From Bacillota bacterium (GTDB lineage Bacteria; Sysuimicrobiota; Sysuimicrobiia; Sysuimicrobiales; Segetimicrobiaceae): a stretch of 58,005 nucleotides of DNA. The notes beneath the pieces were generated by a model, which made no database searches, had not been told where the DNA came from, and saw only the letters and a program-made list of their open reading frames with translations. Location of the stretch: positions 1 to 58,005 of the forward strand of contig JAJPIA010000085.1 in the NCBI GenBank assembly GCA_021324975.1, written 5' to 3'. Positions 1-58,005 of this stretch are shown here, in pieces. Position 1 is the stretch's first letter; each line of letters opens with the position of its first letter. The position numbers and the translations under genes were made by a program.

Positions 1-797
1 ACGACGGGCCAGGCGCGGCGCCGCACCGGCCACGACAGGACCGCGCACGCCACGACGAAGATCGCGAGGCCCACGTAGCCGCCGCGCGAGTAGGTGACGA
101 TCAGCCCCCAGACCTCGATGCCGAGGGCGAGGAGCGGGAGCAGGCGCCATCGGAGCGGCGCGGACGCCGCGAGCACGGTCGTCCCGGCGATGCCCATGAG
201 CAAGAACGAGGCGAGCAGGTTGGGGCTCCCGAGCGTGCCGTAGGCGCGCGTGTGGATCAACGCGGCGAACGATCGGCTGAGCCAGTACGCCGGCGTCGGC
301 GCGCCGCGCGCGTATTGCCCGAGCCCGACGAGCGCCTGCCCGAGCGTGACGGCGGCGAGCCCGGCGACGAACACGTACGTCTTGACGCGGTCGTTCAGGG
401 CCATGAGCACCGCGAGCACGAGCGCGGCGAGCGCGATGTGAAATCCCGCTTCCTCGCGCGACCCGTAGAGGAACACCGTGTGTTGAAGCGAGAGGAGCGC
501 CACGACGGCCACGGCGGCCAGGCCGACCAGCGGCGCCCGCGGGAGCACGCGGCCGCCAACCAACCGGCGCAGCACCGCGGTGACGCCGAGCCACGAGGCA
601 CTGCGCTCGAACACCAGCAGCGGCGCCCGATGCTCGAGGTAGCCGGCGGACGGCATGAACGTCAGCCCGCTTTCCGCCGCCCAGCCCAGGAGCGTGATGG
701 CCCCGAGCAGGACGACCCAATCGAGTACCTCGCCGAGCGCCGCGTGGAGCCGAGGCGGCGTGTCCGCCCGGCCGCCGGTTGCTACGTGCTCAGCCAT
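1..797 (-). CDS. O-antigen ligase-like polytopic membrane protein (partial, C-terminus outside window)
   Basis: Reading the minus strand from the ATG at 797 gives an open frame that runs off the window edge, with about 265 residues visible. It is strongly hydrophobic, with several predicted membrane helices. Near the visible end it carries GTLGSPNLLASFLLMG followed by a helix and TYSRGGYVGL. The 'GT.GSPN' and 'SRGGY.GL' pattern is typical of the Wzy_C/O-antigen ligase superfamily, which joins or polymerises surface glycans at the membrane. The ATG lies inside the last codons of the upstream solute-binding protein gene (16-nt overlap), so the two are probably translated together. The substrate cannot be told. 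The family assignment is inferred from motifs and hydrophobicity. Confidence 0.75.
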   Translation of the reverse strand, partial: MAEHVATGGRADTPPRLHAALGEVLDWVVLLGAITLLGWAAESGLTFMPSAGYLEHRAPLLVFERSASWLGVTAVLRRLVGGRVLPRAPLVGLAAVAVVALLSLQHTVFLYGSREEAGFHIALAALVLAVLMALNDRVKTYVFVAGLAAVTLGQALVGLGQYARGAPTPAYWLSRSFAALIHTRAYGTLGSPNLLASFLLMGIAGTTVLAASAPLRWRLLPLLALGIEVWGLIVTYSRGGYVGLAIFVVACAVLSWPVRRRAWPV

Positions 798-2365
798 GCC
801 TCGTGGAAGCGCATCATCCCATCGGGCTGATCGACGAAGCCCTGGAGCTTCGTGGAGACGAGCTTGTACTCCCGCGGAAAGTAGAGCGGCACGTACGGGG
901 CGTCCTGGGCGATGATCCGCGTCACCTGACCGTACAGGCCGCGTCGCTTCGCCACGTCGTACTCCGCCCGCGCGCTGTCGAGGATCTCCTGCACTTTCGG
1001 GCTCGCGTACCCGGAATAGTTGAGCGAGCCGATGCCCGACTGGGTGATGAACGGGTAGACATCGAAGTCCGGATCCGGCCGTCCGCTCCACGTCACCAGC
1101 GTCGCCTGCGGCACGAGCTTCGTGACCTGGGCCACGTACTCCGTGCCCTCGATCACGTTGATCTTCATCTGGATCTGCGCATCCGCGACCATCGATTGCA
1201 CGGCCTGGAGCACCGACAGGAGCTGCCCGCTGGCGGGACTCAGCATCGTGAACTCGAGCCCGCCCTGCACCCCGCCCTCTTGAAGCTTCGCCTTCGCGGC
1301 GGCAACGTTTCGGGGCGGCAGCTTCCACGTGGGATCGTACGCGGGCGTCCCGTTCGGGAAGAAGCCGTACGCGGCATACGCCGCGCCCTGGAGCACGGCA
1401 TTGGCGATCGCCTGTTGATCGACCGCCGCGAGCAGGGCCTGGCGGAGCGCGGTGTTGTTGAACGGCGGCTTGGTCACGTTGAGCGCGAGCGCGGCCCAAG
1501 CGATCGGGCTGCGCTCGATCAGGTGGAACGTGGCGCCGGCCTGCGCCGTCTGCTGCTTGAGCGCGCGGACCTGGGGCAGCGGCACCAGGCTGACGATGTC
1601 GATGTCCCCCGACCGGAGATTTGCCACTCGCGCGTTGTCGTCCGTGAACACGCGATAGATGATCGTATCCAGGTAAGGCCGGTCCGCCTGCCAGTAGTGG
1701 GGGTTGCGCCGGAGCGTGATGTGATCTTGGAGGGCGCGCTCGGCGAACAGAAACGGGCCGGTGCCCACGGGATGCAGCCCGTAGTCCAGCCCCGCCTGCT
1801 CGGCGGCGGCCGGCGACACCATCATCCCGGCCCGGTCGGTTAACGCGTACAAGAGCGGACTGTATGGCTGGTTCATGCTGAGCGCGATCGTAGACGCGTC
1901 CACGACGGTGACCTTGGTCACGGGGCGGAGCTCGCTCTTTCGAAACGACGGAAACTTCGGGTCGAACAGCATCCGGTGGAAGTTGTACGCGGCCGCGTCC
2001 GCGTTGAACGGTGTGCCGTCGTGGAACCGTACGCCCTGGCGGAGCTTGAACGTCGCCGTCTTGCCGTCCGGGCTGATCGTCCACGAGGTCGCGAGCTTCG
2101 GCACGATCCGCAGGTGCTCATCGGTGTCGACGAGCTTATCGTACAGGCTCTGGTAGATCTGGCGATCGACGTACGCCTGCGACCGGTGCGGATCCATCGT
2201 CACCGGGTCGCCGTCGATGCCCACGCGCAGCGTCCCGCCGCGCCGCACCTGCGCGGAGGCCCGCATCCCGTCCGCGCCGACCGCCCACACTGTCCCGGCG
2301 GCCATGCCGGCCGTAAGCAGCCGCCGCCGTGTGATCCGCCCGCTACCGATGCTCCTCACGTTCAC
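782..2365 (-). CDS. Peptide/nickel-type ABC transporter substrate-binding protein (SBP family 5), orphan
   Basis: A 527-residue extracytoplasmic solute-binding protein of the DppA/OppA family. The chosen start is GTG at 2365, preceded by an AAAGGAGG ribosome site at 2372-2380. A longer frame exists upstream but has no family sequence. The N-terminus has a twin-arginine-like signal (RITRRRLLTAGMAAGT), so Tat export is likely. The mature part begins GGTLRVGIDGDPVTMDPH and contains the usual blocks WTISPDGKTATFKLRQGVRFHDG and GTGPF. No permease or ATPase genes lie next to it, so its transporter partner must be elsewhere. It is followed by, and overlaps, an O-antigen-ligase-like gene. KduD lies 119 bp upstream on the same strand. 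The ligand is unknown. Confidence 0.88.
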   Translation of the reverse strand: MNVRSIGSGRITRRRLLTAGMAAGTVWAVGADGMRASAQVRRGGTLRVGIDGDPVTMDPHRSQAYVDRQIYQSLYDKLVDTDEHLRIVPKLATSWTISPDGKTATFKLRQGVRFHDGTPFNADAAAYNFHRMLFDPKFPSFRKSELRPVTKVTVVDASTIALSMNQPYSPLLYALTDRAGMMVSPAAAEQAGLDYGLHPVGTGPFLFAERALQDHITLRRNPHYWQADRPYLDTIIYRVFTDDNARVANLRSGDIDIVSLVPLPQVRALKQQTAQAGATFHLIERSPIAWAALALNVTKPPFNNTALRQALLAAVDQQAIANAVLQGAAYAAYGFFPNGTPAYDPTWKLPPRNVAAAKAKLQEGGVQGGLEFTMLSPASGQLLSVLQAVQSMVADAQIQMKINVIEGTEYVAQVTKLVPQATLVTWSGRPDPDFDVYPFITQSGIGSLNYSGYASPKVQEILDSARAEYDVAKRRGLYGQVTRIIAQDAPYVPLYFPREYKLVSTKLQGFVDQPDGMMRFHEAWLST

Positions 2366-2484
2366 GTGCGTGCCTCCTTTGAGCGATGTCGCGGCGGTCG
2401 CCGCCCTGCGCCGCCTACGTACGCCACGTACGCCGCCGCGCGCACCGTGGTTCCACGCGCCGGGATCGAACGGCCGGCTCGGGG

Positions 2485-3249
2485 TTACCGCGCCAGCCAG
2501 CCGCCGTCGACCGCCAGCAGGTGGCCGTGCACGTAGTCCGCGGCGCGCGAGGCGAGAAACACGGCGGCGCCGCCCAGGTCGTCGGGCCGTCCCCAGCGGC
2601 CCGCGGGGATCCGGGCCAGGATCGCCGGGTTGCGCTCCGGGTCCACCTGGAGCGGCCGTGTCAGATCGGTCGCGATGTAGCCCGGGACGATCGCGTTCAC
2701 GTTGATGCCGTGGCGCGCCCACTCATTGGCCAGCAGCTTCGTCAGCTGGCCCACGGCGCCCTTGCTCGCGGTGTAGGCGGCGATGAGGATGCCGCCCTGA
2801 AAGCTCATGAGCGACGCCACGTTGATGATCTTGCCGGTGCGCCGGGGCAGCATCTGGCGCGCCGCATCCTGGCACAACCGGAACACGGCGTGCAGGTTGA
2901 CCTGCAGGACACTGTGCCATTCCTCCGGGGGGACGTCCATCGCCGGGCCCCGCCCGCTCACACCCGCGTTGTTGACGAGGATGTCCACCCGGCCGAGCGC
3001 GCGCGTCGCTTCCGGGATCACGGTGTCCACCTGCTCAGGATTGCCGAGGTCGATGGCAAGGGTGACGCACCGCCGGCCCATGCGCTCCACGTCCCCCGCC
3101 AGCTCGGTCGCGGTGTTGCGGCTGACAGCCACGATGTCCGCACCGGCGCGCGCCAGCGCCGTGGCCAGCGCCCGCCCGATGCCGCGCCGCGCCCCGGTCA
3201 CGACCGCGACCGAGCCGGTTAAGTCAAAAGGGCTGGTCTCCTCGGACAT
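2485..3249 (-). CDS. kduD: KduD-like short-chain dehydrogenase
   Basis: A 254-residue classical SDR. The start is ATG 3249 after a GGGGGAGG ribosome site. TGARRGIG (residues 18-25) is the NAD(P)-binding motif, NNAG follows, and the catalytic pair is Y159/K163 in YTASK. The C-terminal half (LLANEWARHGINVNAI, ILARIPAGRWG, LAVDGGWLAR) closely resembles 2-dehydro-3-deoxy-D-gluconate 5-dehydrogenase (KduD) of pectin and uronate breakdown. It is divergent from a sugar ABC importer operon across about 180 bp, consistent with a sugar-acid role. No kduI or kdgK is visible, so the exact substrate is inferred. Related gluconate or other sugar dehydrogenases remain possible. Confidence 0.8.
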   Translation of the reverse strand: MSEETSPFDLTGSVAVVTGARRGIGRALATALARAGADIVAVSRNTATELAGDVERMGRRCVTLAIDLGNPEQVDTVIPEATRALGRVDILVNNAGVSGRGPAMDVPPEEWHSVLQVNLHAVFRLCQDAARQMLPRRTGKIINVASLMSFQGGILIAAYTASKGAVGQLTKLLANEWARHGINVNAIVPGYIATDLTRPLQVDPERNPAILARIPAGRWGRPDDLGGAAVFLASRAADYVHGHLLAVDGGWLAR

Positions 3250-3431
3250 GCGCCTCCCCCCTCCCCGTGGCGACGCCACCGCTCGTCCGCTGCCGCCTGC
3301 TCCGCCGTGAAGAGTTCGCAGCGCGGCCCCGATCTCCCGCCGCGACGCGGGCCGGACCGCTCGATGCCGCGGCGGACAACGTCGCCGCCGCAGGTGGTCG
3401 GCGTGCCGCCGCGAACACCACGATCGACGCC

Positions 3432-4670
3432 ATGAGACGCAGCCTCGCCGCCGTAGCGATCGCGCTCCTCGTCGCCGGGACGGCCGCCGGCGGCCCCCGC
3501 GCGCAGCTGGAGTTCTGGACCATCTCGCTCGAGCCATACTTTACCGGCTATGTCCACCAGCTGATCGACCAGTACCAGCATGCCCACCCCGATGTGGCGA
3601 TTCGCTGGATCGACGTTCAGCCGCAGGCCGTGGACCAAAAGCTCCTGGCCTCGATTGCCGGCGGGGTGAGCCCCGACGTCGTCAACCTCAACACCGAGGG
3701 CACGCTCCGGCTCGCGGAGGCGCGCGCGCTCGTGGACATGGACACCGCGGTGCCCGGGGGCGTGCGCGCCCGGTACTTCCCGAACATCTGGGAGTCGCTG
3801 CGGTACGGCGGCCGCACGTACGGGATCCCGTGGTATGTGGTCCCGAACGTGCTGGCCTACAATCGCGGGCTGTTTGCGCGCGCGGGGCTCGATCCGGCGC
3901 ACCCCCCCGCCACCACGGACGCGTTCGTGCACGCCGCGGAGGTGATCAAGCAGCGGACCGGCGTCTACGGGTTCATGCCCAACGTCGACGGCGTGCGCAT
4001 GCTGGCGTTGTTCCAGGAAGAGGGTCTCCAGGTGCTCGCGCCGGACCGCCGCCACGCGCTCTTTGCGGGCCCCGCCTACGTCGCCCTCCTCCGGCGGTAC
4101 GTGGACCTCTACAAGCACGATATGTTTCCCGACGACACGCTGCAGCGCGGCTACCTCGGCGCCACGGAGCGCTACGCCGGCGGACGCCTCGCCATGCTGA
4201 CGACCGGGCCGCAGTTTCTCCTCCGCGTCAAGACGGACAGCCCGGACGTGTACCGCGACACGCTCGTGGCGCCGGCACCCCGCGGCCGTGGCAATGTCCT
4301 GGACCTCCCCACGATGAGCCTCGTGGTGCCGCTGGCGAGCCGCCACCGCAGCGAGGCCGTGCGGTTTGCGCTGTACGTGACCGACGACGAAAGCCAGCTC
4401 GCGTTCGACCATCAGGTTGTGATCTTCCCGTCCACGCGGCGGGCCGCGGCGGACGCGTTTTTCTCGCGGGGCGGCGCCACCCCGGAGGACCGGGCGCGCG
4501 CCATCGCGGCGCGGGAGCTCGGCGTGGCGCGCGATCTCACGGTGGTGGTGCCGCACAGCGACGAGCTGTTTAGGGTGTTCAAGGAAGCCGTGGAGAACGC
4601 GTTCTACGGCCGCATGACGCCCGAGCAGGCGCTGGCGTGGGCCGCCCGCGAGTGGGACGCCAGGCTGTAG
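3432..4670 (+). CDS. Sugar ABC transporter extracellular solute-binding protein (family 1)
   Basis: A 412-residue lipid-free SBP of the UgpB/MalE type. I start it at ATG 3432 (MRRSLAAVAIALLVAGTAAGG) because this gives a proper Sec signal peptide, whereas upstream in-frame codons are low-complexity. LEFWTISLEPYFTGYVHQLI and ASIAGGVSPDVVNLNTE are characteristic of carbohydrate-binding family 1 SBPs. It is the first gene of a plus-strand operon: SBP, two MalF/MalG-type permeases, DUF4127 and GNAT. No dedicated ATPase is present, so the importer probably uses a shared MsmX-type ATPase. The sugar is not identifiable. A NagZ-like enzyme downstream and KduD upstream hint at amino sugar or uronate use. 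Confidence 0.87.
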   Translation: MRRSLAAVAIALLVAGTAAGGPRAQLEFWTISLEPYFTGYVHQLIDQYQHAHPDVAIRWIDVQPQAVDQKLLASIAGGVSPDVVNLNTEGTLRLAEARALVDMDTAVPGGVRARYFPNIWESLRYGGRTYGIPWYVVPNVLAYNRGLFARAGLDPAHPPATTDAFVHAAEVIKQRTGVYGFMPNVDGVRMLALFQEEGLQVLAPDRRHALFAGPAYVALLRRYVDLYKHDMFPDDTLQRGYLGATERYAGGRLAMLTTGPQFLLRVKTDSPDVYRDTLVAPAPRGRGNVLDLPTMSLVVPLASRHRSEAVRFALYVTDDESQLAFDHQVVIFPSTRRAAADAFFSRGGATPEDRARAIAARELGVARDLTVVVPHSDELFRVFKEAVENAFYGRMTPEQALAWAAREWDARL

Positions 4671-4689
4671 GCGCAGACGCCGTCCGGGG

Positions 4690-5562
4690 ATGGCCCTCCG
4701 CCGCACGCTGGTCGCCTACTTCTTCCTGCTGCCCGCGCTCGCGCTGCTCGGCGTGTTTACGTTCTACCCGGTCGTGTTCGGCACGGTGCTCAGCCTCTTC
4801 GAGTACGATGTGATCTCGCCGCCCCGGTACGTCGGCCTGGCGCAGTTCCGGGCTCTCTGGACCGACCGCTACTTCTGGATCGCCCTCGACAACAGCCTCA
4901 AATACCTGCTCGTCGTGCCCGCGCTGCAGTTCTGCTCCATCGTGCTCGCGCTGTGGGTGCGCCGGCCGCTGCGCGGCATCGGCTGGTTTCGCGCCGCCTT
5001 TTACCTACCGGTGGTCACGTCGATCGTGGTCGTGGGCCTCCTGTGGCGCTGGCTGCTCGACGAGTCCGGGCTCGTGAACTACGTGCTGCTCCGCGCCGGG
5101 CTGATCCACGCCCCGATCCACTGGCTCACCAACCCCGACATCGCGCTCTACGCGGTGATGTTCGTGACCCTGTGGAAGGGGCTCGGCTACTACATGGTCA
5201 TCTACCTGGCGGGGCTGGAGGCGATTCCGGCGGGCTACGAGGAAGCGGCGGCCCTCGACGGCGCGGGGCCGCTGGCGCGGCTGTGGCACGTGACGATCCC
5301 CTTGCTTCGCCCGAGCATCCTGCTCGCGGGTACCCTCTCCGCGATCGCCGCGCTCCGCGTGTTCGAGGAGGTGTACGTCATGACGGGCGGTGGGCCCGTC
5401 TATTCGACGTATACGATGTTCTACTACATGTTCGACCAGGCGTTCGGCTCGCTGCACCTGGGGTATGCGGCCGCGCTCGGCGTCGTGCTCGCGGCCGTGA
5501 CCGTCGTCCTTGCCGTCGCCAATTTCCGCCTGCTGCGGCAGGGAGGCCTTACCTATTACTGA
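4690..5562 (+). CDS. Sugar ABC transporter permease (MalF/UgpA type)
   Basis: A 290-residue inner-membrane permease with about six helices. The EAA loop is visible as YEEAAALDGAGPLARLWHVTIPLLRP, the site that contacts the ATPase. It starts at ATG 4690, 19 bp after the SBP stop, with GGGG just upstream. The N-terminal segment FFLLPALALLGVFTFYPVVF is the standard first helix of this family. It pairs with the next permease, whose reading frame overlaps its end, to form a heterodimeric channel for the sugar delivered by the SBP encoded upstream. Substrate unknown. Confidence 0.9.
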   Translation: MALRRTLVAYFFLLPALALLGVFTFYPVVFGTVLSLFEYDVISPPRYVGLAQFRALWTDRYFWIALDNSLKYLLVVPALQFCSIVLALWVRRPLRGIGWFRAAFYLPVVTSIVVVGLLWRWLLDESGLVNYVLLRAGLIHAPIHWLTNPDIALYAVMFVTLWKGLGYYMVIYLAGLEAIPAGYEEAAALDGAGPLARLWHVTIPLLRPSILLAGTLSAIAALRVFEEVYVMTGGGPVYSTYTMFYYMFDQAFGSLHLGYAAALGVVLAAVTVVLAVANFRLLRQGGLTYY

Positions 5563-6412
5563 CGCGCGTCGCGAGCCCCGGGGACGCCCCGCCCGGCGCC
5601 GGGCGTGGGGGACCGGTCTCTCCTACCTCGGGCTCGCCGCGCTGGCCGTGGTCACGGTGTTCCCGTTCGTGTGGCTCGTGGCGACGTCGCTGCGCGCCTC
5701 GGGCACGATCTTCGCGTTTCCTCCGGTGCTCATCCCGCGGCCGGCAACCGCGGCGAACTTTGTCGGCGTGTGGACGACGATGCCGTTCGGGCGGTTCTTC
5801 TTCAACACCCTGTACATCACCGGGGTCGGGATCGGCCTCACCCTGCTCACGAGCGCGCTCGCCGGGTACCCGCTGGCCCGCATGCGGTTTCCGGGGCGGG
5901 ATCTGATCTTCTACGCGATCGTCGGCAGCCTGATGCTGCCGCAGCACGTGGGGCTCATCCTGAACTTTGTCACGCTGATGCGGCTCCACCTCATCGACAC
6001 GTACGCGGCCGTCTACCTTCCCGGGGTCGCGAGCATCTTCGGGATCTTTCTGCTGCGCCAGGCCTACCTCGTCATCCCGCAGGAGATCGAGGATGCGGCC
6101 CGGATCGACGGCGCCGGCGAGATGCGCCTCTGGGGGCAGGTCATGCTGCCGCTCGTTGTCCCGGCCCTCGCCACGCTCGCGATCGTCGAGTTCACCGGCT
6201 ACTGGAACGCGTTTCTGTGGCCGCTCATCGTGCTCAAATCCCCGGATCGGTACCCGCTGGCGGTAGGGCTCCTGTACCTGTCCGGGCTGTTCGCGACCAA
6301 TACGCGGTACATCGCCGCCGGCGCGGTGCTGATGACGGTGCCCGTGATCATCCTCTTCCTGTTCCTGCAGCGGTACTTTCTCCGCGGCATCATGCTCGGG
6401 GCCGTCAAATGA
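5510..6412 (+). CDS. Sugar ABC transporter permease (MalG/UgpE type)
   Basis: A MalG-type permease of up to 300 residues. Conserved elements are VFPFVWLVATSLR near the N-terminus and the EAA loop IPQEIEDAARIDGAGEMRLWG, followed by PALATLAIVEFTGYWNAFLWP. The only in-frame ATG is 5510, which overlaps the previous permease by 53 bp and adds an unusual MPSPISACCG leader. A rare ATT start near 5555 behind GGGAGG (5541-5546) would give a more family-like N-terminus, so the start is uncertain. The stop overlaps the next ATG (ATGA at 6409-6412), indicating translational coupling to the DUF4127 gene. Confidence 0.86.
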   Translation: MPSPISACCGREALPITDARREPRGRPARRRAWGTGLSYLGLAALAVVTVFPFVWLVATSLRASGTIFAFPPVLIPRPATAANFVGVWTTMPFGRFFFNTLYITGVGIGLTLLTSALAGYPLARMRFPGRDLIFYAIVGSLMLPQHVGLILNFVTLMRLHLIDTYAAVYLPGVASIFGIFLLRQAYLVIPQEIEDAARIDGAGEMRLWGQVMLPLVVPALATLAIVEFTGYWNAFLWPLIVLKSPDRYPLAVGLLYLSGLFATNTRYIAAGAVLMTVPVIILFLFLQRYFLRGIMLGAVK

Positions 6413-7890
6413 GGATCGCGTTCGTGCCGCTCGACGACCGGCCGGTGACCCGCGACGCGTTCCTGGCGCTCGCGACGGCCTCGGGGTTCGAGGCGGCGAC
6501 GCCCGCGCGCGATCAACTCGGCTGCCTAAGGCGTCCGGCGGACGTCGAAGCGCTCTGGACCTGGGTGGAGCAGGATGGGGCCGGCGCGGACGTGTTGATC
6601 GCGTCCGCGGAGATGCTCGTCTACGGCGGGTTGGTGCCGTCACGCATCGGCCGGGAGTCCTTGGATCGGTGCCTCGGGTTCACCCGCCGGTGGCGGGACG
6701 CCCGGGCGCGGGCCCCTCACCGCCGCCTGTACCTCACGGCGAGCAATATGCGGCTTCCCTCGACCGCCGACAGCACCGAGGAGCCGGAGTACTGGGAGGC
6801 CTACGGGCCCGACATCTTTACGCATAGCTTCCACGACGACCGCGCCGCGCGCACGGGCGATCCCGAGTCGCGCTCGCTCGCGGACGCGGCCCGGAGGCGG
6901 ATCCCGCCGGCGGTGCTCGCCGATGTCCGCTCGCGGCGCGCCCGCAACCTCGCCGTGCTCCTGGCCCTCGTCGACTTGGCCGCGGAGGGCACGCTGCACG
7001 CGCTTCTTGTCGGGCAGGACGACGCGGCGGAGTACGGGTGGACGCGGCGCGACCTCGACGCGGTGGAGACGGCGATCGCCGAGCGCGGCGCGCGAGACCG
7101 GGCGTGGGTCACCTATGGGACCGACGAGCTTGCGGTGCGCCTCCTCGCGCGCGCCGCGGTCGGGATGCGCGGTGCCCGACCGCGGGTCCGTGTCGTGTAC
7201 TCGCATCCCGAGAACGTTGCCGCGATCCCCCGCTACGAAGGGCAAGCCGTTGACCGGACGGTGACCTCGCACATCGAGACCGCCGGCGGCCGGCGGACGG
7301 CGGAGGACGCCGACCTCACCCTCCTGGTGCACAACTTCCCCGGCGCGCAGATCGAGGCGCCGCATCAGCGCCCCTACGACCCGGCGACGCTGGACGCGTT
7401 GTTCGCAACGCTCGCCGCGGCCGCCGCGCGGGGCTCCTGCGCGCTCGCGGACGTGCGGTACAGCAACGGCGCGGACCGGATCCTTGTCGGACGGCTCCTT
7501 GGGTCGCCGTGGCCGGACAGCCTGCACGCGTACGGCGGCTGGAATACGTTGAGCAACACCCTGGGCATGGCGCTCGCGCAGGCGCTGCTCGTCCCCGGCG
7601 ACGGCGGGCGTCCGTTTACGGCGCTGCGCCTCCTCGACGACTGGGCGTATCAAGCGGAGATCCGCCAGCGACTCGCCGCGGAGGTCCTCCCCCGCCTTCC
7701 CGGCGCCAGGCCGCAGGACCTCGGCGACGCCTATGCCGCCTGCCGGGATGCGGCGCGCCTGTGGCTCGCGCAAGACTTCGTGCCACCGGTCGCGCGGTGC
7801 CTCGGATGCCGGATCGAGATCGAGCGGGTTGAGTTTCCGTGGCGCCGGTTGTTCAACATCGAACTCGGGCTCCGCCTCGCGTCGAGTTGA
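6409..7890 (+). CDS. DUF4127 family protein
   Basis: A 493-residue cytoplasmic-looking protein (no signal peptide or helices) of the uncharacterised DUF4127 family. Recognisable family blocks are the N-terminal IAFVPLDDRPVTRDAF, ARDQLGCL, SAEMLVYGGLVPSR, NMRLPSTADSTEEPEYWE and GQDDAAEYGW. The many conserved Asp/Glu/His/Arg residues look like a metal- or sugar-binding active site, but this is inference. Its ATG overlaps the upstream permease stop (ATGA) and its stop overlaps a TTG start of the GNAT gene, so it is an integral part of the sugar-import operon. An enzymatic role on the imported sugar is the simplest reading. No function is established that I know of. Confidence 0.85.
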   Translation: MRIAFVPLDDRPVTRDAFLALATASGFEAATPARDQLGCLRRPADVEALWTWVEQDGAGADVLIASAEMLVYGGLVPSRIGRESLDRCLGFTRRWRDARARAPHRRLYLTASNMRLPSTADSTEEPEYWEAYGPDIFTHSFHDDRAARTGDPESRSLADAARRRIPPAVLADVRSRRARNLAVLLALVDLAAEGTLHALLVGQDDAAEYGWTRRDLDAVETAIAERGARDRAWVTYGTDELAVRLLARAAVGMRGARPRVRVVYSHPENVAAIPRYEGQAVDRTVTSHIETAGGRRTAEDADLTLLVHNFPGAQIEAPHQRPYDPATLDALFATLAAAAARGSCALADVRYSNGADRILVGRLLGSPWPDSLHAYGGWNTLSNTLGMALAQALLVPGDGGRPFTALRLLDDWAYQAEIRQRLAAEVLPRLPGARPQDLGDAYAACRDAARLWLAQDFVPPVARCLGCRIEIERVEFPWRRLFNIELGLRLASS

Positions 7891-8894
7891 TCAGCGACGT
7901 CGACGTCCGCGCATTCGCGCCGGCATCGATCCAGGGCATCGTGAACACGTGGAATGCCGCCGCCGGGGATCGGTTCCCGCTGCGGGAACGCCTCTTTCGT
8001 CAAAATACCGTCGACGATCCCCACTTCGACCCCGCCGGCTGCGCCGTGGCGGTCGATGCCCGGACGGAAGCCGTCATCGGGTTCGCCGTGGCCAAGGTGG
8101 CGCGCGTGCCGCTCGGGGCGGACGGCCTGCGCGCCGACCGCGGCTGGATCAGCATGCTGGCGGTCACCCCGCGGTACCAGCGCCGCGGGATCGGGATGCG
8201 GCTGCTCGACGCGGCGGAGGCGTTTCTCCGCCGTCGGGGACGTCGCCGCTTCGTGCTGGGGAGCGATCCCGCCCACTTCTTCCCCGGGGTTCCCGATGAT
8301 CCGGGGCCGCTCGGCTTCTTCGCGGCGCGGGGTTACGCGTTGCGTGGCGACGCGTTCGATCTGCGGCGGCCGCTCGACGCGTATCAGACGCCGTTGGTCG
8401 TGCTCCAGGCGCTCGCCGCGAACCCCGGGGTCGAAGTTCGGCCGCTGCGGCCCGGCGAAGAGGCGTCGTTGCTCGCGTTCCTCGATGCGACGTTTCCGGG
8501 CCGGTGGCGCTACACGGTCGCCCGATACTTGGACGCGGGCGGCGCGATCGGCGACATCATGGGGATCGTGACCCGCGCTGAGGTGCTCGGCTTCGCCCAT
8601 CTCTTTCCCCCGGACGCGTCCTGGATCGGGCCGAGCGTGGCGTGGGCCATGCCCACTGACGACGCGCCGGCCCGGCCGGGCCGGGCCGGCGGACTGGGGC
8701 CCATGGGGATCTCGCCGGCCATCCGCGGGCGCGGCCTCGGCCTTGTCCTGCTCGACCGTTCGGTGCTGCATTTGCGCGATGCCGGCGCGACCGAGGCGTA
8801 TATCGACTGGACGGTGCTCTTGGATTTCTACGGCAAGTTGGGATTCGCCCCGTGCCGCCGGTATCGCCACGGCGAGCGGTGCCTCGCGGATTAG
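7887..8894 (+). CDS. Tandem GNAT-family N-acetyltransferase
   Basis: About 335 residues with two GNAT folds. The first acetyl-CoA loop is MLAVTPRYQRRGIGMRLLDA and the second is GISPAIRGRGLGLVLLDRSVLHL. Both keep the R/Q-x-x-G-x-G/A signature. I prefer the TTG at 7887, which overlaps the DUF4127 stop (TTGA) and places MISDVDVRAF at the N-terminus. A GTG at 7839 would give 351 residues and a 52-bp overlap. As last gene of the sugar importer/DUF4127 operon it may acetylate the imported sugar amine, or a wall fragment, or a small molecule. Substrate unknown. Confidence 0.82.
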   Translation: MISDVDVRAFAPASIQGIVNTWNAAAGDRFPLRERLFRQNTVDDPHFDPAGCAVAVDARTEAVIGFAVAKVARVPLGADGLRADRGWISMLAVTPRYQRRGIGMRLLDAAEAFLRRRGRRRFVLGSDPAHFFPGVPDDPGPLGFFAARGYALRGDAFDLRRPLDAYQTPLVVLQALAANPGVEVRPLRPGEEASLLAFLDATFPGRWRYTVARYLDAGGAIGDIMGIVTRAEVLGFAHLFPPDASWIGPSVAWAMPTDDAPARPGRAGGLGPMGISPAIRGRGLGLVLLDRSVLHLRDAGATEAYIDWTVLLDFYGKLGFAPCRRYRHGERCLAD

Positions 8895-8922
8895 AGGGTG
8901 TCAGGAACCGGTAGTGGAACGT

Positions 8923-8981
8923 GTCTCGCTGTCGAACGCCGCCATGTTGCTCCTCGTATGGAATATCGGGGACTGACGGCG
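8923..8981. repeat. Rearranged partial copy of the 3' end of the downstream SBP gene
   Basis: Bases 8923-8953 are the reverse complement of 10793-10823 (29 of 31 identical). Immediately after a 5-bp gap, 8959-8981 is a direct copy of 10825-10847 (20 of 23 identical). In the SBP gene these blocks are adjacent and encode the C-terminal SNMTPFDSETWNIADWQ. Upstream, the first block is flipped in place. The minus strand still reads SNMAAFDSET followed by a stop. This looks like the degraded end of a duplicated SBP gene with a 31-bp local inversion. Confidence 0.7.
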
Positions 8982-9057
8982 GAAAGGCCGCGCAGCGCAC
9001 CCTGCGGACGGCACTGAGCCGTAGCCCGGGTGCCGGCCGAGCGAAGGGAGGATCCCG

Positions 9058-10857
9058 ATGCGGGGAGATGATGTTCGGAAGGTCGTGAAGGAGTTCCAGA
9101 GCCATCGGTTCACGCGGCGCCAGGCCGTGACGCGTCTCGGCGAACTCGGCCTGTCGCTCTCCATGATCTGGACGGTGCTCGACCGCGCGACGGCGCTCCC
9201 GGCGCGCGCGGCCGCGTCGGGCCGCGGCGCGCAGGGTACGGTCAAGCTGCTCTACTGGCAGGCGCCGACGATCGTCAACTCGCACCTCGCCACGGGCACC
9301 AAGGACTTTCACGCATCGCGCGTGGTGCTGGAGCCGCTCATGACGGCCGACACGAACGGCACCTTCCGTCCGATCCTCGCGGCGGAGGTGCCGTCGCGGG
9401 CCAACGGCGGGGTGGCGGCGGACGGCCGATCCGTCACCTACAAGCTGAAGCGTGGGATCAAATGGGCGGACGGGCGACCGTTCACGTCCGACGACGTGGT
9501 CTTCACCTACAAGTACGTGAGCAACAAACAGACCGGCGCCACGACCTACGGCTCGTACGTCAACGTGGCGAAGGTCGAGCCGGTCGACGCCTACACCGTG
9601 AAGATCACGTTCACCGAACCGACGCCGGCGTGGTACCTGCCGTTCGTGGGCGATTTCGGCAACATCCTGCCGCGCCACGCTCTCGACCCGTACGTCGGCT
9701 CCAACTCCCACAACGCGCCGTTCAACCTGAAGTCGTTCGGGACGGGGCCGTATAAGGTCGAGACGTTCCACCCCGGCGACCTCGTCATCTACTCGATCAA
9801 CGAATACTATCGCGATCCCGCCAAGCCCGCGTTCAGCCAGGTCCAGATGAAAGGCGGCGGGGACGCCGTCTCCGCCGCCCGGGCGGTGTTCGAGACCGGG
9901 GAGTACGATTACGCCTGGAACCTGCAGGTGGAGTGGTCGGTCCTCGACCACATGATGCAGGGCGGCAAGGGCGCGCTGCTCAACGCCCCCGGCGGCGGCG
10001 TCGAGCAGATTTACTGCAACCAGGCCGACCCCGCCAAGACGGTGGACGGCGAGCGCGCCTCGATCAAGGCGCCGCACCCCTTTCTCACCGATCCGAAGGT
10101 GCGGCAGGCGATGGGCCTGGCGCTCGACCGGGCGACGATCGCTAAGCAGCTCTACGGGCTGACGGGTGATGTAACCGCCAACACGCTCACCATCCCGGCA
10201 CGGCTCAGCTCGAAGAATACGAAGATGGTGTTCGATATCGACCAGGCCAACCGGCTGCTGGACGAGGCCGGATGGAAACGGGGGCCCGACGGGATTCGCC
10301 AGAAGGGCGGCGTGCGGCTTCAGGTCTCCTACGCGACCAGCGTGAACACGCTCCGGCAGAAGGAACAGACGATCGTCAAGGACGCGTGGACCAAGATCGG
10401 GATCGAGACGAACCTCCAGACGGTGGACGCGGGCGTGTTCTTCAGCAGCTCGCCCGGCAACAACGACACGTACCATCATTTCTACTGGGACACGGAGATG
10501 TTTACCTCAAGCCCGAGTTCCCCGTTCCCGGCCCAATATATGACCCGATTCTACAGCGGCGACCCGGCGAAGGACGTTCCGCAAAAGACGAACAGCTGGT
10601 CGGGCAACGACATCACCCGCTGGGTGAGCAAGGAGTACAACAGCGCTTACGACGCGGCCCTCAAGGAGCTCGACCCGAAGAAGAACGACGCGCTGTGGAT
10701 CAAGTGCAACGACATCGTGGTGGGGGCGGGCGTGACCTTGCCGCTGATCGATCGGAAAGCGGTATCGGCCCGACTCAGCACCCTGGATACCGGGAGCAAC
10801 ATGACGCCGTTCGACAGCGAGACGTGGAATATCGCGGACTGGCAGCGCAAGGGGTAG
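9058..10857 (+). CDS. Peptide-type ABC transporter substrate-binding protein (SBP family 5), orphan
   Basis: A 599-residue extracytoplasmic solute-binding protein. The start ATG 9058 has GGGAGG about 7 bp upstream. The N-terminus carries FTRRQAVTRLGELGLSLS, a twin-arginine-type export signal after a charged extension. Family blocks follow: YKLKRGIKWADGRPFTSDDV, FGTGPYKVE, VRQAMGLALDRATIAKQLYG and LLDEAGWKRGPDGIR. No permeases or ATPase are adjacent, as with the other family-5 SBP at 782-2365. The two SBPs are only distantly alike. The 3' end of this gene has a scrambled copy just upstream (8923-8981). The ligand could be a peptide, glycan fragment or other solute. Confidence 0.9.
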   Translation: MRGDDVRKVVKEFQSHRFTRRQAVTRLGELGLSLSMIWTVLDRATALPARAAASGRGAQGTVKLLYWQAPTIVNSHLATGTKDFHASRVVLEPLMTADTNGTFRPILAAEVPSRANGGVAADGRSVTYKLKRGIKWADGRPFTSDDVVFTYKYVSNKQTGATTYGSYVNVAKVEPVDAYTVKITFTEPTPAWYLPFVGDFGNILPRHALDPYVGSNSHNAPFNLKSFGTGPYKVETFHPGDLVIYSINEYYRDPAKPAFSQVQMKGGGDAVSAARAVFETGEYDYAWNLQVEWSVLDHMMQGGKGALLNAPGGGVEQIYCNQADPAKTVDGERASIKAPHPFLTDPKVRQAMGLALDRATIAKQLYGLTGDVTANTLTIPARLSSKNTKMVFDIDQANRLLDEAGWKRGPDGIRQKGGVRLQVSYATSVNTLRQKEQTIVKDAWTKIGIETNLQTVDAGVFFSSSPGNNDTYHHFYWDTEMFTSSPSSPFPAQYMTRFYSGDPAKDVPQKTNSWSGNDITRWVSKEYNSAYDAALKELDPKKNDALWIKCNDIVVGAGVTLPLIDRKAVSARLSTLDTGSNMTPFDSETWNIADWQRKG

Positions 10858-11366
10858 CTCAGGGGCTCGGGGAACACACGGTTACTGCGCGTAGCGACGG
10901 CGAGACCGGCCTTGCGGCTCGCGGAAAATATCGGGAGGCGCTCGTCCCGGCCGGCTTTTCACCGTCTTCGGCCCTCGCCGCCGGTGCCTACTGCCCGTCA
11001 GCCGTCCTCCGGGGTTACCCCCGAAGTACACTCGACCAGCTTTCGGCGTCCACGTGCGCGAGCGTTTGAGTCGGCTCTCGCCGGAGGATTCGCGCCTCCG
11101 ATATCATTGATACCACCCTGGCCGGCCTCGCGCAATCCGGAAACTCAGTTCGCGCGATGTCGGGACAATGTGGCTAGCATCCTGTGGACAAGGCGCGAAC
11201 GGGCGGCTTACGGGCCGATCATGCGGCGCCAGACGGCCAAGTAGAAGTAGCGGCGCGGCCGGCGCCGCGAGTTCTGCGCCCCGCTTTACGAGGACGCCCG
11301 CGTGCCGGAACGCGGGGCGCCCGGCGGAAGGCCTCCTGGGGGTCGAGCGATAATAGCTCGAATATC
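10858..11366. other. 509-bp gap before nagZ; no convincing gene
   Basis: No reading frame here has a ribosome site or family resemblance. It contains an 11-bp palindrome TATCATTGATA (11102-11112), AT-rich for this genome and a possible operator. There is a small hairpin CGGAGG/CCTCCG (11082-11100). A TCGAGC/GCTCGA inverted repeat (11343-11361) encloses GATAAT (11349-11354), which could be the -10 of nagZ. None of these is proven. The region probably holds the SBP transcript end and nagZ regulation. Confidence 0.4.
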
Positions 11367-12890
11367 ATGGACCTCGACCGCAGCATCGGCCAACTGTTCA
11401 TGGTGGACTTCACCGGCTATGCGCCCGATCCCGAGGTGCTCCGGCTGATCGAGGACGGGGGCGTCGGCGGCGTGATCCTCTTCGTGAAAAACGTGGCCTC
11501 CGCCCGGCAAGTGGCTGCGCTCACCAACGCCCTGCAGGAGGCCGCTGCCCGGGCGGGGTACCCTCCGCTCCTCGTCAGCGCTGACCAGGAAGGCGGTCCG
11601 GTTGTCCGGCTGCCGCGAGAAGCCACGCACTTCCCGAGCGCGATGGCGTTTGGCGCGGCGGGCAGCGAGGCGCTCGCGGCTTCTGCCGCGGGCGTCACCG
11701 CCCGCGAGTTGCGTGCCGTCGGGATCCACATGAACATGGCGCCCGACATGGACGTCAACAACAACCCGGACAATCCGGTCATCGGCATCCGCTCGTTCGG
11801 TGAGGACCCGCACCGTGTCGCGAGACTCGGCAGCGCCGCCGTTCGGGCGATGCAGGCGTCGGGCGTGCTCGCCACCGTGAAGCACTTTCCGGGGCACGGC
11901 GACACGTCGCTGGACTCGCACCTCGATCTCCCGGTGGTGCCCCATTCGCGGGCGCACCTCGACACCGTGGAGTTGCAGCCGTTCGTCGCGGCGATCCGAG
12001 CGGGTGTCGGCGCGGTCATGACGGCGCATGTCGTCTATCAGGCGCTAGACCCCGATCGGCCGGCTACGCTATCCCCGGTCGTCCTCGGGATGCTCCGCAC
12101 GCACCTCGGGTTCACGGGCCTCATCGTCACTGACTCGATGGCCATGCAGGCAATCACGGACCGGCACGGACCCGGCGACGCCGCGGTCGAGGCGATCCTG
12201 GCCGGCGCGGATATCGTCCTGGCGTGCGGCCCCATCGCGGCGCAACGAGAATCCATCGAAGCGGTCCGGCGCGCCGTGGACCGCGGGCGCATCCCCGCGT
12301 CGCGGATCGCGGAGTCGGTGGCCCGCGTGGCTGCCGCCAAGGAGCGCCTCAATCTAGGCAAGGGTGCCACCGTTGCCGTTGACGGTGTCGACGCGACGGT
12401 CGGCGTGCGGGCCCACCGGGACGTCGCCGAGCACGTCGCGGAGGCCGCGGTCACGCTCGTTCGCGGTGGCCGGTCCGCGGTGCCCCTCCCGCCGGGGCCG
12501 GTTTCGGTGGTGGCCGTCAATGGGGCTCCGCCCGAGGCTGCCGATGGGTTGGCGGCGGCGCTGCGGGAAGCAGGCCGCGAGGCGGACGTCCGCTCGGTCG
12601 ACGCGGCGCCAGGACCTCGCACCGCGCTCGTCGCCGTGCTCGGCCGCTGCGCAGACCTCGACAGCGGCGCGCGCGAAGCGGTCATACGGACGCCGGCGAC
12701 TCCGGTGGCCGCGGTCGCCGTCGACGTGCCCTACGGGCTTGCGCGATTGCCCCGCGACGTCGGCTGCGTGGCCGCGTACGGATGGGATCCGGCGTCGCTG
12801 CGCGCCGCGGCGCGCGTGCTGACCGGCAGCCTCGCGCCCCGGGGACGGCTACCCGTCACGCTCGACGAGCCGGGCGAGACGCGCGCGTAA
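11367..12890 (+). CDS. nagZ: GH3 beta-N-acetylhexosaminidase (NagZ-like)
   Basis: A 507-residue glycoside hydrolase family 3 protein. ATG 11367 gives the family-typical N-terminus (MDLDRSIGQLFMVDFTGY). KHFPGHGDT (172-180) holds the catalytic His/Asp dyad loop seen in NagZ-type enzymes, and the nucleophile Asp is in VTDSMAM (about 256). About 170 C-terminal residues form an extra domain, as in Gram-positive NagZ, with a Val/Ala-rich fold. No signal peptide is seen, so the enzyme is probably cytoplasmic, cleaving GlcNAc from imported wall or chitin fragments. No ribosome site precedes the ATG, and a possible -10 (GATAAT) lies 12 bp upstream. Its last 42 bp overlap convergently with mrfB. Confidence 0.85.
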   Translation: MDLDRSIGQLFMVDFTGYAPDPEVLRLIEDGGVGGVILFVKNVASARQVAALTNALQEAAARAGYPPLLVSADQEGGPVVRLPREATHFPSAMAFGAAGSEALAASAAGVTARELRAVGIHMNMAPDMDVNNNPDNPVIGIRSFGEDPHRVARLGSAAVRAMQASGVLATVKHFPGHGDTSLDSHLDLPVVPHSRAHLDTVELQPFVAAIRAGVGAVMTAHVVYQALDPDRPATLSPVVLGMLRTHLGFTGLIVTDSMAMQAITDRHGPGDAAVEAILAGADIVLACGPIAAQRESIEAVRRAVDRGRIPASRIAESVARVAAAKERLNLGKGATVAVDGVDATVGVRAHRDVAEHVAEAAVTLVRGGRSAVPLPPGPVSVVAVNGAPPEAADGLAAALREAGREADVRSVDAAPGPRTALVAVLGRCADLDSGAREAVIRTPATPVAAVAVDVPYGLARLPRDVGCVAAYGWDPASLRAAARVLTGSLAPRGRLPVTLDEPGETRA

Positions 12891-14135
12891 CCGATCGGCG
12901 AGGCGCGCCACCCCCGCGGCGGGAGCCCCGTGCAGCCCCGCGGTCCCGTCGATCAGCTCATCGACGATCGACAGCGCTTCTGTCACCGCGGCACGGGCAC
13001 CCCGGATATCGTGTTGTCGGGTGCGGGCCTTCGCGACCTCTTCCAGCACATGCGCGCGGAACCGGTCGGGCCGCATCCACGTGCCGGCCTCCGCCTCCCA
13101 CCGCCGTCGTGCACCGTCAGGATCGTGGACCGCGCGATGCGCGCGGGCGAGCTTCTGGAGCACCCGCCACCGATCACCCGGCTCACATGCGTCCCGCATG
13201 GCGCGCTCGAAGCACTCGATCGCAACGGCATGCGCGCCCCGCCGGCCGACGAGCACGCCCGTCCCTTCCCAATCGAGCGCCACCCCGGCGTCGAGCGGCG
13301 CGCGCAGGATCCGGGAGACCTCGCCGTGCAGGAGCACGAGCGCGAGCAGGTCGGCGCGGTTGTGGACGAGGATGGGATCGAGCGCGGCACGGTCCGTGTC
13401 GCGCAGATACCGGATGTAGATGCCGGGGATCTCCCAGCCCGGCACGTCGTGGTTCCGTGGTGCTCCGAGCACCTCGGCCTCGAGCGTGCTCAGGCGATGG
13501 GTCCCGAGGACCCGATGCCACAACCGCCGCGCCGGGTAGATGAGGTCGGTGTGCGCGTCGAACGACGCCGGCCGCTGCCGCGCGAGGATGAAGCGCGCCT
13601 CGATGATGGGCCAGTCGAACCGCTGCCCGTTGAACGTGACGAGATGCCGCGCGCCCGCAAGCCGCTCGGCCAGGACGGAGAGGAGCCGGCGTTCGCCGGA
13701 GAGGCGCCTGAGCAGCAACTGCTCAACGACGAGCTGTCCGCCGCCACAGTAGGCGAGCCCGACGAGAAACGCGTACGTCCCCGTGCCCCCGGCGAGCCCG
13801 GTGGTCTCCGTGTCGAGCCAGACGGTGCGTCCGAGGTCGCCGCCGTGGTCGATCGAGCGGAGCGCGTTCCCGACGGCGCAGCGTCCGTGCCGGTGGCCCG
13901 GTCCAAACCCTGCGCGCAGGATCTCCACGCCGTCGCCGACGGCGGCCGGTGCGAGCCCCGTTTCGAGCGAGGTCGCCGGCGGCGCCGCCGTGGCCACCGT
14001 CTCGCCGGTCCGCGGCATCGACGCCGGACGGCCGGGCGCGCGTCCGGTGGCACCCGCGCCGAGACGGCGCAGCCGCTCGCGTATCGCTTCGCCGCCGGGC
14101 GCGACGTTGGACGCCTCAGGCTGGTACGCAGACAT
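12849..14135 (-). CDS. mrfB: MrfB/YprB-like DEDD 3'-5' exonuclease
   Basis: A 428-residue protein with an RNase H-like exonuclease fold. Metal-binding acidic motifs are WLDTETTGLAGGTGTYAFLVG (DTET near 108-111), FNGQRFDWPIIEAR and HNRADLLAL. An Ala/Arg-rich helical tail resembling TPR follows. This matches Bacillus YprB (MrfB), the nuclease partner of helicase MrfA in repair of mitomycin-type DNA damage. I chose ATG 14135, which overlaps the mrfA stop by 20 bp, because upstream codons are low-complexity. The gene is co-transcribed with mrfA, probably under the LexA-type box at 16431-16444. Its 3' end overlaps nagZ tail to tail. Confidence 0.85.
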   Translation of the reverse strand: MSAYQPEASNVAPGGEAIRERLRRLGAGATGRAPGRPASMPRTGETVATAAPPATSLETGLAPAAVGDGVEILRAGFGPGHRHGRCAVGNALRSIDHGGDLGRTVWLDTETTGLAGGTGTYAFLVGLAYCGGGQLVVEQLLLRRLSGERRLLSVLAERLAGARHLVTFNGQRFDWPIIEARFILARQRPASFDAHTDLIYPARRLWHRVLGTHRLSTLEAEVLGAPRNHDVPGWEIPGIYIRYLRDTDRAALDPILVHNRADLLALVLLHGEVSRILRAPLDAGVALDWEGTGVLVGRRGAHAVAIECFERAMRDACEPGDRWRVLQKLARAHRAVHDPDGARRRWEAEAGTWMRPDRFRAHVLEEVAKARTRQHDIRGARAAVTEALSIVDELIDGTAGLHGAPAAGVARLADRLRARLARLVERDG

Positions 14136-16371
14136 CCCGCAGCAGGTGCAGGGCGCGCCGCTTGGCTTCCGGGCCGAGCTCGAGGACGGGGCCGACACAG
14201 GACGGGCACCCGTGCTCGCAGCCACACCCCTCGACCAGCGATGCGGCGGCGTCGAGGAGCTCGCGGCGCAGCGCAAACAACCGCTCCGCGAGCCCGACGC
14301 CGCCGGGGATCTCCTCGAACAGCGTCACCGTGGGCTCGCCGGTGTGCGGCGACCGGATCTCCACCGTGGAGCCCAAATCGCGCGGATCCGTCATCAGGTA
14401 CAGCGGCGCGATGTTCTGCAGCGCGTGCGCCACGCCGAGCAGCGCGCCCTGCAGCGCGTCGGTGCCCATCTCCGGAACCCGGGCTCGCGGAAACACCCAC
14501 CACGCCGCGGTGGTGTGCAGCGTGGTCTCGGGCAGATGGATCGTCCCGAACCCGACGTTTTCGTGTGTGGCGAGGCGCAACTTCTTGAAGATCGTCGGGC
14601 GAAACGTGACGGCCGCCTCGCCGTGCGCCGCGTCACGCTCGCGCGCAAACTCCTCGAGCACACGCACGCCGACCGCGATCTGCGCGTCCGTGTAGTAGTC
14701 CACGTCGACCTGGCGGACGTACGCCTTACGCTCATCCCAGTCCAGGCGGTCCACGTGGTACTGCCGGCCCAGGTGAATGTAGATCGCGTCCTCGTGCACG
14801 AACGCGGGCGCGGACGGCAGGTCGATCTCCCCGATGACGCGCGGCCGCGGCTCCGTCGTGTCGATGATGACGACATTTTGCGGGCTGGCGCTCCGGAGGC
14901 TCACGCCTTCGGCCGGGTAGGCCTCGGCGACGTAGTGCCACGCGTTGTCCTCGTGATGCAGGACTCCCTCCTCTTCGAGATACGCGAGGATCTCCGGGAG
15001 AGTATTGGGGCCGAACGTCTCGTCGTCGCGCACCGGCAGCTCGAACGCGGCGCACTTGACATGGCTCGCCAGCACGAGCAGGTTATCGGGGTTGATGCGC
15101 GCCTGCTCGATGGGCTGGTCGAACAGATACTCCGGGTGGGTCGCGATGAACTGATCGAGCGCGCCGCTGGTGGCCACGAGGACCGCAAACGAGCGGTCGG
15201 CCCGGCGTCCGGCCCGGCCCATCTGCTGCCACGTGCTGGCGATGGTGCCGGGGTAGCCGACGAGGACGGCCGCGGAGAGCTGGCCGATGTCGATGCCGAG
15301 CTCGAGCGCATTGGTGGCGGCGACGGCGCGGACCGATCCGCCACGCAGCCCCGCCTCGATCGTGCGCCGCTCGCTCGGCAGGTACCCCGCGCGGTAGCCG
15401 CAGATTGCCTCGGGGTCGACGTGCTGACGCCGTGCGGCGTCGCGCAGATACGTGGTGAGCAACTCGGCCCGCAGCCGGGTACGGGCGAAGAAGATCGTCT
15501 GAATCCGACCCTTGAGCAGCTCCTCGGCGACGGCCACCGATTCGCGGACCGCGTCCCGCCGAATGCCGAGCGCGGGGTTGACGACGGGCGGGTTGTAGAC
15601 CGCCACCGTCCGCTCGCCGCTCGGGGCGCCGCTCTCGTCGAGGACCGCGACGGGCCGCTCGAGCAGCCGGGCGGCGTGCTCGCCGGGGTTGCCGATCGTC
15701 GCCGAGCAGCAGATGAACCGCGGCGCGCTGCCGTAGAACCGGCAGATACGGTCGAGCCGGCGCAGCACGTTTGCCAGGTGGGAGCCAAACACGCCGCGGT
15801 AGTGATGCAGCTCATCGAGCACCACGTAGCGGAGGTTCTCGAACAGGCGGAGCCACTTCGTGTGGTGCGGCAGGATCGCGGTGTGGAGCATGTCCGGATT
15901 CGTCACCACGATGTGGCCGGCGGTCCGGATCGTCCGGCGCGCATCGCCCGGGGTGTCCCCATCGTACGTATACGCGCCGATCTCGACCTCGAGTGATCGG
16001 ATCAGCTGCTGGAGCTCGTCCACCTGGTCGGCCCCGAGCGCTTTGGTCGGAAAGAGGTAAAGCGCTCGCGGGCCGCCGCCTCGCAGGATCGCATCCAGGA
16101 CGGGCAGGTTGTAGCACAGGGTCTTGCCGGACGCCGTGGGCGTCACGACGACGATGTCGCGCCCCGCACGAACCTCCGCAAACGCTTTGGCCTGGTGCGT
16201 GTACAATTGCGCGATCCCAGAGCGGGCGAGCGCATGCCGCAGGCGCGGATCCATCGTCTCGGGAAACTCCACGAACTGCGCCCGCTTCGCCGGAAACGTC
16301 CGCCACGCCGTGAACTGCGGCGCAAAGCGGGGTCGGGTACGGTAGGCGTCGAGAATCTGCTCCAGCGTCAT
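14116..16371 (-). CDS. mrfA: MrfA/YprA-like superfamily 2 DNA helicase with C-terminal Cys4 domain
   Basis: A 751-residue helicase. Walker A is TPTASGKT (77-84), the box II motif is DELH (about 186-189) and SAT is at about 223-225. The second RecA domain contains QQMGRAGRR. The C-terminal DUF1998-type zinc module ends with CGCEHGCPSC. The order and length match YprA (MrfA), the DNA-damage helicase paired with MrfB. ATG 16371 follows a GGGAG ribosome site. An in-frame upstream extension has no family sequence. mrfB follows with overlap. The upstream LexA box suggests damage induction. Confidence 0.92.
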   Translation of the reverse strand: MTLEQILDAYRTRPRFAPQFTAWRTFPAKRAQFVEFPETMDPRLRHALARSGIAQLYTHQAKAFAEVRAGRDIVVVTPTASGKTLCYNLPVLDAILRGGGPRALYLFPTKALGADQVDELQQLIRSLEVEIGAYTYDGDTPGDARRTIRTAGHIVVTNPDMLHTAILPHHTKWLRLFENLRYVVLDELHHYRGVFGSHLANVLRRLDRICRFYGSAPRFICCSATIGNPGEHAARLLERPVAVLDESGAPSGERTVAVYNPPVVNPALGIRRDAVRESVAVAEELLKGRIQTIFFARTRLRAELLTTYLRDAARRQHVDPEAICGYRAGYLPSERRTIEAGLRGGSVRAVAATNALELGIDIGQLSAAVLVGYPGTIASTWQQMGRAGRRADRSFAVLVATSGALDQFIATHPEYLFDQPIEQARINPDNLLVLASHVKCAAFELPVRDDETFGPNTLPEILAYLEEEGVLHHEDNAWHYVAEAYPAEGVSLRSASPQNVVIIDTTEPRPRVIGEIDLPSAPAFVHEDAIYIHLGRQYHVDRLDWDERKAYVRQVDVDYYTDAQIAVGVRVLEEFARERDAAHGEAAVTFRPTIFKKLRLATHENVGFGTIHLPETTLHTTAAWWVFPRARVPEMGTDALQGALLGVAHALQNIAPLYLMTDPRDLGSTVEIRSPHTGEPTVTLFEEIPGGVGLAERLFALRRELLDAAASLVEGCGCEHGCPSCVGPVLELGPEAKRRALHLLRDVCVPA

Positions 16372-16430
16372 GCGCGGCTCCCTGTCGCCTGGTGCCAACG
16401 GTGCGTCGTTGAAGGGGTCCTTAGCTTCGA

Positions 16431-16444
16431 CGAACGCCTGTTCG
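16431..16444 (-). promoter_or_regulatory. LexA/DinR-type SOS box upstream of mrfAB
   Basis: CGAACGCCTGTTCG is a perfect 5-bp-arm palindrome with a 4-bp spacer. On the minus strand (CGAACAGGCGTTCG) it matches the Gram-positive/actinobacterial LexA consensus CGAAC-RNRY-GTTCG at every position. It lies 60 bp upstream of the mrfA ATG, just downstream of a weak possible promoter. The palindrome extends to GACGAAC/GTTCGTC. Binding is inferred. Confidence 0.75.
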
Positions 16445-16560
16445 TCATGGTGTAGGTGATTCCTGCTTTGCCGGGAAACGTGCGTGCCGGGCCACCGAAA
16501 TCTCACCAGGCACGTACAGCGTGGCGTCGGAAAGGTCGAACGCCCGTTACGCTAGCGCGC

Positions 16561-18012
16561 CTACAGTCCGGCCTCTTCGAGACCCAATCGCCGTCCGAGA
16601 GCCTGAAGGGCCGTCGTAAAGCAGCCCCGCGGGGCGGCGGTAGTCCCGGCCCCGATCTGCCCCATGCCCGGCAGGCGGTGGGCGATGCCGGTGTCAATGA
16701 CGGGGACCAGGCCGCTCTCCACCACGCGCCGCACGTCGATCGCGGTCGGCGTCCCGGCGAACCCGAGCGACGGAATGCCGTACGCCTGGCTGCGCGTCAG
16801 CGTGATCCGGTACATCGCGCGCGTGTAGGCGACGGCGTCGGCTGTGGTGCCGCCGATAAACCGCACGATGGCGGGCGCCGCGGCCATGGCGAATCCGCCG
16901 ATGCCGCACGTTTCCGTGATCGCGCTGTCCCCGATGTCCGGGTTGGCGTCCTGCGCACCGTACCCGGGAAAATACAGCCCGTCCGGCGCACCCGCGGGTG
17001 CCGTGAACCAGGCCTCGCCCGTCCCGCTGACGCGGATGCCGAACTCCACGCCGTTACGGGCCATCGCGGTCACGACCGAGGAGCCATCGATGCCGTGGGC
17101 CGCATCGAGCGTGGCTTTGCACGCCGCCATGGAGAAGTTGAGATAGAAGTGGTCGTTCCCGCGCATGAACTCGAGCGCAGCCGCGGCATCGTCCGGTGCG
17201 GCGCGGACCAGCGTCGGCGCGATGGTGCGGATCAGGATGGACGTCCCCGCGACGTTGCGGTTGTGGCACTCATCGCCCATCTGCAGCGCCCGCGCCGTGA
17301 GATCCCGCAGGTCCACCGGCGCCGCCCGCAGCGTCCGTCCGAGCGCCGGGCCCAGCGTCGCGGCGAACCACCGAAGTCGCTCCAGCACGGCCCCGTCATA
17401 GGCACCATAGCGGAGCATCTTGCCGATCCCCTCGTTGAGGTTCGAGAATGCGCGGTTGCCGAAGGCTTGGTTCTCGACCACGATGACCGGCATCGAGGGC
17501 GAGACGATGCCGGCCATCGGCCCGACCGTCGCATATTCATGGCATGGTGCAAACTCGACGGCGCCACGGCCGGCGAGTGCTTCGGCCTCGGTGGGCGTCG
17601 TCGCCCATTCCTCGAGGAGCATCGCGCCGATGGCGGCTCCGCGCATCGGACCGCACATGCGCTCCCACGTGATCGGCGGACCGGCATGGAGCAGCATCCG
17701 CGACCCCATGCCGGGGATCACGTCGGCGGCGGTACGGACGTCGACCGCCACGGGGCGGCCCTCCACGATCCGGCGCACGGCTTCCGCGTTGGCCCTCGCC
17801 ACCAGCGCCCCAATCGGATCGTCGGGGTCGTCCTCGAGCCGCGCCAGGAGCAGCCCAAGCGCCCGGTCCCCCTCGGCCGGCGGTCGCCACTGGACGTGCA
17901 GGCACGCCCCGCCGTGAGTCTGGATCGGCTCCGCAAAGCCCGCGAGGCCGATATTGATCGCGCGGATGCCACCGGTGAAGATCGTGGATGGCCGGGCCGG
18001 CTCCCCCGTCAT
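16561..18012 (-). CDS. DUF1116 protein, AllG/YlbE-like subunit
   Basis: A 483-residue DUF1116 protein. Conserved blocks include GIRAINIGLAGFAEPIQTHG, GMGSRMLLHAGPPITWERM, GAMLLEEWA, GDECHNRN and GNDHFYLNFSMAACK. In E. coli the homologue YlbE (AllG) works with FdrA (AllF) and YlbF (AllH) as an oxamate carbamoyltransferase in allantoin breakdown. Its ATG overlaps the stop of the upstream fdrA-like gene (ATGA, 18009-18012). The usual third subunit (DUF2877) and a carbamate kinase are not present nearby, so the reaction here may differ. The family call is firm; the function is inferred from E. coli. Confidence 0.83.
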   Translation of the reverse strand: MTGEPARPSTIFTGGIRAINIGLAGFAEPIQTHGGACLHVQWRPPAEGDRALGLLLARLEDDPDDPIGALVARANAEAVRRIVEGRPVAVDVRTAADVIPGMGSRMLLHAGPPITWERMCGPMRGAAIGAMLLEEWATTPTEAEALAGRGAVEFAPCHEYATVGPMAGIVSPSMPVIVVENQAFGNRAFSNLNEGIGKMLRYGAYDGAVLERLRWFAATLGPALGRTLRAAPVDLRDLTARALQMGDECHNRNVAGTSILIRTIAPTLVRAAPDDAAAALEFMRGNDHFYLNFSMAACKATLDAAHGIDGSSVVTAMARNGVEFGIRVSGTGEAWFTAPAGAPDGLYFPGYGAQDANPDIGDSAITETCGIGGFAMAAAPAIVRFIGGTTADAVAYTRAMYRITLTRSQAYGIPSLGFAGTPTAIDVRRVVESGLVPVIDTGIAHRLPGMGQIGAGTTAAPRGCFTTALQALGRRLGLEEAGL

Positions 18013-19565
18013 CGTGCGCCGCCCCGATCGCCCCTCGGCGGCCGGAGCGTCCCGCGTGGATCGACCGTCGACGCGGCCGCGCCCCCGAACGCGCTCGCGG
18101 CAAGACGCGCTGCGCTCGCGTTGCTCGGGGCGAGCCAGACCCGACGGCCGGCGAGCATGGTTTGCTGTCGTTGGAAGTCCTGCGGATCGTCCGGGGCGCC
18201 GCAGACCGACGCCACGACGACGAGATCGCGCCCCGCCGCGGCGGCCGCGTGCCGCGCGTCATCGAGGGCCGGTATGAGCGCGCGGGCCGGGTTCGGGTGC
18301 GCATTGTGGCCCAGCACCACGTCGAGCAAGATAACCGCGACCTTGGGATCGCGCGCCGCCTCCACGATGCACTGGTTTCGAAACCTGGGATCGATCATCG
18401 GGTGTAGCCGGCCGGCCGTGTGCCGGTCATCCCCGAGGTCGACGATGGTGACCCGGCCGGCTGCCGCCTCCCCCAACGTTTGGCGGAGCACGAGCGTAGC
18501 TTCCGCGGCCAACGAACCGCCGCAGTACAGGCCGCGGATCTCCGTCTGCCCCGGCGCGAACCGTGGCCCGGCCGGCGGTGGCGGCTGCGGGTTCGGCATC
18601 TCGAGCGCGAGCGCGGTTCTTGTCACGCCCTGGGCCAGGGCGACCGCGTCCAGCGCGGCGTCGTCGAACGTGCGCAACCCGTCCGCCCCGCCAGTCCAAC
18701 CGAGAAAGTTCACGACGACCGGCTTCGGGCACTCCCGCGCGGCCCTCGTGATCCGCTCCGCCACGGCGGCACTGGGGGGTTTGGAGATCAGGACGATCAC
18801 TGCCGTGCCGTCGTCCGTGGCCAGGCGGCGAAGCGCCGCGAGAGTCATGCGCCCGCCGACGCGCTCGTCGAGGTCCCGGCCGCCCACACCGATGACCTGG
18901 GAGACTCCCTCGCCCAACCGGTCGATCAGGCACGACACTTCCTGCAGCCCGGTCCCGGAGGCGCCGATGAGACCGATCCGCCCACGCCGCACGGCGTTCG
19001 CAAATCCAAGCGGGACGCCGTCCAGGATCGCCGTGCCGCAGTCGGGCCCCATGAGGAGCAGGTTCTTGCGCTCGGCGAGCTCCTTGAGCGCTACCTCGTC
19101 CGCGATCGGGACGTTGTCGCTGAACAAGAAGACGTGAAGCCCGCGCTTGAGCGCCTTGAGCGCCTCGGCGGCCGCGTATGCACCCGGGGCTGATATGAGC
19201 GCCAGGTTTGCGTCGTGGATCTCTCCCAGCGCGTCGTGAAGCGTCGTGACGGGCGTCGTCTGACGCTCCTCCGCGGTCGCGCGCGTTGGGCCCGCAAGCG
19301 CCGCCGCCGCCCGCTCGATCGCCGCCGCTCCCGCCTGGTCGCTCTCCGCGGCGACGGCCACAATCAGATCCGCGGGCTGGGGGTCGGCGGCATCGGGGAG
19401 CAACAGGCCGGCATCCGCGAGCAGGTCGCGGTTTGCCGGCGTCCCCATCACGACGCCCGCCCGCACGACGCCGGGGAGACGTTCCAGGTCGGTGGCGATG
19501 CGCATCAGCTCCACCGAGTCCCGGTAGGTGTCTTTGAACACGCGCTGTCGCACGATTCCGGCCAC
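18009..19565 (-). CDS. FdrA-like acyl-CoA synthetase-type subunit (AllF-like)
   Basis: A 518-residue FdrA family protein with the fold of succinyl-CoA synthetase. The N-terminus VFKDTYRDSVELMRIATDL, then VVMGTPANRDLL, a Rossmann segment GLIGASGTGLQEV and the His loop DVVLGHNAHPNPARALIP are family hallmarks. I start at GTG 19565 after GGGAG. An earlier ATG adds only a basic, low-complexity stretch. It is translationally coupled to the DUF1116 gene. The pair resembles two of three subunits of the oxamate carbamoyltransferase AllFGH. Similar FdrA-DUF1116 pairs elsewhere are uncharacterised, so the substrate remains open. Confidence 0.83.
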   Translation of the reverse strand: MAGIVRQRVFKDTYRDSVELMRIATDLERLPGVVRAGVVMGTPANRDLLADAGLLLPDAADPQPADLIVAVAAESDQAGAAAIERAAAALAGPTRATAEERQTTPVTTLHDALGEIHDANLALISAPGAYAAAEALKALKRGLHVFLFSDNVPIADEVALKELAERKNLLLMGPDCGTAILDGVPLGFANAVRRGRIGLIGASGTGLQEVSCLIDRLGEGVSQVIGVGGRDLDERVGGRMTLAALRRLATDDGTAVIVLISKPPSAAVAERITRAARECPKPVVVNFLGWTGGADGLRTFDDAALDAVALAQGVTRTALALEMPNPQPPPPAGPRFAPGQTEIRGLYCGGSLAAEATLVLRQTLGEAAAGRVTIVDLGDDRHTAGRLHPMIDPRFRNQCIVEAARDPKVAVILLDVVLGHNAHPNPARALIPALDDARHAAAAAGRDLVVVASVCGAPDDPQDFQRQQTMLAGRRVWLAPSNASAARLAASAFGGAAASTVDPRGTLRPPRGDRGGAR

Positions 19566-19766
19566 CGGGCTACTCCCGGTACGTGGACTGGGATCACGAC
19601 CCAAACGGCGGCGCGGAGCGTCCAAGCGTGCCGGCTCGGTACCATGCCCGAGGCCTGGCGAGCTGGTCAGCCGCTCATGAGCGGCCGCGGACGTTCGTCG
19701 ACGCCTGCCTCGAGGACGCTCCGGCGAAACCGCGGCGCGGCACAGGCCGTGCCGCTGCCAGATGCA

Positions 19767-22604
19767 CTACGGCGCGTGCACCGCACTCCCCTGTTCGTCG
19801 CCGGCGGCGACGCTTACCGTGGACGCGGCTGCAACCTCGCCGGCGGGCACGGCGTCCGGGCCACCGGAGAGAAACCGGACATGGACGCCCTGCGCGTAGT
19901 CCACGCCGTAGTCCCGGAGCAATTCGAGCGAGGCTGGGTCCCCGACAAATTCCGCCGTGGTCTCACGGCCGAGCGCGCGGGCGAGCGCGACGATGGCCTT
20001 GACGATGTGCTGGTCCACGGTGGCCGCCGCGAGATCTTTGACAAAGGCGCCGTCGATCTTCAGATAGTCGACCGGAAGGTACTTGAGGTGGTAAAAGGAC
20101 GAGAACCCGACGCCGAAGTCGTCGAGGCCGCAGCGGCAGCCGATGTTCTTGATGCCGGTGACGAAGGTCTCGGCGTGGGCCATGTTGGCGATTGCGGACG
20201 TCTCGGTAATCTCGAACGACAGGCTCGCCGGCGGCACGGCTGCGGCGGACAACTCGTCCTGGATGAACGGCAGCAGATCGGGGTCTGCGAGCGTGTGGCC
20301 CGACAGGTTGATGGCGTAGGTGGGTTCGCCGCCGGCGCGCCGCGCGTCCGCGATGAGGCGGATCGCGCGGCGCACCACCCAGCGATCGATCTCGCGGATT
20401 TGTCCAAAGCGTTCCGCCGTGTCGAGAAACTTGGCCGGGAGGATCAACTCCCCGTCGTCCCCCATCATCCGCAGCAGCAGCTCATATTGCGCGACCCGTC
20501 CCGTCCGGAGCGCCAGGATGGGATCACGCTCGAACTGGAACCGGTCGTGGAGGAGCGCCGTGCGAATGCGCTCGTGCCACTGCAGGCGCGCCTGGCTCTC
20601 GCGCTCGGCGGTGCCGCCGTCCCGGTACACCTCGACGCGGTTACGGCCGTTGCCCTTCGCGTCGTACAGCGCGATGTCCGCCCGGGAGAGGAGCTCCTCC
20701 AGCGTTGTCCCATGCGCCGGGAAGAGCGCAATCCCGATGCTCGCGGTGACGCTGAACGGCTTGTCCTGCACCATCACGGCCCGGCTGCGCACGGTGTCCA
20801 GCACCTTACGGGACGCGCCGAGCGCTTCCGCGGCCTCGGTTTCGGGCAGCAGCACGGCAAACTCGTCGCCGCCGAGCCGGCCGATGATGTCGTGTTTGCG
20901 CATGTGGCCGCGGAGGATGCCCGCTATCCAGGTCAGCACCTCGTCGCCCGCGGAGTGGCCGAGGCTGTCGTTGATATGCTTGAATTGGTCGAGATCGAGC
21001 AGCATGAGCGCGCCGCGAGTCCCATGCCGCCGCGACTCGGTAAGGGACTGCTCCAGGCTCTCCTCTAGCCGCCGCCGGTTGTAGAGGTTGGTCAGCGCGT
21101 CGTGGTTGGCGAGCTGCATCAACTGCGCCTCGATGCGCTTGCGCTCGCTGATGTCGCGCGCCACGATCGAGTAACACTTCACGGTCCCGTCCGGCGCGAG
21201 GTGCGCCAGCACGACCTGGGAGACGTCGATCTCCGCCCCGTCACGCGCGCGCAGGACGGTTTCCCCCGTCCAGCCGCCGTCCCGGACGGCGCCAGGCAAC
21301 ATCTCGTTGAGCACCCACGTGCGCAGGCGCTCAGGGTACACATCGGCGACCGTGAAATCGGACAGATCGGCGTCGCCGGGGAGGCGCAGCATCCGGCGCC
21401 CCGCCCAGTTGATGTAAATCCCGTGGGCCGGCACGTCGGTGACCATGACGAAGTCGCTCGTCGAATCCAGGATCTCACGGAACTGCGAATACGCGTCCTG
21501 CGCCTGTTGCAACGCCGTCACGTCGGCGACGACAGCCAGCACGCCGATGGACGCCGCGCCACGGTCGCGCACCGGCATGACCGCGCCGACGAGATCCACG
21601 GGCGTGCCGTCCTTGCGATGGTACCGGAAGTTGACCGCGCCGTATTCCTCGCCGCTCGCGGCCTGCGCGCACATCGTCACGAGGTCGTCCTCATCGGCGC
21701 CGGGCTGCGACGGCAGGGGCCGGCCGAGCACCTCGGGCGCCTCCCAACCAAACAACCGCTCGGCTGCCGCGTTCCATTGGGTCACGTTGCCGGCGAGATC
21801 GAGCCCAATGACCGCGGCGGGAGATGCCTTGAGGAGCGCGCCGAGAATCGCCTCGGTCCTGCGGAGCGCGGCGTCGGCGCGGCTGTGATTGAGCATCCCG
21901 GCCACCGCGGTCGCCGCGGCCTGGAGAAACGCGACCTCGTCGTCGTTGAAGGCGCGCGGTTCTGTGGACGCGACGAGGAGCGCCCCGCCCGGACGCCGCT
22001 CATCGTCGAACGGCACACAGACCGCGCTCCGGCATGCGTGCGCCTCGAGCAAGGCGTCCCGAAAGCGTCCGTCGCGCTCGACGTCCTGTGCGACGACGGG
22101 TGCACCGCAGGCCAGCGTATAGCCGGGCAACGACGCGGTCCCGGGCTCGGCGAGGGTGCACCCCACGACGGCGCCGGGCCACCCGGTTCCCGCGCGCAGA
22201 ATGAGCCGCGCGGCATCACGCGCGGGCTCGTAGACCGCCGTGTACGGCGCTTGCAACGTCTCGGCGATCAGCGCCGCCGTGTGCTCGAGCAGCGCCGGTG
22301 TCGGCGTTCCCTCGAGGACCTTTCGCAGCAGCGTGAGCAGCCGGGTCAGCAACGCGGCCGCCCTCCGTTCGAGCAGCGCCGACTGAGCCCCGCGCGGCAT
22401 CGCGTGGGACTGCGCCGGCATCGGCGGCCCCGCTGTGTGCGGGGTCCGCGCCGGGACCGAGGCTGCGCCGTCAGACGATGGTCGGTGGACGGGCGCCGGC
22501 GCTTCGACGGATCGTCCCAGCCCAAGCAGCCGGAGCGGCACGAAACGCTTTCGCGGTCTCATCAAGTAGGACGTACCCAAAACCGCCGCGTGGTGGACGA
22601 CCAT
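19767..22604 (-). CDS. GAF-PAS-PAS-GGDEF-EAL cyclic-di-GMP signalling protein
   Basis: Up to 945 residues. After a disordered, Pro-rich N-terminus come a GAF domain (about 95-240), two PAS domains (about 250-365 and 370-490), a diguanylate cyclase domain with intact GGDEF (578-582) and a C-terminal EAL domain. In the EAL domain the signature is YELLLRM instead of EAL, DDFG and KIDGAFVKDL are kept, but the usual AEGVE appears as AEFVGD, so phosphodiesterase activity may be altered. There are no membrane helices, so it is a cytosolic sensor. Starts at ATG 22604 or ATG 22562 are both possible. It is a single gene with no obvious partner. Confidence 0.88.
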   Translation of the reverse strand: MVVHHAAVLGTSYLMRPRKRFVPLRLLGLGRSVEAPAPVHRPSSDGAASVPARTPHTAGPPMPAQSHAMPRGAQSALLERRAAALLTRLLTLLRKVLEGTPTPALLEHTAALIAETLQAPYTAVYEPARDAARLILRAGTGWPGAVVGCTLAEPGTASLPGYTLACGAPVVAQDVERDGRFRDALLEAHACRSAVCVPFDDERRPGGALLVASTEPRAFNDDEVAFLQAAATAVAGMLNHSRADAALRRTEAILGALLKASPAAVIGLDLAGNVTQWNAAAERLFGWEAPEVLGRPLPSQPGADEDDLVTMCAQAASGEEYGAVNFRYHRKDGTPVDLVGAVMPVRDRGAASIGVLAVVADVTALQQAQDAYSQFREILDSTSDFVMVTDVPAHGIYINWAGRRMLRLPGDADLSDFTVADVYPERLRTWVLNEMLPGAVRDGGWTGETVLRARDGAEIDVSQVVLAHLAPDGTVKCYSIVARDISERKRIEAQLMQLANHDALTNLYNRRRLEESLEQSLTESRRHGTRGALMLLDLDQFKHINDSLGHSAGDEVLTWIAGILRGHMRKHDIIGRLGGDEFAVLLPETEAAEALGASRKVLDTVRSRAVMVQDKPFSVTASIGIALFPAHGTTLEELLSRADIALYDAKGNGRNRVEVYRDGGTAERESQARLQWHERIRTALLHDRFQFERDPILALRTGRVAQYELLLRMMGDDGELILPAKFLDTAERFGQIREIDRWVVRRAIRLIADARRAGGEPTYAINLSGHTLADPDLLPFIQDELSAAAVPPASLSFEITETSAIANMAHAETFVTGIKNIGCRCGLDDFGVGFSSFYHLKYLPVDYLKIDGAFVKDLAAATVDQHIVKAIVALARALGRETTAEFVGDPASLELLRDYGVDYAQGVHVRFLSGGPDAVPAGEVAAASTVSVAAGDEQGSAVHAP

Positions 22605-22680
22605 CCGGCGTAGCGCGATGTGCGATCAGGCCGCTAATGCAGCGTCTCGTATTTAAGATGATGTCGAGCCACGGCGCTTG

Positions 22681-24990
22681 TTAGCGTGCCTGTCGCGCCG
22701 CCCGCACGGCCGCCGCGATACGCTCAGGGGTCGCGGGCATGTCGACGTGCCGAACGTTGAGGTGACTCAGCGCGTCCACTACCGCGTTCACCACGGCCGG
22801 CGTGGACCCGATCGTCGCGGCCTCGCCGATGCCCTTCGCGCCCAGCGGGTTGCGCGGGGTCGGCGTCACGGAGAGCCCTCGCTCCATTCGCGGCACCAGC
22901 TCGGCCTTGGGGATGCCGTACTCGGTGAGCGTGCCCGTGAGCAACTGGCCCTGCTCGTCGTAGACGACCCACTCGAGCAGGGCCTGCGCCGCGCCCTGCA
23001 CGATCCCGCCGTGCACCTGGCCGTCGACGAGCAGGGGGTTGATGACGCGGCCGCAGTCGTCGACCGCGACGTAGCGCGTGATCCTCGGGATGTAGGTCTC
23101 CGCATCGATCTCGACGACGCAGACGTGCGTGCCGAAGGGGTACGTCGTTCCCTCGGACTTGAACCGGCTCGTGGCCTCGAGCCCCGGATCCTGTCCCTTC
23201 GGCACGTGCTTGCCGTCGTACGCGGCCTGGGCGACCTCGGCGATCGTCACGGTGCGCGCCGGAGCGCCGCGCACGGTGACGGCCGCGTGTTGGAGCACCA
23301 GGTCCGCCGCCGCCGCCTCCAGCATGTTGGCCGCCACGCCCAGGATCTGCCCCCGCACCTCTGTCGCCGCCAGATGGATCGCCGCGCCGCCGAGCGCCAT
23401 GCTGCGGCTGCCGCTCGTCCCACCGCCGTGCTGGACCAGGAGCGTGTCCCCGTGCACCACCGCGATCTGGTCGATGGGGATGCTGAGCGCGTCCGAGACG
23501 ATCTGCGCGAAGCCGGTGGCGTCGCCCTGGCCGTGCGGGGACGTGCCGGTGACGACCGTGGCCGTGCCGTCCTTGTTGACGCGAACCGTGCCGAGCTCCC
23601 ACGCGCCGAACCCGCAGATCTCGACGTAACTGGCCACGCCGATGCCGACGAGGCGCCCCGCCCGGCGGGCGGCGTCCTGCTCACGCCGGAGGCGCGGATA
23701 GTCCGCGATGCGCAGCGCCTCCTCCAGCGGCTTGGCGTACTCCCCGGTGTCGTACTTGGCGCCGCTCGCCGCGGTGTAGGGAAACTTGGACGGCGGGATG
23801 AAGTTGCGGCGCCGCGCGTCGGCGGGATCCACGCCCGCGGCATCCGCCACGAGATCGATGATGCGCTCGAGGTAATAGGTGGCCTCCGGCCGGCCGGCCC
23901 CGCGATACGCGCCGGTCGGGCACGTATTGGTGTAGACACCCAGCAGCTCGCACCGAATCGCGGGAATCTCATACGGCCCCTGGATCATGAGCGGCGTCAG
24001 CGTGGGGATGATCGCGGTCAAATACAGGCACTCGGCGCCGAGGTCGCCGAGGACGCGGCAGCGGATGCCGCGGATCCGTCCGTCACGCTCGGCGGCGGCC
24101 TCGACCTCGAACACCTGGGCCCGGCCGTGGGTCGTCGTCAGGAGATTTTCGCGGCGGGTCTCGATCCACTTGACGGGGCGGCGCAGTCGTCGCGCGAGCT
24201 CGGCGACAACGGCGTCCTCCGGGTAGGTGTTGAGCTTGGCGCCGAATCCGCCCCCCACGTCCGGCGTGATGATCCGGATTCGGCGCGCTTCGAGCCCGAG
24301 CACCTGGCTGAGCGCGTCGCGGATCGCATGCGCCTCCTGGGTGGACGTCCAGACGGTGAGGATGCCTTGTCCCAGGCTGCCGTCGTAGGAGGCGACGGTG
24401 CCGCGGGTTTCCATGGAGACGGACGCGAGGCGTTGATTCACCATCCGCTGGCGGACGACGACCGGCGCGCCGCGAAACGCCGCCTCCACGTCGCCGTGGT
24501 CCAGCGTGGTGGTATAGGCCACGTTGGTCTCGGCGCGTTGGTGCACAAACGGTGGCCCCGCGGCGGCGCGCTCCAGATCCACGGCGGCCGGGAGCGGATC
24601 GTACGCCACCTCCACGAGGTCGCCGGCGTCCCGAGCGACGTACGCGGACTCCGCGACCACCACCGCGACCGGTTGCCCAACGTAGGCGACCTCCCCGTCG
24701 GCGAGCGGCAGGTGGGGCGATGGGCGCATGGCGTCGACCGTCATCGCCGGAAACGGCTTTTGGATGCCACGGAGGTCCGCTGCCGCAAACGCACCCACGA
24801 CCCCCGGGTGCGCACGGGCGGCGTCCAGCCGCACCGAGGTCACGCGCGCGTGGCCGTGCGGGCTGCGGACGAACGCCGCGTGAAGCATGCCCGCCAACGC
24901 GAGGTCGTCCACGTACGATCCTTCGCCGCGGATCAGCTTCGGATCTTCGATGCGCTTAATGCGGGCACCGACATGCTGGGAAACGGCCAT
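22681..24990 (-). CDS. Xanthine dehydrogenase-family molybdopterin-binding subunit, form II CoxL-like
   Basis: A 769-residue large subunit of the molybdenum hydroxylase family. It begins with GARIKRIEDPKLIRGEGSYV. GGGFGAK is at 246-252, AYRGAGR at 361-367 and GAKGIGEA near the C-terminus, supplying the cofactor-binding loops and catalytic Glu. AYRGAGR is the signature of form II CoxL, not the AYxCSFR of true aerobic CO dehydrogenase, so the substrate is probably an aldehyde, purine or other heterocycle. ATG 24990 follows GAGG. The iron-sulfur (CoxS) and FAD (CoxM) subunits that normally accompany it are missing here, so it must recruit partners encoded elsewhere. Confidence 0.9.
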   Translation of the reverse strand: MAVSQHVGARIKRIEDPKLIRGEGSYVDDLALAGMLHAAFVRSPHGHARVTSVRLDAARAHPGVVGAFAAADLRGIQKPFPAMTVDAMRPSPHLPLADGEVAYVGQPVAVVVAESAYVARDAGDLVEVAYDPLPAAVDLERAAAGPPFVHQRAETNVAYTTTLDHGDVEAAFRGAPVVVRQRMVNQRLASVSMETRGTVASYDGSLGQGILTVWTSTQEAHAIRDALSQVLGLEARRIRIITPDVGGGFGAKLNTYPEDAVVAELARRLRRPVKWIETRRENLLTTTHGRAQVFEVEAAAERDGRIRGIRCRVLGDLGAECLYLTAIIPTLTPLMIQGPYEIPAIRCELLGVYTNTCPTGAYRGAGRPEATYYLERIIDLVADAAGVDPADARRRNFIPPSKFPYTAASGAKYDTGEYAKPLEEALRIADYPRLRREQDAARRAGRLVGIGVASYVEICGFGAWELGTVRVNKDGTATVVTGTSPHGQGDATGFAQIVSDALSIPIDQIAVVHGDTLLVQHGGGTSGSRSMALGGAAIHLAATEVRGQILGVAANMLEAAAADLVLQHAAVTVRGAPARTVTIAEVAQAAYDGKHVPKGQDPGLEATSRFKSEGTTYPFGTHVCVVEIDAETYIPRITRYVAVDDCGRVINPLLVDGQVHGGIVQGAAQALLEWVVYDEQGQLLTGTLTEYGIPKAELVPRMERGLSVTPTPRNPLGAKGIGEAATIGSTPAVVNAVVDALSHLNVRHVDMPATPERIAAAVRAARQAR

Positions 24991-25227
24991 CGCGTCACCG
25001 TCCTCGGGGGTGCCCCGCAGCTCGTGCCGCCGGGCTGCGAGCGTTGTTCGACCGCGCGAAAGCACCCCCCTTCCGTGCGTGCCGTATAGCCGAACGCGCG
25101 GCGTCTTCCACTCATCCAACCGAGGGAAGGCACCGCGGCAAGACGAAACACGCGGCACACACTCTCTGGTGCGGTGCCAAGTGACGTACCCGCGTTCGTA
25201 CGTAACCGCCTGATCGGAGCAGTTCGG

Positions 25228-26538
25228 ATGAGCGAGCCCCTGGTGACCGTGGCGGACGTGATGGTCGCGGACACAGCCTGCGTGCCGCCGGACGCGACGG
25301 TCGGCCGTGCAAGCGCGCTCCTGGTCGAGCACCGGCTGGGGGGACTCCCGGTCGTCGACGGCGGGCGGGTCGTTGGCTTTGTGACGCCCGCGCACCTGCT
25401 CGGCCAGCCCGCGGACCGGTCGGTTGCCGACCTCATGCTGGCCCCGGTGGCGTGCCCGACGCCCGATCTCTCGTTGGTGCAGGCGCACGCGATGGCCACG
25501 AGCCAGCACGTCGAGGCGCTACCGGTGGTGGACCAGGGCGGGCTCGCCGGCCAGGTCTCGCTCGTTGCCATCCTGCAGGCCAAGAGCCAGGAGACGGACC
25601 CGCTGACCGGCCTGCCGTGGGCGACCGCGCTTCGCGCCTGGGCCGCGGCGGAGTTGACCCAGGGCCATGAGCTCGCCATGGTGTTTGTCGATCTCGACAA
25701 CTTCGGGGCCGTGAACAAGCTGTTGGGCCACGTGGTCGGCGACGACGTGCTGCGCGCCGTGGCGTCGCAGCTCACCGCCGCCGTGGACGTGCACACGGAC
25801 CTGCTCTGCCGCTACGGGGGCGACGAGTTCGCGATCGCCACCACGCGCCGCGACGTCGATGCGCGGGCGCTGGCGGCACGGGTGCGGGAGCGCGTCGCCG
25901 TTCCGGTCGAGGTGAACGGCGAGTCGCGGCGCGTCACGGCGAGCGTCGGGTACGCGGGGGGCCGGCGGATCCACCGCCGTACCGCGGCGCACGCGGCGGC
26001 CAACGTGGACGATCTCCTGGCGCTCGCGAGCCGCGCGTCCACGCGCGCCAAGGAATCGCCGGAGGGCTTGGCCCGCGGGGCGGCGTGGGATGGACGCCGT
26101 GCCGCCCCGGCGGTGACGCCCGGACGCCCCGAGGCGCGCTTCTGTCTCGTGGAGATCCGCACGGCCAAGAGTCTCGAGCAGTCCTCGGTGTCCGTGCGCC
26201 TGCGGCTCGGCGCGCGGGAGGGCATCGGCACGGCGGCGTCGCCGGGAACGACGCCGCCGATGGCACGGCTCGCCGCCTCCGCCACCCTGCGGGCCGTGTT
26301 GCGTGCGGCGGGCGAGCGCTTCGCGTATGTGGTGGACGACGTGGCGGAGGTTCCGAGCGCGTCGGAACGCCTGATCGTGGTGGTCCTCGAGGACGTGGCG
26401 AACGTGGCGGGCCGGTTCATCGGCGCGGCGAGGGGCACCGATGAGTCGGACGCCGCGACCAAGGCCGTGCTCGACGCGCTCAACCGGGTGCTGGCGCGGG
26501 CGCTCGCAGAAATCGTGAGCGCCGAGCACCTATCGTAG
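25228..26538 (+). CDS. CBS-pair/GGDEF protein with LeuA-regulatory-like C-terminus
   Basis: 436 residues. Two CBS motifs (about 5-58 and 63-118) form a nucleotide-sensing pair. A GGDEF domain follows (about 120-290) with intact GGDEF at 197-201, so it may make c-di-GMP. The last about 125 residues (SVSVRLRLGAREGIGTAASPG, then DAATKAVLDALNRVLARAL) resemble the small alpha/beta regulatory fold seen at the end of 2-isopropylmalate synthase, but this is a weak match by eye. ATG 25228 follows CGGAG. It is divergent from the CoxL-like gene across 237 bp. It may couple adenylate energy state to c-di-GMP. Confidence 0.82.
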   Translation: MSEPLVTVADVMVADTACVPPDATVGRASALLVEHRLGGLPVVDGGRVVGFVTPAHLLGQPADRSVADLMLAPVACPTPDLSLVQAHAMATSQHVEALPVVDQGGLAGQVSLVAILQAKSQETDPLTGLPWATALRAWAAAELTQGHELAMVFVDLDNFGAVNKLLGHVVGDDVLRAVASQLTAAVDVHTDLLCRYGGDEFAIATTRRDVDARALAARVRERVAVPVEVNGESRRVTASVGYAGGRRIHRRTAAHAAANVDDLLALASRASTRAKESPEGLARGAAWDGRRAAPAVTPGRPEARFCLVEIRTAKSLEQSSVSVRLRLGAREGIGTAASPGTTPPMARLAASATLRAVLRAAGERFAYVVDDVAEVPSASERLIVVVLEDVANVAGRFIGAARGTDESDAATKAVLDALNRVLARALAEIVSAEHLS

Positions 26539-26577
26539 CACCCGGCCTCGAACCGGCGCGCGCAACCGGCCGGATCG

Positions 26578-27789
26578 CTACGCGCGGACGAGTTGCGCGG
26601 CGGCGGCCGACGACACCACCACGAGCCACGGCGGCGCTCCGACAACGCCGAGCGCCATGTACGCCAGCAGCGCGATCGCGACGTCGGCCGGCGCCCGCAC
26701 GGCCGTCACCCACACCGGTTGGTAGAGCGCGGCCAGCAGGACGCCCACGACCGCGGCGTTGACGCCCTGGAGGGCGGCCACGACGGCGCGGTTGCGCACG
26801 AGTGTGTTCCAAAACGGAAGGATCGCAGCGATGAGCAGGAACGACGGCAGGTAGATCGCCAACAGCGCGATGGCCGCGCCGCCGATCCCGCGGACCGGAC
26901 CGTGCATCGCGGCTCCCAGGTAGGCGGCAAACGTAAACAGCGGACCCGGGACCGCCTGGGCCGCCCCGTACCCCGCCAGAAACGTGCCGGAGTCGACCCA
27001 CCCCGGCGGCACGACGCGCGCCTGCAACAGCGGCAACACCACGTGCCCTCCACCGAAGACGAGTGCCCCGGCTTCGTAAAAGGCGCCGAACACGCCGAGC
27101 GGTCCCGCGGCCCAGCCTCGCGGCACGACCGCGAGGCCGGCGAGCAGAACCGCGAAGACGGCGCCGGCCACCGCCGCCAGCGTCTTGTTGGCGGAAACCG
27201 GAAGCGGCCGCGTTTCGCCCTCGGACGGCGTCACGAACCATAAGCCGTAGAGCGCCCCGAGCGCCATCACGCCGAGCTGGACGAGCCCGTTCGCCGGGGA
27301 CAGGAGAATGAGCGCCGCCGCGGCAAACGCGACCACCCGCCGGGGGATGTCCGGACACAGCGATCGATACATGCCGGTCACGGCGAGGCCGACGACGGCG
27401 ACCGCCGCGATGAGCAGGCCGTGCACCCACGCCGCCGCCGCGATTTGAGGCTGGCGGGCGACCCCGAGTGCAAACGCGACGAGCAGTGCGGCCGATGGCA
27501 GCGTGAAGCCGCACCATGCGAGTGCGGCTCCTACCGTCCCGCCGCGGATCAAGCCGATGATCATGCCGGCTTGACTGCTCGCGGGGCCCGGCAGGAACTG
27601 GCACAGTGCGACAACCTGCGCGAACGTCGGCTGATCGAGCCAGCCCCGCCGGCGAACAAACTCCTCATTGAAGTACCCGAGGTGGGCGACCGGACCGCCG
27701 AACGACGTGACGCCGAGTCGCAGGAAGGCCAAGAACACATCGCGCGCCCGCCCGCGGCGCACGCCCGCACTGAGGGCGTGCGCGGTCAC
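26578..27789 (-). CDS. chrA: Chromate transporter family protein (ChrA)
   Basis: A 403-residue CHR-family membrane protein with two homologous halves. The N-terminal half has FLRLGVTSFGGPVAHLGYF and CQFLPGPASSQAGMIIGLI. The C-terminal half has FGAFYEAGALVFGGGHVVLP and GYGAAQAVPGPLFTFAAYLG. These paired FGG.....G and PGP motifs define long-chain ChrA proteins, which export chromate. Many homologues have no proven role. The start is GTG 27789. The adjoining SDR gene is upstream on the same strand, 30 bp away. I see no ChrB-type regulator nearby. Confidence 0.9.
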   Translation of the reverse strand: MTAHALSAGVRRGRARDVFLAFLRLGVTSFGGPVAHLGYFNEEFVRRRGWLDQPTFAQVVALCQFLPGPASSQAGMIIGLIRGGTVGAALAWCGFTLPSAALLVAFALGVARQPQIAAAAWVHGLLIAAVAVVGLAVTGMYRSLCPDIPRRVVAFAAAALILLSPANGLVQLGVMALGALYGLWFVTPSEGETRPLPVSANKTLAAVAGAVFAVLLAGLAVVPRGWAAGPLGVFGAFYEAGALVFGGGHVVLPLLQARVVPPGWVDSGTFLAGYGAAQAVPGPLFTFAAYLGAAMHGPVRGIGGAAIALLAIYLPSFLLIAAILPFWNTLVRNRAVVAALQGVNAAVVGVLLAALYQPVWVTAVRAPADVAIALLAYMALGVVGAPPWLVVVSSAAAAQLVRA

Positions 27790-27819
27790 CTGAGCCTCAT
27801 CGGTGTGCCCGGTGCCGGG

Positions 27820-28611
27820 CTACATCATGGCGCGCGTGGCGCCACCGTCGATCAGGATCGTCGTGCCGGTGATGTAGCTCGCGAGATCCGACGCGAGGAA
27901 CACCGCCATGTTCGCAAACTCACGGGTATCGCCGTACCGCCCGGCGGGAATCGTGGCCATGGTCTCCCGCTCGACCGCTTCGGGCGTGCGGCCGGTTGCC
28001 TTCGCGACCGCCTCGTCGACGGCTTTGGTGCGGTCCGTGCGGATACGGCCGGGGGCGAGATTGTTGACGAGGATCTTATGCGGCGCCAGCTCGAACGACA
28101 ACGTCTTCGTGAGAGCAACCACGCCGGACCGGAACACGTTGCTCAGGATCAACTGCGGGATCGGCACCTTCACCCCGGATGTGATCACCGTCAAGATCCG
28201 GCCGCCGCCTTGGGCTTTCATCGGCTCGACCGCGCCGCGGATCAACCGGACGGCGCTCATCAGGTTTTGCTGGAACGCCTGCTCCCATTGCGCGTCGGCC
28301 AAGAGGAGGCCCGAGCCCGCCGGCGGCCCGCCCGCGTTCACCACGAGGATGCTCAACCGGCCGAACTCCGTGCGCGCCGTCTCCAGGAGCCGCTCCACGC
28401 CCTCCGGGCGCGACACGTCGGCGGCCACGCCGATGGCCCGCCGGTCGGTCGAGGTCGCGACCTCGTCCGCCGCGCGGCGGATCGCGTCCTCACGCCGGCT
28501 GCCCATGATCACGTCCGCGCCGGCCTCGGCCAAGCCCTGCGCGATCGCTCGTCCGATCCCGGCGCTCGCTCCAGACACGATTGCGACGCGTCCGGACAGG
28601 TCGATCTTCAT
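27820..28611 (-). CDS. SDR family protein lacking the canonical Tyr-x-x-x-Lys
   Basis: A 263-residue Rossmann protein. SGASAGIGRAI (13-23) binds the nucleotide and NAGG replaces NNAG. At the position of the catalytic YxxxK it reads ILSNVFRSGVVALTK, so the usual Tyr and Lys are absent. The rest (HKILVNNLAPGRIRTDR, FLASDLASYITGTTILIDGG) is a normal FabG-like C-terminus. A known SDR subgroup has this change and unknown chemistry. ATG 28611 follows GGGAGG. It probably forms an operon with chrA downstream. Annotation as an oxoacyl-ACP reductase would be unsafe. Confidence 0.87.
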   Translation of the reverse strand: MKIDLSGRVAIVSGASAGIGRAIAQGLAEAGADVIMGSRREDAIRRAADEVATSTDRRAIGVAADVSRPEGVERLLETARTEFGRLSILVVNAGGPPAGSGLLLADAQWEQAFQQNLMSAVRLIRGAVEPMKAQGGGRILTVITSGVKVPIPQLILSNVFRSGVVALTKTLSFELAPHKILVNNLAPGRIRTDRTKAVDEAVAKATGRTPEAVERETMATIPAGRYGDTREFANMAVFLASDLASYITGTTILIDGGATRAMM

Positions 28612-28742
28612 CCCGGTGCCTCCCTCCCGCGGTTAGGCGCGTCTGGCATCGCGGCCCCTGCGGCCGCTCCGGCATCGACCACGCGCACCCTCGGCGGCTC
28701 CACGCACCGCATTCGAGTTCGGCCGTGCGAATTTCCTTTGCC

Positions 28743-28771
28743 CTGACCGGACCGCGCCGGTGCGGTACGAT
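28743..28771 (+). promoter_or_regulatory. Predicted sigma-70-type promoter for the Pro-rich secreted protein
   Basis: CTGACC (28743-28748) and TACGAT (28766-28771) are separated by 17 bp, each matching four of six consensus bases. The site lies 91 bp upstream of the ATG at 28862. Inferred from pattern only. Confidence 0.4.
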
Positions 28772-28861
28772 CACGACTCAACAAGCCGATCGCCCGGTCG
28801 TGCAGGATTTTCCCTCGTGGTCTCGGAAAACGCAATTTGGGGAAGAACTAGACACCGACCC

Positions 28862-30328
28862 ATGCATCGTAGACACTCGACGCAGCCGTTTGCGCTCGCG
28901 ATGACCCCGGCGCGATTCCGCGGCGTGATCTGCCTCGCGCTGGCGGCGGGGCTCCTGACCGTCGGCGCGCCCGTGGGGCTCGCGCAGACGATCACTATCC
29001 CGTTCCCCGCGCCGTCTCAGCCGAGCCCTACGCCGCCCCAGCCCGGCCCGTCGCAGCCGGCGCCGTCACAACCCGGCCCGTCGCAACCGGCGCCCTCTCA
29101 GCCCGCGCCGGTGCCGCTTCAGCCGTCCCCGGGGCCCTCGCCGACCGTGCCCGGGCCGTCGAGTAAGTCGTCCGGCCCGGTCCAGGTGGCCGTCACCGGG
29201 ACGCCCGCGCCCGTGGACACCGTTCGCCTCGGCATCGAGACGGCGGTCCGGGAGATCATGCCGGCGGCGCGCGACGCGGAGGTCACGGTGGTGTCCGCCG
29301 TACCGGCGCTGGCCCCGCTGGATCCTTCGACGAACGCCGCGCTGCAGGCGACCGTGCAGGTCGTCTCGCCGGCGCGGCCGCCTCAGCTGATGACGCTGCC
29401 CGTCGCCGTGACGAACGTGGCGGCGCGGTGGCCGGACGCGCAGGTCCTCTTCGTCAGCAACAGCCCGGAGACGCTGCCGTTCGGCAAGGTGCTGTATAAT
29501 GCGGCCCTGCTCTCCGGGCAGACAGCCCGGCTGCTCTATCATCACCAGAACGGCTCGAAGATCGCCCGCATGACGATCGAGGTGGCGCTGAGCAACCCGA
29601 CGCGGTCGCCGATCACGCTCTGGGTCAACGGCGGGAGCGGCGGGCCCGCGGCCGACGAGCTGCTCATCGGGCACGCGGCCGCGTATCGGTTCCTCGAGCA
29701 GTACGCGACGCACGCGGCGTTCCTGATGCAGATCCCGGCGAACACCACGGTGCCGCTTCTGGTGCACGACCTGCCGCCGCTCGGGGTGGTGAGCGGCATC
29801 GTCCAACTCGGGCTCGTCACGGGCGACCGGCTGAACCTTCAGGTCTTTGCCCGGCTCGCGGGCGAGATGGACCCGCCGACGGAGAGCTTCATGTCCGACT
29901 TCGACAACGTGCACCAGCGGGGCGCGTTTGCCACCCCGCAGCTCACCCGCTCCGTGACGTTTGCGGCGGGCGGACCGCCCGTCATCATGACGCTCGGCGG
30001 CGACGCCGACCTGCTGCGGGAAGGCGCGACCGGCACGCAACTGCAGGGCAATTACGGGGTGGTGTACAACTTCGACGTTCACGCGACGAACCCGACGTCC
30101 GAGCCGGTCGTTGCCTCGCTGGTCATGCACGCCGACGGCGGTCAGGCTCGGGGCACGTTCATCGTGGACAACCAGATCATCAACGGCCCGACGGTGCAGC
30201 CGAACGCGCCGAAAACAATCACGACGATCCGGCTCATGCCCGGGGTGGACCGGACGTTCCGCATCACCACGATGCCGGAGAGCGGCTCCAACTACCCCGT
30301 TCATCTCCTGCTCGGCCCGCCGCCGTAG
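28862..30328 (+). CDS. Secreted protein with Pro-rich linker, function unknown
   Basis: A 488-residue exported protein. ATG 28862 gives a signal peptide (basic start, then VICLALAAGLLTVGAPVGLAQ, with likely cleavage after LAQ). Residues about 45-105 are a Pro/Ser/Gln linker built on PSQPAPSQPGPSQP repeats. After it comes a beta-rich globular part with no motif I recognise (TLWVNGGSGGPAADELLIGH, TTVPLLVHDLPPLGVVSGIV). The architecture suggests a cell-surface or periplasmic protein whose domain is held away from the envelope by the linker. It is convergent with the AttH-like gene 108 bp downstream; any link between them is speculation. Confidence 0.82.
   Translation: MHRRHSTQPFALAMTPARFRGVICLALAAGLLTVGAPVGLAQTITIPFPAPSQPSPTPPQPGPSQPAPSQPGPSQPAPSQPAPVPLQPSPGPSPTVPGPSSKSSGPVQVAVTGTPAPVDTVRLGIETAVREIMPAARDAEVTVVSAVPALAPLDPSTNAALQATVQVVSPARPPQLMTLPVAVTNVAARWPDAQVLFVSNSPETLPFGKVLYNAALLSGQTARLLYHHQNGSKIARMTIEVALSNPTRSPITLWVNGGSGGPAADELLIGHAAAYRFLEQYATHAAFLMQIPANTTVPLLVHDLPPLGVVSGIVQLGLVTGDRLNLQVFARLAGEMDPPTESFMSDFDNVHQRGAFATPQLTRSVTFAAGGPPVIMTLGGDADLLREGATGTQLQGNYGVVYNFDVHATNPTSEPVVASLVMHADGGQARGTFIVDNQIINGPTVQPNAPKTITTIRLMPGVDRTFRITTMPESGSNYPVHLLLGPPP
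29039..29098 (+). repeat. Two tandem 30-bp repeats encoding (QPGPSQPAPS)2
   Basis: Two adjacent 30-bp units (29039-29068 and 29069-29098) differ at only a few bases and are followed by a partial third. They encode the Pro-rich linker of the secreted protein. Such repeats can change copy number by slippage. Confidence 0.8.
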
Positions 30329-30436
30329 GACGCAGACGGGCTCGAGCCGTGGAGTTTTCCCGGTTCGAGGCGGCGCCTCGGCGCCACCCCACGCGCCGAT
30401 GCGGTCACCCGGGCCGCGGTTCCTGATCCCGCCGTG

Positions 30437-31903
30437 TCATGGGAGCGGGACGTACGTTTCCGAGGCGCCCTGTCCTCCCCAGACGAACGGACGGCCGTCC
30501 ACCACGCCGCTCGTGCGGGCGGTTGTCCGCAGTTGCAAAAACGCCCGATCCGGCGCCGGGGACGACGCGGTGGATGCGCCGAGCGGCATGCTGCCGAGCG
30601 CGTCCCAGACGTGCAGGCGCACGCGGACCCGGTCGGGCCCGCTCCTCGCATCGATCGTCACGTCGCTCGGGGCGCGCGTGGTGCGGCCGCGCACCACCGG
30701 TCCCGCGTGCCATCCCGCATAGATCAACCGCTCCACATCGAAGGCACCGACAAAGCCCCCCGCACTCGTCGCAGACCCCGGCGCCCACAAGAACAGCACC
30801 GCGGGCCGCGACGCCGCGACGCCGGTCCCGGCCGCGTGGAGCGCGCCGTAGAGGACGGCTCCTCCGGGCCCGGACGCCTCCCCCCAGTCCCAGGTGACGC
30901 CGCGCCAGGTGCCCCAGTTGTGATCGTGGTACGCGGGAACGTCGCGGAGGCGAAGCGGCCGATCGTCGGCGATGATCGTACCCGAGAGAGAACCGCGGAG
31001 CACCGGCACGACATAACCTGAGCGCACGAGGCTCTCGTCGGTCTCCGCCGGCGGCAGATAGAGCCCGGGGACCGGCACGAGCGTGAGGTCGACCCCCAGG
31101 CGCGCGCTGCGTACCACGATGCGGTAGCGACCGGCGTCGATCCACACGCGCGCCGGGCCGATGCGTTGCGCGGCCGACGTCTCCGAGAGATCATGCGATC
31201 CGATCGCGGCCGGCAGGGCGATGTCGGTGACCGGCCGCCCCGGCCGGCGAAGCCGGAAGAGCACCGCACCCCGACCGTTGCCGCCGGCGAGGAGCGTCAG
31301 GTACCCGTACGTCCGCGATCGTGGATCGATGAACGTAAAGTAATCCCACTCCGCCCAGGCCGCCCGCTCCGCCGCGCCGGGAGTGTGAAACCGGTCGATC
31401 CTGTTGTACAGCACGCCGGAGCTTCGAGCGAGCCATCCGCGATCGGAGGCGGCATCCGCGGCGCCGGGAACGGCGTCGTGGGCGCCCGCCGCCCGGTCGA
31501 GCGAGGGGATGCCGGCCGACGCGACGGCGGCCGCGACGCGGCCGCGCGCGCGCACGTAGATCTGCCGATCCCGGAGCTGCGGCGCGGCGGCGGCGACCGT
31601 GGATCCGAAGCGCGGTCCCGTCAAGACGTCCTGGACGATGAAGGCGGCGTTCGGGATCGAGAAATACAATCCCGTCACGCCGTTGACCTTGAGAACCGCC
31701 GGGTCCACGCCGGTGGGCAGCAGGACGACGTCCCCCCCGGCGGCGAGATTCGGATCACGCGCCTGGGCGAGCAACGCCTCCCCGACCGACAGGAGCGCGA
31801 TCATCACGGCCACGCCCATGCCGTATCCGAGCAGCAACAGCGCGGCGCGCCACGGACGATCGGCCAGGCTCCGCCACGCCAGCAGCCACGCGACGCGCAT
31901 CAC
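30437..31903 (-). CDS. AttH/CrtC-like lipocalin-type domain protein with FtsX-like N-terminal anchor
   Basis: 488 residues. The first about 135 residues look like the start of an FtsX/MacB permease: RSLADRPWRAALLLLGYGMG, a helix, then an extracytoplasmic stretch. The rest is a CrtC/AttH-type domain with the signature YHDHNWGTWRGVTWDWGEA (from about 325). That family includes carotenoid 1,2-hydratase and AttH. The ATG overlaps the stop of the ABC ATPase gene (ATGA, 31900-31903). With the two FtsX permeases and the ATPase it recreates the attEFGH set known from Agrobacterium. The three C-terminal permease helices are missing, so the helix seems to serve only as an anchor. Confidence 0.8.
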   Translation of the reverse strand: MMRVAWLLAWRSLADRPWRAALLLLGYGMGVAVMIALLSVGEALLAQARDPNLAAGGDVVLLPTGVDPAVLKVNGVTGLYFSIPNAAFIVQDVLTGPRFGSTVAAAAPQLRDRQIYVRARGRVAAAVASAGIPSLDRAAGAHDAVPGAADAASDRGWLARSSGVLYNRIDRFHTPGAAERAAWAEWDYFTFIDPRSRTYGYLTLLAGGNGRGAVLFRLRRPGRPVTDIALPAAIGSHDLSETSAAQRIGPARVWIDAGRYRIVVRSARLGVDLTLVPVPGLYLPPAETDESLVRSGYVVPVLRGSLSGTIIADDRPLRLRDVPAYHDHNWGTWRGVTWDWGEASGPGGAVLYGALHAAGTGVAASRPAVLFLWAPGSATSAGGFVGAFDVERLIYAGWHAGPVVRGRTTRAPSDVTIDARSGPDRVRVRLHVWDALGSMPLGASTASSPAPDRAFLQLRTTARTSGVVDGRPFVWGGQGASETYVPLP

Positions 31904-32598
31904 GTGATGACGCCGTCCTTCATCCGCACCTGCCGGTCCGCGAGCGCGGCGATCTCCGGGTTGTGCGTCACGACGACCACGGCGAGGCCCTCGGTGCTCA
32001 CCTCCCGGAGCAGCATCCCGACCTCGCGGCCGGTGGCCTCATCCAACTCTCCCGTCGGTTCGTCCGCGAGTAGCACCTGAGGCCGATTCGCGAGCGCCCG
32101 CGCGATCGCGACGCGCTGCATCTCCCCGCCGCTCAGCTGCCCGGGGTGGTGCCGCAGCCGCGCCGAGAGACCGACGCGGGCCAGCAGCGCTCGGGCGCGC
32201 GCCCGCCGCTCGCCCGGCGGCACGCCGGCTTCGATCATGGGCAGCAGCACGTTCTCCTCCGCGGTGAGCATCGGCAGCAGAAAGAACCGCTGAAACACGA
32301 ACCCGATATGCCGGAGCCGCAGCCTGGTCAGGGCCGCGTCGCTCATCTCTGCGGTACGTCGGCCCAAGGCCGTGACTGCGCCCGTCGTGGGCACGTCGAC
32401 CCCGCCGAGCACGTGCAGGAGCGTGGATTTGCCGCAGCCGCTCGGGCCCAGGATCGCAAGACACCGGCCCCGCTCGACGTCGAGGCTCACGCCGCGAAGC
32501 GCGCGGACGACGCCGCCCGGCATCCGGTAGTCCTTGGTCACATCCCGCGCCTCGATCACGGCGCCGGGCGCGTGGGCCGGCGGCAACTCGGCGGTCAC
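31900..32598 (-). CDS. ABC transporter ATPase, LolD/MacB type (AttE-like)
   Basis: A 232-residue ATPase. Walker A is GPSGCGKST, the Q-loop is FVFQRFFLLP, the signature is LSGGEMQRVAIARAL, Walker B is VLLADEPTGELD and the H-loop is VVTHN. This is the MacB/LolD/FtsE class that drives FtsX-type permeases by mechanotransmission rather than classical transport. The GTG start overlaps the upstream permease stop by 4 bp. It belongs to the attEFGH-like operon (34683 to 30437). Substrate unknown; lipid or lipoprotein handling at the envelope is plausible from the class. Confidence 0.9.
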   Translation of the reverse strand: MTAELPPAHAPGAVIEARDVTKDYRMPGGVVRALRGVSLDVERGRCLAILGPSGCGKSTLLHVLGGVDVPTTGAVTALGRRTAEMSDAALTRLRLRHIGFVFQRFFLLPMLTAEENVLLPMIEAGVPPGERRARARALLARVGLSARLRHHPGQLSGGEMQRVAIARALANRPQVLLADEPTGELDEATGREVGMLLREVSTEGLAVVVVTHNPEIAALADRQVRMKDGVIT

Positions 32599-33818
32599 GA
32601 CTGCACCTCCGCGTGCAGCGTCGGAGCGACGCCGAGGCGGGACGCCACCATCGCGGGATAGACGCCGCCGGCCGCACCGGTCACGAGCAGCATCGCCGCC
32701 GTTCGCGTCGCCGCCCCGGGGCCGAACGTGAAGAAATGCAGGTTCTCGGGCACGCCGGGCGCCCCGCGCAAAATGGCGTCGAGCGGACCGCTCAGCCCGA
32801 GGCCGAGGGCGAACGCGCCCGGGAGGCTCAGCGCGCTCAGGACCACGCCTTCCAGGACGACGAGCGCGCCGACACGGAACCGTGTCATGCCGAGCGCCCG
32901 CAGCATGGCGATCTCGCCGAGCCGTTCCCCCAGCGACAGCGTAACGATCGACGTCACGAGCAAGAAGGACACGAGCAGGCTGAGCGTGCTGAGGATCACG
33001 GCAAACTGGTTGAAGTACGTGAGCCGCGCGCCGGCCCTGGCGATGAACCGGCCGATGGTCAGCGCATCGACCCGCGGCTCCTGCGCGCCGATCCAGGCCG
33101 CGATGCCGCCTGCCTGCGCGGGATCGGACACGCGCACCAAGATGAGCGACGCCCCGCCCGGAGCCATGGCGCGCACCCGGCGCAGATCCTCGGTCCGGAG
33201 GGCCATCGACCGCTGCGTGGCCAAATCGACGTAGAAGTCCGCCACGCCGGTGACGCGCGCTCGCAACGCTCCCGACGGCCCGGTGATGCCGAGCGATGGC
33301 GCCCCCGAGACGACGACCGCGTCGCCGACGTGCACCCCGTCGAGCCGGACCATGTTCTCGTTCACGACGATCGGAATGTCGGCGCCGCCCCCTTCCGGGT
33401 CCGCGGCAGCGCGGCCGGGCAGGTCGCGGCCGGCGAGCATGCCGTACACGCCCGTACCGCCCCGGGGCACGCCGATCGCGAACGAGGCGAACGTCGCACG
33501 GCCGCGACGCACGTACACGTTCGTCGCGAGGACCGGGACCGCGGCGGTGACGCCCGGCCGGGATGCGATGGCCGCGGCCAGACCGTCGCCGTCCGGAATC
33601 TCCGCGTCGCCGGAGAACGGGAGCGTGCCCTTGGGGACGACGCGAATGGCAAATCCGAGCCGGCTCAACAGCTGGCCCAGGCTCGCCTGCAACCCGCCCG
33701 AGAGCATCGTCATGTCGAGCAGCAATGCGCCCGTCACGCTGAGCCCGAGAATCACGAGCGCCGTGCGCACGGGATTGCGGCGCAGCGTGCGCCAGGCGAG
33801 GAACGACAGCGCCGTCAT
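32595..33818 (-). CDS. FtsX-like ABC permease (AttF/G-like)
   Basis: A 407-residue MacB-type permease. An N-terminal helix (LRRNPVRTALVILGLSVTGA) is followed by a large extracytoplasmic domain (about 45-270), then three helices, the first with VSFLLVTSIVTLSLGERLGE leading into IAMLRALGMTRF, the coupling region to the ATPase. The start at 33818 lies 7 bp after the neighbouring permease stop. It is part of the AttEFGH-like operon, with which it would form a heterodimeric complex. Confidence 0.88.
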   Translation of the reverse strand: MTALSFLAWRTLRRNPVRTALVILGLSVTGALLLDMTMLSGGLQASLGQLLSRLGFAIRVVPKGTLPFSGDAEIPDGDGLAAAIASRPGVTAAVPVLATNVYVRRGRATFASFAIGVPRGGTGVYGMLAGRDLPGRAAADPEGGGADIPIVVNENMVRLDGVHVGDAVVVSGAPSLGITGPSGALRARVTGVADFYVDLATQRSMALRTEDLRRVRAMAPGGASLILVRVSDPAQAGGIAAWIGAQEPRVDALTIGRFIARAGARLTYFNQFAVILSTLSLLVSFLLVTSIVTLSLGERLGEIAMLRALGMTRFRVGALVVLEGVVLSALSLPGAFALGLGLSGPLDAILRGAPGVPENLHFFTFGPGAATRTAAMLLVTGAAGGVYPAMVASRLGVAPTLHAEVQS

Positions 33819-33825
33819 CTCCGGG

Positions 33826-34683
33826 CTACCGGCCGAGCTGCTCGCGCGCCGGGCGCCGGAGGAGGCGCCACGCCGTGGCCGCGCCCGCGGCGAGGCCGAT
33901 GAGCACCGAAAGCCCGACGGTTTCCGCCAAGACCGGCCACGTGATCACCGAGAACACGAGTGGCGTGTCGAAGAGGCGGCGGTAGTAGAGGTTGATGGCG
34001 GCGGAGAGCGCGTAGCCCAGCCCCACGCCGGCGAGGCTGCCGGCCAGGGCCACCCCCGCGGCGATCAGCAGGAGGGAGGCGGCGACGCTACGCCGCGAGA
34101 TGCCGACGAGCCGCATCACCCCGACGTGCCGCCGCATCTCCTCGCCCCGGAGCGTCATGATGGTGAGGAGAAACACGCTGCTCGCGAGCAGCGTGACGAC
34201 GCTGATGGCGCGATGAAAGCGCGCGATCACCTCGAACGTGCTCGACCCCTGCGCCGCCACCTCGTCCGACGTATAGGCCCGGAACCCGAGCGGGAGCGTG
34301 TTGAGCCGCGCCGCCACGTCCGTGGGGCGCGTCCCCGCGCGCACGCGCACGACCACGCTGTCCACGTTGTCACCCGCGCCGTCGAGCGCCTCGAGGTCCG
34401 CAAGGTGCAGGCGCAGGTCCACGCGCGTGCGCGAGATCTCGGTGGGGTACTCGGCCGGCCGGTACACCTCTGCGACGCGAAACGCGCGCCACGGCCCGGC
34501 CGCCGTTCGCGCGACCTCGATCACGTCGCCTTGCCGCACGCCGAGCAGACGGGCCGACCGGTCCGTGAGCGCCAGCGACGGCGGCTCCGGCCCCCGATGC
34601 GCGGCGAGCCCGGGCGCAGCGGCGAGCGCCGCCGTCACCGTCGCCGCGAGCCAACACACCGCCCAGCGCCGATTCCGTCGCAT
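33826..34683 (-). CDS. Compact FtsX-like ABC permease (AttF/G-like)
   Basis: A 285-residue permease. The N-terminal helix looks like a signal (WAVCWLAATVTAALAAAPGLA), the extracytoplasmic domain is short, and three C-terminal helices follow with HVGVMRLVGISRRSVAAS, the FtsX coupling segment. It is smaller than its partner (285 against 407 residues). I choose ATG 34683. A TATCAT hexamer (34690-34695) lies only 6 bp upstream and no ribosome site is seen, so the message may be leaderless. First gene of the AttEFGH-like operon. Confidence 0.82.
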   Translation of the reverse strand: MRRNRRWAVCWLAATVTAALAAAPGLAAHRGPEPPSLALTDRSARLLGVRQGDVIEVARTAAGPWRAFRVAEVYRPAEYPTEISRTRVDLRLHLADLEALDGAGDNVDSVVVRVRAGTRPTDVAARLNTLPLGFRAYTSDEVAAQGSSTFEVIARFHRAISVVTLLASSVFLLTIMTLRGEEMRRHVGVMRLVGISRRSVAASLLLIAAGVALAGSLAGVGLGYALSAAINLYYRRLFDTPLVFSVITWPVLAETVGLSVLIGLAAGAATAWRLLRRPAREQLGR

Positions 34684-34689
34684 ACGCCT

Positions 34690-34695
34690 ATGATA
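34690..34695 (-). promoter_or_regulatory. Candidate -10 hexamer for a leaderless AttEFGH-like operon
   Basis: TATCAT on the minus strand (five of six consensus bases), with TCGGCA 17 bp upstream as a weak -35. The expected start of transcription falls at or next to the ATG at 34683. Prediction only. Confidence 0.35.
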
Positions 34696-34814
34696 GCAAG
34701 GTGGTCTCTCGATGCCGATCGGTGCGGCAGCCACGCCTACCCGGTGGCGCTGGTTTGCGCGTTCCGACGGGCTCCGGCGTTTCACTCCGCCGCAATGGGC
34801 GGGCGCGGCGGGCG

Positions 34815-35327
34815 CTACCGTCCGGTCCCCGGACCCCCCTGCCCTGCGGCCGCTCGAAGGGGGCCCGCGAGGCGATCGTACGTCACGGTGAGGTCTTCCG
34901 GCAGCACCTTCACCTCGCCCAGGACCGGCATGAAGTTGGTGTCGCCGATCCAGCGCGGGACGACGTGGATGTGCAGGTGATCGTCGATGCCCGCGCCGGC
35001 CGCTCGCCCGAGGTTCATGCCGACGTTGAAGCCCTCCGGGCGGTACACCTCGGTGACCGCCTGGATGGACGCCGTCATCAGGTGAAACATCTCGAGCCGC
35101 TCCGGCGCGGTCAGCGCCTCGGGACGCGCCACGTGACGGCGCGGCACCACCATCAGGTGACTGGAGTTGTACGGAAACGCGTTCAGGATAACGAAGGCGT
35201 CCCGCCCCTGGAACAGCACGCCGTGCTCACGGTCGCGGCCGTCGGCGGGCAGGGTGCAAAAAATGCAACCCTCGGTCCTGGCCGTCTTAATGTATTGTAG
35301 CCTCCACGGCGCCCACAGCTGCTTCAC
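34815..35327 (-). CDS. HIT-family nucleotide hydrolase/phosphorylase
   Basis: 170 residues. The histidine triad is [10 protein letters not shown] (about 117-126). The N-terminal [13 protein letters not shown] and CIFC (21-24) are shared with the AP4A phosphorylase-like HIT proteins of Gram-positive bacteria and Actinobacteria. These act on dinucleoside polyphosphates or AMP conjugates in the cytosol. ATG 35327 overlaps the rnc stop (ATGA). It is the last gene of the fab-rnc block. The natural substrate is not known. Confidence 0.88.
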
Positions 35328-36070
35328 CCGGCCTGTCCCCGCCGCAACTGAACGAGCGCCTGCTCGGCCGCGGCCTGCTCCGCTTCTTTCTTGCTGCGGC
35401 CCCGGCCTTCGCCGAGCGTGCGCCCGCCGACCTCCACGACGGCGACGAAGACGCGGCTGTGGTCCGGCCCTTCCTGGCCGGTAATGCGGTAGCGCGGCAG
35501 CCGGCGCTCCCGCTGCTGGATCAGCTCTTGGAGCTGGCTCTTGTAATCGCCCTCCCCCGGCTCCTCGAGCCGGGCCAGGTCCTCGGCGAACCAGCGCATC
35601 ACACAGTGGTGCGCTACACCGTACCCCGAATCGACGTAGACCGCGCCGACCACGGCCTCGATGGCGTCCGCCAGCAGCGACGCCCGGCTGCGGCCGCCGC
35701 CCTTCTCCTCGCCGCGGCCGAGCACGAGGTAGCGCCCAAGGTCGAGCGACCGCGCGACGTGGGCCAGCGGCCCCTCGCTGACGACCGCGGCGCGCAGCCG
35801 CGCGAGGTCGCCCTCGAGCCGCGTCGGGAACACCCGATAGAGGTGGTCGCTGACGGCGAGGTTGAGCACGGCGTCGCCGAGAAACTCGAGGCGTTCGTAG
35901 TTGTCGCCGTGGCGGCTGCGGGCGTCGGCGCCCACGGACCCATGCACGAGCGCCGTGTGCAGCAACGCCCGGTCGCGGAACCGCACGTCCAGCTTGGTCT
36001 CAAGTTCCCGAAGCTGAGCGTCGCGCTCCGGGGACAGCTCCGCGGCGCCGTTTGCGGCGTGGCCGTTCAC
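35324..36070 (-). CDS. rnc: Ribonuclease III
   Basis: A 248-residue double-strand RNA nuclease. The signature is [22 protein letters not shown], the second acidic site is [18 protein letters not shown], and the C-terminal double-stranded RNA-binding domain (about 170-245) has [23 protein letters not shown] 36070 overlaps the fabF stop (GTGA), so the longer upstream frame is not needed. It processes rRNA precursors and some mRNAs. Placement after fabF is typical of Firmicutes-like genomes. Confidence 0.95.
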
Positions 36071-37323
36071 GGCCTCCGCACGACCAGGATGGCGTTGTGG
36101 CCGCCGAACCCAAACGCGTTCGACATCGCGACATCGACCGAGGCGGGGCGGGGCACGTTGGGCACGTAGTCGAGGTCGCAGTCCGGGTCCGGGACCTCGT
36201 AGTTGATGGTCGGCGGGACGTGCTTGCGGTCGATCGCGAGCGCGCATGCGATCAGCTCGATGCCGCCCGCGGCGCCGAGCAGATGCCCGGTCATCGACTT
36301 CGTCGAGCTGACCGGGATGCGCTTCGCGTCCTCGCCGAACACACGCTTGAGCGCGATCGTCTCAAACTTGTCGTTGTACGGTGTGCTCGTGCCGTGGGCG
36401 TTGACGTAGTCGACCTCCGCCAGGTCCACGCCCGCGTCGTTGAGCGCCATCCGGATCGCCAGAGCCGCGCCCTCGCCCTCCGGATCCGGTTGCGTAATGT
36501 GGTAGGCGTCCGCGCTCATGCCGTATCCGGCGAGCTCCGCGTAGATCCGCGCACCGCGGCGCTCGGCGTGGTCCCACGCCTCCAGGAGCACGATGCCCGC
36601 ACCCTCACCCATGACGAACCCGTCCCGACCGGCGTCGAACGGACGGCACGCGCGGGCCGGGGCATCGTTGCGGGTACTGAGCGCCTTCATGGAACAAAAC
36701 CCGGCGAGGCTGAGGGGCGTGATCGCGGCCTCCGAGCCGCCGCAGATCATGGCGTCGGCGTCGCCGTGCTGGATGATGCGGGCCGCCTCGCCAACCGCAT
36801 GACCTCCGGTGGCGCACGCCGACACCATCGAGAAATTGGGGCCGCGGGCGCCAACCTGCATGCTGACCGCGCCGGATGCCATGTTGATGATCATCATGGG
36901 GGCGAAAAACGGGCTCACGCGGTCCGGGCCGCGTGAGCGAAGAATCTCGTGCTGCTCCTCCCACGTGTGCGCCCCGCCGATGCCCGAACCGATCACCACG
37001 CCGACCCGATCGCGGTTCGCGGGGGAGATCGTGAACCGGGCGTCCTCGAGCGCGAGGCGTGTGGCCGCGATCGCGAGGTGGACAAACCGGTCGTTGCGGC
37101 GCACCTCTTTGCGATCGAGGTACGCGGCAGGGTCGAAGTCGGTTACCTCCGCGGCGATCTGGCACGTGAACGCGCCGGGATCGAAGGACGCGATCCGCCG
37201 GACGCCCGACCGCCCCTCCATGAGCGCATTCCAGAACGCGTCCTTGCCCGTGCCGATCGGGCTGACGACGCCGAGCCCTGTGACGGCCACCCGCCGGCGC
37301 CCCACAGGCCCAGGTCCCGGCAT
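36067..37323 (-). CDS. fabF: Beta-ketoacyl-ACP synthase II
   Basis: A 418-residue condensing enzyme of type II fatty acid synthesis. The N-terminal [21 protein letters not shown], the catalytic Cys in the nucleophile elbow ([20 protein letters not shown]), and the His residues in [11 protein letters not shown] and [15 protein letters not shown] are all present. ATG 37323 is preferred to the GTG one codon earlier. It lies 27 bp after acpP and overlaps rnc by 4 bp. In this cluster it is the only ketoacyl synthase, since fabH is absent. Confidence 0.96.
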
Positions 37324-37350
37324 CACCGACTCCGCCCAGGCGGCTCGGCG

Positions 37351-37599
37351 CTACTCCGCCGGCGCCTCGGTGTGGCTTTCGATGTACTTCACCGCCTCGC
37401 CGACCGTCGCGATCTTCTCCGCATCCTCGTCGGGGATCTCCAGGTCGAACTCTTCCTCCAGCGCCATGACGAGCTCGACCACGTCGAGCGAGTCGGCGCC
37501 GAGATCCTCCACGAATTTAGATTGCGGCGTCACTTCGCCGGCCTCGACGCCCAATTGCTCCACGACGATCGCCTTGACCCGATCGAACACCGCTGCCAT
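37351..37599 (-). CDS. acpP: Acyl carrier protein
   Basis: 82 residues, acidic. The phosphopantetheine Ser is in [18 protein letters not shown]. The full sequence matches bacterial AcpP in length and motif. ATG 37599 follows GGGGGTGG. It lies between fabG and fabF and carries the growing acyl chain for FabD, FabG and FabF. The C-terminus has a short Ala/Glu tail. Confidence 0.97.
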
Positions 37600-37676
37600 C
37601 CCGCGACCACCCCCTGAGTCTACCCGTCCCGCATGCGGCCCGCATCATTGCGCCCGGCGCGCAATGCCCCCGCCCG

Positions 37677-38432
37677 TTACCGCATCACGGCGCCGCCGTC
37701 CACGTTGAGCACTTGGCCGGTGATGTAGGACGCGTCGTCGGACACGAGAAAGGCCACGGCCGCCGCGACTTCATCGACGCTGCCGGTCCGCCCCATGGGA
37801 ATGTGGCTCAGCACGCGCGCGCGCTGCTCGTCGGTCAGCGCCGCGGTGAGGCCGGTCTCCACGTATCCTGGGGCGACGGCGTTGACCGTGATGCCCCGCG
37901 CGGCCACTTCCCACGCGACCGCCTTGGTAAAGCCGATCACCCCGGCCTTCGCTGCGATGTAGTTCGCCTGCCCCGGGTTGCCGACCTCCGCGACGATGGA
38001 CGTAATGTTCACGACGCGTCCCCGGCGCTGCCGGATCATCTCGCGCAATACCGCACGCGTGCAGTAGAACGTGCCGTGCAGGTTGACGGCCAGGATGTCG
38101 TGCCAGTCCTCGTCCTTCATGCGCAGGAGCAGGCCGTCCTTGGTCAGGCCGGCGTTGTTGACCAGCGCGTCGAGGCGGCCGCGCCATTCGAGGGCTTCCG
38201 CGCAGAGCTGGCGGCAGGCCTCCGCGGAGGTGACGTCTCCCTGCAGCATGAGGCCCTCCGCCCCCGCCTGCTGGACGCGCCGCAGCGTCTCCTCGGCCCC
38301 GGCGACGTTTTTGGCGTAGTGCACGACCACCGCGAATCCCGCGCGCGCCAGGCGCGCGGCCACGGCACCGCCGATACCGCCGGACGCGCCGGTTACCAAC
38401 GCGACCCGCGTGTCCGTGCTCATCGTCCGCAT
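37677..38432 (-). CDS. fabG: 3-oxoacyl-ACP reductase
   Basis: A 251-residue SDR. TGASGGIG is the NADPH motif, NNAGLTKDGLLLRMKDEDW is the FabG-typical NNAG region, NITSIVAEVGNPGQANYIAAK holds the catalytic Ser, Tyr and Lys, and the end is LNVDGGAVMR. Starts at ATG 38432 or ATG 38423 are both possible, the second giving MSTDTRVALVTG. It lies 22 bp after fabD and 77 bp before acpP. It reduces beta-ketoacyl-ACP in each elongation round. Confidence 0.95.
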   Translation of the reverse strand: MRTMSTDTRVALVTGASGGIGGAVAARLARAGFAVVVHYAKNVAGAEETLRRVQQAGAEGLMLQGDVTSAEACRQLCAEALEWRGRLDALVNNAGLTKDGLLLRMKDEDWHDILAVNLHGTFYCTRAVLREMIRQRRGRVVNITSIVAEVGNPGQANYIAAKAGVIGFTKAVAWEVAARGITVNAVAPGYVETGLTAALTDEQRARVLSHIPMGRTGSVDEVAAAVAFLVSDDASYITGQVLNVDGGAVMR

Positions 38433-38454
38433 CGCGGCGATCGCCCCCGGGCCA

Positions 38455-39426
38455 TCAGCCTCCCTGTCCCAGTCTCGAGGCTGTCGCGGGCGCCGTGGTT
38501 CCCGCGGGGCGGACCAGCGCCGCCGCGGTGGCGTCGCGGGACGGGAGGTCCTCGACGTGCCACAGCTCGGCCTTGACGGTGCGGCGGATCATGCTGCCGA
38601 GCGTGGTCCCCGGGCCGAACTCCACGAAGCGGGCGATGCCTGCCGCGTGCATCGCCCGCACGGATTGCTCCCACAGGACCGGGGAGGCGACCTGCGCGAG
38701 GAGAGCCCGGCGGACGTCGTCCGCGGCCTGGACCGGCGATGCCGTGACGTTGGCAAAGACCGGAATGCGGGCATCCCGGATCCGCGCGCGCTCGAGATCG
38801 CCGGCGAGTCGCTCCGCCGCCGGCCGCATCAGGCTGGTGTGGAACGGCGCGCTGACCGCAAGCGGCACGGCGCGGCGCGCGCCGAGGGTCATCGCCGTCG
38901 CGAGCGCCGCCCGCACCGCCGCCGCGTCCCCGCCGATCACGATCTGACCGGGACTGTTGAAGTTGGACGGTTCCACGACGCCGAGAGCTCCGTGGCGTTG
39001 GCAGACGTCACGCACGTGGGCGGCGGGCAGACCGACGATGGCGGCCATCATCGTGTCGCGCCCCGCGCACGCCTCCTGCATATACTGTCCGCGCAGCCGC
39101 ACCAACGTCACGGCGTCCTCGAGCTCGATCGCCCCGGCGCACGCCAAGGCGGTGTACTCCCCGAGGCTCAGGCCCGCGGCGCAGTCCGCCGCCACTGGAA
39201 GCGCGGCCAGGCAGGCCAGGCTGGTGACGAGGATCGCGGGCTGCGTGTTCGCGGTGGCGCGGAGGGCGTCCTCGGGGCCGTCCGCGCAGAGCGCGAGAAG
39301 GTCGAAGCCGAGCACCGCCGCGGCGCGCCGGAACACCTCCCGCGCCGCGGCGGAGTGGTGCGCCACCTCGCGCCCCATGCCGACGTATTGGGCGCCCTGT
39401 CCCGGAAAGACGGCGGCGGTGTGCAC
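38455..39426 (-). CDS. fabD: Malonyl-CoA:ACP transacylase
   Basis: 323 residues. VFPGQGAQYVGMG at the N-terminus and GLSLGEYTALACAG around the nucleophile Ser are family hallmarks. The residue before the Ser is Leu where E. coli has His, a variant I recall from other lineages. The catalytic His lies in VSAPFHTSLM. The start is GTG 39426. It follows plsX by 39 bp, in the place normally occupied by fabH. It loads malonyl groups onto AcpP. Confidence 0.94.
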   Translation of the reverse strand: MHTAAVFPGQGAQYVGMGREVAHHSAAAREVFRRAAAVLGFDLLALCADGPEDALRATANTQPAILVTSLACLAALPVAADCAAGLSLGEYTALACAGAIELEDAVTLVRLRGQYMQEACAGRDTMMAAIVGLPAAHVRDVCQRHGALGVVEPSNFNSPGQIVIGGDAAAVRAALATAMTLGARRAVPLAVSAPFHTSLMRPAAERLAGDLERARIRDARIPVFANVTASPVQAADDVRRALLAQVASPVLWEQSVRAMHAAGIARFVEFGPGTTLGSMIRRTVKAELWHVEDLPSRDATAAALVRPAGTTAPATASRLGQGG

Positions 39427-39465
39427 CGGCTACGCCACCCCGCGTTCGCGCGCCGTTGTGCGCAT

Positions 39466-40506
39466 CTATTTGACGGGGACGCTCTGGGGCGTGCCCGACT
39501 CGGCCAGCCGGCCGGCGGCGTCGTGGATCGCGTCCACCATGCGGGCGCGCACGGACTCCACCGCGAGCGCCACCGCGTTGCGGATGGTCTTGGCCCGCGA
39601 ACTGCCGTGGCTGATGATGCACACGCCGTTGACGCCGAGCAGCGGCGCGCCGCCGTACTCCGTGTAGTCCATGCGCCGCTTGACCGCGCGCAGCCCGCGG
39701 GCCGCCAGGGCGGCGCCCAACCGGACCCGCAGCCCCCGCGACAGCTCGTCGCGCAGCAGCGCAAAGATCCCCAACGCCAGTCCCTCGCCGAACTTCAACA
39801 CGAGGTTGCCGACGAAGCCGTCGCAGACGACCACATCGGCGGCCCCGTCGAAGAACTCCCGGCCCTCCACGTTGCCGATGAAGCGCAGCCCCGACTGTCG
39901 GAGCAGTTCCGCCGCACGAATCACGAGATCGTTCCCCTTGGTGTCCTCGGTGCCGTTGCTGAGCACGCCCACGCGCGGCTCCCGGATGCCGAGCACGCGC
40001 GCGTAGACCGTGCCCATGGCGGCAAACTGCACGAGGTGCTTCGGCCGGCAGTCGACGTTGGCGCCCACGTCCACGAGGATGGCGCGGCCGCGCGTGGTAG
40101 GTAGCGCCGCCGCGATCGCCGGGCGGTCGATGCCTTCGACCCGGCCGAGCCCGAACAGGGCCGCCGCCATCGCCGCGCCGGTATTGCCCGCGCTGACCAT
40201 CGCGTCGGCCTCGCCGCGCCGTACGAGGTCGATCGCCACCGGAATCGACGCGCGGCGCTTGCGGCGGAGCGCCATGGCCGGCGCCTCCGCCATCTCGATC
40301 ACCTCGGGGGCGTCCTCAATGCGGATACCGGGCGCACCCCCCGCGCGGCGCAGCTCCTCCTCCAGCACGCGCCCCCGCCCGACGAGGATGACCTGGGCCC
40401 CGAGCGCGCGTGCCGCCTGCACCGCGCCCGCGACGACCTCGCGCGGCGCGTGGTCGCCGCCCATCGCGTCGACGGCCACGTGGAGGCCGTCCGGGGCACG
40501 ATTCAT
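39466..40506 (-). CDS. plsX: Phosphate acyltransferase PlsX
   Basis: 346 residues. HVAVDAMGGDHAPREVVAGA at the N-terminus, VSAGNTGAAMAAAL, NGTEDTKGND and CDGFVGNLVLKFGEG are the conserved PlsX blocks. It converts acyl-ACP to acyl-phosphate for phospholipid synthesis, the acyl-phosphate being used by PlsY. ATG 40506 was chosen over a longer frame whose N-terminus is the rpmF region read out of phase. It follows rpmF by 59 bp. No fapR repressor gene is present between them, unlike Bacillus. Confidence 0.95.
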   Translation of the reverse strand: MNRAPDGLHVAVDAMGGDHAPREVVAGAVQAARALGAQVILVGRGRVLEEELRRAGGAPGIRIEDAPEVIEMAEAPAMALRRKRRASIPVAIDLVRRGEADAMVSAGNTGAAMAAALFGLGRVEGIDRPAIAAALPTTRGRAILVDVGANVDCRPKHLVQFAAMGTVYARVLGIREPRVGVLSNGTEDTKGNDLVIRAAELLRQSGLRFIGNVEGREFFDGAADVVVCDGFVGNLVLKFGEGLALGIFALLRDELSRGLRVRLGAALAARGLRAVKRRMDYTEYGGAPLLGVNGVCIISHGSSRAKTIRNAVALAVESVRARMVDAIHDAAGRLAESGTPQSVPVK

Positions 40507-40565
40507 CGCCGCGACGATCCGGCGGGGGACGACGGTACGCTCCGCAGCACGCGGCCGGCGTCCAT

Positions 40566-40766
40566 CTACGTGGTGGACTTCTCCTCCGGCTCGCGCACCT
40601 GAATGACTTGCCGTCCCGCGTACGTCCCGCAGCTCGGGCACACGCGATGCGGCACCATCGGCTCGTGGCACTTGGGGCAACGGACGAGCGTCACCGCCTG
40701 CGCCTTGAAGTGGGCGCGGCGTTTCGCCGTCCGCGATTTGCTGAACCGCCGCTTCGTCAGTCCCAT
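40566..40766 (-). CDS. rpmF: 50S ribosomal protein L32
   Basis: A 66-residue zinc-ribbon form of L32. The N-terminus KRRFSKSRTAKRRAHFKA is standard, and the zinc site is CPKC...CPSC. ATG 40766 has only 3 bp between it and the DUF177 stop, a classic pairing. It is followed by plsX, linking ribosome and membrane synthesis in one transcript. Confidence 0.96.
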   Translation of the reverse strand: MGLTKRRFSKSRTAKRRAHFKAQAVTLVRCPKCHEPMVPHRVCPSCGTYAGRQVIQVREPEEKSTT

Positions 40767-40769
40767 GAA

Positions 40770-41354
40770 TCACTCCCCTTCTCGGCGCGGGCGCCCGCCG
40801 GGACGGCTCCGCGCCCTGCGGGCGCCTCCCGGCGCCGGCCCCTCGGTCCAGTGCCGCAGCGCGTCAAAGCGCGGGTCGATCTCCTGCGTGTCGCACTCGC
40901 AGCCGCCGGCGTTGCGATCGGCGCCGCATCGAGGGCAGAGTCCCCGGCAGTCCGGCGTACAACGCGGAGCGATCGGGAGCGCAAGCGCGAGGTGCTGCCG
41001 CACCAGCTCGGTCAGATCGATGACGTCGTCCGCGCTGATCGCCGCGACGAAATCTTCCGGTGTCAGCGCCTGCTCGCCGGCAACCTCGATCTGTCCCGTG
41101 GGACGGGCGAACTCCTCGTCGATGTCGACCTCGAGCGTCTGCGAGAACCTGCGAAGACATGCGCCGCAGACGAGCCCTGCGGCGGCTGCGACCCGACCCT
41201 GGACGTGCACCGTCGCCCCGGTCCCGCGCAACGTGAACTGCCCCGCGACCGGTTCGGCCAGCACCACATCGTCCGAGGGCGGCGCGACCATCTCGCAAAA
41301 CCCCACGGCGCGTGTGCCGCCCGCGGTGAGCAAGTCGCCAACGTAGGCGCGCAC
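40770..41354 (-). CDS. DUF177/YceD-like protein
   Basis: A 194-residue DUF177 protein, the usual partner of L32. A Cys pair (CGACLRRFSQTLEVDIDEEF) and the C-terminal RCTPDCRGLCPRCGADRN, a second Cys cluster, match the family. Homologues are linked to ribosome or 23S rRNA accumulation. The start is GTG 41354 after AGGTGGGG. A consensus promoter (41406-41435) and a 5' hairpin precede it. The C-terminal Arg/Gly-rich tail after residue about 175 is an extension not usual in the family. Confidence 0.9.
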   Translation of the reverse strand: MRAYVGDLLTAGGTRAVGFCEMVAPPSDDVVLAEPVAGQFTLRGTGATVHVQGRVAAAAGLVCGACLRRFSQTLEVDIDEEFARPTGQIEVAGEQALTPEDFVAAISADDVIDLTELVRQHLALALPIAPRCTPDCRGLCPRCGADRNAGGCECDTQEIDPRFDALRHWTEGPAPGGARRARSRPGGRPRREGE

Positions 41355-41372
41355 GGCCCCACCTCACGCCGC

Positions 41373-41397
41373 GTGCCCGGGGGTAGCTCCCGGGCAC
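41373..41397 (-). other. 5' leader stem-loop of the DUF177-rpmF transcript
   Basis: GTGCCCGGG (41373-41381) and CCCGGGCAC (41389-41397) form a perfect 9-bp stem with a 7-nt loop. It would sit within a few bases of the predicted transcription start (about 41399) and end 18 bp before the DUF177 GTG. It may protect the 5' end or bind a regulator such as a ribosomal protein. There is no U-run, so a terminator is unlikely. Confidence 0.55.
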
Positions 41398-41405
41398 ACC
41401 GGCTC

Positions 41406-41435
41406 ATTATACGGACGCCATTTTCTCATTGTCAA
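41406..41435 (-). promoter_or_regulatory. Perfect consensus housekeeping promoter for DUF177-rpmF-plsX-fab
   Basis: On the minus strand TTGACA (41430-41435) and TATAAT (41406-41411) are separated by 18 bp; both hexamers are exact consensus. It overlaps the end of the coiled-coil gene (stop at 41407-41409) and fires toward DUF177. Confidence 0.85.
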
Positions 41436-41925
41436 GGCGGCCCGGGGCCGCGCTCGGCCCGGTGCCGTTGCGGTCTCCCAGGATCGCCTTACTGCGCTTG
41501 ATCGTGGACAACACGCGCGACACTTCGGCGTCGAGACGCTCAAAGACCTTGAGCGCGTAGAGATCGGCCTGGCGCCGTACGTCCTCGGCCTCCTTCGCCG
41601 CCTCCGCCCGCAAGGTCTGCGCCTCGAGCTCGGCGCCCCGCACGACCTCTGCGTCCACGCCGCCGCGGGCGCGCTCTTGCGCCTCGAGGACGATGCGCCG
41701 CGCCTCGTCCTGCGCCCGGCGCAGCACCGCCTCCGCCTCGCTCTGCACCTGCTGCGCCCGGGCCGCCCCCTGCGTCACGAGCGTGCGCAGGTGCGTGATC
41801 AGCCGGCGCGCCTCGTCGAGGCGCGACCGCCGTCCGAAGATGGAGCCGCCCGACTCCAGCAACGCTTCCAGCCGGTCGAGACACTCAGCTGCGCTCCGGG
41901 GGGATGGGGTGCCTGGAGAAGTCAT
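41407..41925 (-). CDS. Coiled-coil protein, function unknown
   Basis: 172 residues. Residues about 35-150 form a long charged coiled coil rich in Ala, Arg and Glu (AEAVLRRAQDEARRIVLEAQER). There is no signal peptide or membrane helix. It resembles the DivIVA or ATP-synthase-b style of helical proteins in composition only, with no diagnostic N-terminus. ATG 41925 overlaps the coaD stop (ATGA). In Firmicutes-like genomes small coiled-coil genes of unknown role are often found here between coaD and rpmF. A DivIVA-like scaffolding role is a guess. Confidence 0.75.
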   Translation of the reverse strand: MTSPGTPSPRSAAECLDRLEALLESGGSIFGRRSRLDEARRLITHLRTLVTQGAARAQQVQSEAEAVLRRAQDEARRIVLEAQERARGGVDAEVVRGAELEAQTLRAEAAKEAEDVRRQADLYALKVFERLDAEVSRVLSTIKRSKAILGDRNGTGPSAAPGRLDNEKMASV

Positions 41926-42428
41926 GCATCCTCACCTCGCGTGTCGGATGGGATCCGGCGCAGGCGCTGTACGACGCCGGCCGGGACGAGTCCGGCGACG
42001 GACCCGCCGAAGGCCGCCACCTCGCGAATAAGCGTGGAGCTGAGATAGGCCAGTTCCGGGCTCGTCATCATAAAGACGGTCTCGATCCGCGGGCTCAGCC
42101 GTTTGTTCATGGCGGCCATCTTCAACTCGTATTCAAAATCCATCATGGCACGCAGTCCGCGCACGATCACCCGCGCGCCCACGCGCCGGGCGAACTCCAC
42201 CGTCAGGCCGTCGAACGGGCGGACGTCGATGTCCGGATGCCGCGCCACCGCGGCGCGGAGCATGGCGACGCGCGCGTCCGCCGGAAACAACGTCGTCTTT
42301 TCGATATTCGTCAGCACCCCTACGATGACCCGCCCGAAGATCTGGCGGGCGCGCACGATGATGTCGAGGTGCCCGTTGTGTACGGGGTCGAACGTCCCCG
42401 GGTAGAGCGCCGTCTGCCCCCGCGCCAT
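41922..42428 (-). CDS. coaD: Phosphopantetheine adenylyltransferase
   Basis: 168 residues. YPGTFDPVHNGHLDII carries the nucleotidyl-transferase T/HxGH motif, and YLSSTLIREVA is the ISSTxxR motif. It makes dephospho-CoA from 4'-phosphopantetheine and ATP in the cytosol. The ATG overlaps the rsmD stop by one base (TGATG). It lies between rsmD and the coiled-coil gene, a common Gram-positive order. Confidence 0.96.
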   Translation of the reverse strand: MARGQTALYPGTFDPVHNGHLDIIVRARQIFGRVIVGVLTNIEKTTLFPADARVAMLRAAVARHPDIDVRPFDGLTVEFARRVGARVIVRGLRAMMDFEYELKMAAMNKRLSPRIETVFMMTSPELAYLSSTLIREVAAFGGSVAGLVPAGVVQRLRRIPSDTRGEDA

Positions 42429-42985
42429 CACGCGCCGCCGGGCTCGTAGAACCACACGCCTGTCTCGCCGTACCGGGCGCTCCGGGTTCGCCGCAGGCCC
42501 GCGACCTCGCCGGGATCGTCGCGCCAGTGCCCTTCCACCACCGCCACGGCCCCGGGCGCCAGCACCCCCGCCGCCGCCAGCGCCCGGAGCGCGCGCTCCT
42601 GCAGCCCTTGGCCGTACGGCGGATCCAGCAGCACCACGTCGAAGCGCGCGCCCTCGCGGCCGAGCGCCGCGAGGTCCGCGAGCGCGTTGGCCCGGCGCAC
42701 GGTGCCGGGGGCCGCGAGGCGCGCCGCGCGCAGGTTTTCGCGGATCGCGGCCGCGCTTCGAGGCTCACGCTCGACGAACACCGCCGACGCCGCGCCCCGG
42801 CTGAGGGCCTCGATGCCCAGCGCGCCCGTCCCCGCGAACAGATCCAGCACGCGCGCGCCGGAGAGGCGCGCGCCGAGCGCGTTGAACATCGCGTCCTTGA
42901 CCATGCCCGAGGTCGGCCGCGTCGTGCCGGCTCGGGTGGCCGCGCGGAGCCGCGCCCCCTTGGCCGCGCCCGCGGTGACGCGCAC
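42428..42985 (-). CDS. rsmD: 16S rRNA (guanine966-N2)-methyltransferase RsmD
   Basis: 185 residues. RPTSGMVKDAMFNALG, VLDLFAGTGALGIEALSRGA (SAM-binding) and LLDPPYGQGL (the catalytic DPPY) are diagnostic. It starts directly after the recG stop, with no gap, and overlaps coaD by one base. It methylates G966 of 16S rRNA during 30S assembly. Confidence 0.95.
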   Translation of the reverse strand: MRVTAGAAKGARLRAATRAGTTRPTSGMVKDAMFNALGARLSGARVLDLFAGTGALGIEALSRGAASAVFVEREPRSAAAIRENLRAARLAAPGTVRRANALADLAALGREGARFDVVLLDPPYGQGLQERALRALAAAGVLAPGAVAVVEGHWRDDPGEVAGLRRTRSARYGETGVWFYEPGGA

Positions 42986-45169
42986 TTACCCGACCCTCGC
43001 GTTCTCAGGGCGCACTCCCGCGAAGCGGGCGTGCAGCGCTGCGGCGATCGGGCGGTGCTCGGGACGCTCGAGATCGGGATCCCCCTCGAGCAGGTCCGCG
43101 GCGTCGCTCCGCGCCCGCTCCAGCCAGTCGTGGTCGCGCAGCAGGTCGGCGACGCGGAGCTCGCCGAGTCCGTGCTGGCGGCGGTGGCCCAGGAGCTCGC
43201 CGACGCCCCGCAGCTCGAGATCCCGCTGCGCGATGCGAAAGCCGTCGGTGGTGGCCTCCATCGCCGCCAGGCGCGCCTGGCCCTCCTCGGTTCGGGGATC
43301 GCTGATGAGGATGCACCGCGATTGCTGCGCGCCGCGCCCGACGCGGCCCCGAAGCTGGTGGAGTTGGGACAGCCCAAACCGGTCGGCGTCCTCGATCACC
43401 ATCACCGTCGCGTTCGGCACGTCGATGCCGACCTCGATCACCGTGGTCGCGACGAGCACTTGGGTCTGCCCCTCCCGCAGCGCGCGCATGGCCCGGTCGC
43501 GCTCGTCGACCTTCATGCGCCCGTGCAGCACACCGAGGCGCACGTCCCGGAACACCGACTCCGCGAGGCGCGCCGCAAGCGCGGTCGCCGCCTCCGCCTG
43601 CAGTTTGTCGGACTCTTCGATCAGAGGGCAGACGATGTACGCCTGCCGCCCGGCCGCCACCTCGCCGCGCACCCACTGGTAGATCCGCGGGCGCTGCGCC
43701 GGCGCGCGGACGTAGGTCAGGATCGGGGAGCGCCCCGGCGGCAGCTCGTCCAGGATCGACACGTCGAGGTCGCCGTACAGGGTCAGCGCGAGCGTCCGCG
43801 GGATGGGCGTGGCCGTCATCACCAGCACGTCCGGGTGCTCGCCCTTGTAGCGCAACGCCGCGCGCTGCGACACGCCGAACCGGTGCTGCTCGTCCACGAC
43901 CACGAGGCCGAGACGGTGAAACTCGACATCGTCCTCGATGAGCGCGTGGGTACCGACGACCACATCCGCCCGCCCCTCGCGCGCGGCCTCCAGCGCCTCG
44001 TCGCGCGCGGCGCGGCTGAGACCCCCCACGAGCAGCGTGACCGTGAGCCCCATCGGGGCGAGCAGGTTGCGTAGCGTCAGGTAATGTTGGCCGGCAAGGA
44101 TCTCCGTGGGGGCCATGAGCGCCCCCTGCGCGCCGCCGCCGACGCACCGCAGCAGGGCGCTGGCGGCGACGACGGTCTTGCCGGAGCCGACGTCGCCCTG
44201 CAGCAGGCGGTTCATCGGGTGCGGCCGGTCCATGTCCCGCAAGATCTCGGTGATGACCCGGTATTGCGCGCCGGTCAGCGTGTACGGAAGCGCGCGGTGA
44301 AATCGCGCGACCAGCTCACGGGCATCCCCGTACCGTACCCCCCGCGGGGCCGCGGCCCGCGCCGCTTTTTGCCGCAGGAGCAGCAGCTGGAACAGCAGGA
44401 GCTCCTCGTACACGAGGCGGTTCCGTGCGGCGCGGTACTCCTCCAGGCTCTCGGGGAAATGCGCCTGCCGGATGGCACAGCCGAGCTCGGGCAGCCCGTG
44501 CCGGTCGCGGACCCCGGCCGGCAGCCACTCGCGCAGCGCGCCGGCGTGGTCGTCCAGCGCGCGGGCGACGATCGAGCGCATGACACGCTGGCTCAGGCCC
44601 TCGGTACCCGGATACACGGGGACGATCCGGCCGACGTGGAGGCTGTCCTCGCCCTCCTCGATCGCCTCGAACTCCGGCACGGTCATCTGGATCTCGCCGG
44701 CCTGGCGTTGAACGCGCCCGTGCAGCACCACGCGCGTCCCGGGGGTCAGTTGCCGTGTGATGTACGGCTGGTTGTACCAGACCGCGTGCAGGATGCCCGA
44801 CCCATCGGTGACGGCGGCTTTGATGATCACCAAGCGCCGCCGGCGCGGCCGGAACTGCCGGATCCGAACCACGGTGCCTTGGACCGTCTCCAGCGCACCG
44901 TGCGCTACATCGTAGATGCGGCGGAGCCGGCTGCGGTCTTCGACGCGGCGGGGCAAGCGGTAGAGCAGATCGGAGACGGTGGCGATCCCCAGACGGTCCC
45001 CGAGCAACTGCGCGCGCGCCGGGCCGACGCCACGAGCGTATTGCACCGCGGACGTCAAGCCGACGGCGACCGGCCCGGAGTCTCCGGAGGGCCGCACCTG
45101 GACCGCGGCGAGCGCACGCGGGCGCGTGGTGGCGTCGCGCGGTGTCGGATCCCGCCGGATATTCGCCAT
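42986..45169 (-). CDS. recG: ATP-dependent DNA helicase RecG
   Basis: 727 residues. There is a long Arg/Pro-rich N-terminus (about 45 residues), then the OB wedge domain, Walker [13 protein letters not shown] box VVDEQHRFG, and the helicase C domain with [10 protein letters not shown], ending in [13 protein letters not shown]. It remodels stalled replication forks and branched DNA. ATG 45169 follows GGAGG. A longer in-frame N-terminus up to 45385 would overlap rpmB promoter sequence and is rejected. It is divergent from rpmB and the first gene of the large minus-strand operon. Confidence 0.95.
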
Positions 45170-45262
45170 GGCGCGCCTCCTGCGTCCAAGCACTGCGGTG
45201 GTCGCCCGGGGCGTCCCCGGCCGGATGCGCATGACTGCCGAGGCATTTCTACGCGCGCGCGG

Positions 45263-45292
45263 TTGCCCCTGCTCGCCGCTGTGTGGTACACT
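45263..45292 (+). promoter_or_regulatory. Predicted rpmB promoter
   Basis: TTGCCC (45263-45268) and TACACT (45287-45292), 18 bp apart, each matching four of six consensus bases. They lie 34 bp upstream of the rpmB ATG. Confidence 0.5.
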
Positions 45293-45325
45293 TGTCCGCG
45301 GTCCGTTCGAGCGGGAGGGTGTTGC

Positions 45326-45517
45326 ATGGCACGTCGCTGTGCGGTCTGCGGCAAATCGCCGAGCACCGGCAATTTCGTGAGTCACTCACACCACAAGACC
45401 AAGCGCCGGTTCCTGCCGAACCTGCAGCGCATCCGCGTCGTCCTGGGCGGCGTCCCGCGGCGGGCATTCGTGTGTACCGCGTGCGTGAAGGCCGGCAAGG
45501 TACGGCGGACGGCCTGA
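45326..45517 (+). CDS. rpmB: 50S ribosomal protein L28
   Basis: 63 residues. [20 protein letters not shown] and the C-terminal [12 protein letters not shown] are typical of the zinc-binding (Cys4) L28. ATG 45326 follows GGGAGGG. It is a lone plus-strand gene between recG and hslO, a common arrangement. The 3' end is convergent with hslO, 18 bp apart. Confidence 0.96.
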
Positions 45518-45535
45518 GGAACCCGGCGGGCCCGT

Positions 45536-46423
45536 TCACATAAGCGGCGCGGTCCCGCTCCGGAGCTTCGCGATCAACCCCTCGAGTTCGTTCCCGCTCA
45601 GCACGTAGCGGTCACCGCAGAACCGGCACGTCACCTCGGCGCGGCCCTCCTGCGCCAGCAGCGCTTCCAGCTCCGTCCGCCCCAGGGTCAGGAGCATCTC
45701 TTCGACCCGCTGCCGTGTGCACCCGCAGTGAAACCGCACACGGCTCACCTCGCCGAACGCCGGCTCCCATCCCCCGAGCGCCGTGGCGAGGATTTGCTCC
45801 GGCGTGTGGCCGTTGGCCACCAACTGGGTAATCGGCGGCATGCGAAGCGCGCGCGCTTCGAGATCCGCGACGACCCCCGCGGACGCGCCCGGCAGCGCCT
45901 GCACGCACAGGCCGCCCGCGGCGATGACATGGAGGTCTGGGCCCACGAGGACCCCGAGCGCGACGACCGACGGCACCTGTTCCGAACGGACGAGATAGGC
46001 GGCGAGGTCCTCGGCGATCTCCCCGGAAACGAGCGGCACGGACCCGTGGTACGGGGTGCGCAGCCCCACGTCGCGCGTGACGTGGAGCGTGCCTTGCTTG
46101 CCGACGAGACCGCCCACGTCGAGCTTGTGCGCCGGTGTTACCGGCAGGTCCGCCTGGGGATTCACGGCGTACCCGCGCAGCCGGCCCTGGGCGTCGGCCT
46201 GCGCGACGATGGCGCCGATCGGTCCATCGCCGAGCACCCGCAGCAGCACCGAGCCGCCGTCCTTGAGACCGGCCCCGAGCAAGGCGGCCCCCGTCAGGCT
46301 TCGTCCGATCGCCGCGGTCGCCGTCGCCGAGGCCGTGTGCCGGATTCGGGCATCCTCCACCGTCTGCGTCGTGACGGTCGCGACGGCCCGGATCTGCTCG
46401 TCCGCGGCCGTTCCGCGAATCAT
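45536..46423 (-). CDS. hslO: Redox-regulated chaperone Hsp33
   Basis: 295 residues. The N-terminal domain has DARIRHTASATATAAIGRSLTGA. The C-terminal zinc switch is CGC...CRFC (spacing near 32 residues), which disulfide-bonds on oxidation to activate holdase function. ATG 46423 sits 7 bp after GAGAGG and is preferred to upstream codons. It is 19 bp downstream of thiD, so it is likely read from the TPP-riboswitch operon, an unusual linkage. Confidence 0.93.
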   Translation of the reverse strand: MIRGTAADEQIRAVATVTTQTVEDARIRHTASATATAAIGRSLTGAALLGAGLKDGGSVLLRVLGDGPIGAIVAQADAQGRLRGYAVNPQADLPVTPAHKLDVGGLVGKQGTLHVTRDVGLRTPYHGSVPLVSGEIAEDLAAYLVRSEQVPSVVALGVLVGPDLHVIAAGGLCVQALPGASAGVVADLEARALRMPPITQLVANGHTPEQILATALGGWEPAFGEVSRVRFHCGCTRQRVEEMLLTLGRTELEALLAQEGRAEVTCRFCGDRYVLSGNELEGLIAKLRSGTAPLM

Positions 46424-46442
46424 GTAGTCGCCTCTCACCGTT

Positions 46443-47270
46443 TCAGCGTTCATGCGCACCTTTTCGCTCGCCGCCGGCCGGCGTGTCTAGGCTGTGCAGC
46501 GGATTGGCCGGGCCGTGGCCGTGCCCAAGGGGCAACGCGCCCTCGATCGCGCGGGTGATAAACCGTTTCGCTCCCCGCACGGCTTCCACGGGATCCGCCC
46601 CCCGCGCCATCTGCGCGGTGATCGCGGCCGAAAACACGCACCCGGTGCCGTGCGTGTGCGGGGTGGCCACGCGCGGCGCCTCGAGCCGCTCGATGGTGCG
46701 GCCGTCGTACAGGACGTCCACCGCCGCGCCGGGCAGGTGGCCTCCCTTGACGACAACGTACCCGGGACCGAGGTCGCGGAGCGCGCGGGCCGCCGCTTCC
46801 ATCTCCTCGATCGTCCGGAGCTCGCGGCCCAGGAGCACCTGCGCCTCGTACAGGTTCGGCGTCACGACGAGCCCCAGCGGGAGCAGGTCGCGCCGCAGGG
46901 CCTCCATTGCCTCGGGGCGGAGCAACGCGGCCCCGCTCTTCGCGATCATCACCGGATCGATCACGAGCGCCCGGAGCGCATGCCGGCGGATCCCGGCCGC
47001 CACGGCGTGAATGATCGCCGCGTTGCTGAGCATCCCGGTCTTCGCGGCGTCCACCCCGATGTCGCCCGCGACCGCGTCGATCTGCGCCGCGACGACCTCC
47101 GGGGCGATCTCCGCCACGGCGGTCACCGCCGTCGTGTTCTGCGCGGTGATCGCCGTGATCGCCGTCATGCCGTACACACCAAAGACGCTGAACGTCTTGA
47201 GGTCCGCCTGTATGCCCGCACCGCCGCCCGAGTCGGACCCGGCAATCGACAGCGCACGCGGAATCTGCAT
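46443..47270 (-). CDS. thiD: Hydroxymethylpyrimidine/phosphomethylpyrimidine kinase
   Basis: 275 residues. The N-terminus ALSIAGSDSGGGAGIQADLKTF, KTGMLSNAAII, DPVMIAKSG and the anion hole HTHGTGCVFSAAI are all ThiD hallmarks. It phosphorylates HMP twice to HMP-PP for ThiE. ATG 47270 follows TAGGAGG. It is separated from thiL by 100 bp but on the same strand, and is followed by hslO. Confidence 0.95.
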   Translation of the reverse strand: MQIPRALSIAGSDSGGGAGIQADLKTFSVFGVYGMTAITAITAQNTTAVTAVAEIAPEVVAAQIDAVAGDIGVDAAKTGMLSNAAIIHAVAAGIRRHALRALVIDPVMIAKSGAALLRPEAMEALRRDLLPLGLVVTPNLYEAQVLLGRELRTIEEMEAAARALRDLGPGYVVVKGGHLPGAAVDVLYDGRTIERLEAPRVATPHTHGTGCVFSAAITAQMARGADPVEAVRGAKRFITRAIEGALPLGHGHGPANPLHSLDTPAGGERKGAHER

Positions 47271-47370
47271 GGAACCTCCTACCTCTTTGGGACGTTGTCG
47301 ACGGGCGGCAAGGATGGCGGGCCGCCCATCTGGTTCGCGGCTCCCCGTGCCGCAATCCCGCGCCGCTACG

Positions 47371-48399
47371 TTAGCGCGCGCGGCTTACGAGATGATCCCA
47401 CCCGGCCGGACGCAGCGGCGTGCGCCGGCCCGCCGGCACCAGGATCCACCGGCCTGCGCTACGCGGGACGATCTCTCCGATCCGGGTCACGGCGACGCCG
47501 GCGGCGCGTGCCACGGTCCGCGCGGAGGCCTCGAACCCCGGCCGCGCGGTGAACAGCAATTCGTAATCTTCCCCGCCCTCGAGCGCCCATACGTAGGGGT
47601 CGAGGTGCGCCGCTCGAGCCGCCGCGACGACGGCCGGCGCAACCGGAACGCGCTCGAGATTTAGGACCGCGCCCACCTCGGACGCGTCGAGCACATGCAC
47701 GAGATCCTGAGCGGTCCCGTCGCTGATGTCGATCGCCGCCGTCACGGCGCGGTGCGCCGCGAGCGCGCGGCCGGCCCGCACGCGCGGCGAGGGCCGGCGA
47801 TACGCCTCGACAAGGGTCCGCGCCTCCCGCATCCGCACGCGTCGACGGCGCGCCAGAAAGAGCCCGGCCGCAGCGTTCCCGAGCGTTCCGGTCACCCACA
47901 CGCCGTCCCCGGGTCGGGCCCCCCCGCGCGTGAGCACGCGCCCCGCCTCGCCAAGCAAGGTCACGTCGAGCGCCAGTGGACCCGAGGTGCGCGAGATGTT
48001 GCCGCCCACGACGATGACGCCGTGCGCGCGCGCGGCCTGCCCCAGTCCCCGATAGATCGCTTCGACGTCGCGGACGGACACTCCCGGCGGCAGCAGCACC
48101 GAGACGAGGGCGTAGCGCGGCGCGCCCCCCATCGAGGCGATGTCGCTCAGGTTGACGGCGAGGGCCCGCCAGCCGACGTCGCGTGGCGCGCTCATCCCAA
48201 ACCGGAAATGGACCCCTTCGACCTGGACATCGCACGTGACCAGCGCGCGGCGGGGGAGCGACACGACGGCGGTGTCGTCGCCAATGCCGGTGCGCACGCC
48301 TCGGCCCGCCGTCGGGACGAGACGGCGCAGGCGCTCAATCAGGTCGAACTCGCCGGTCCGCCCCGGCAGCCCCGTCCGATCAGCCCTGGAGGGCGGCAT
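47371..48399 (-). CDS. thiL: Thiamin-monophosphate kinase
   Basis: 342 residues. TGIGDDTAVVSLP, ASMGGAPRYALVSV, DISDGTAQDLVHV and ALEGGEDYELLF are the conserved ThiL blocks. It makes the active cofactor TPP from ThMP. The ATG at 48399 overlaps the thiE stop by 20 bp. Confidence 0.94.
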   Translation of the reverse strand: MPPSRADRTGLPGRTGEFDLIERLRRLVPTAGRGVRTGIGDDTAVVSLPRRALVTCDVQVEGVHFRFGMSAPRDVGWRALAVNLSDIASMGGAPRYALVSVLLPPGVSVRDVEAIYRGLGQAARAHGVIVVGGNISRTSGPLALDVTLLGEAGRVLTRGGARPGDGVWVTGTLGNAAAGLFLARRRRVRMREARTLVEAYRRPSPRVRAGRALAAHRAVTAAIDISDGTAQDLVHVLDASEVGAVLNLERVPVAPAVVAAARAAHLDPYVWALEGGEDYELLFTARPGFEASARTVARAAGVAVTRIGEIVPRSAGRWILVPAGRRTPLRPAGWDHLVSRAR

Positions 48400-49021
48400 C
48401 CACCTGCTCCCGCAGCCGCTGCGTGGCCTCCACCATGTCGTCGGCGAGCGTGACCGCCGTGATCACGGCCACTCCCGACGCTCCGGCACGGATCACGGCG
48501 GCGGCGTTCGTGATCGTGATGCCGCCGATCCCGACGACCGGAAGCGACGACGCGCATCGCAGCTCCGCGATACGGCCGAGCCCCACGGGCGCGCCCGCGT
48601 CGGCCTTGGTGCCCGTGGCGTACACCGCGCCCACACCGAGGTAGTCCGCGCCGGCGCGTTCGGCGTTACGGACCTCCTCGAGCGTTGCCGCGGAGACCCC
48701 GAGCCACCGGCCGGCCCCGAGCAGCGCCCGGGCCGCCACCGCCGGCAGATCGTCCTGGCCGACGTGGGCGCCGTCCGCCTCGGCCGCGACGGCGACGTCC
48801 ACGCGGTCGTTCACGATGAACGCCACCCCGGCGTCCCGGCACATCGCCGCGATGCGCCGGGCCGTCTCCACGACGGTGCGGGCGGGGGCCCCCTTCATGC
48901 GGAGTTGTACCGCGGTCGCGCCTCCCCTCACCGCGGCCGCGGCGATCTCGACGTGCGAGCGGCCGCGCGAGCGCTCCCCGTCGGTGATGACGTAGACGCG
49001 CCAGTCGCCGCGCCGTTTCAC
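48380..49021 (-). CDS. thiE: Thiamin-phosphate synthase
   Basis: 213 residues, a TIM barrel. VYVITDGERS at the N-terminus, VQLRMKG, FIVNDRVDVAVAAEADGAHVG and DYLGVGAVYATGTKADA are standard. It joins HMP-PP and thiazole phosphate. The GTG start overlaps the thiM stop (GTGA). Confidence 0.94.
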   Translation of the reverse strand: MKRRGDWRVYVITDGERSRGRSHVEIAAAAVRGGATAVQLRMKGAPARTVVETARRIAAMCRDAGVAFIVNDRVDVAVAAEADGAHVGQDDLPAVAARALLGAGRWLGVSAATLEEVRNAERAGADYLGVGAVYATGTKADAGAPVGLGRIAELRCASSLPVVGIGGITITNAAAVIRAGASGVAVITAVTLADDMVEATQRLREQVDAALQG

Positions 49022-49839
49022 GATCGAATGCGGGCCGCCCGGACGACCGCCGCGGAGTCAAGCGACGCGAGCGCATCGAGCAGCCGGATCCGGAACGTCC
49101 CGGGCCCCGGCGCGTCATCGGCAGCGAGCTCGGCGGCCACTTCGTAGCACACCAGGCCGGCTGCCGCGGCGGGGAGCACGGCCGGCTCGACCGCGCAAAA
49201 CGCGGCGATGACCGCGGTGGCCATACAGCCGCTGCCGCTCACACGGGACAGGAGCGGGTGCCCGTTCTCGATCCAGATGGTCCGCACGCCGTCGGAGACC
49301 ACGTCGACCCGGCCGGTGGCGGCGACAACCGCGCCGGTGGCGGTCGCGAGCTCACGTGCCAGGTCGTTTACTCCCTCCACATCGCCGGCGGCGTCGACGC
49401 CCCGGACCGCACCGGAGCGCCCGGCGAGCGCGGCCACTTCTCCGGCGTTGCCGCGGCAACATGCGACGCGCACGGTCTCGAGCAACCGTCGCGCCTCCGT
49501 GGTGCGAAACGAGCTCGCCCCGGCGCCGACGGGGTCGAAGATCACAGGGACGCCGGCCGCATTGGCCCGACGGCCCGCGCGCAGCATCGCCTCCATCATC
49601 TGTCTGGTCAGCGTCCCGATGTTCAACACGAGCGCGCTCGAGGCGGCGGCGATCTCTTCCACCTCCTCGACCGCGCGGGCCATCACGGGCGCGGCGCCCA
49701 CCGCGACGGTGGCGTTCGCGACGTCGTTGACGGTGACGACGTTGGTGATGTGGTGCACCAGCGGCCGGCGCTCCCGGACGCGTACCAGGAGCGCCGCCGC
49801 GTCGGCGGGCGTCACGGGTGCCGGGATGCCGTGCGTCAC
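49018..49839 (-). CDS. thiM: Hydroxyethylthiazole kinase
   Basis: 273 residues. PLVHHITNVVTVNDVANATVA, PVIFDPVGAGAS and SGSGCMATAVIAAF (the Cys of the anion hole) define ThiM. It phosphorylates salvaged thiazole alcohol. GTG 49839 follows AGAGGA and replaces a longer frame with no family sequence. It sits between thiW (thiazole uptake) and thiE. Confidence 0.93.
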   Translation of the reverse strand: MTHGIPAPVTPADAAALLVRVRERRPLVHHITNVVTVNDVANATVAVGAAPVMARAVEEVEEIAAASSALVLNIGTLTRQMMEAMLRAGRRANAAGVPVIFDPVGAGASSFRTTEARRLLETVRVACCRGNAGEVAALAGRSGAVRGVDAAGDVEGVNDLARELATATGAVVAATGRVDVVSDGVRTIWIENGHPLLSRVSGSGCMATAVIAAFCAVEPAVLPAAAAGLVCYEVAAELAADDAPGPGTFRIRLLDALASLDSAAVVRAARIRS

Positions 49840-49915
49840 CCCGTCCTCTGCACCCCCGGCGGGCGGCCGCAGCGGCCGGCCCCGGCCGGTCCGGCGCATG
49901 GGAGGCGGGGCGGCT

Positions 49916-50434
49916 TCACGCCGCGCGCCACGCGTTGACGACCGGCACGCGGCGCAGCGCCCTCAAGACCACGTACCCGACGAGCGTCCCGGGTATGCTC
50001 GCGGACAGAAACGCCACCTGAAACCAGATCCAGCTGTGGTGCGTGCCGATGAGCGGCTGGAACGCGAGGGCTGCGAGCGTCGCGCCGATCGGTCCCGTGC
50101 CGATCGGCTCGCAGAGCGCCGCCGCATCGTTGCGGAAGATGCGGTAGGCATAGCCGACGATCAGGGCGCCGAACGGGCTGCCCGGAAACGCGAACAACGA
50201 GCCGGTGTGCAGGCTGTACCGGAGGACGGCCGTGACCAGCGCCGCTCCCGCCGCGTACCACGGGCCAAGCAGCACCCCGGCCACCGCGTTGACCGTGTGC
50301 TGAAACGGCGCGACGCGCGCGGGGCCGAGCGGGATGCTCAGCGGTCCCAGGGCCACCCCGATCGCCGCGAACACGGCTGCGAGGACGAGCCGGCGCAACG
50401 GGGCGCCGCGGTCAGACGAATTGTGCGCGCTCAT
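49916..50434 (-). CDS. thiW: ThiW-like thiazole transporter S component
   Basis: 172 residues with about five membrane helices. RLVLAAVFAAIGVALGPLSI and ARVAPFQHTVNAVAGVLLGPW are typical of ThiW, the ECF-type uptake component predicted for hydroxyethylthiazole. The ATG overlaps the tenA stop (ATGA). No ECF energising genes are nearby, so it would use a shared module. Function is inferred from family and context. Confidence 0.87.
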   Translation of the reverse strand: MSAHNSSDRGAPLRRLVLAAVFAAIGVALGPLSIPLGPARVAPFQHTVNAVAGVLLGPWYAAGAALVTAVLRYSLHTGSLFAFPGSPFGALIVGYAYRIFRNDAAALCEPIGTGPIGATLAALAFQPLIGTHHSWIWFQVAFLSASIPGTLVGYVVLRALRRVPVVNAWRAA

Positions 50435-51099
50435 AACGGCCACTCCTCCATTCGCCACGCCATCTCCCAGAACAGATACTCGTACCGTTCGCTCGTGAGG
50501 AACACGTCGCTCCACACCTCGGCGCGCGACGGCGGTGCGTCCGATGCCAGGCGGTCGAAGGCGTCGACCATCCAGCGCGCCAGGCTCTCGTACTCGTCCG
50601 ACGTGTACATCCGGATCCAGTTGGCGTAGAGCGGTTGCTGCTCCGGCAGGCCGGACGCGCGCAGGCGCGTGGCGATCTCCCAGTAGCCGTGCGCGCACGG
50701 CAGCATCGCGGCGAGGATCGCCGCGAGGTCCTCGGTCTCCGCGACGAGCCGGAGATGGTGGGTGTACGCGGTGGTCGTGGGCGCGGGCCGCGTGGCTTCG
50801 AGGGCCTCCGGCGCGATGCCGGCCGCCCAGCACGCTTCGCGGTGGAGGTCCATCTCGGTGTTGAGCGTCACGTTCAACACATCCGCGAGGCGTGCGGCCG
50901 TGGCTAGGTCGTCCGCCCTGGCGACGGCGAGCGCGAGCACGCGGCAGTACTGGATGAGAAAGAGGTAGTCCTGACGGAGGTAGAAGTCGTAGCGGTCTCC
51001 GGGGAGCGACCCGTCGCCCAATCCGAGCACGAACGGATGCGTCTGGATCCGCGCCCGAAGCGGCGCCGCGGCCTCGTGGAGACGGGCAAACGGCGTCAC
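50431..51099 (-). CDS. tenA: Aminopyrimidine aminohydrolase TenA
   Basis: 222 residues. YDFYLRQDYLFLIQYCRVLA, LPCAHGYWEIATRL (the catalytic Cys region) and the C-terminal EYLFWEMAWRMEEWP are TenA features. It hydrolyses aminomethyl-HMP, a thiamin breakdown product, to HMP. GTG 51099 overlaps the SBP stop (GTGA). Together with the importer next to it, this supports pyrimidine salvage. Confidence 0.93.
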   Translation of the reverse strand: MTPFARLHEAAAPLRARIQTHPFVLGLGDGSLPGDRYDFYLRQDYLFLIQYCRVLALAVARADDLATAARLADVLNVTLNTEMDLHREACWAAGIAPEALEATRPAPTTTAYTHHLRLVAETEDLAAILAAMLPCAHGYWEIATRLRASGLPEQQPLYANWIRMYTSDEYESLARWMVDAFDRLASDAPPSRAEVWSDVFLTSERYEYLFWEMAWRMEEWPL

Positions 51100-52067
51100 G
51101 GCGCGAGGTTGACGAACAGGTCCCGGGCGGCCACCGGCGCGGAGATCACCTTGTGAGACGCCATCCAGCGGCTGAACGCGTCCCACGTCTCTGCGCGCTG
51201 GGTCTGCGCCCGTGCGTAATACGGGAGCGTGGCCGCAAACGAACGGCGATTGAACGTGTCGCCGAGCGTGGGGTTGAGACGCACATAGTCGCGGAACGCC
51301 GCCTCGGGGTGCGCTTCCGTAAACGCGAGCCCCCGGGCCACGGCGCCGACAAACCGCCGGAGCACCGGGCGCCGCGCGGCGATCTCCTGGTCCCGCGCGA
51401 TCAGCACCAGTTCGTAGAACGTCGGCACCCCGTATCGCTCGGGCTCGAACATCCCGACGCGCTGCCCCTGCAGCTCGATTTGCACACGTTCGACATTCCG
51501 ATACGCGCCCACGACCGCGTCGACCTTGTGCGTGAGCAGCGCGGGGACGAGGTCGAACCCGACGTTGACCATCGTGATGGTTTTCGGGTTGCCGCCGTCG
51601 CTCCGGACGACCTGGTCCACCACCGCGTCCTCGTAGCCGGTCACCGCAAAGCCCACGCGGCGGCCCGCGAGGTCCCTCGGCCGCCGGATCCCCGACGATT
51701 GCAGGAACATGACCGTCGTCAGCGGCTGGCCGATCAGCACCCCGATGCTCTTCACGGGAAGGCCCTGCGCCCGCGCGATGACGACGCTCGGCTCGTAGTT
51801 CACCGCGATGTCCACGCGGCCGACGGCAGCCAGCTTGAGCGGGTCATCGGCGTTCGCGGGCACCTGCAGCGTCACGCGCAGGCCCGCCTGCGAAAAATAC
51901 CCTTCCGCAACGGCCGCGTACAGGGGGACGTGGTCCGGATTGGGGAACCAATCCAGCATGAACGTGAGCCGCTCGGGCGCTGCCGCACTTGCGGAGCCGC
52001 CCGCCGGGCTCATCGCGAGGACCATCACCGCGAGCGCGGCGACGGCCATGCCGACCGAGCGTGCCAT
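51096..52067 (-). CDS. thiY: NMT1/ThiY-like ABC substrate-binding protein for a thiamin pyrimidine
   Basis: 323 residues. There is a Sec signal (SVGMAVAALAVMVLAMSP...). RLTFMLDWFPNPDHVPLYAAVAEGYF is the NMT1/ThiY N-terminus, followed by VDIAVNYEPSVVIARAQGLPV. ThiY binds formylaminopyrimidine. ATG 52067 follows GGGGAGGAG. It lies downstream of the permease and ATPase in the TPP-riboswitch operon. The call as ThiY rests on family and context; HMP-binding relatives (ThiXYZ or Cyt type) are not excluded. Confidence 0.88.
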   Translation of the reverse strand: MARSVGMAVAALAVMVLAMSPAGGSASAAAPERLTFMLDWFPNPDHVPLYAAVAEGYFSQAGLRVTLQVPANADDPLKLAAVGRVDIAVNYEPSVVIARAQGLPVKSIGVLIGQPLTTVMFLQSSGIRRPRDLAGRRVGFAVTGYEDAVVDQVVRSDGGNPKTITMVNVGFDLVPALLTHKVDAVVGAYRNVERVQIELQGQRVGMFEPERYGVPTFYELVLIARDQEIAARRPVLRRFVGAVARGLAFTEAHPEAAFRDYVRLNPTLGDTFNRRSFAATLPYYARAQTQRAETWDAFSRWMASHKVISAPVAARDLFVNLAP

Positions 52068-52357
52068 ACTCCTCCCCCGTCGCCCTCGGCGCACACTGCG
52101 TGGCCGATCGAAACCCTGGATCTTATGCTCCAACGCGCAACGCCTCCCTAGCGCTACGTGCTCTACGCACCACGACGGGCATGGGCCGGGCGGGCGTACC
52201 TGGAGCGGGCGTTCGACGCCCGCGGGCAGCGTTCGTGGGCGGGACTCCGATCCTTGCGCTGAGAGCGGACCGATTCCAGTAGTCGCGAGAGGCGTCGGTC
52301 GTGCAGCGAAGGGAGGCCCGTCCGGCCCACTCCTTGTTGGCCATATGCGGCACAGCA

Positions 52358-53212
52358 TCAGCGGGTGCCGTCCCGCCGCCACGGGAGCGCCGCCCACTCG
52401 AGGGCGGAGACCGCGCCGAACAGCGCCAGCGCCATGGCGCTCAGATACACGATGGCGGCGAAGACGCGGTCGATGTGGAGCTGCGCGTTCGCGTGGATCA
52501 TGTCGAAGCCGAGCCCGCGCGTCGCACCGACCCACTCGCCGATCACGGCGCCGATGACGCTTGTCGCCACCGCGATACGCACGCCCGAGAACACAAACGG
52601 CAGCGCCGCCGGGATCCGGATCGTGAGCAAAATCCGCCGCCGGCCGGCGCCGAGGATCCGCAGGAGGTTCACGAGATCCTCGTCCGCCGCGCGCAGGCCG
52701 TCCACCGTGTTCACCACGATAGGGAAGAACACGATCAAGGCGGCCATGGCCACCTTCGAGGCCATGCCGTACCCGAACCAGACGATCAGCAACGGGGCGA
52801 TCGCGAACACCGGAACCGTCTGGCTCGCGATGACGAGCGGGTAGACCGCGCGCTCGACGGTCCGGGACGAGACGATGGCCAGGGCCAGCGCCACGCCGAT
52901 CACGAACGCGACCGCAAAGCCGAGCAGGACCTCCACGAGCGTCACCGCGGCATCGCCCAGCAAGATCGCGCGGTCGGCGACGAGCACGGTCGCGATTTGG
53001 CTCGGCGGCGGCAGAATGTATGGTGGCACGCCGAACGCGCGGACCGCCCATTCCCAGCCGGCAACCAGAGCCGCGATCAACCCCGCCGGCGGTGCGGCCT
53101 GACGCCACCACGCGCCGACGCGCCGGAAGAGCCCGCCGCCCGGGTCGCCTCCCCGCACGCGCGCCGCACCGGGCGTCGTCTTCGCGATCTGGCGCGGGCT
53201 GAGCGTACTCAT
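52358..53212 (-). CDS. thiX: ABC permease for thiamin pyrimidine precursor (ThiX-like)
   Basis: A 284-residue permease of the SsuC/TauC/ThiX family with six or so helices. VPVFAIAPLLIVWFGYG and FFPIVVNTVDGLRAAD, followed by the EAA-type loop LRILGAGRRRILLTIRIPAALP, are characteristic. The ATG overlaps the ATPase stop (53209-53212). The N-terminus has about 40 extra residues. A 290-bp spacer separates it from the SBP gene, unusual for this set. Confidence 0.9.
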   Translation of the reverse strand: MSTLSPRQIAKTTPGAARVRGGDPGGGLFRRVGAWWRQAAPPAGLIAALVAGWEWAVRAFGVPPYILPPPSQIATVLVADRAILLGDAAVTLVEVLLGFAVAFVIGVALALAIVSSRTVERAVYPLVIASQTVPVFAIAPLLIVWFGYGMASKVAMAALIVFFPIVVNTVDGLRAADEDLVNLLRILGAGRRRILLTIRIPAALPFVFSGVRIAVATSVIGAVIGEWVGATRGLGFDMIHANAQLHIDRVFAAIVYLSAMALALFGAVSALEWAALPWRRDGTR

Positions 53213-54030
53213 CGAGCCGCTCCCGCGGCGACCCCGCGCAGCAGGTCGAGGATCTCCGCCTTCAGGCTCACGACCTCCGGGTCGGCGGCGCGGCGGGCCC
53301 CGGGGCCCTGGGCACGCAGCACGGCGCGCACCCGGCCGGGGCGGTTGGTCAGCACGTAGATGCGGTCGGATAGGAGCACGGCTTCCTCGACGTCGTGGGT
53401 GATAAACAGCACGGTCCTGTGAAACTCGCTACGCAGACGCAGGAGGTACTCCTGCATGGCGGCGCGCGTCATGGCGTCGAGCGCCCCGAACGGCTCGTCC
53501 AGGACCAGCATGTCGTGCCGGCAGAGCAGCGTGCGAACGAGCGCCACGCGTTGCCGCATGCCGCCCGAGAGCGCGGCGGGATACGCCGCGTCGAAGCCCT
53601 CCAGGCCGAACTCACGCAGCAGGTCGCGCGCTTCGGCCCGCGCGAGGGCGCGATCCACGCCCTGCACTTCCAGGCCGAGCGTGGCGTTGCCGAGCACGGT
53701 GCGCCACGGCAGCAGCAAATCCTTTTGCTGCATGTACGCCACCCGGCCGCGCGTGCCGTCGATGAGCGCGCCATCGAGGCTCACGGTCCCGGCGTCCGGA
53801 CGGAACAGGCCGGCTACGATGTTGCACAGGGTGCTCTTGCCGCAGCCGCTCGGGCCGAGGAGCGTAACGAACTCGTGCTCCGCGACGGACACGGAGACGC
53901 CCGCAAGCGCCTCCACCCACGGGCCGCCGGCCCCGGCCGGTGCGCCCGAGGCGGGAAAGCGCTTCATAACACCGCAAACCTCGAGTTTTCCGCGTTCTGC
54001 GCGCTCTGGGCGCTCGTGGTGATCGATCAT
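53209..54030 (-). CDS. thiZ: ABC ATPase for thiamin pyrimidine precursor (ThiZ-like)
   Basis: A 273-residue ATPase of the SsuB/TauB/ThiZ class. LEVCGVMKRFP at the start, Walker A GPSGCGKST, Q-loop MQQKDLLLPWR, signature LSGGMRQRVALVRTL, Walker B LVLDEPFGALD, H-loop ITHDVEEA. I start at ATG 54030 because the domain begins at LEVCGV. A longer frame would read through the riboswitch. First gene of the operon, 45 bp after the riboswitch terminator. Confidence 0.9.
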   Translation of the reverse strand: MIDHHERPERAERGKLEVCGVMKRFPASGAPAGAGGPWVEALAGVSVSVAEHEFVTLLGPSGCGKSTLCNIVAGLFRPDAGTVSLDGALIDGTRGRVAYMQQKDLLLPWRTVLGNATLGLEVQGVDRALARAEARDLLREFGLEGFDAAYPAALSGGMRQRVALVRTLLCRHDMLVLDEPFGALDAMTRAAMQEYLLRLRSEFHRTVLFITHDVEEAVLLSDRIYVLTNRPGRVRAVLRAQGPGARRAADPEVVSLKAEILDLLRGVAAGAAR

Positions 54031-54075
54031 GTTGACATCCGCGGCGCCGGCCGCGGCCCGTGGCGTGCTCGCCGC

Positions 54076-54110
54076 AAAACAGACGCGCCGCCCGGAATGG
54101 GACGGCGCGT
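54076..54110 (-). terminator. Intrinsic terminator of the TPP riboswitch expression platform
   Basis: On the minus strand ACGCGCCG (54103-54110) and CGGCGCGT (54083-54090) form a perfect 8-bp GC stem with a 12-nt loop, followed by CTGTTTT (54076-54082). It abuts the 3' end of the TPP aptamer, so ligand binding would favour termination. Confidence 0.8.
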
Positions 54111-54210
54111 CACAGCCTCCCTCCGCTGGCATTACCCAGATCAGGTTCCGGGGTCGATGGCGGTCAGCCATCCTCTCAGCCTGGTCATCCCAAGCTCCCC
54201 CAACGCTATG
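54111..54210 (-). promoter_or_regulatory. TPP riboswitch (THI element)
   Basis: On the minus strand the conserved CTGAGA and ACCTGATCTGGGTAATGCCA cores are intact, separated by a P3 stem-loop (GATGGCTGACCGCCATC). P1 pairs CATAGC (54205-54210) with GCTGTG (54111-54116). It precedes the thiamin uptake and salvage operon. It would switch the operon off when thiamin pyrophosphate is plentiful. Confidence 0.97.
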
Positions 54211-54224
54211 GAGTTGTCACGAAC

Positions 54225-54230
54225 ATTATA
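54225..54230 (-). promoter_or_regulatory. Extended -10 promoter of the thiamin operon
   Basis: TATAAT on the minus strand preceded by TGG (extended -10, TGGTATAAT) about 14 bp before the aptamer. No good -35 is seen at the right spacing. Confidence 0.65.
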
Positions 54231-54316
54231 CCATGCCGTTCTACCCCGCCCGCGTTATGCTACACGCCCGCGCACCACGGTACCGGTCCGGGCGCGTCGC
54301 CGCCTCGACGAGCCGA

Positions 54317-55105
54317 TCAGCCCTCAGCCCGCGCGAGCCGGCCGGACCGCCGCGAGTGCGCCAGCATCCAGGCGAACGCGGCCGTCGCCAGGACGAAGTA
54401 GCCCGCGTTCTCCGCCGCGGCGATGCCGAGGTATTCCCAGTTCGTGCCCGGCACCTCGAGCGCACGACGGGCGGCCTCAAACACAAACGTGGGCGGCAGC
54501 GCGTACGCCACGGTGCGCACCGCCGGCGGGAGGGCCGACAGCGGGAAGAAGGCGGCGGTGAGAGGCTGGAACAAGAAGATCACGCCCCACGCGAGCGCCT
54601 GAATGCGCGTCCCGATCTGGAAGACCACGCCGAGGAGCACGAGCCCCACCGACCAGGCAAACACCGTGAGGTTCGCAAAGAAGCCCACGAGGTTTGCGAG
54701 ACCCATCTGCAGCACGTTGAAGTGGAACCACCATTCGGCGATCGCGCAGATCCCGCAGAATGTGACGAGCGTCTTGACCAGCGCCGAAAGCATGTGCGCG
54801 ACGATGTACTCGGTGACCGAGAGCGGCGCCACGAACATATTGCTCAGGTTGTGCGACCAGATGTTCCAGAGGCTGCCGACGGACAGCGAGTACTGGTTGA
54901 CGCGAATCACCTCCCACAGCAACAGGCCCAGGATCAGATACGACCCGGTGTTGACGTTCGTCACCCCCACGAGGAACCGGGAGACGAACCCGAACACCAC
55001 GACGGTCACGAGCGACGTGTAGAACAGGTCCACGATGACCTCGAGCGACCGCCGTGTGATGTAAATCTCCTGCAGCAAGACGCCCTTGATGCGATCACTC
55101 CACAC
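54317..55105 (-). CDS. ABC-2 type transporter permease
   Basis: 262 residues with about six helices. EIYITRRSLEVIVDLFYTSL and IWSHNLSNMFVAPLSVTEYIVAH, together with QPLTAAFFPLSALPPAVRTVAYALPPTFVFEAAR, fit the ABC-2 export family. It overlaps its ATPase gene by 11 bp. Substrate unknown; drug, lipid or glycan export are usual for the family. Confidence 0.87.
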   Translation of the reverse strand: MWSDRIKGVLLQEIYITRRSLEVIVDLFYTSLVTVVVFGFVSRFLVGVTNVNTGSYLILGLLLWEVIRVNQYSLSVGSLWNIWSHNLSNMFVAPLSVTEYIVAHMLSALVKTLVTFCGICAIAEWWFHFNVLQMGLANLVGFFANLTVFAWSVGLVLLGVVFQIGTRIQALAWGVIFLFQPLTAAFFPLSALPPAVRTVAYALPPTFVFEAARRALEVPGTNWEYLGIAAAENAGYFVLATAAFAWMLAHSRRSGRLARAEG

Positions 55106-56021
55106 GGCCGCCTCCTCTGGCGATGCTCAGAAACACGTCCTCCAGGGTCGGTTTCTTGACGTCGACCCCGGTGATCCAGACGCCCGCCTCGCCGACCTCG
55201 AAGATCAGGCTGGGGATGGCCGCCTCGGTGGTGTCGATGGTGACCGCAAACGGCTGCACAAACCGAAAACGCTCCACGCGGCCCAGGAGCGTCCGCTCGA
55301 CGGCGCCCCGGTCGCCGTCGAAGGTGAGCGTCAGCGTCGCGGTGCGGATGCGCTTGGTCAGGCCGAGCGGCGTGTCGTGCGCGAAGATGCGGCCGCGGTC
55401 GAGAAAGATCACGTCGTCACAGATCCGCGTCACCTCGTGCATGTCGTGGCTCGTGTAGAGGATGGAGACCCCGGCCGTGCGACGGATCTCCTCGATCAGG
55501 GCGAGCGTGCGGTCGGCGATGTCCGGGTCGAGCGCGGCCGTCGGCTCGTCCATCAGGATCAGTTCGGGGTCGTTCAGCAGCGCCTTGATCAGGTTCACGC
55601 GTGTGCGTTCGCCCGCGGAGAGATCCCAGTACCGCGCGTCGAGCAGTTTGGTGACGCCGAAGTACGCCGCCAGCGACTCGATCTTTGCCCGCGGACGCGG
55701 GAGCCCGTAGAGGTGCGCAAACACCGCGAGGTTTTCCCGCACCGAGATCCGGCCCTGCAGCGTGTTGAACGACGACGCGAAGTTGATGCGCTGCAGGCAC
55801 TCCCGCCGGTGCCGCGCGAATTCCTTGCCGAAGTACGCAATGCGGCCGGATGTCGGCGTGATGAGCCCGAGGAGCATATGAATCGTCGTCGTCTTGCCGG
55901 CGCCGTTCGGGCCGAGCAGGCCGACGATGCGCCCGCGGGGGATCGCGAACGACACGCCGTCGACGGCGCGCGTGCCGCGAAACACCTTGACCAGGTCGTG
56001 CACTTCAAGCAGCGTTTCCAT
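55095..56021 (-). CDS. ABC-2 type transporter ATPase
   Basis: A 308-residue ATPase of the DrrA/CcmA type. Walker A GPNGAGKTT, signature DLSAGERTRVNLIKALLN (LSAGE in place of LSGGQ), Walker B LILMDEPTAALD, H-loop TSHDMHE. The C-terminal about 90 residues form the extra domain common in this class. ATG 56021 gives METLLEVHDLVKVFRGTRAV. It pairs with the ABC-2 permease downstream. Substrate unknown. Confidence 0.92.
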   Translation of the reverse strand: METLLEVHDLVKVFRGTRAVDGVSFAIPRGRIVGLLGPNGAGKTTTIHMLLGLITPTSGRIAYFGKEFARHRRECLQRINFASSFNTLQGRISVRENLAVFAHLYGLPRPRAKIESLAAYFGVTKLLDARYWDLSAGERTRVNLIKALLNDPELILMDEPTAALDPDIADRTLALIEEIRRTAGVSILYTSHDMHEVTRICDDVIFLDRGRIFAHDTPLGLTKRIRTATLTLTFDGDRGAVERTLLGRVERFRFVQPFAVTIDTTEAAIPSLIFEVGEAGVWITGVDVKKPTLEDVFLSIARGGGRVE

Positions 56022-56135
56022 GAGTGACCACGTCCTCGGCACAGCATAGCAGGCACGGCGCGCCGCGCGCGGCGGTGGCCGGCCGGGCATGCGCCTACAC
56101 CGCGGGGGTTGTCCGCGGCCGGGGACGGGTTGGGT

Positions 56136-56210
56136 TCAGGTCTGAGGAATCGGGAGGGTGGACAACCGCCCGGCCGAGGTGACGGAGGACCCGCGCCTGC
56201 CGGTACCCAT
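56136..56210 (-). CDS. Possible 24-residue small protein
   Basis: On the minus strand GGAGGAGGTGA precedes ATG 56210 by about 5 bp, a near-perfect ribosome site, and the frame reads MGTGRRGSSVTSAGRLSTLP... to a stop at 56136. The product would be short, basic and of no recognised family. It lies in the gap between the AIR-synthase-like gene and the ABC ATPase gene, and the same ribosome site serves nothing else visible. Confidence 0.3.
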   Translation of the reverse strand: MGTGRRGSSVTSAGRLSTLPIPQT

Positions 56211-56296
56211 GATCGTCACCTCCTCCGGGGTCGATGTGCAGGTCGATTTTGGCATGGCGTGGCGCCGAAGTCAAACGCGCCCAAACGCGCCACCGC

Positions 56297-57310
56297 CTAC
56301 GTGGACGTCGGGGCTTCGAGGATCCTCCACAGCTCGTCGCGCACGGGTGGGATGAGCGCGCGCTCCTGTCCCGCCCGGCGCACGACCCGCGACGACACGG
56401 CCTCCGAGTGAAAGACGCCGATGAGGGCGGCGTGAATCCCCGCGGCCTGCACGGCTTCGACGACACGGGCCGGCTGCGGCGTGGCGACCAGGAGTGCCCC
56501 GCTGCCGATGAGCGCGAGCGGGTCGGCTCCGAGACGGGCGCAGATCGCCGCGGTCTCCGCCAGGACCGGCACCCGGTCGGCGTCGAGCGCGACGCCGAGC
56601 CCCGACGCCGTGGCCATTTCATGCACCGCGGCAAGGACGCCGCCTTCGGTCACATCGTGCATGGCGTGGGCGCCTGCCCGCGCCGCCGCGCGCGCTTCCG
56701 GCAGCACGCTGATCCGGTGACGGAGCTCGCGCGCGCGCCGCAGCAGCGCATCGCCGAGCGCGGGCCGGAGGCGCGCCTCCGCGTCGGCCGCCAGGATCGC
56801 CGTGCCCTCGATGCCGGCGCCTTTGGTCATCACGAGCGCATCCCCGGGCTGCGCGGCGCCGCTCCGCAGCACCGCGTCTCGCCGGGCCCGCCCCACCGCC
56901 GTCACGACCGCGATCGTGCGGTCGATCCCCGCCGTCACCTCGCTGTGGCCGCCGACGATTTCGATGCCGAGCGCCGCCGCGGCGTCTCCGGCGCGGGCCA
57001 TCACCCGCTCGAGCTCATGCGCCGCGTCCGCGGGGCGTAAGAGCACGGTGAGCAGGAGCGCAACCGGCTCGGCGCCGGCGGCCGCCAGGTCGTTCGTCGC
57101 CACGAACACCGCATACCATCCGAGGTCGTGCCCGGCGCCGGTGATCGGGTCCGTCGTCAGGACGGCCACCTCGTCCCCGAAGGCAATCGACGCGCAGTCT
57201 TCGCCGATCGCGGCGCGCACGAGGACGTCGGCACGCCGCGCGCCGACGTGCGTGTACACGAGACGCCGGAGCGCGTCCGGCGGCACCTTCCCAATGGGCA
57301 AGGCGCTCAC
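56297..57310 (-). CDS. AIR synthase/HypE-like protein
   Basis: 337 residues from GTG 57310. LPIGKVPPDALRRLVYTHVG, AIGEDCASIAFGDE, VATNDLAAAGAEPVALLLTVL, VGGHSEV and MHDVTEGGVLAAVHEMA are typical of the PurM/HypE/ThiL superfamily, closest in style to stand-alone HypE-like proteins. These bind ATP and act on a formyl- or carbamoyl-type phosphate intermediate. No hydrogenase genes are present, so a hydrogenase role is unlikely. The GTG at 57337 would be leaderless relative to the TATAAT at 57346-57351. Substrate unknown. Confidence 0.82.
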   Translation of the reverse strand: MSALPIGKVPPDALRRLVYTHVGARRADVLVRAAIGEDCASIAFGDEVAVLTTDPITGAGHDLGWYAVFVATNDLAAAGAEPVALLLTVLLRPADAAHELERVMARAGDAAAALGIEIVGGHSEVTAGIDRTIAVVTAVGRARRDAVLRSGAAQPGDALVMTKGAGIEGTAILAADAEARLRPALGDALLRRARELRHRISVLPEARAAARAGAHAMHDVTEGGVLAAVHEMATASGLGVALDADRVPVLAETAAICARLGADPLALIGSGALLVATPQPARVVEAVQAAGIHAALIGVFHSEAVSSRVVRRAGQERALIPPVRDELWRILEAPTST

Positions 57311-57345
57311 GGCGACGCGGAACGATCGGCGCGCCACGCGCGCCC

Positions 57346-57374
57346 ATTATAGGAGTTGGTGACCACGCGGAGAA
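57346..57374 (-). promoter_or_regulatory. Predicted promoter of the AIR-synthase-like gene
   Basis: TATAAT (57346-57351, exact) with TTCTCC (57369-57374) 17 bp upstream as a weak -35. Transcription would begin near 57339, so GTG 57310 leaves a short leader. Confidence 0.55.
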
Positions 57375-57387
57375 TCACGTCGGTACC

Positions 57388-57624
57388 GTGACCGAGACGG
57401 CCTTTTTACTGATCAAGCTGGAACACAACACCCCCGCTGAAGTCGCACGCCTGCTACGCGCGCTGCCGGGCATCGACGAGGCGCACGCCGTGATGGGCGA
57501 ATACGACGTGCTGGCCGTAATCCGCGCCGGCGCGACGCGCGACATCGCGTCCCTCGTCGACGCGCACGTCCGGACCATCCAAGGGGTTGCGCGGGTTGTC
57601 ACCTGCGTGACGGTCCCAACGTAG
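57388..57624 (+). CDS. Stand-alone Lrp/AsnC ligand-binding (RAM) domain protein
   Basis: 78 residues. LLIKLEHNTPAEVARLLRALPGIDEAHAVMGEYDVLAVIRA and GVARVVTCVTVP fit the dimeric alpha/beta-barrel effector domain of Lrp/AsnC regulators, with no DNA-binding domain. Such single-domain proteins may sense amino acids or cap other Lrp members. GTG 57388; the ribosome site is weak. It is divergent from the AIR-synthase-like gene across 77 bp. Confidence 0.82.
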   Translation: MTETAFLLIKLEHNTPAEVARLLRALPGIDEAHAVMGEYDVLAVIRAGATRDIASLVDAHVRTIQGVARVVTCVTVPT

Positions 57625-57693
57625 CGATCGGGCCAACCCGAAGCGGCCGGCCCGTCCGGCCGGTGCCGGCCGTGGCCGCGCCCGCCCGTGGCA

Positions 57694-58005
57694 CTATACC
57701 GCGACGCGGGGCGTAATCAGCGTCATCCGCTCCAGGATCCGCTGCGCGACCTCTAACGCGCGGAGTCCGTGCTCGCCCGGCACCATCGGCGGCGCGTCGC
57801 CGCGAACGCAATCCACGAAGTGGCGCAACTCCGCCCGCAGCGGCTCCTCGCCCTTCACCACCGTTCGGGTCTGCCGTCCGTTCCGCCGGACGGTAATCTG
57901 CTGGGTCAAGTAGTTGAGGTGCACGAACCCATCCGACAGCGTGATCTCCAGTTCCGCCGCCTTCACGGGCGAAATCCGGCTGGCCACGAAGCTCGCCAGG
58001 CACCC
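57694..58005 (-). CDS. Gfo/Idh/MocA-type oxidoreductase, C-terminal part (5' end outside window)
   Basis: The frame enters from the window edge (GCLASFVASRISPVK...) and ends at 57694, giving 103 visible residues. EPLRAELRHFVDCVRGDAPPM, then GLRALEVAQRILERM, is the usual C-terminal end of NAD(P)-dependent Gfo/Idh/MocA sugar-type oxidoreductases. The NAD-binding half is not visible, so substrate cannot be told. Confidence 0.8.
   Translation of the reverse strand, partial: GCLASFVASRISPVKAAELEITLSDGFVHLNYLTQQITVRRNGRQTRTVVKGEEPLRAELRHFVDCVRGDAPPMVPGEHGLRALEVAQRILERMTLITPRVAV

What the first reader, a model, noticed from the sequence alone, without database searches (positions are those of the whole stretch)
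16372..16560. Perfect LexA/DinR-type SOS box in front of mrfAB
CGAACGCCTGTTCG (16431-16444) fits the Gram-positive/actinobacterial LexA consensus exactly on the minus strand (CGAAC-AGGC-GTTCG), 60 bp upstream of the MrfA helicase start. MrfA and MrfB are a DNA-damage helicase/nuclease pair that repairs mitomycin-type adducts. The box suggests the pair is placed directly under SOS control in this lineage, which I do not know to be established for the family.
Basis: partly seen in the sequence, partly recalled or inferred. Interest (0 to 1): 0.7.

Follow-up and report, generated by a model that had tools for sequence, protein, structure and literature searches.

The report
SOS box controlling mrfAB repair genes
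In this uncultured soil bacterium, and in nearly all relatives across its whole phylum, the genes for a helicase-nuclease pair that removes mitomycin-type DNA damage sit behind a conserved binding site for the SOS repressor LexA, so the repair pair is almost certainly switched on by DNA damage.

Summary
Confirmed. CGAACGCCTGTTCG (16431-16444) is an exact LexA operator, 59 nt before the ATG of mrfA. MrfA is the clear counterpart of B. subtilis YprA/MrfA; mrfB follows and overlaps it. The genome has two full lexA genes. recA and lexA1 carry the same operator type (CGAAC-N4-GTTTG). Exact boxes also precede uvrA, dinB, ruvC, rmuC and a radical-SAM gene. Of 26 mrfA orthologues in the phylum, 23 have an exact box and 25 have at most one mismatch within 150 bp of the start (shuffles: 0.003 and 0.24). 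The bases between the half-sites and the flanks vary freely. A paralogous YprA-only/SftH-type helicase in the same genomes has none (0/20), and uvrA/uvrB are not boxed outside the window's genus. So mrfAB is a core SOS target of this phylum. Outside it, 16/82 orthologues (Chloroflexota, Bacillaceae, some Clostridia) also carry a box (0.38 expected), so the control is not lineage-specific. Extra and unexplained: mrfA and ruvC share AGGA at 16-18 bp before the box, and mrfA occurs only in genomes with the second LexA. No binding or induction data exist. The papers I could search do not mention this regulation.

The parts
16431..16444 (-). LexA operator (SOS box) CGAACAGGCGTTCG
   Evidence: conserved in 25 of 26 phylum orthologues
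16461..16464 (-). AGGA element, 16 bp before the box; shared spacing (16-18 bp) at mrfA and ruvC promoters; role unknown
14116..16371 (-). mrfA (yprA): SF2 DEAD/DEAH helicase with HRQ1-type winged helix and MrfA zinc-binding domain, 751 aa
12849..14135 (-). mrfB (yprB): DEDDh exonuclease plus C-terminal helical region, 428 aa; overlaps the 3' end of mrfA by 20 nt
16378..16383 (-). AGGGAG, likely ribosome-binding site of mrfA
   Evidence: read
16372..16560 (-). intergenic region between the upstream same-strand gene (ends 16561) and mrfA; no sigma-70-like promoter or terminator found by consensus scan

Best explanation
The site is a working LexA operator. In undamaged cells a LexA dimer sits on it at the mrfA promoter and keeps the mrfAB operon low. 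DNA damage makes RecA filaments that trigger LexA self-cleavage, and mrfA and mrfB are then co-expressed to unwind and degrade DNA around bulky adducts. mrfAB is one of the best-kept SOS targets of this phylum, kept more widely than uvrA/uvrB. Shown here: the site, its conservation, the matching operators at lexA1 and recA, the gene identities and the operon layout. Inferred: LexA binding, repression, damage induction, and repair function by homology to B. subtilis.
For: Exact site, 13 vs 2 control sites genome-wide. Two LexAs, recA CGAACATATGTTTG and lexA1 CGAACAGGTGTTTG. Exact boxes at uvrA, dinB, ruvC, rmuC and the Rv2578c-type radical-SAM gene. 23/26 exact and 25/26 within one mismatch in the last 150 bp before mrfA, shuffles mean 0.003 and 0.24. 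15 different N4 cores while the ten contact bases are 96-100% fixed and flanks drift. YprA-only paralogue 0/20. mrfB adjoins mrfA in nearly every locus with enough flank, and never adjoins the paralogue. Outgroups: 16/82 boxed vs 0.38 expected, several placed between -35 and -10.
Against: No expression or binding data. No clear sigma-70 promoter overlaps the box in the window genome. The two weak sites in the phylum (G014 two mismatches, G013 one) belong to families whose LexA1 recognition helix has changed, which fits rather than contradicts, but they are exceptions. The upstream same-strand gene could read through into mrfA.
Confidence: 0.9

Rival explanations
1. The box is used, but mainly by the second repressor, LexA2, giving mrfAB (and perhaps ruvC) a sub-regulon apart from the recA/lexA1 core.
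For: mrfA is present in 31 of 36 genomes with LexA2 and in 0 of 7 without (Fisher p = 2.5e-5, not corrected for relatedness; three separate lineages lack both). recA and lexA1 boxes end in GTTTG while mrfA and lexA2-type boxes end in GTTCG. lexA2 keeps its own CGTAC-N4-GTTCG sites. mrfA and ruvC share the AGGA-N16-18 element that recA lacks.
Against: imuA keeps a CGAAC-N4-GTACG site even in genomes that lack LexA2, so site class does not map cleanly on repressor. LexA1 and LexA2 recognition helices are similar. Two-LexA genomes G019 and G022 lack mrfA. Joint loss of damage-tolerance genes explains the co-occurrence as well.
Confidence: 0.3
2. LexA binds the box, but mrfAB is also driven by a second regulator or unusual sigma factor that reads the AGGA element, so LexA is only one input.
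For: AGGA or AGGG at 16-18 bp before the box in 24 of 25 mrfA promoters (other spacings mean 0.46, max 2). 41 composite hits in the phylum vs 4 for the reversed pattern; 34 of the 41 are at mrfA (21), ruvC (11), uvrA or dnaB.
Against: No candidate regulator was found. In some genomes AGGAGG is part of a hairpin-like inverted repeat, so it could be several unrelated things.
Confidence: 0.35
3. The exact match is a chance palindrome, or coding constraint from the longer open frame, with no regulatory role.
For: A few of the 13 genomic sites are plainly inside unrelated genes such as gyrB.
Against: Conservation over several families with free N4 and flanks. In relatives the box starts at -28 to -129 from mrfA, in different frames. 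The paralogue control is 0/20.
Confidence: 0.02

Closest known systems
LexA (DinR) operators of Bacillus subtilis and Actinobacteria
   Same: CGAAC-N4-GTTCG / GTTYG dyad at recA, lexA and repair genes; Bacillus core given as GAAC-N4-GTTC in PMC4234289, Streptomyces tCGAAC-N4-GNNCGa in PMC9380542
   Different: A target (mrfAB) for which I found no report; two LexA paralogues with slightly different own operators in one genome
B. subtilis mrfAB (yprAB) mitomycin repair operon
   Same: MrfA matches 6znp over 22-745 (E 4.5e-257) and MrfB matches 8un9 (E 4e-27); same gene pair
   Different: SOS control is not mentioned in the MrfB paper PMC11194089 (0 occurrences of SOS or LexA); here an operator is present and conserved
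SftH / YprA-only helicases (TIGR03817)
   Same: Same helicase family; a copy is present elsewhere in this genome (C97; 42% identical to MrfA)
   Different: No MrfB neighbour (0/20) and no SOS box (0/20)
Two-LexA bacteria such as Leptospira interrogans (PMC3789691)
   Same: Two lexA genes in one genome
   Different: There reported in a spirochaete (title and abstract only read); here both are nearly phylum-wide, each with its own conserved operators

Membership tests
LexA/SOS regulon target (CGAAC-N4-GTTCG type) | Genome encodes self-cleaving LexA and RecA | tested here: met
   both LexAs keep AG site, GDSM Ser and ATVK Lys (sequences)
LexA/SOS regulon target (CGAAC-N4-GTTCG type) | Same operator motif at lexA and recA | tested here: met
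   lexA1 25/25 CGAAC-N4-GTTTG; recA 21/29 the same, 7 in family f4 CAAAC-N4-GTTTG together with a changed LexA1 helix
LexA/SOS regulon target (CGAAC-N4-GTTCG type) | Operator near the promoter of the gene, conserved in relatives | tested here: met
   25/26 in phylum
LexA/SOS regulon target (CGAAC-N4-GTTCG type) | LexA binds the site; transcript rises on damage in a RecA-dependent way | not testable with these tools
   needs gel-shift and RNA measurements
MrfAB (YprAB) | MrfA: SF2 helicase core, HRQ1-type winged helix, MZB domain with four Cys | tested here: met
   Pfam DEAD, Helicase_C, WHD_HRQ1, MZB; C716, C718, C722, C725 invariant
MrfAB (YprAB) | Adjacent MrfB with DEDDh exonuclease core | tested here: met
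   RNase_H_2; DTE, NG..FD and HN..D segments align with 8un9
MrfAB (YprAB) | Protects from mitomycin C | not testable with these tools
   uncultured organism; by homology only
YprA-only / SftH helicases (TIGR03817) | Score over the family cut-off 874.1 | tested here: not met
   window MrfA 660.7 bits; the paralogue scores 862.9, just under

The most novel reading that the evidence does not exclude
mrfAB and ruvC form a distinct SOS promoter class in this phylum: an AGGA element at fixed spacing plus a symmetric CGAAC-N4-GTTCG box, served mainly by a second, dedicated LexA, so that adduct and crosslink repair is switched by a LexA2 sub-regulon separate from the recA/lexA1 core.
Probability: 0.25. 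Interest if true: 0.7.

Novelty: new member of a known kind. Interest (0 to 1): 0.55.

Why it matters
MrfAB is a recently found excision pathway whose regulation is not described in the papers I could search. Here it is a core SOS target of a whole uncultured phylum, kept where uvrA/uvrB are not, which suggests that in these bacteria the damage-inducible excision route is MrfAB rather than UvrABC. The same boxes in Bacillaceae and Chloroflexota make the idea testable in cultured strains.

Tried and rejected
Chance palindrome: rejected. Coding constraint: rejected (box frame and distance vary). Control by the YprA-only paralogue: it lacks the box. General SOS control of excision repair: uvrA has an exact box only in the window's genus (G000; 1 of 29 others scanned, G001) and uvrB has 0 exact (three of 30 loci mis-placed by short contigs; only 250 bp scanned). 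AGGA as a ribosome-binding site of a leader peptide: no consistent start codon follows. AGGA as a sigma-70 -35: in genomes with a TATAG-like -10 next to the box the spacing is too short. The clean rule 'LexA1 = GTTTG, LexA2 = GTTCG': not held, because imuA sites persist without LexA2. Burby & Simmons 2019 is not held.

Full report
OBSERVATION. CGAACGCCTGTTCG at 16431-16444 is the only exact CGAAC-N4-GTTCG in the window. The whole genome has 13 such sites against 2 for the reversed pattern. It lies 59 nt before the mrfA ATG (16371), in a 189-bp gap behind a same-strand gene that ends at 16561.

GENES. mrfA (14116-16371, -) has DEAD, Helicase_C, HRQ1 winged-helix and MrfA zinc-binding domains and aligns with B. 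subtilis YprA/MrfA 6znp over 22-745, E 4.5e-257. mrfB (12849-14135, -) has the RNase_H_2 domain and matches B. subtilis MrfB 8un9, E 4e-27. The two overlap by 20 nt. A second YprA-family gene at C97 of this genome (42% identical to MrfA) is of the SftH/TIGR03817 type and has no mrfB beside it.

LEXA IN THIS GENOME. There are two full LexA proteins (C3 and C43). Both keep the Ala-Gly cleavage site, the catalytic Ser and the Lys (read). recA has CGAACATATGTTTG and lexA1 CGAACAGGTGTTTG; lexA2 has two CGTAC-N4-GTTCG sites. Exact CGAAC-N4-GTTCG boxes stand before mrfA, uvrA, dinB, ruvC, rmuC and an Rv2578c-type radical-SAM gene. Some of the 13 exact sites are inside unrelated genes (e.g. gyrB) and are probably chance.

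RELATIVES. The phylum of this genome holds 43 genomes in the collection, all in one order and seven families. This fits the description of Sysuimicrobiota (CSP1-3) as one class and one order (PMC11604079), but the name is my inference. A same-family member is deposited as 'Bacillota bacterium isolate Centralia_MAG_45' (L119; its contig has the length of G005:C91). In the 300 bp before 26 orthologous mrfA genes, 23 have an exact box and two more have one mismatch. Restricted to the last 150 bp the counts are the same, 23 and 25, and 300 dinucleotide-preserving shuffles gave means of 0.003 and 0.24. Aligned on the box, the ten contact positions are 96-100% fixed, the N4 core takes 15 different forms and the flanks drift. 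This is the pattern of a binding site under selection, not of mere recent common descent. In the same genomes the YprA-only paralogue has no box (0/20).

COMPARISON WITH OTHER SOS TARGETS. lexA1: 25/25 CGAAC-N4-GTTTG in the loci parsed. recA: 21 of 29 CGAAC-N4-GTTTG, seven in family f4 CAAAC-N4-GTTTG, one other (one locus mis-placed and left out). In families f3 and f4 the LexA1 recognition helix changes from REIG..LG to RD[IV]G..L[HM] and its own operator becomes [GT]GAAC-N4-GTTTG, so operator and repressor have changed together. ruvC: 17/30 exact, 21/30 within one mismatch. imuA: CGAAC-N4-GT[AT]CG in 15/16. Other families add dnaB, dnaE2 and the radical-SAM gene (identified by eye or tblastn). 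uvrA has an exact box only in the window's genus, and uvrB none. mrfAB is thus among the most constant SOS targets of the phylum.

OUTSIDE THE PHYLUM. Of 82 other mrfA upstream regions, 16 have a box within one mismatch (shuffle mean 0.38, max 3). Three are exact, all labelled Chloroflexi or Dehalococcoidia. The Bacillaceae share CGAACGTTTATTCG just before a TATAAT-like -10, and Chloroflexi L126 and L131 have the box between a TTGC-type -35 and a TAAGAT -10. I could not examine B. subtilis 168 itself.

TWO UNEXPLAINED EXTRAS. First, AGGA or AGGG stands 16-18 bp before the box in 24 of 25 mrfA promoters (other spacings mean 0.46). The composite AGGA-N16-18-CGAAC-N4-GTTCG occurs 41 times in the 43 genomes against 4 for the reversed pattern. 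By position, 21 are at mrfA, 11 at ruvC, one at uvrA and one at dnaB. recA promoters instead have TTGACA-box-TA spacing. Its role is unknown: a -35 element of an unusual sigma factor or an activator site are both open. Second, mrfA is found in 31 of 36 genomes with LexA2 and in 0 of 7 without (Fisher p = 2.5e-5). The genomes are related, some are incomplete, and joint loss is a fair explanation.

LITERATURE. The MrfB structure paper contains neither 'SOS' nor 'LexA' (PMC11194089). Searches for mrfAB or yprA together with LexA returned no report of LexA control in titles, abstracts or the passages I read, and no held paper joins LexA with CSP1-3. The library lacks most subscription journals, so an existing report could have been missed. 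A YprA family study separates a MrfAB branch from a YprA-only branch (PMC12458937), which matches the two genes here.

VERDICT. Binding and induction are inferred. The kind of system is well known; the target, its phylum-wide constancy and the shared AGGA spacing are the new parts.

Noticed in passing
16461-16464 (-) and ruvC promoters (e.g. L305, L299): AGGA at 16-18 bp before the SOS box is shared by mrfA and ruvC promoters across the phylum but not by recA; unexplained composite element.
   Followed up: partly
L014, L015 and phylum: Two LexA paralogues in most genomes of the phylum, each with its own conserved operator (lexA1 CGAAC-N4-GTTTG, lexA2 usually paired CGTAC-N4-GTTCG).
   Followed up: partly
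L163, L165, L169, L171, L176: Families f3/f4 have a changed LexA1 recognition helix (RD[IV]GNAL[HM]) together with changed lexA1 and recA operators: repressor and operator changing together.
   Followed up: partly
L114, L120, L124, L140, L143: Bacillaceae mrfA promoters carry CGAACGTTTATTCG (L120: CGAACGGATATTCG) directly before a TATAAT-like -10; suggests SOS control of mrfAB in cultured Bacillaceae.
   Followed up: partly
G017:C262, G040:C55, G024:C65, G041:C47: RecA split in two matches (1-201 and 197 onwards) inside one open frame of 632-727 aa: probable RecA inteins at one site.
   Followed up: no
L178, L185, L213: An M20-type amidohydrolase gene in three genomes has a CGAAC-N4-GTTCG site spanning its first codons (EHMF/EHLF); chance or real is unclear.
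   Followed up: no
L196; L179, L188, L199: Exact box overlapping the start of a dnaG-like primase gene in G020; boxes just before dnaB in G026, G023 and G032.
   Followed up: no
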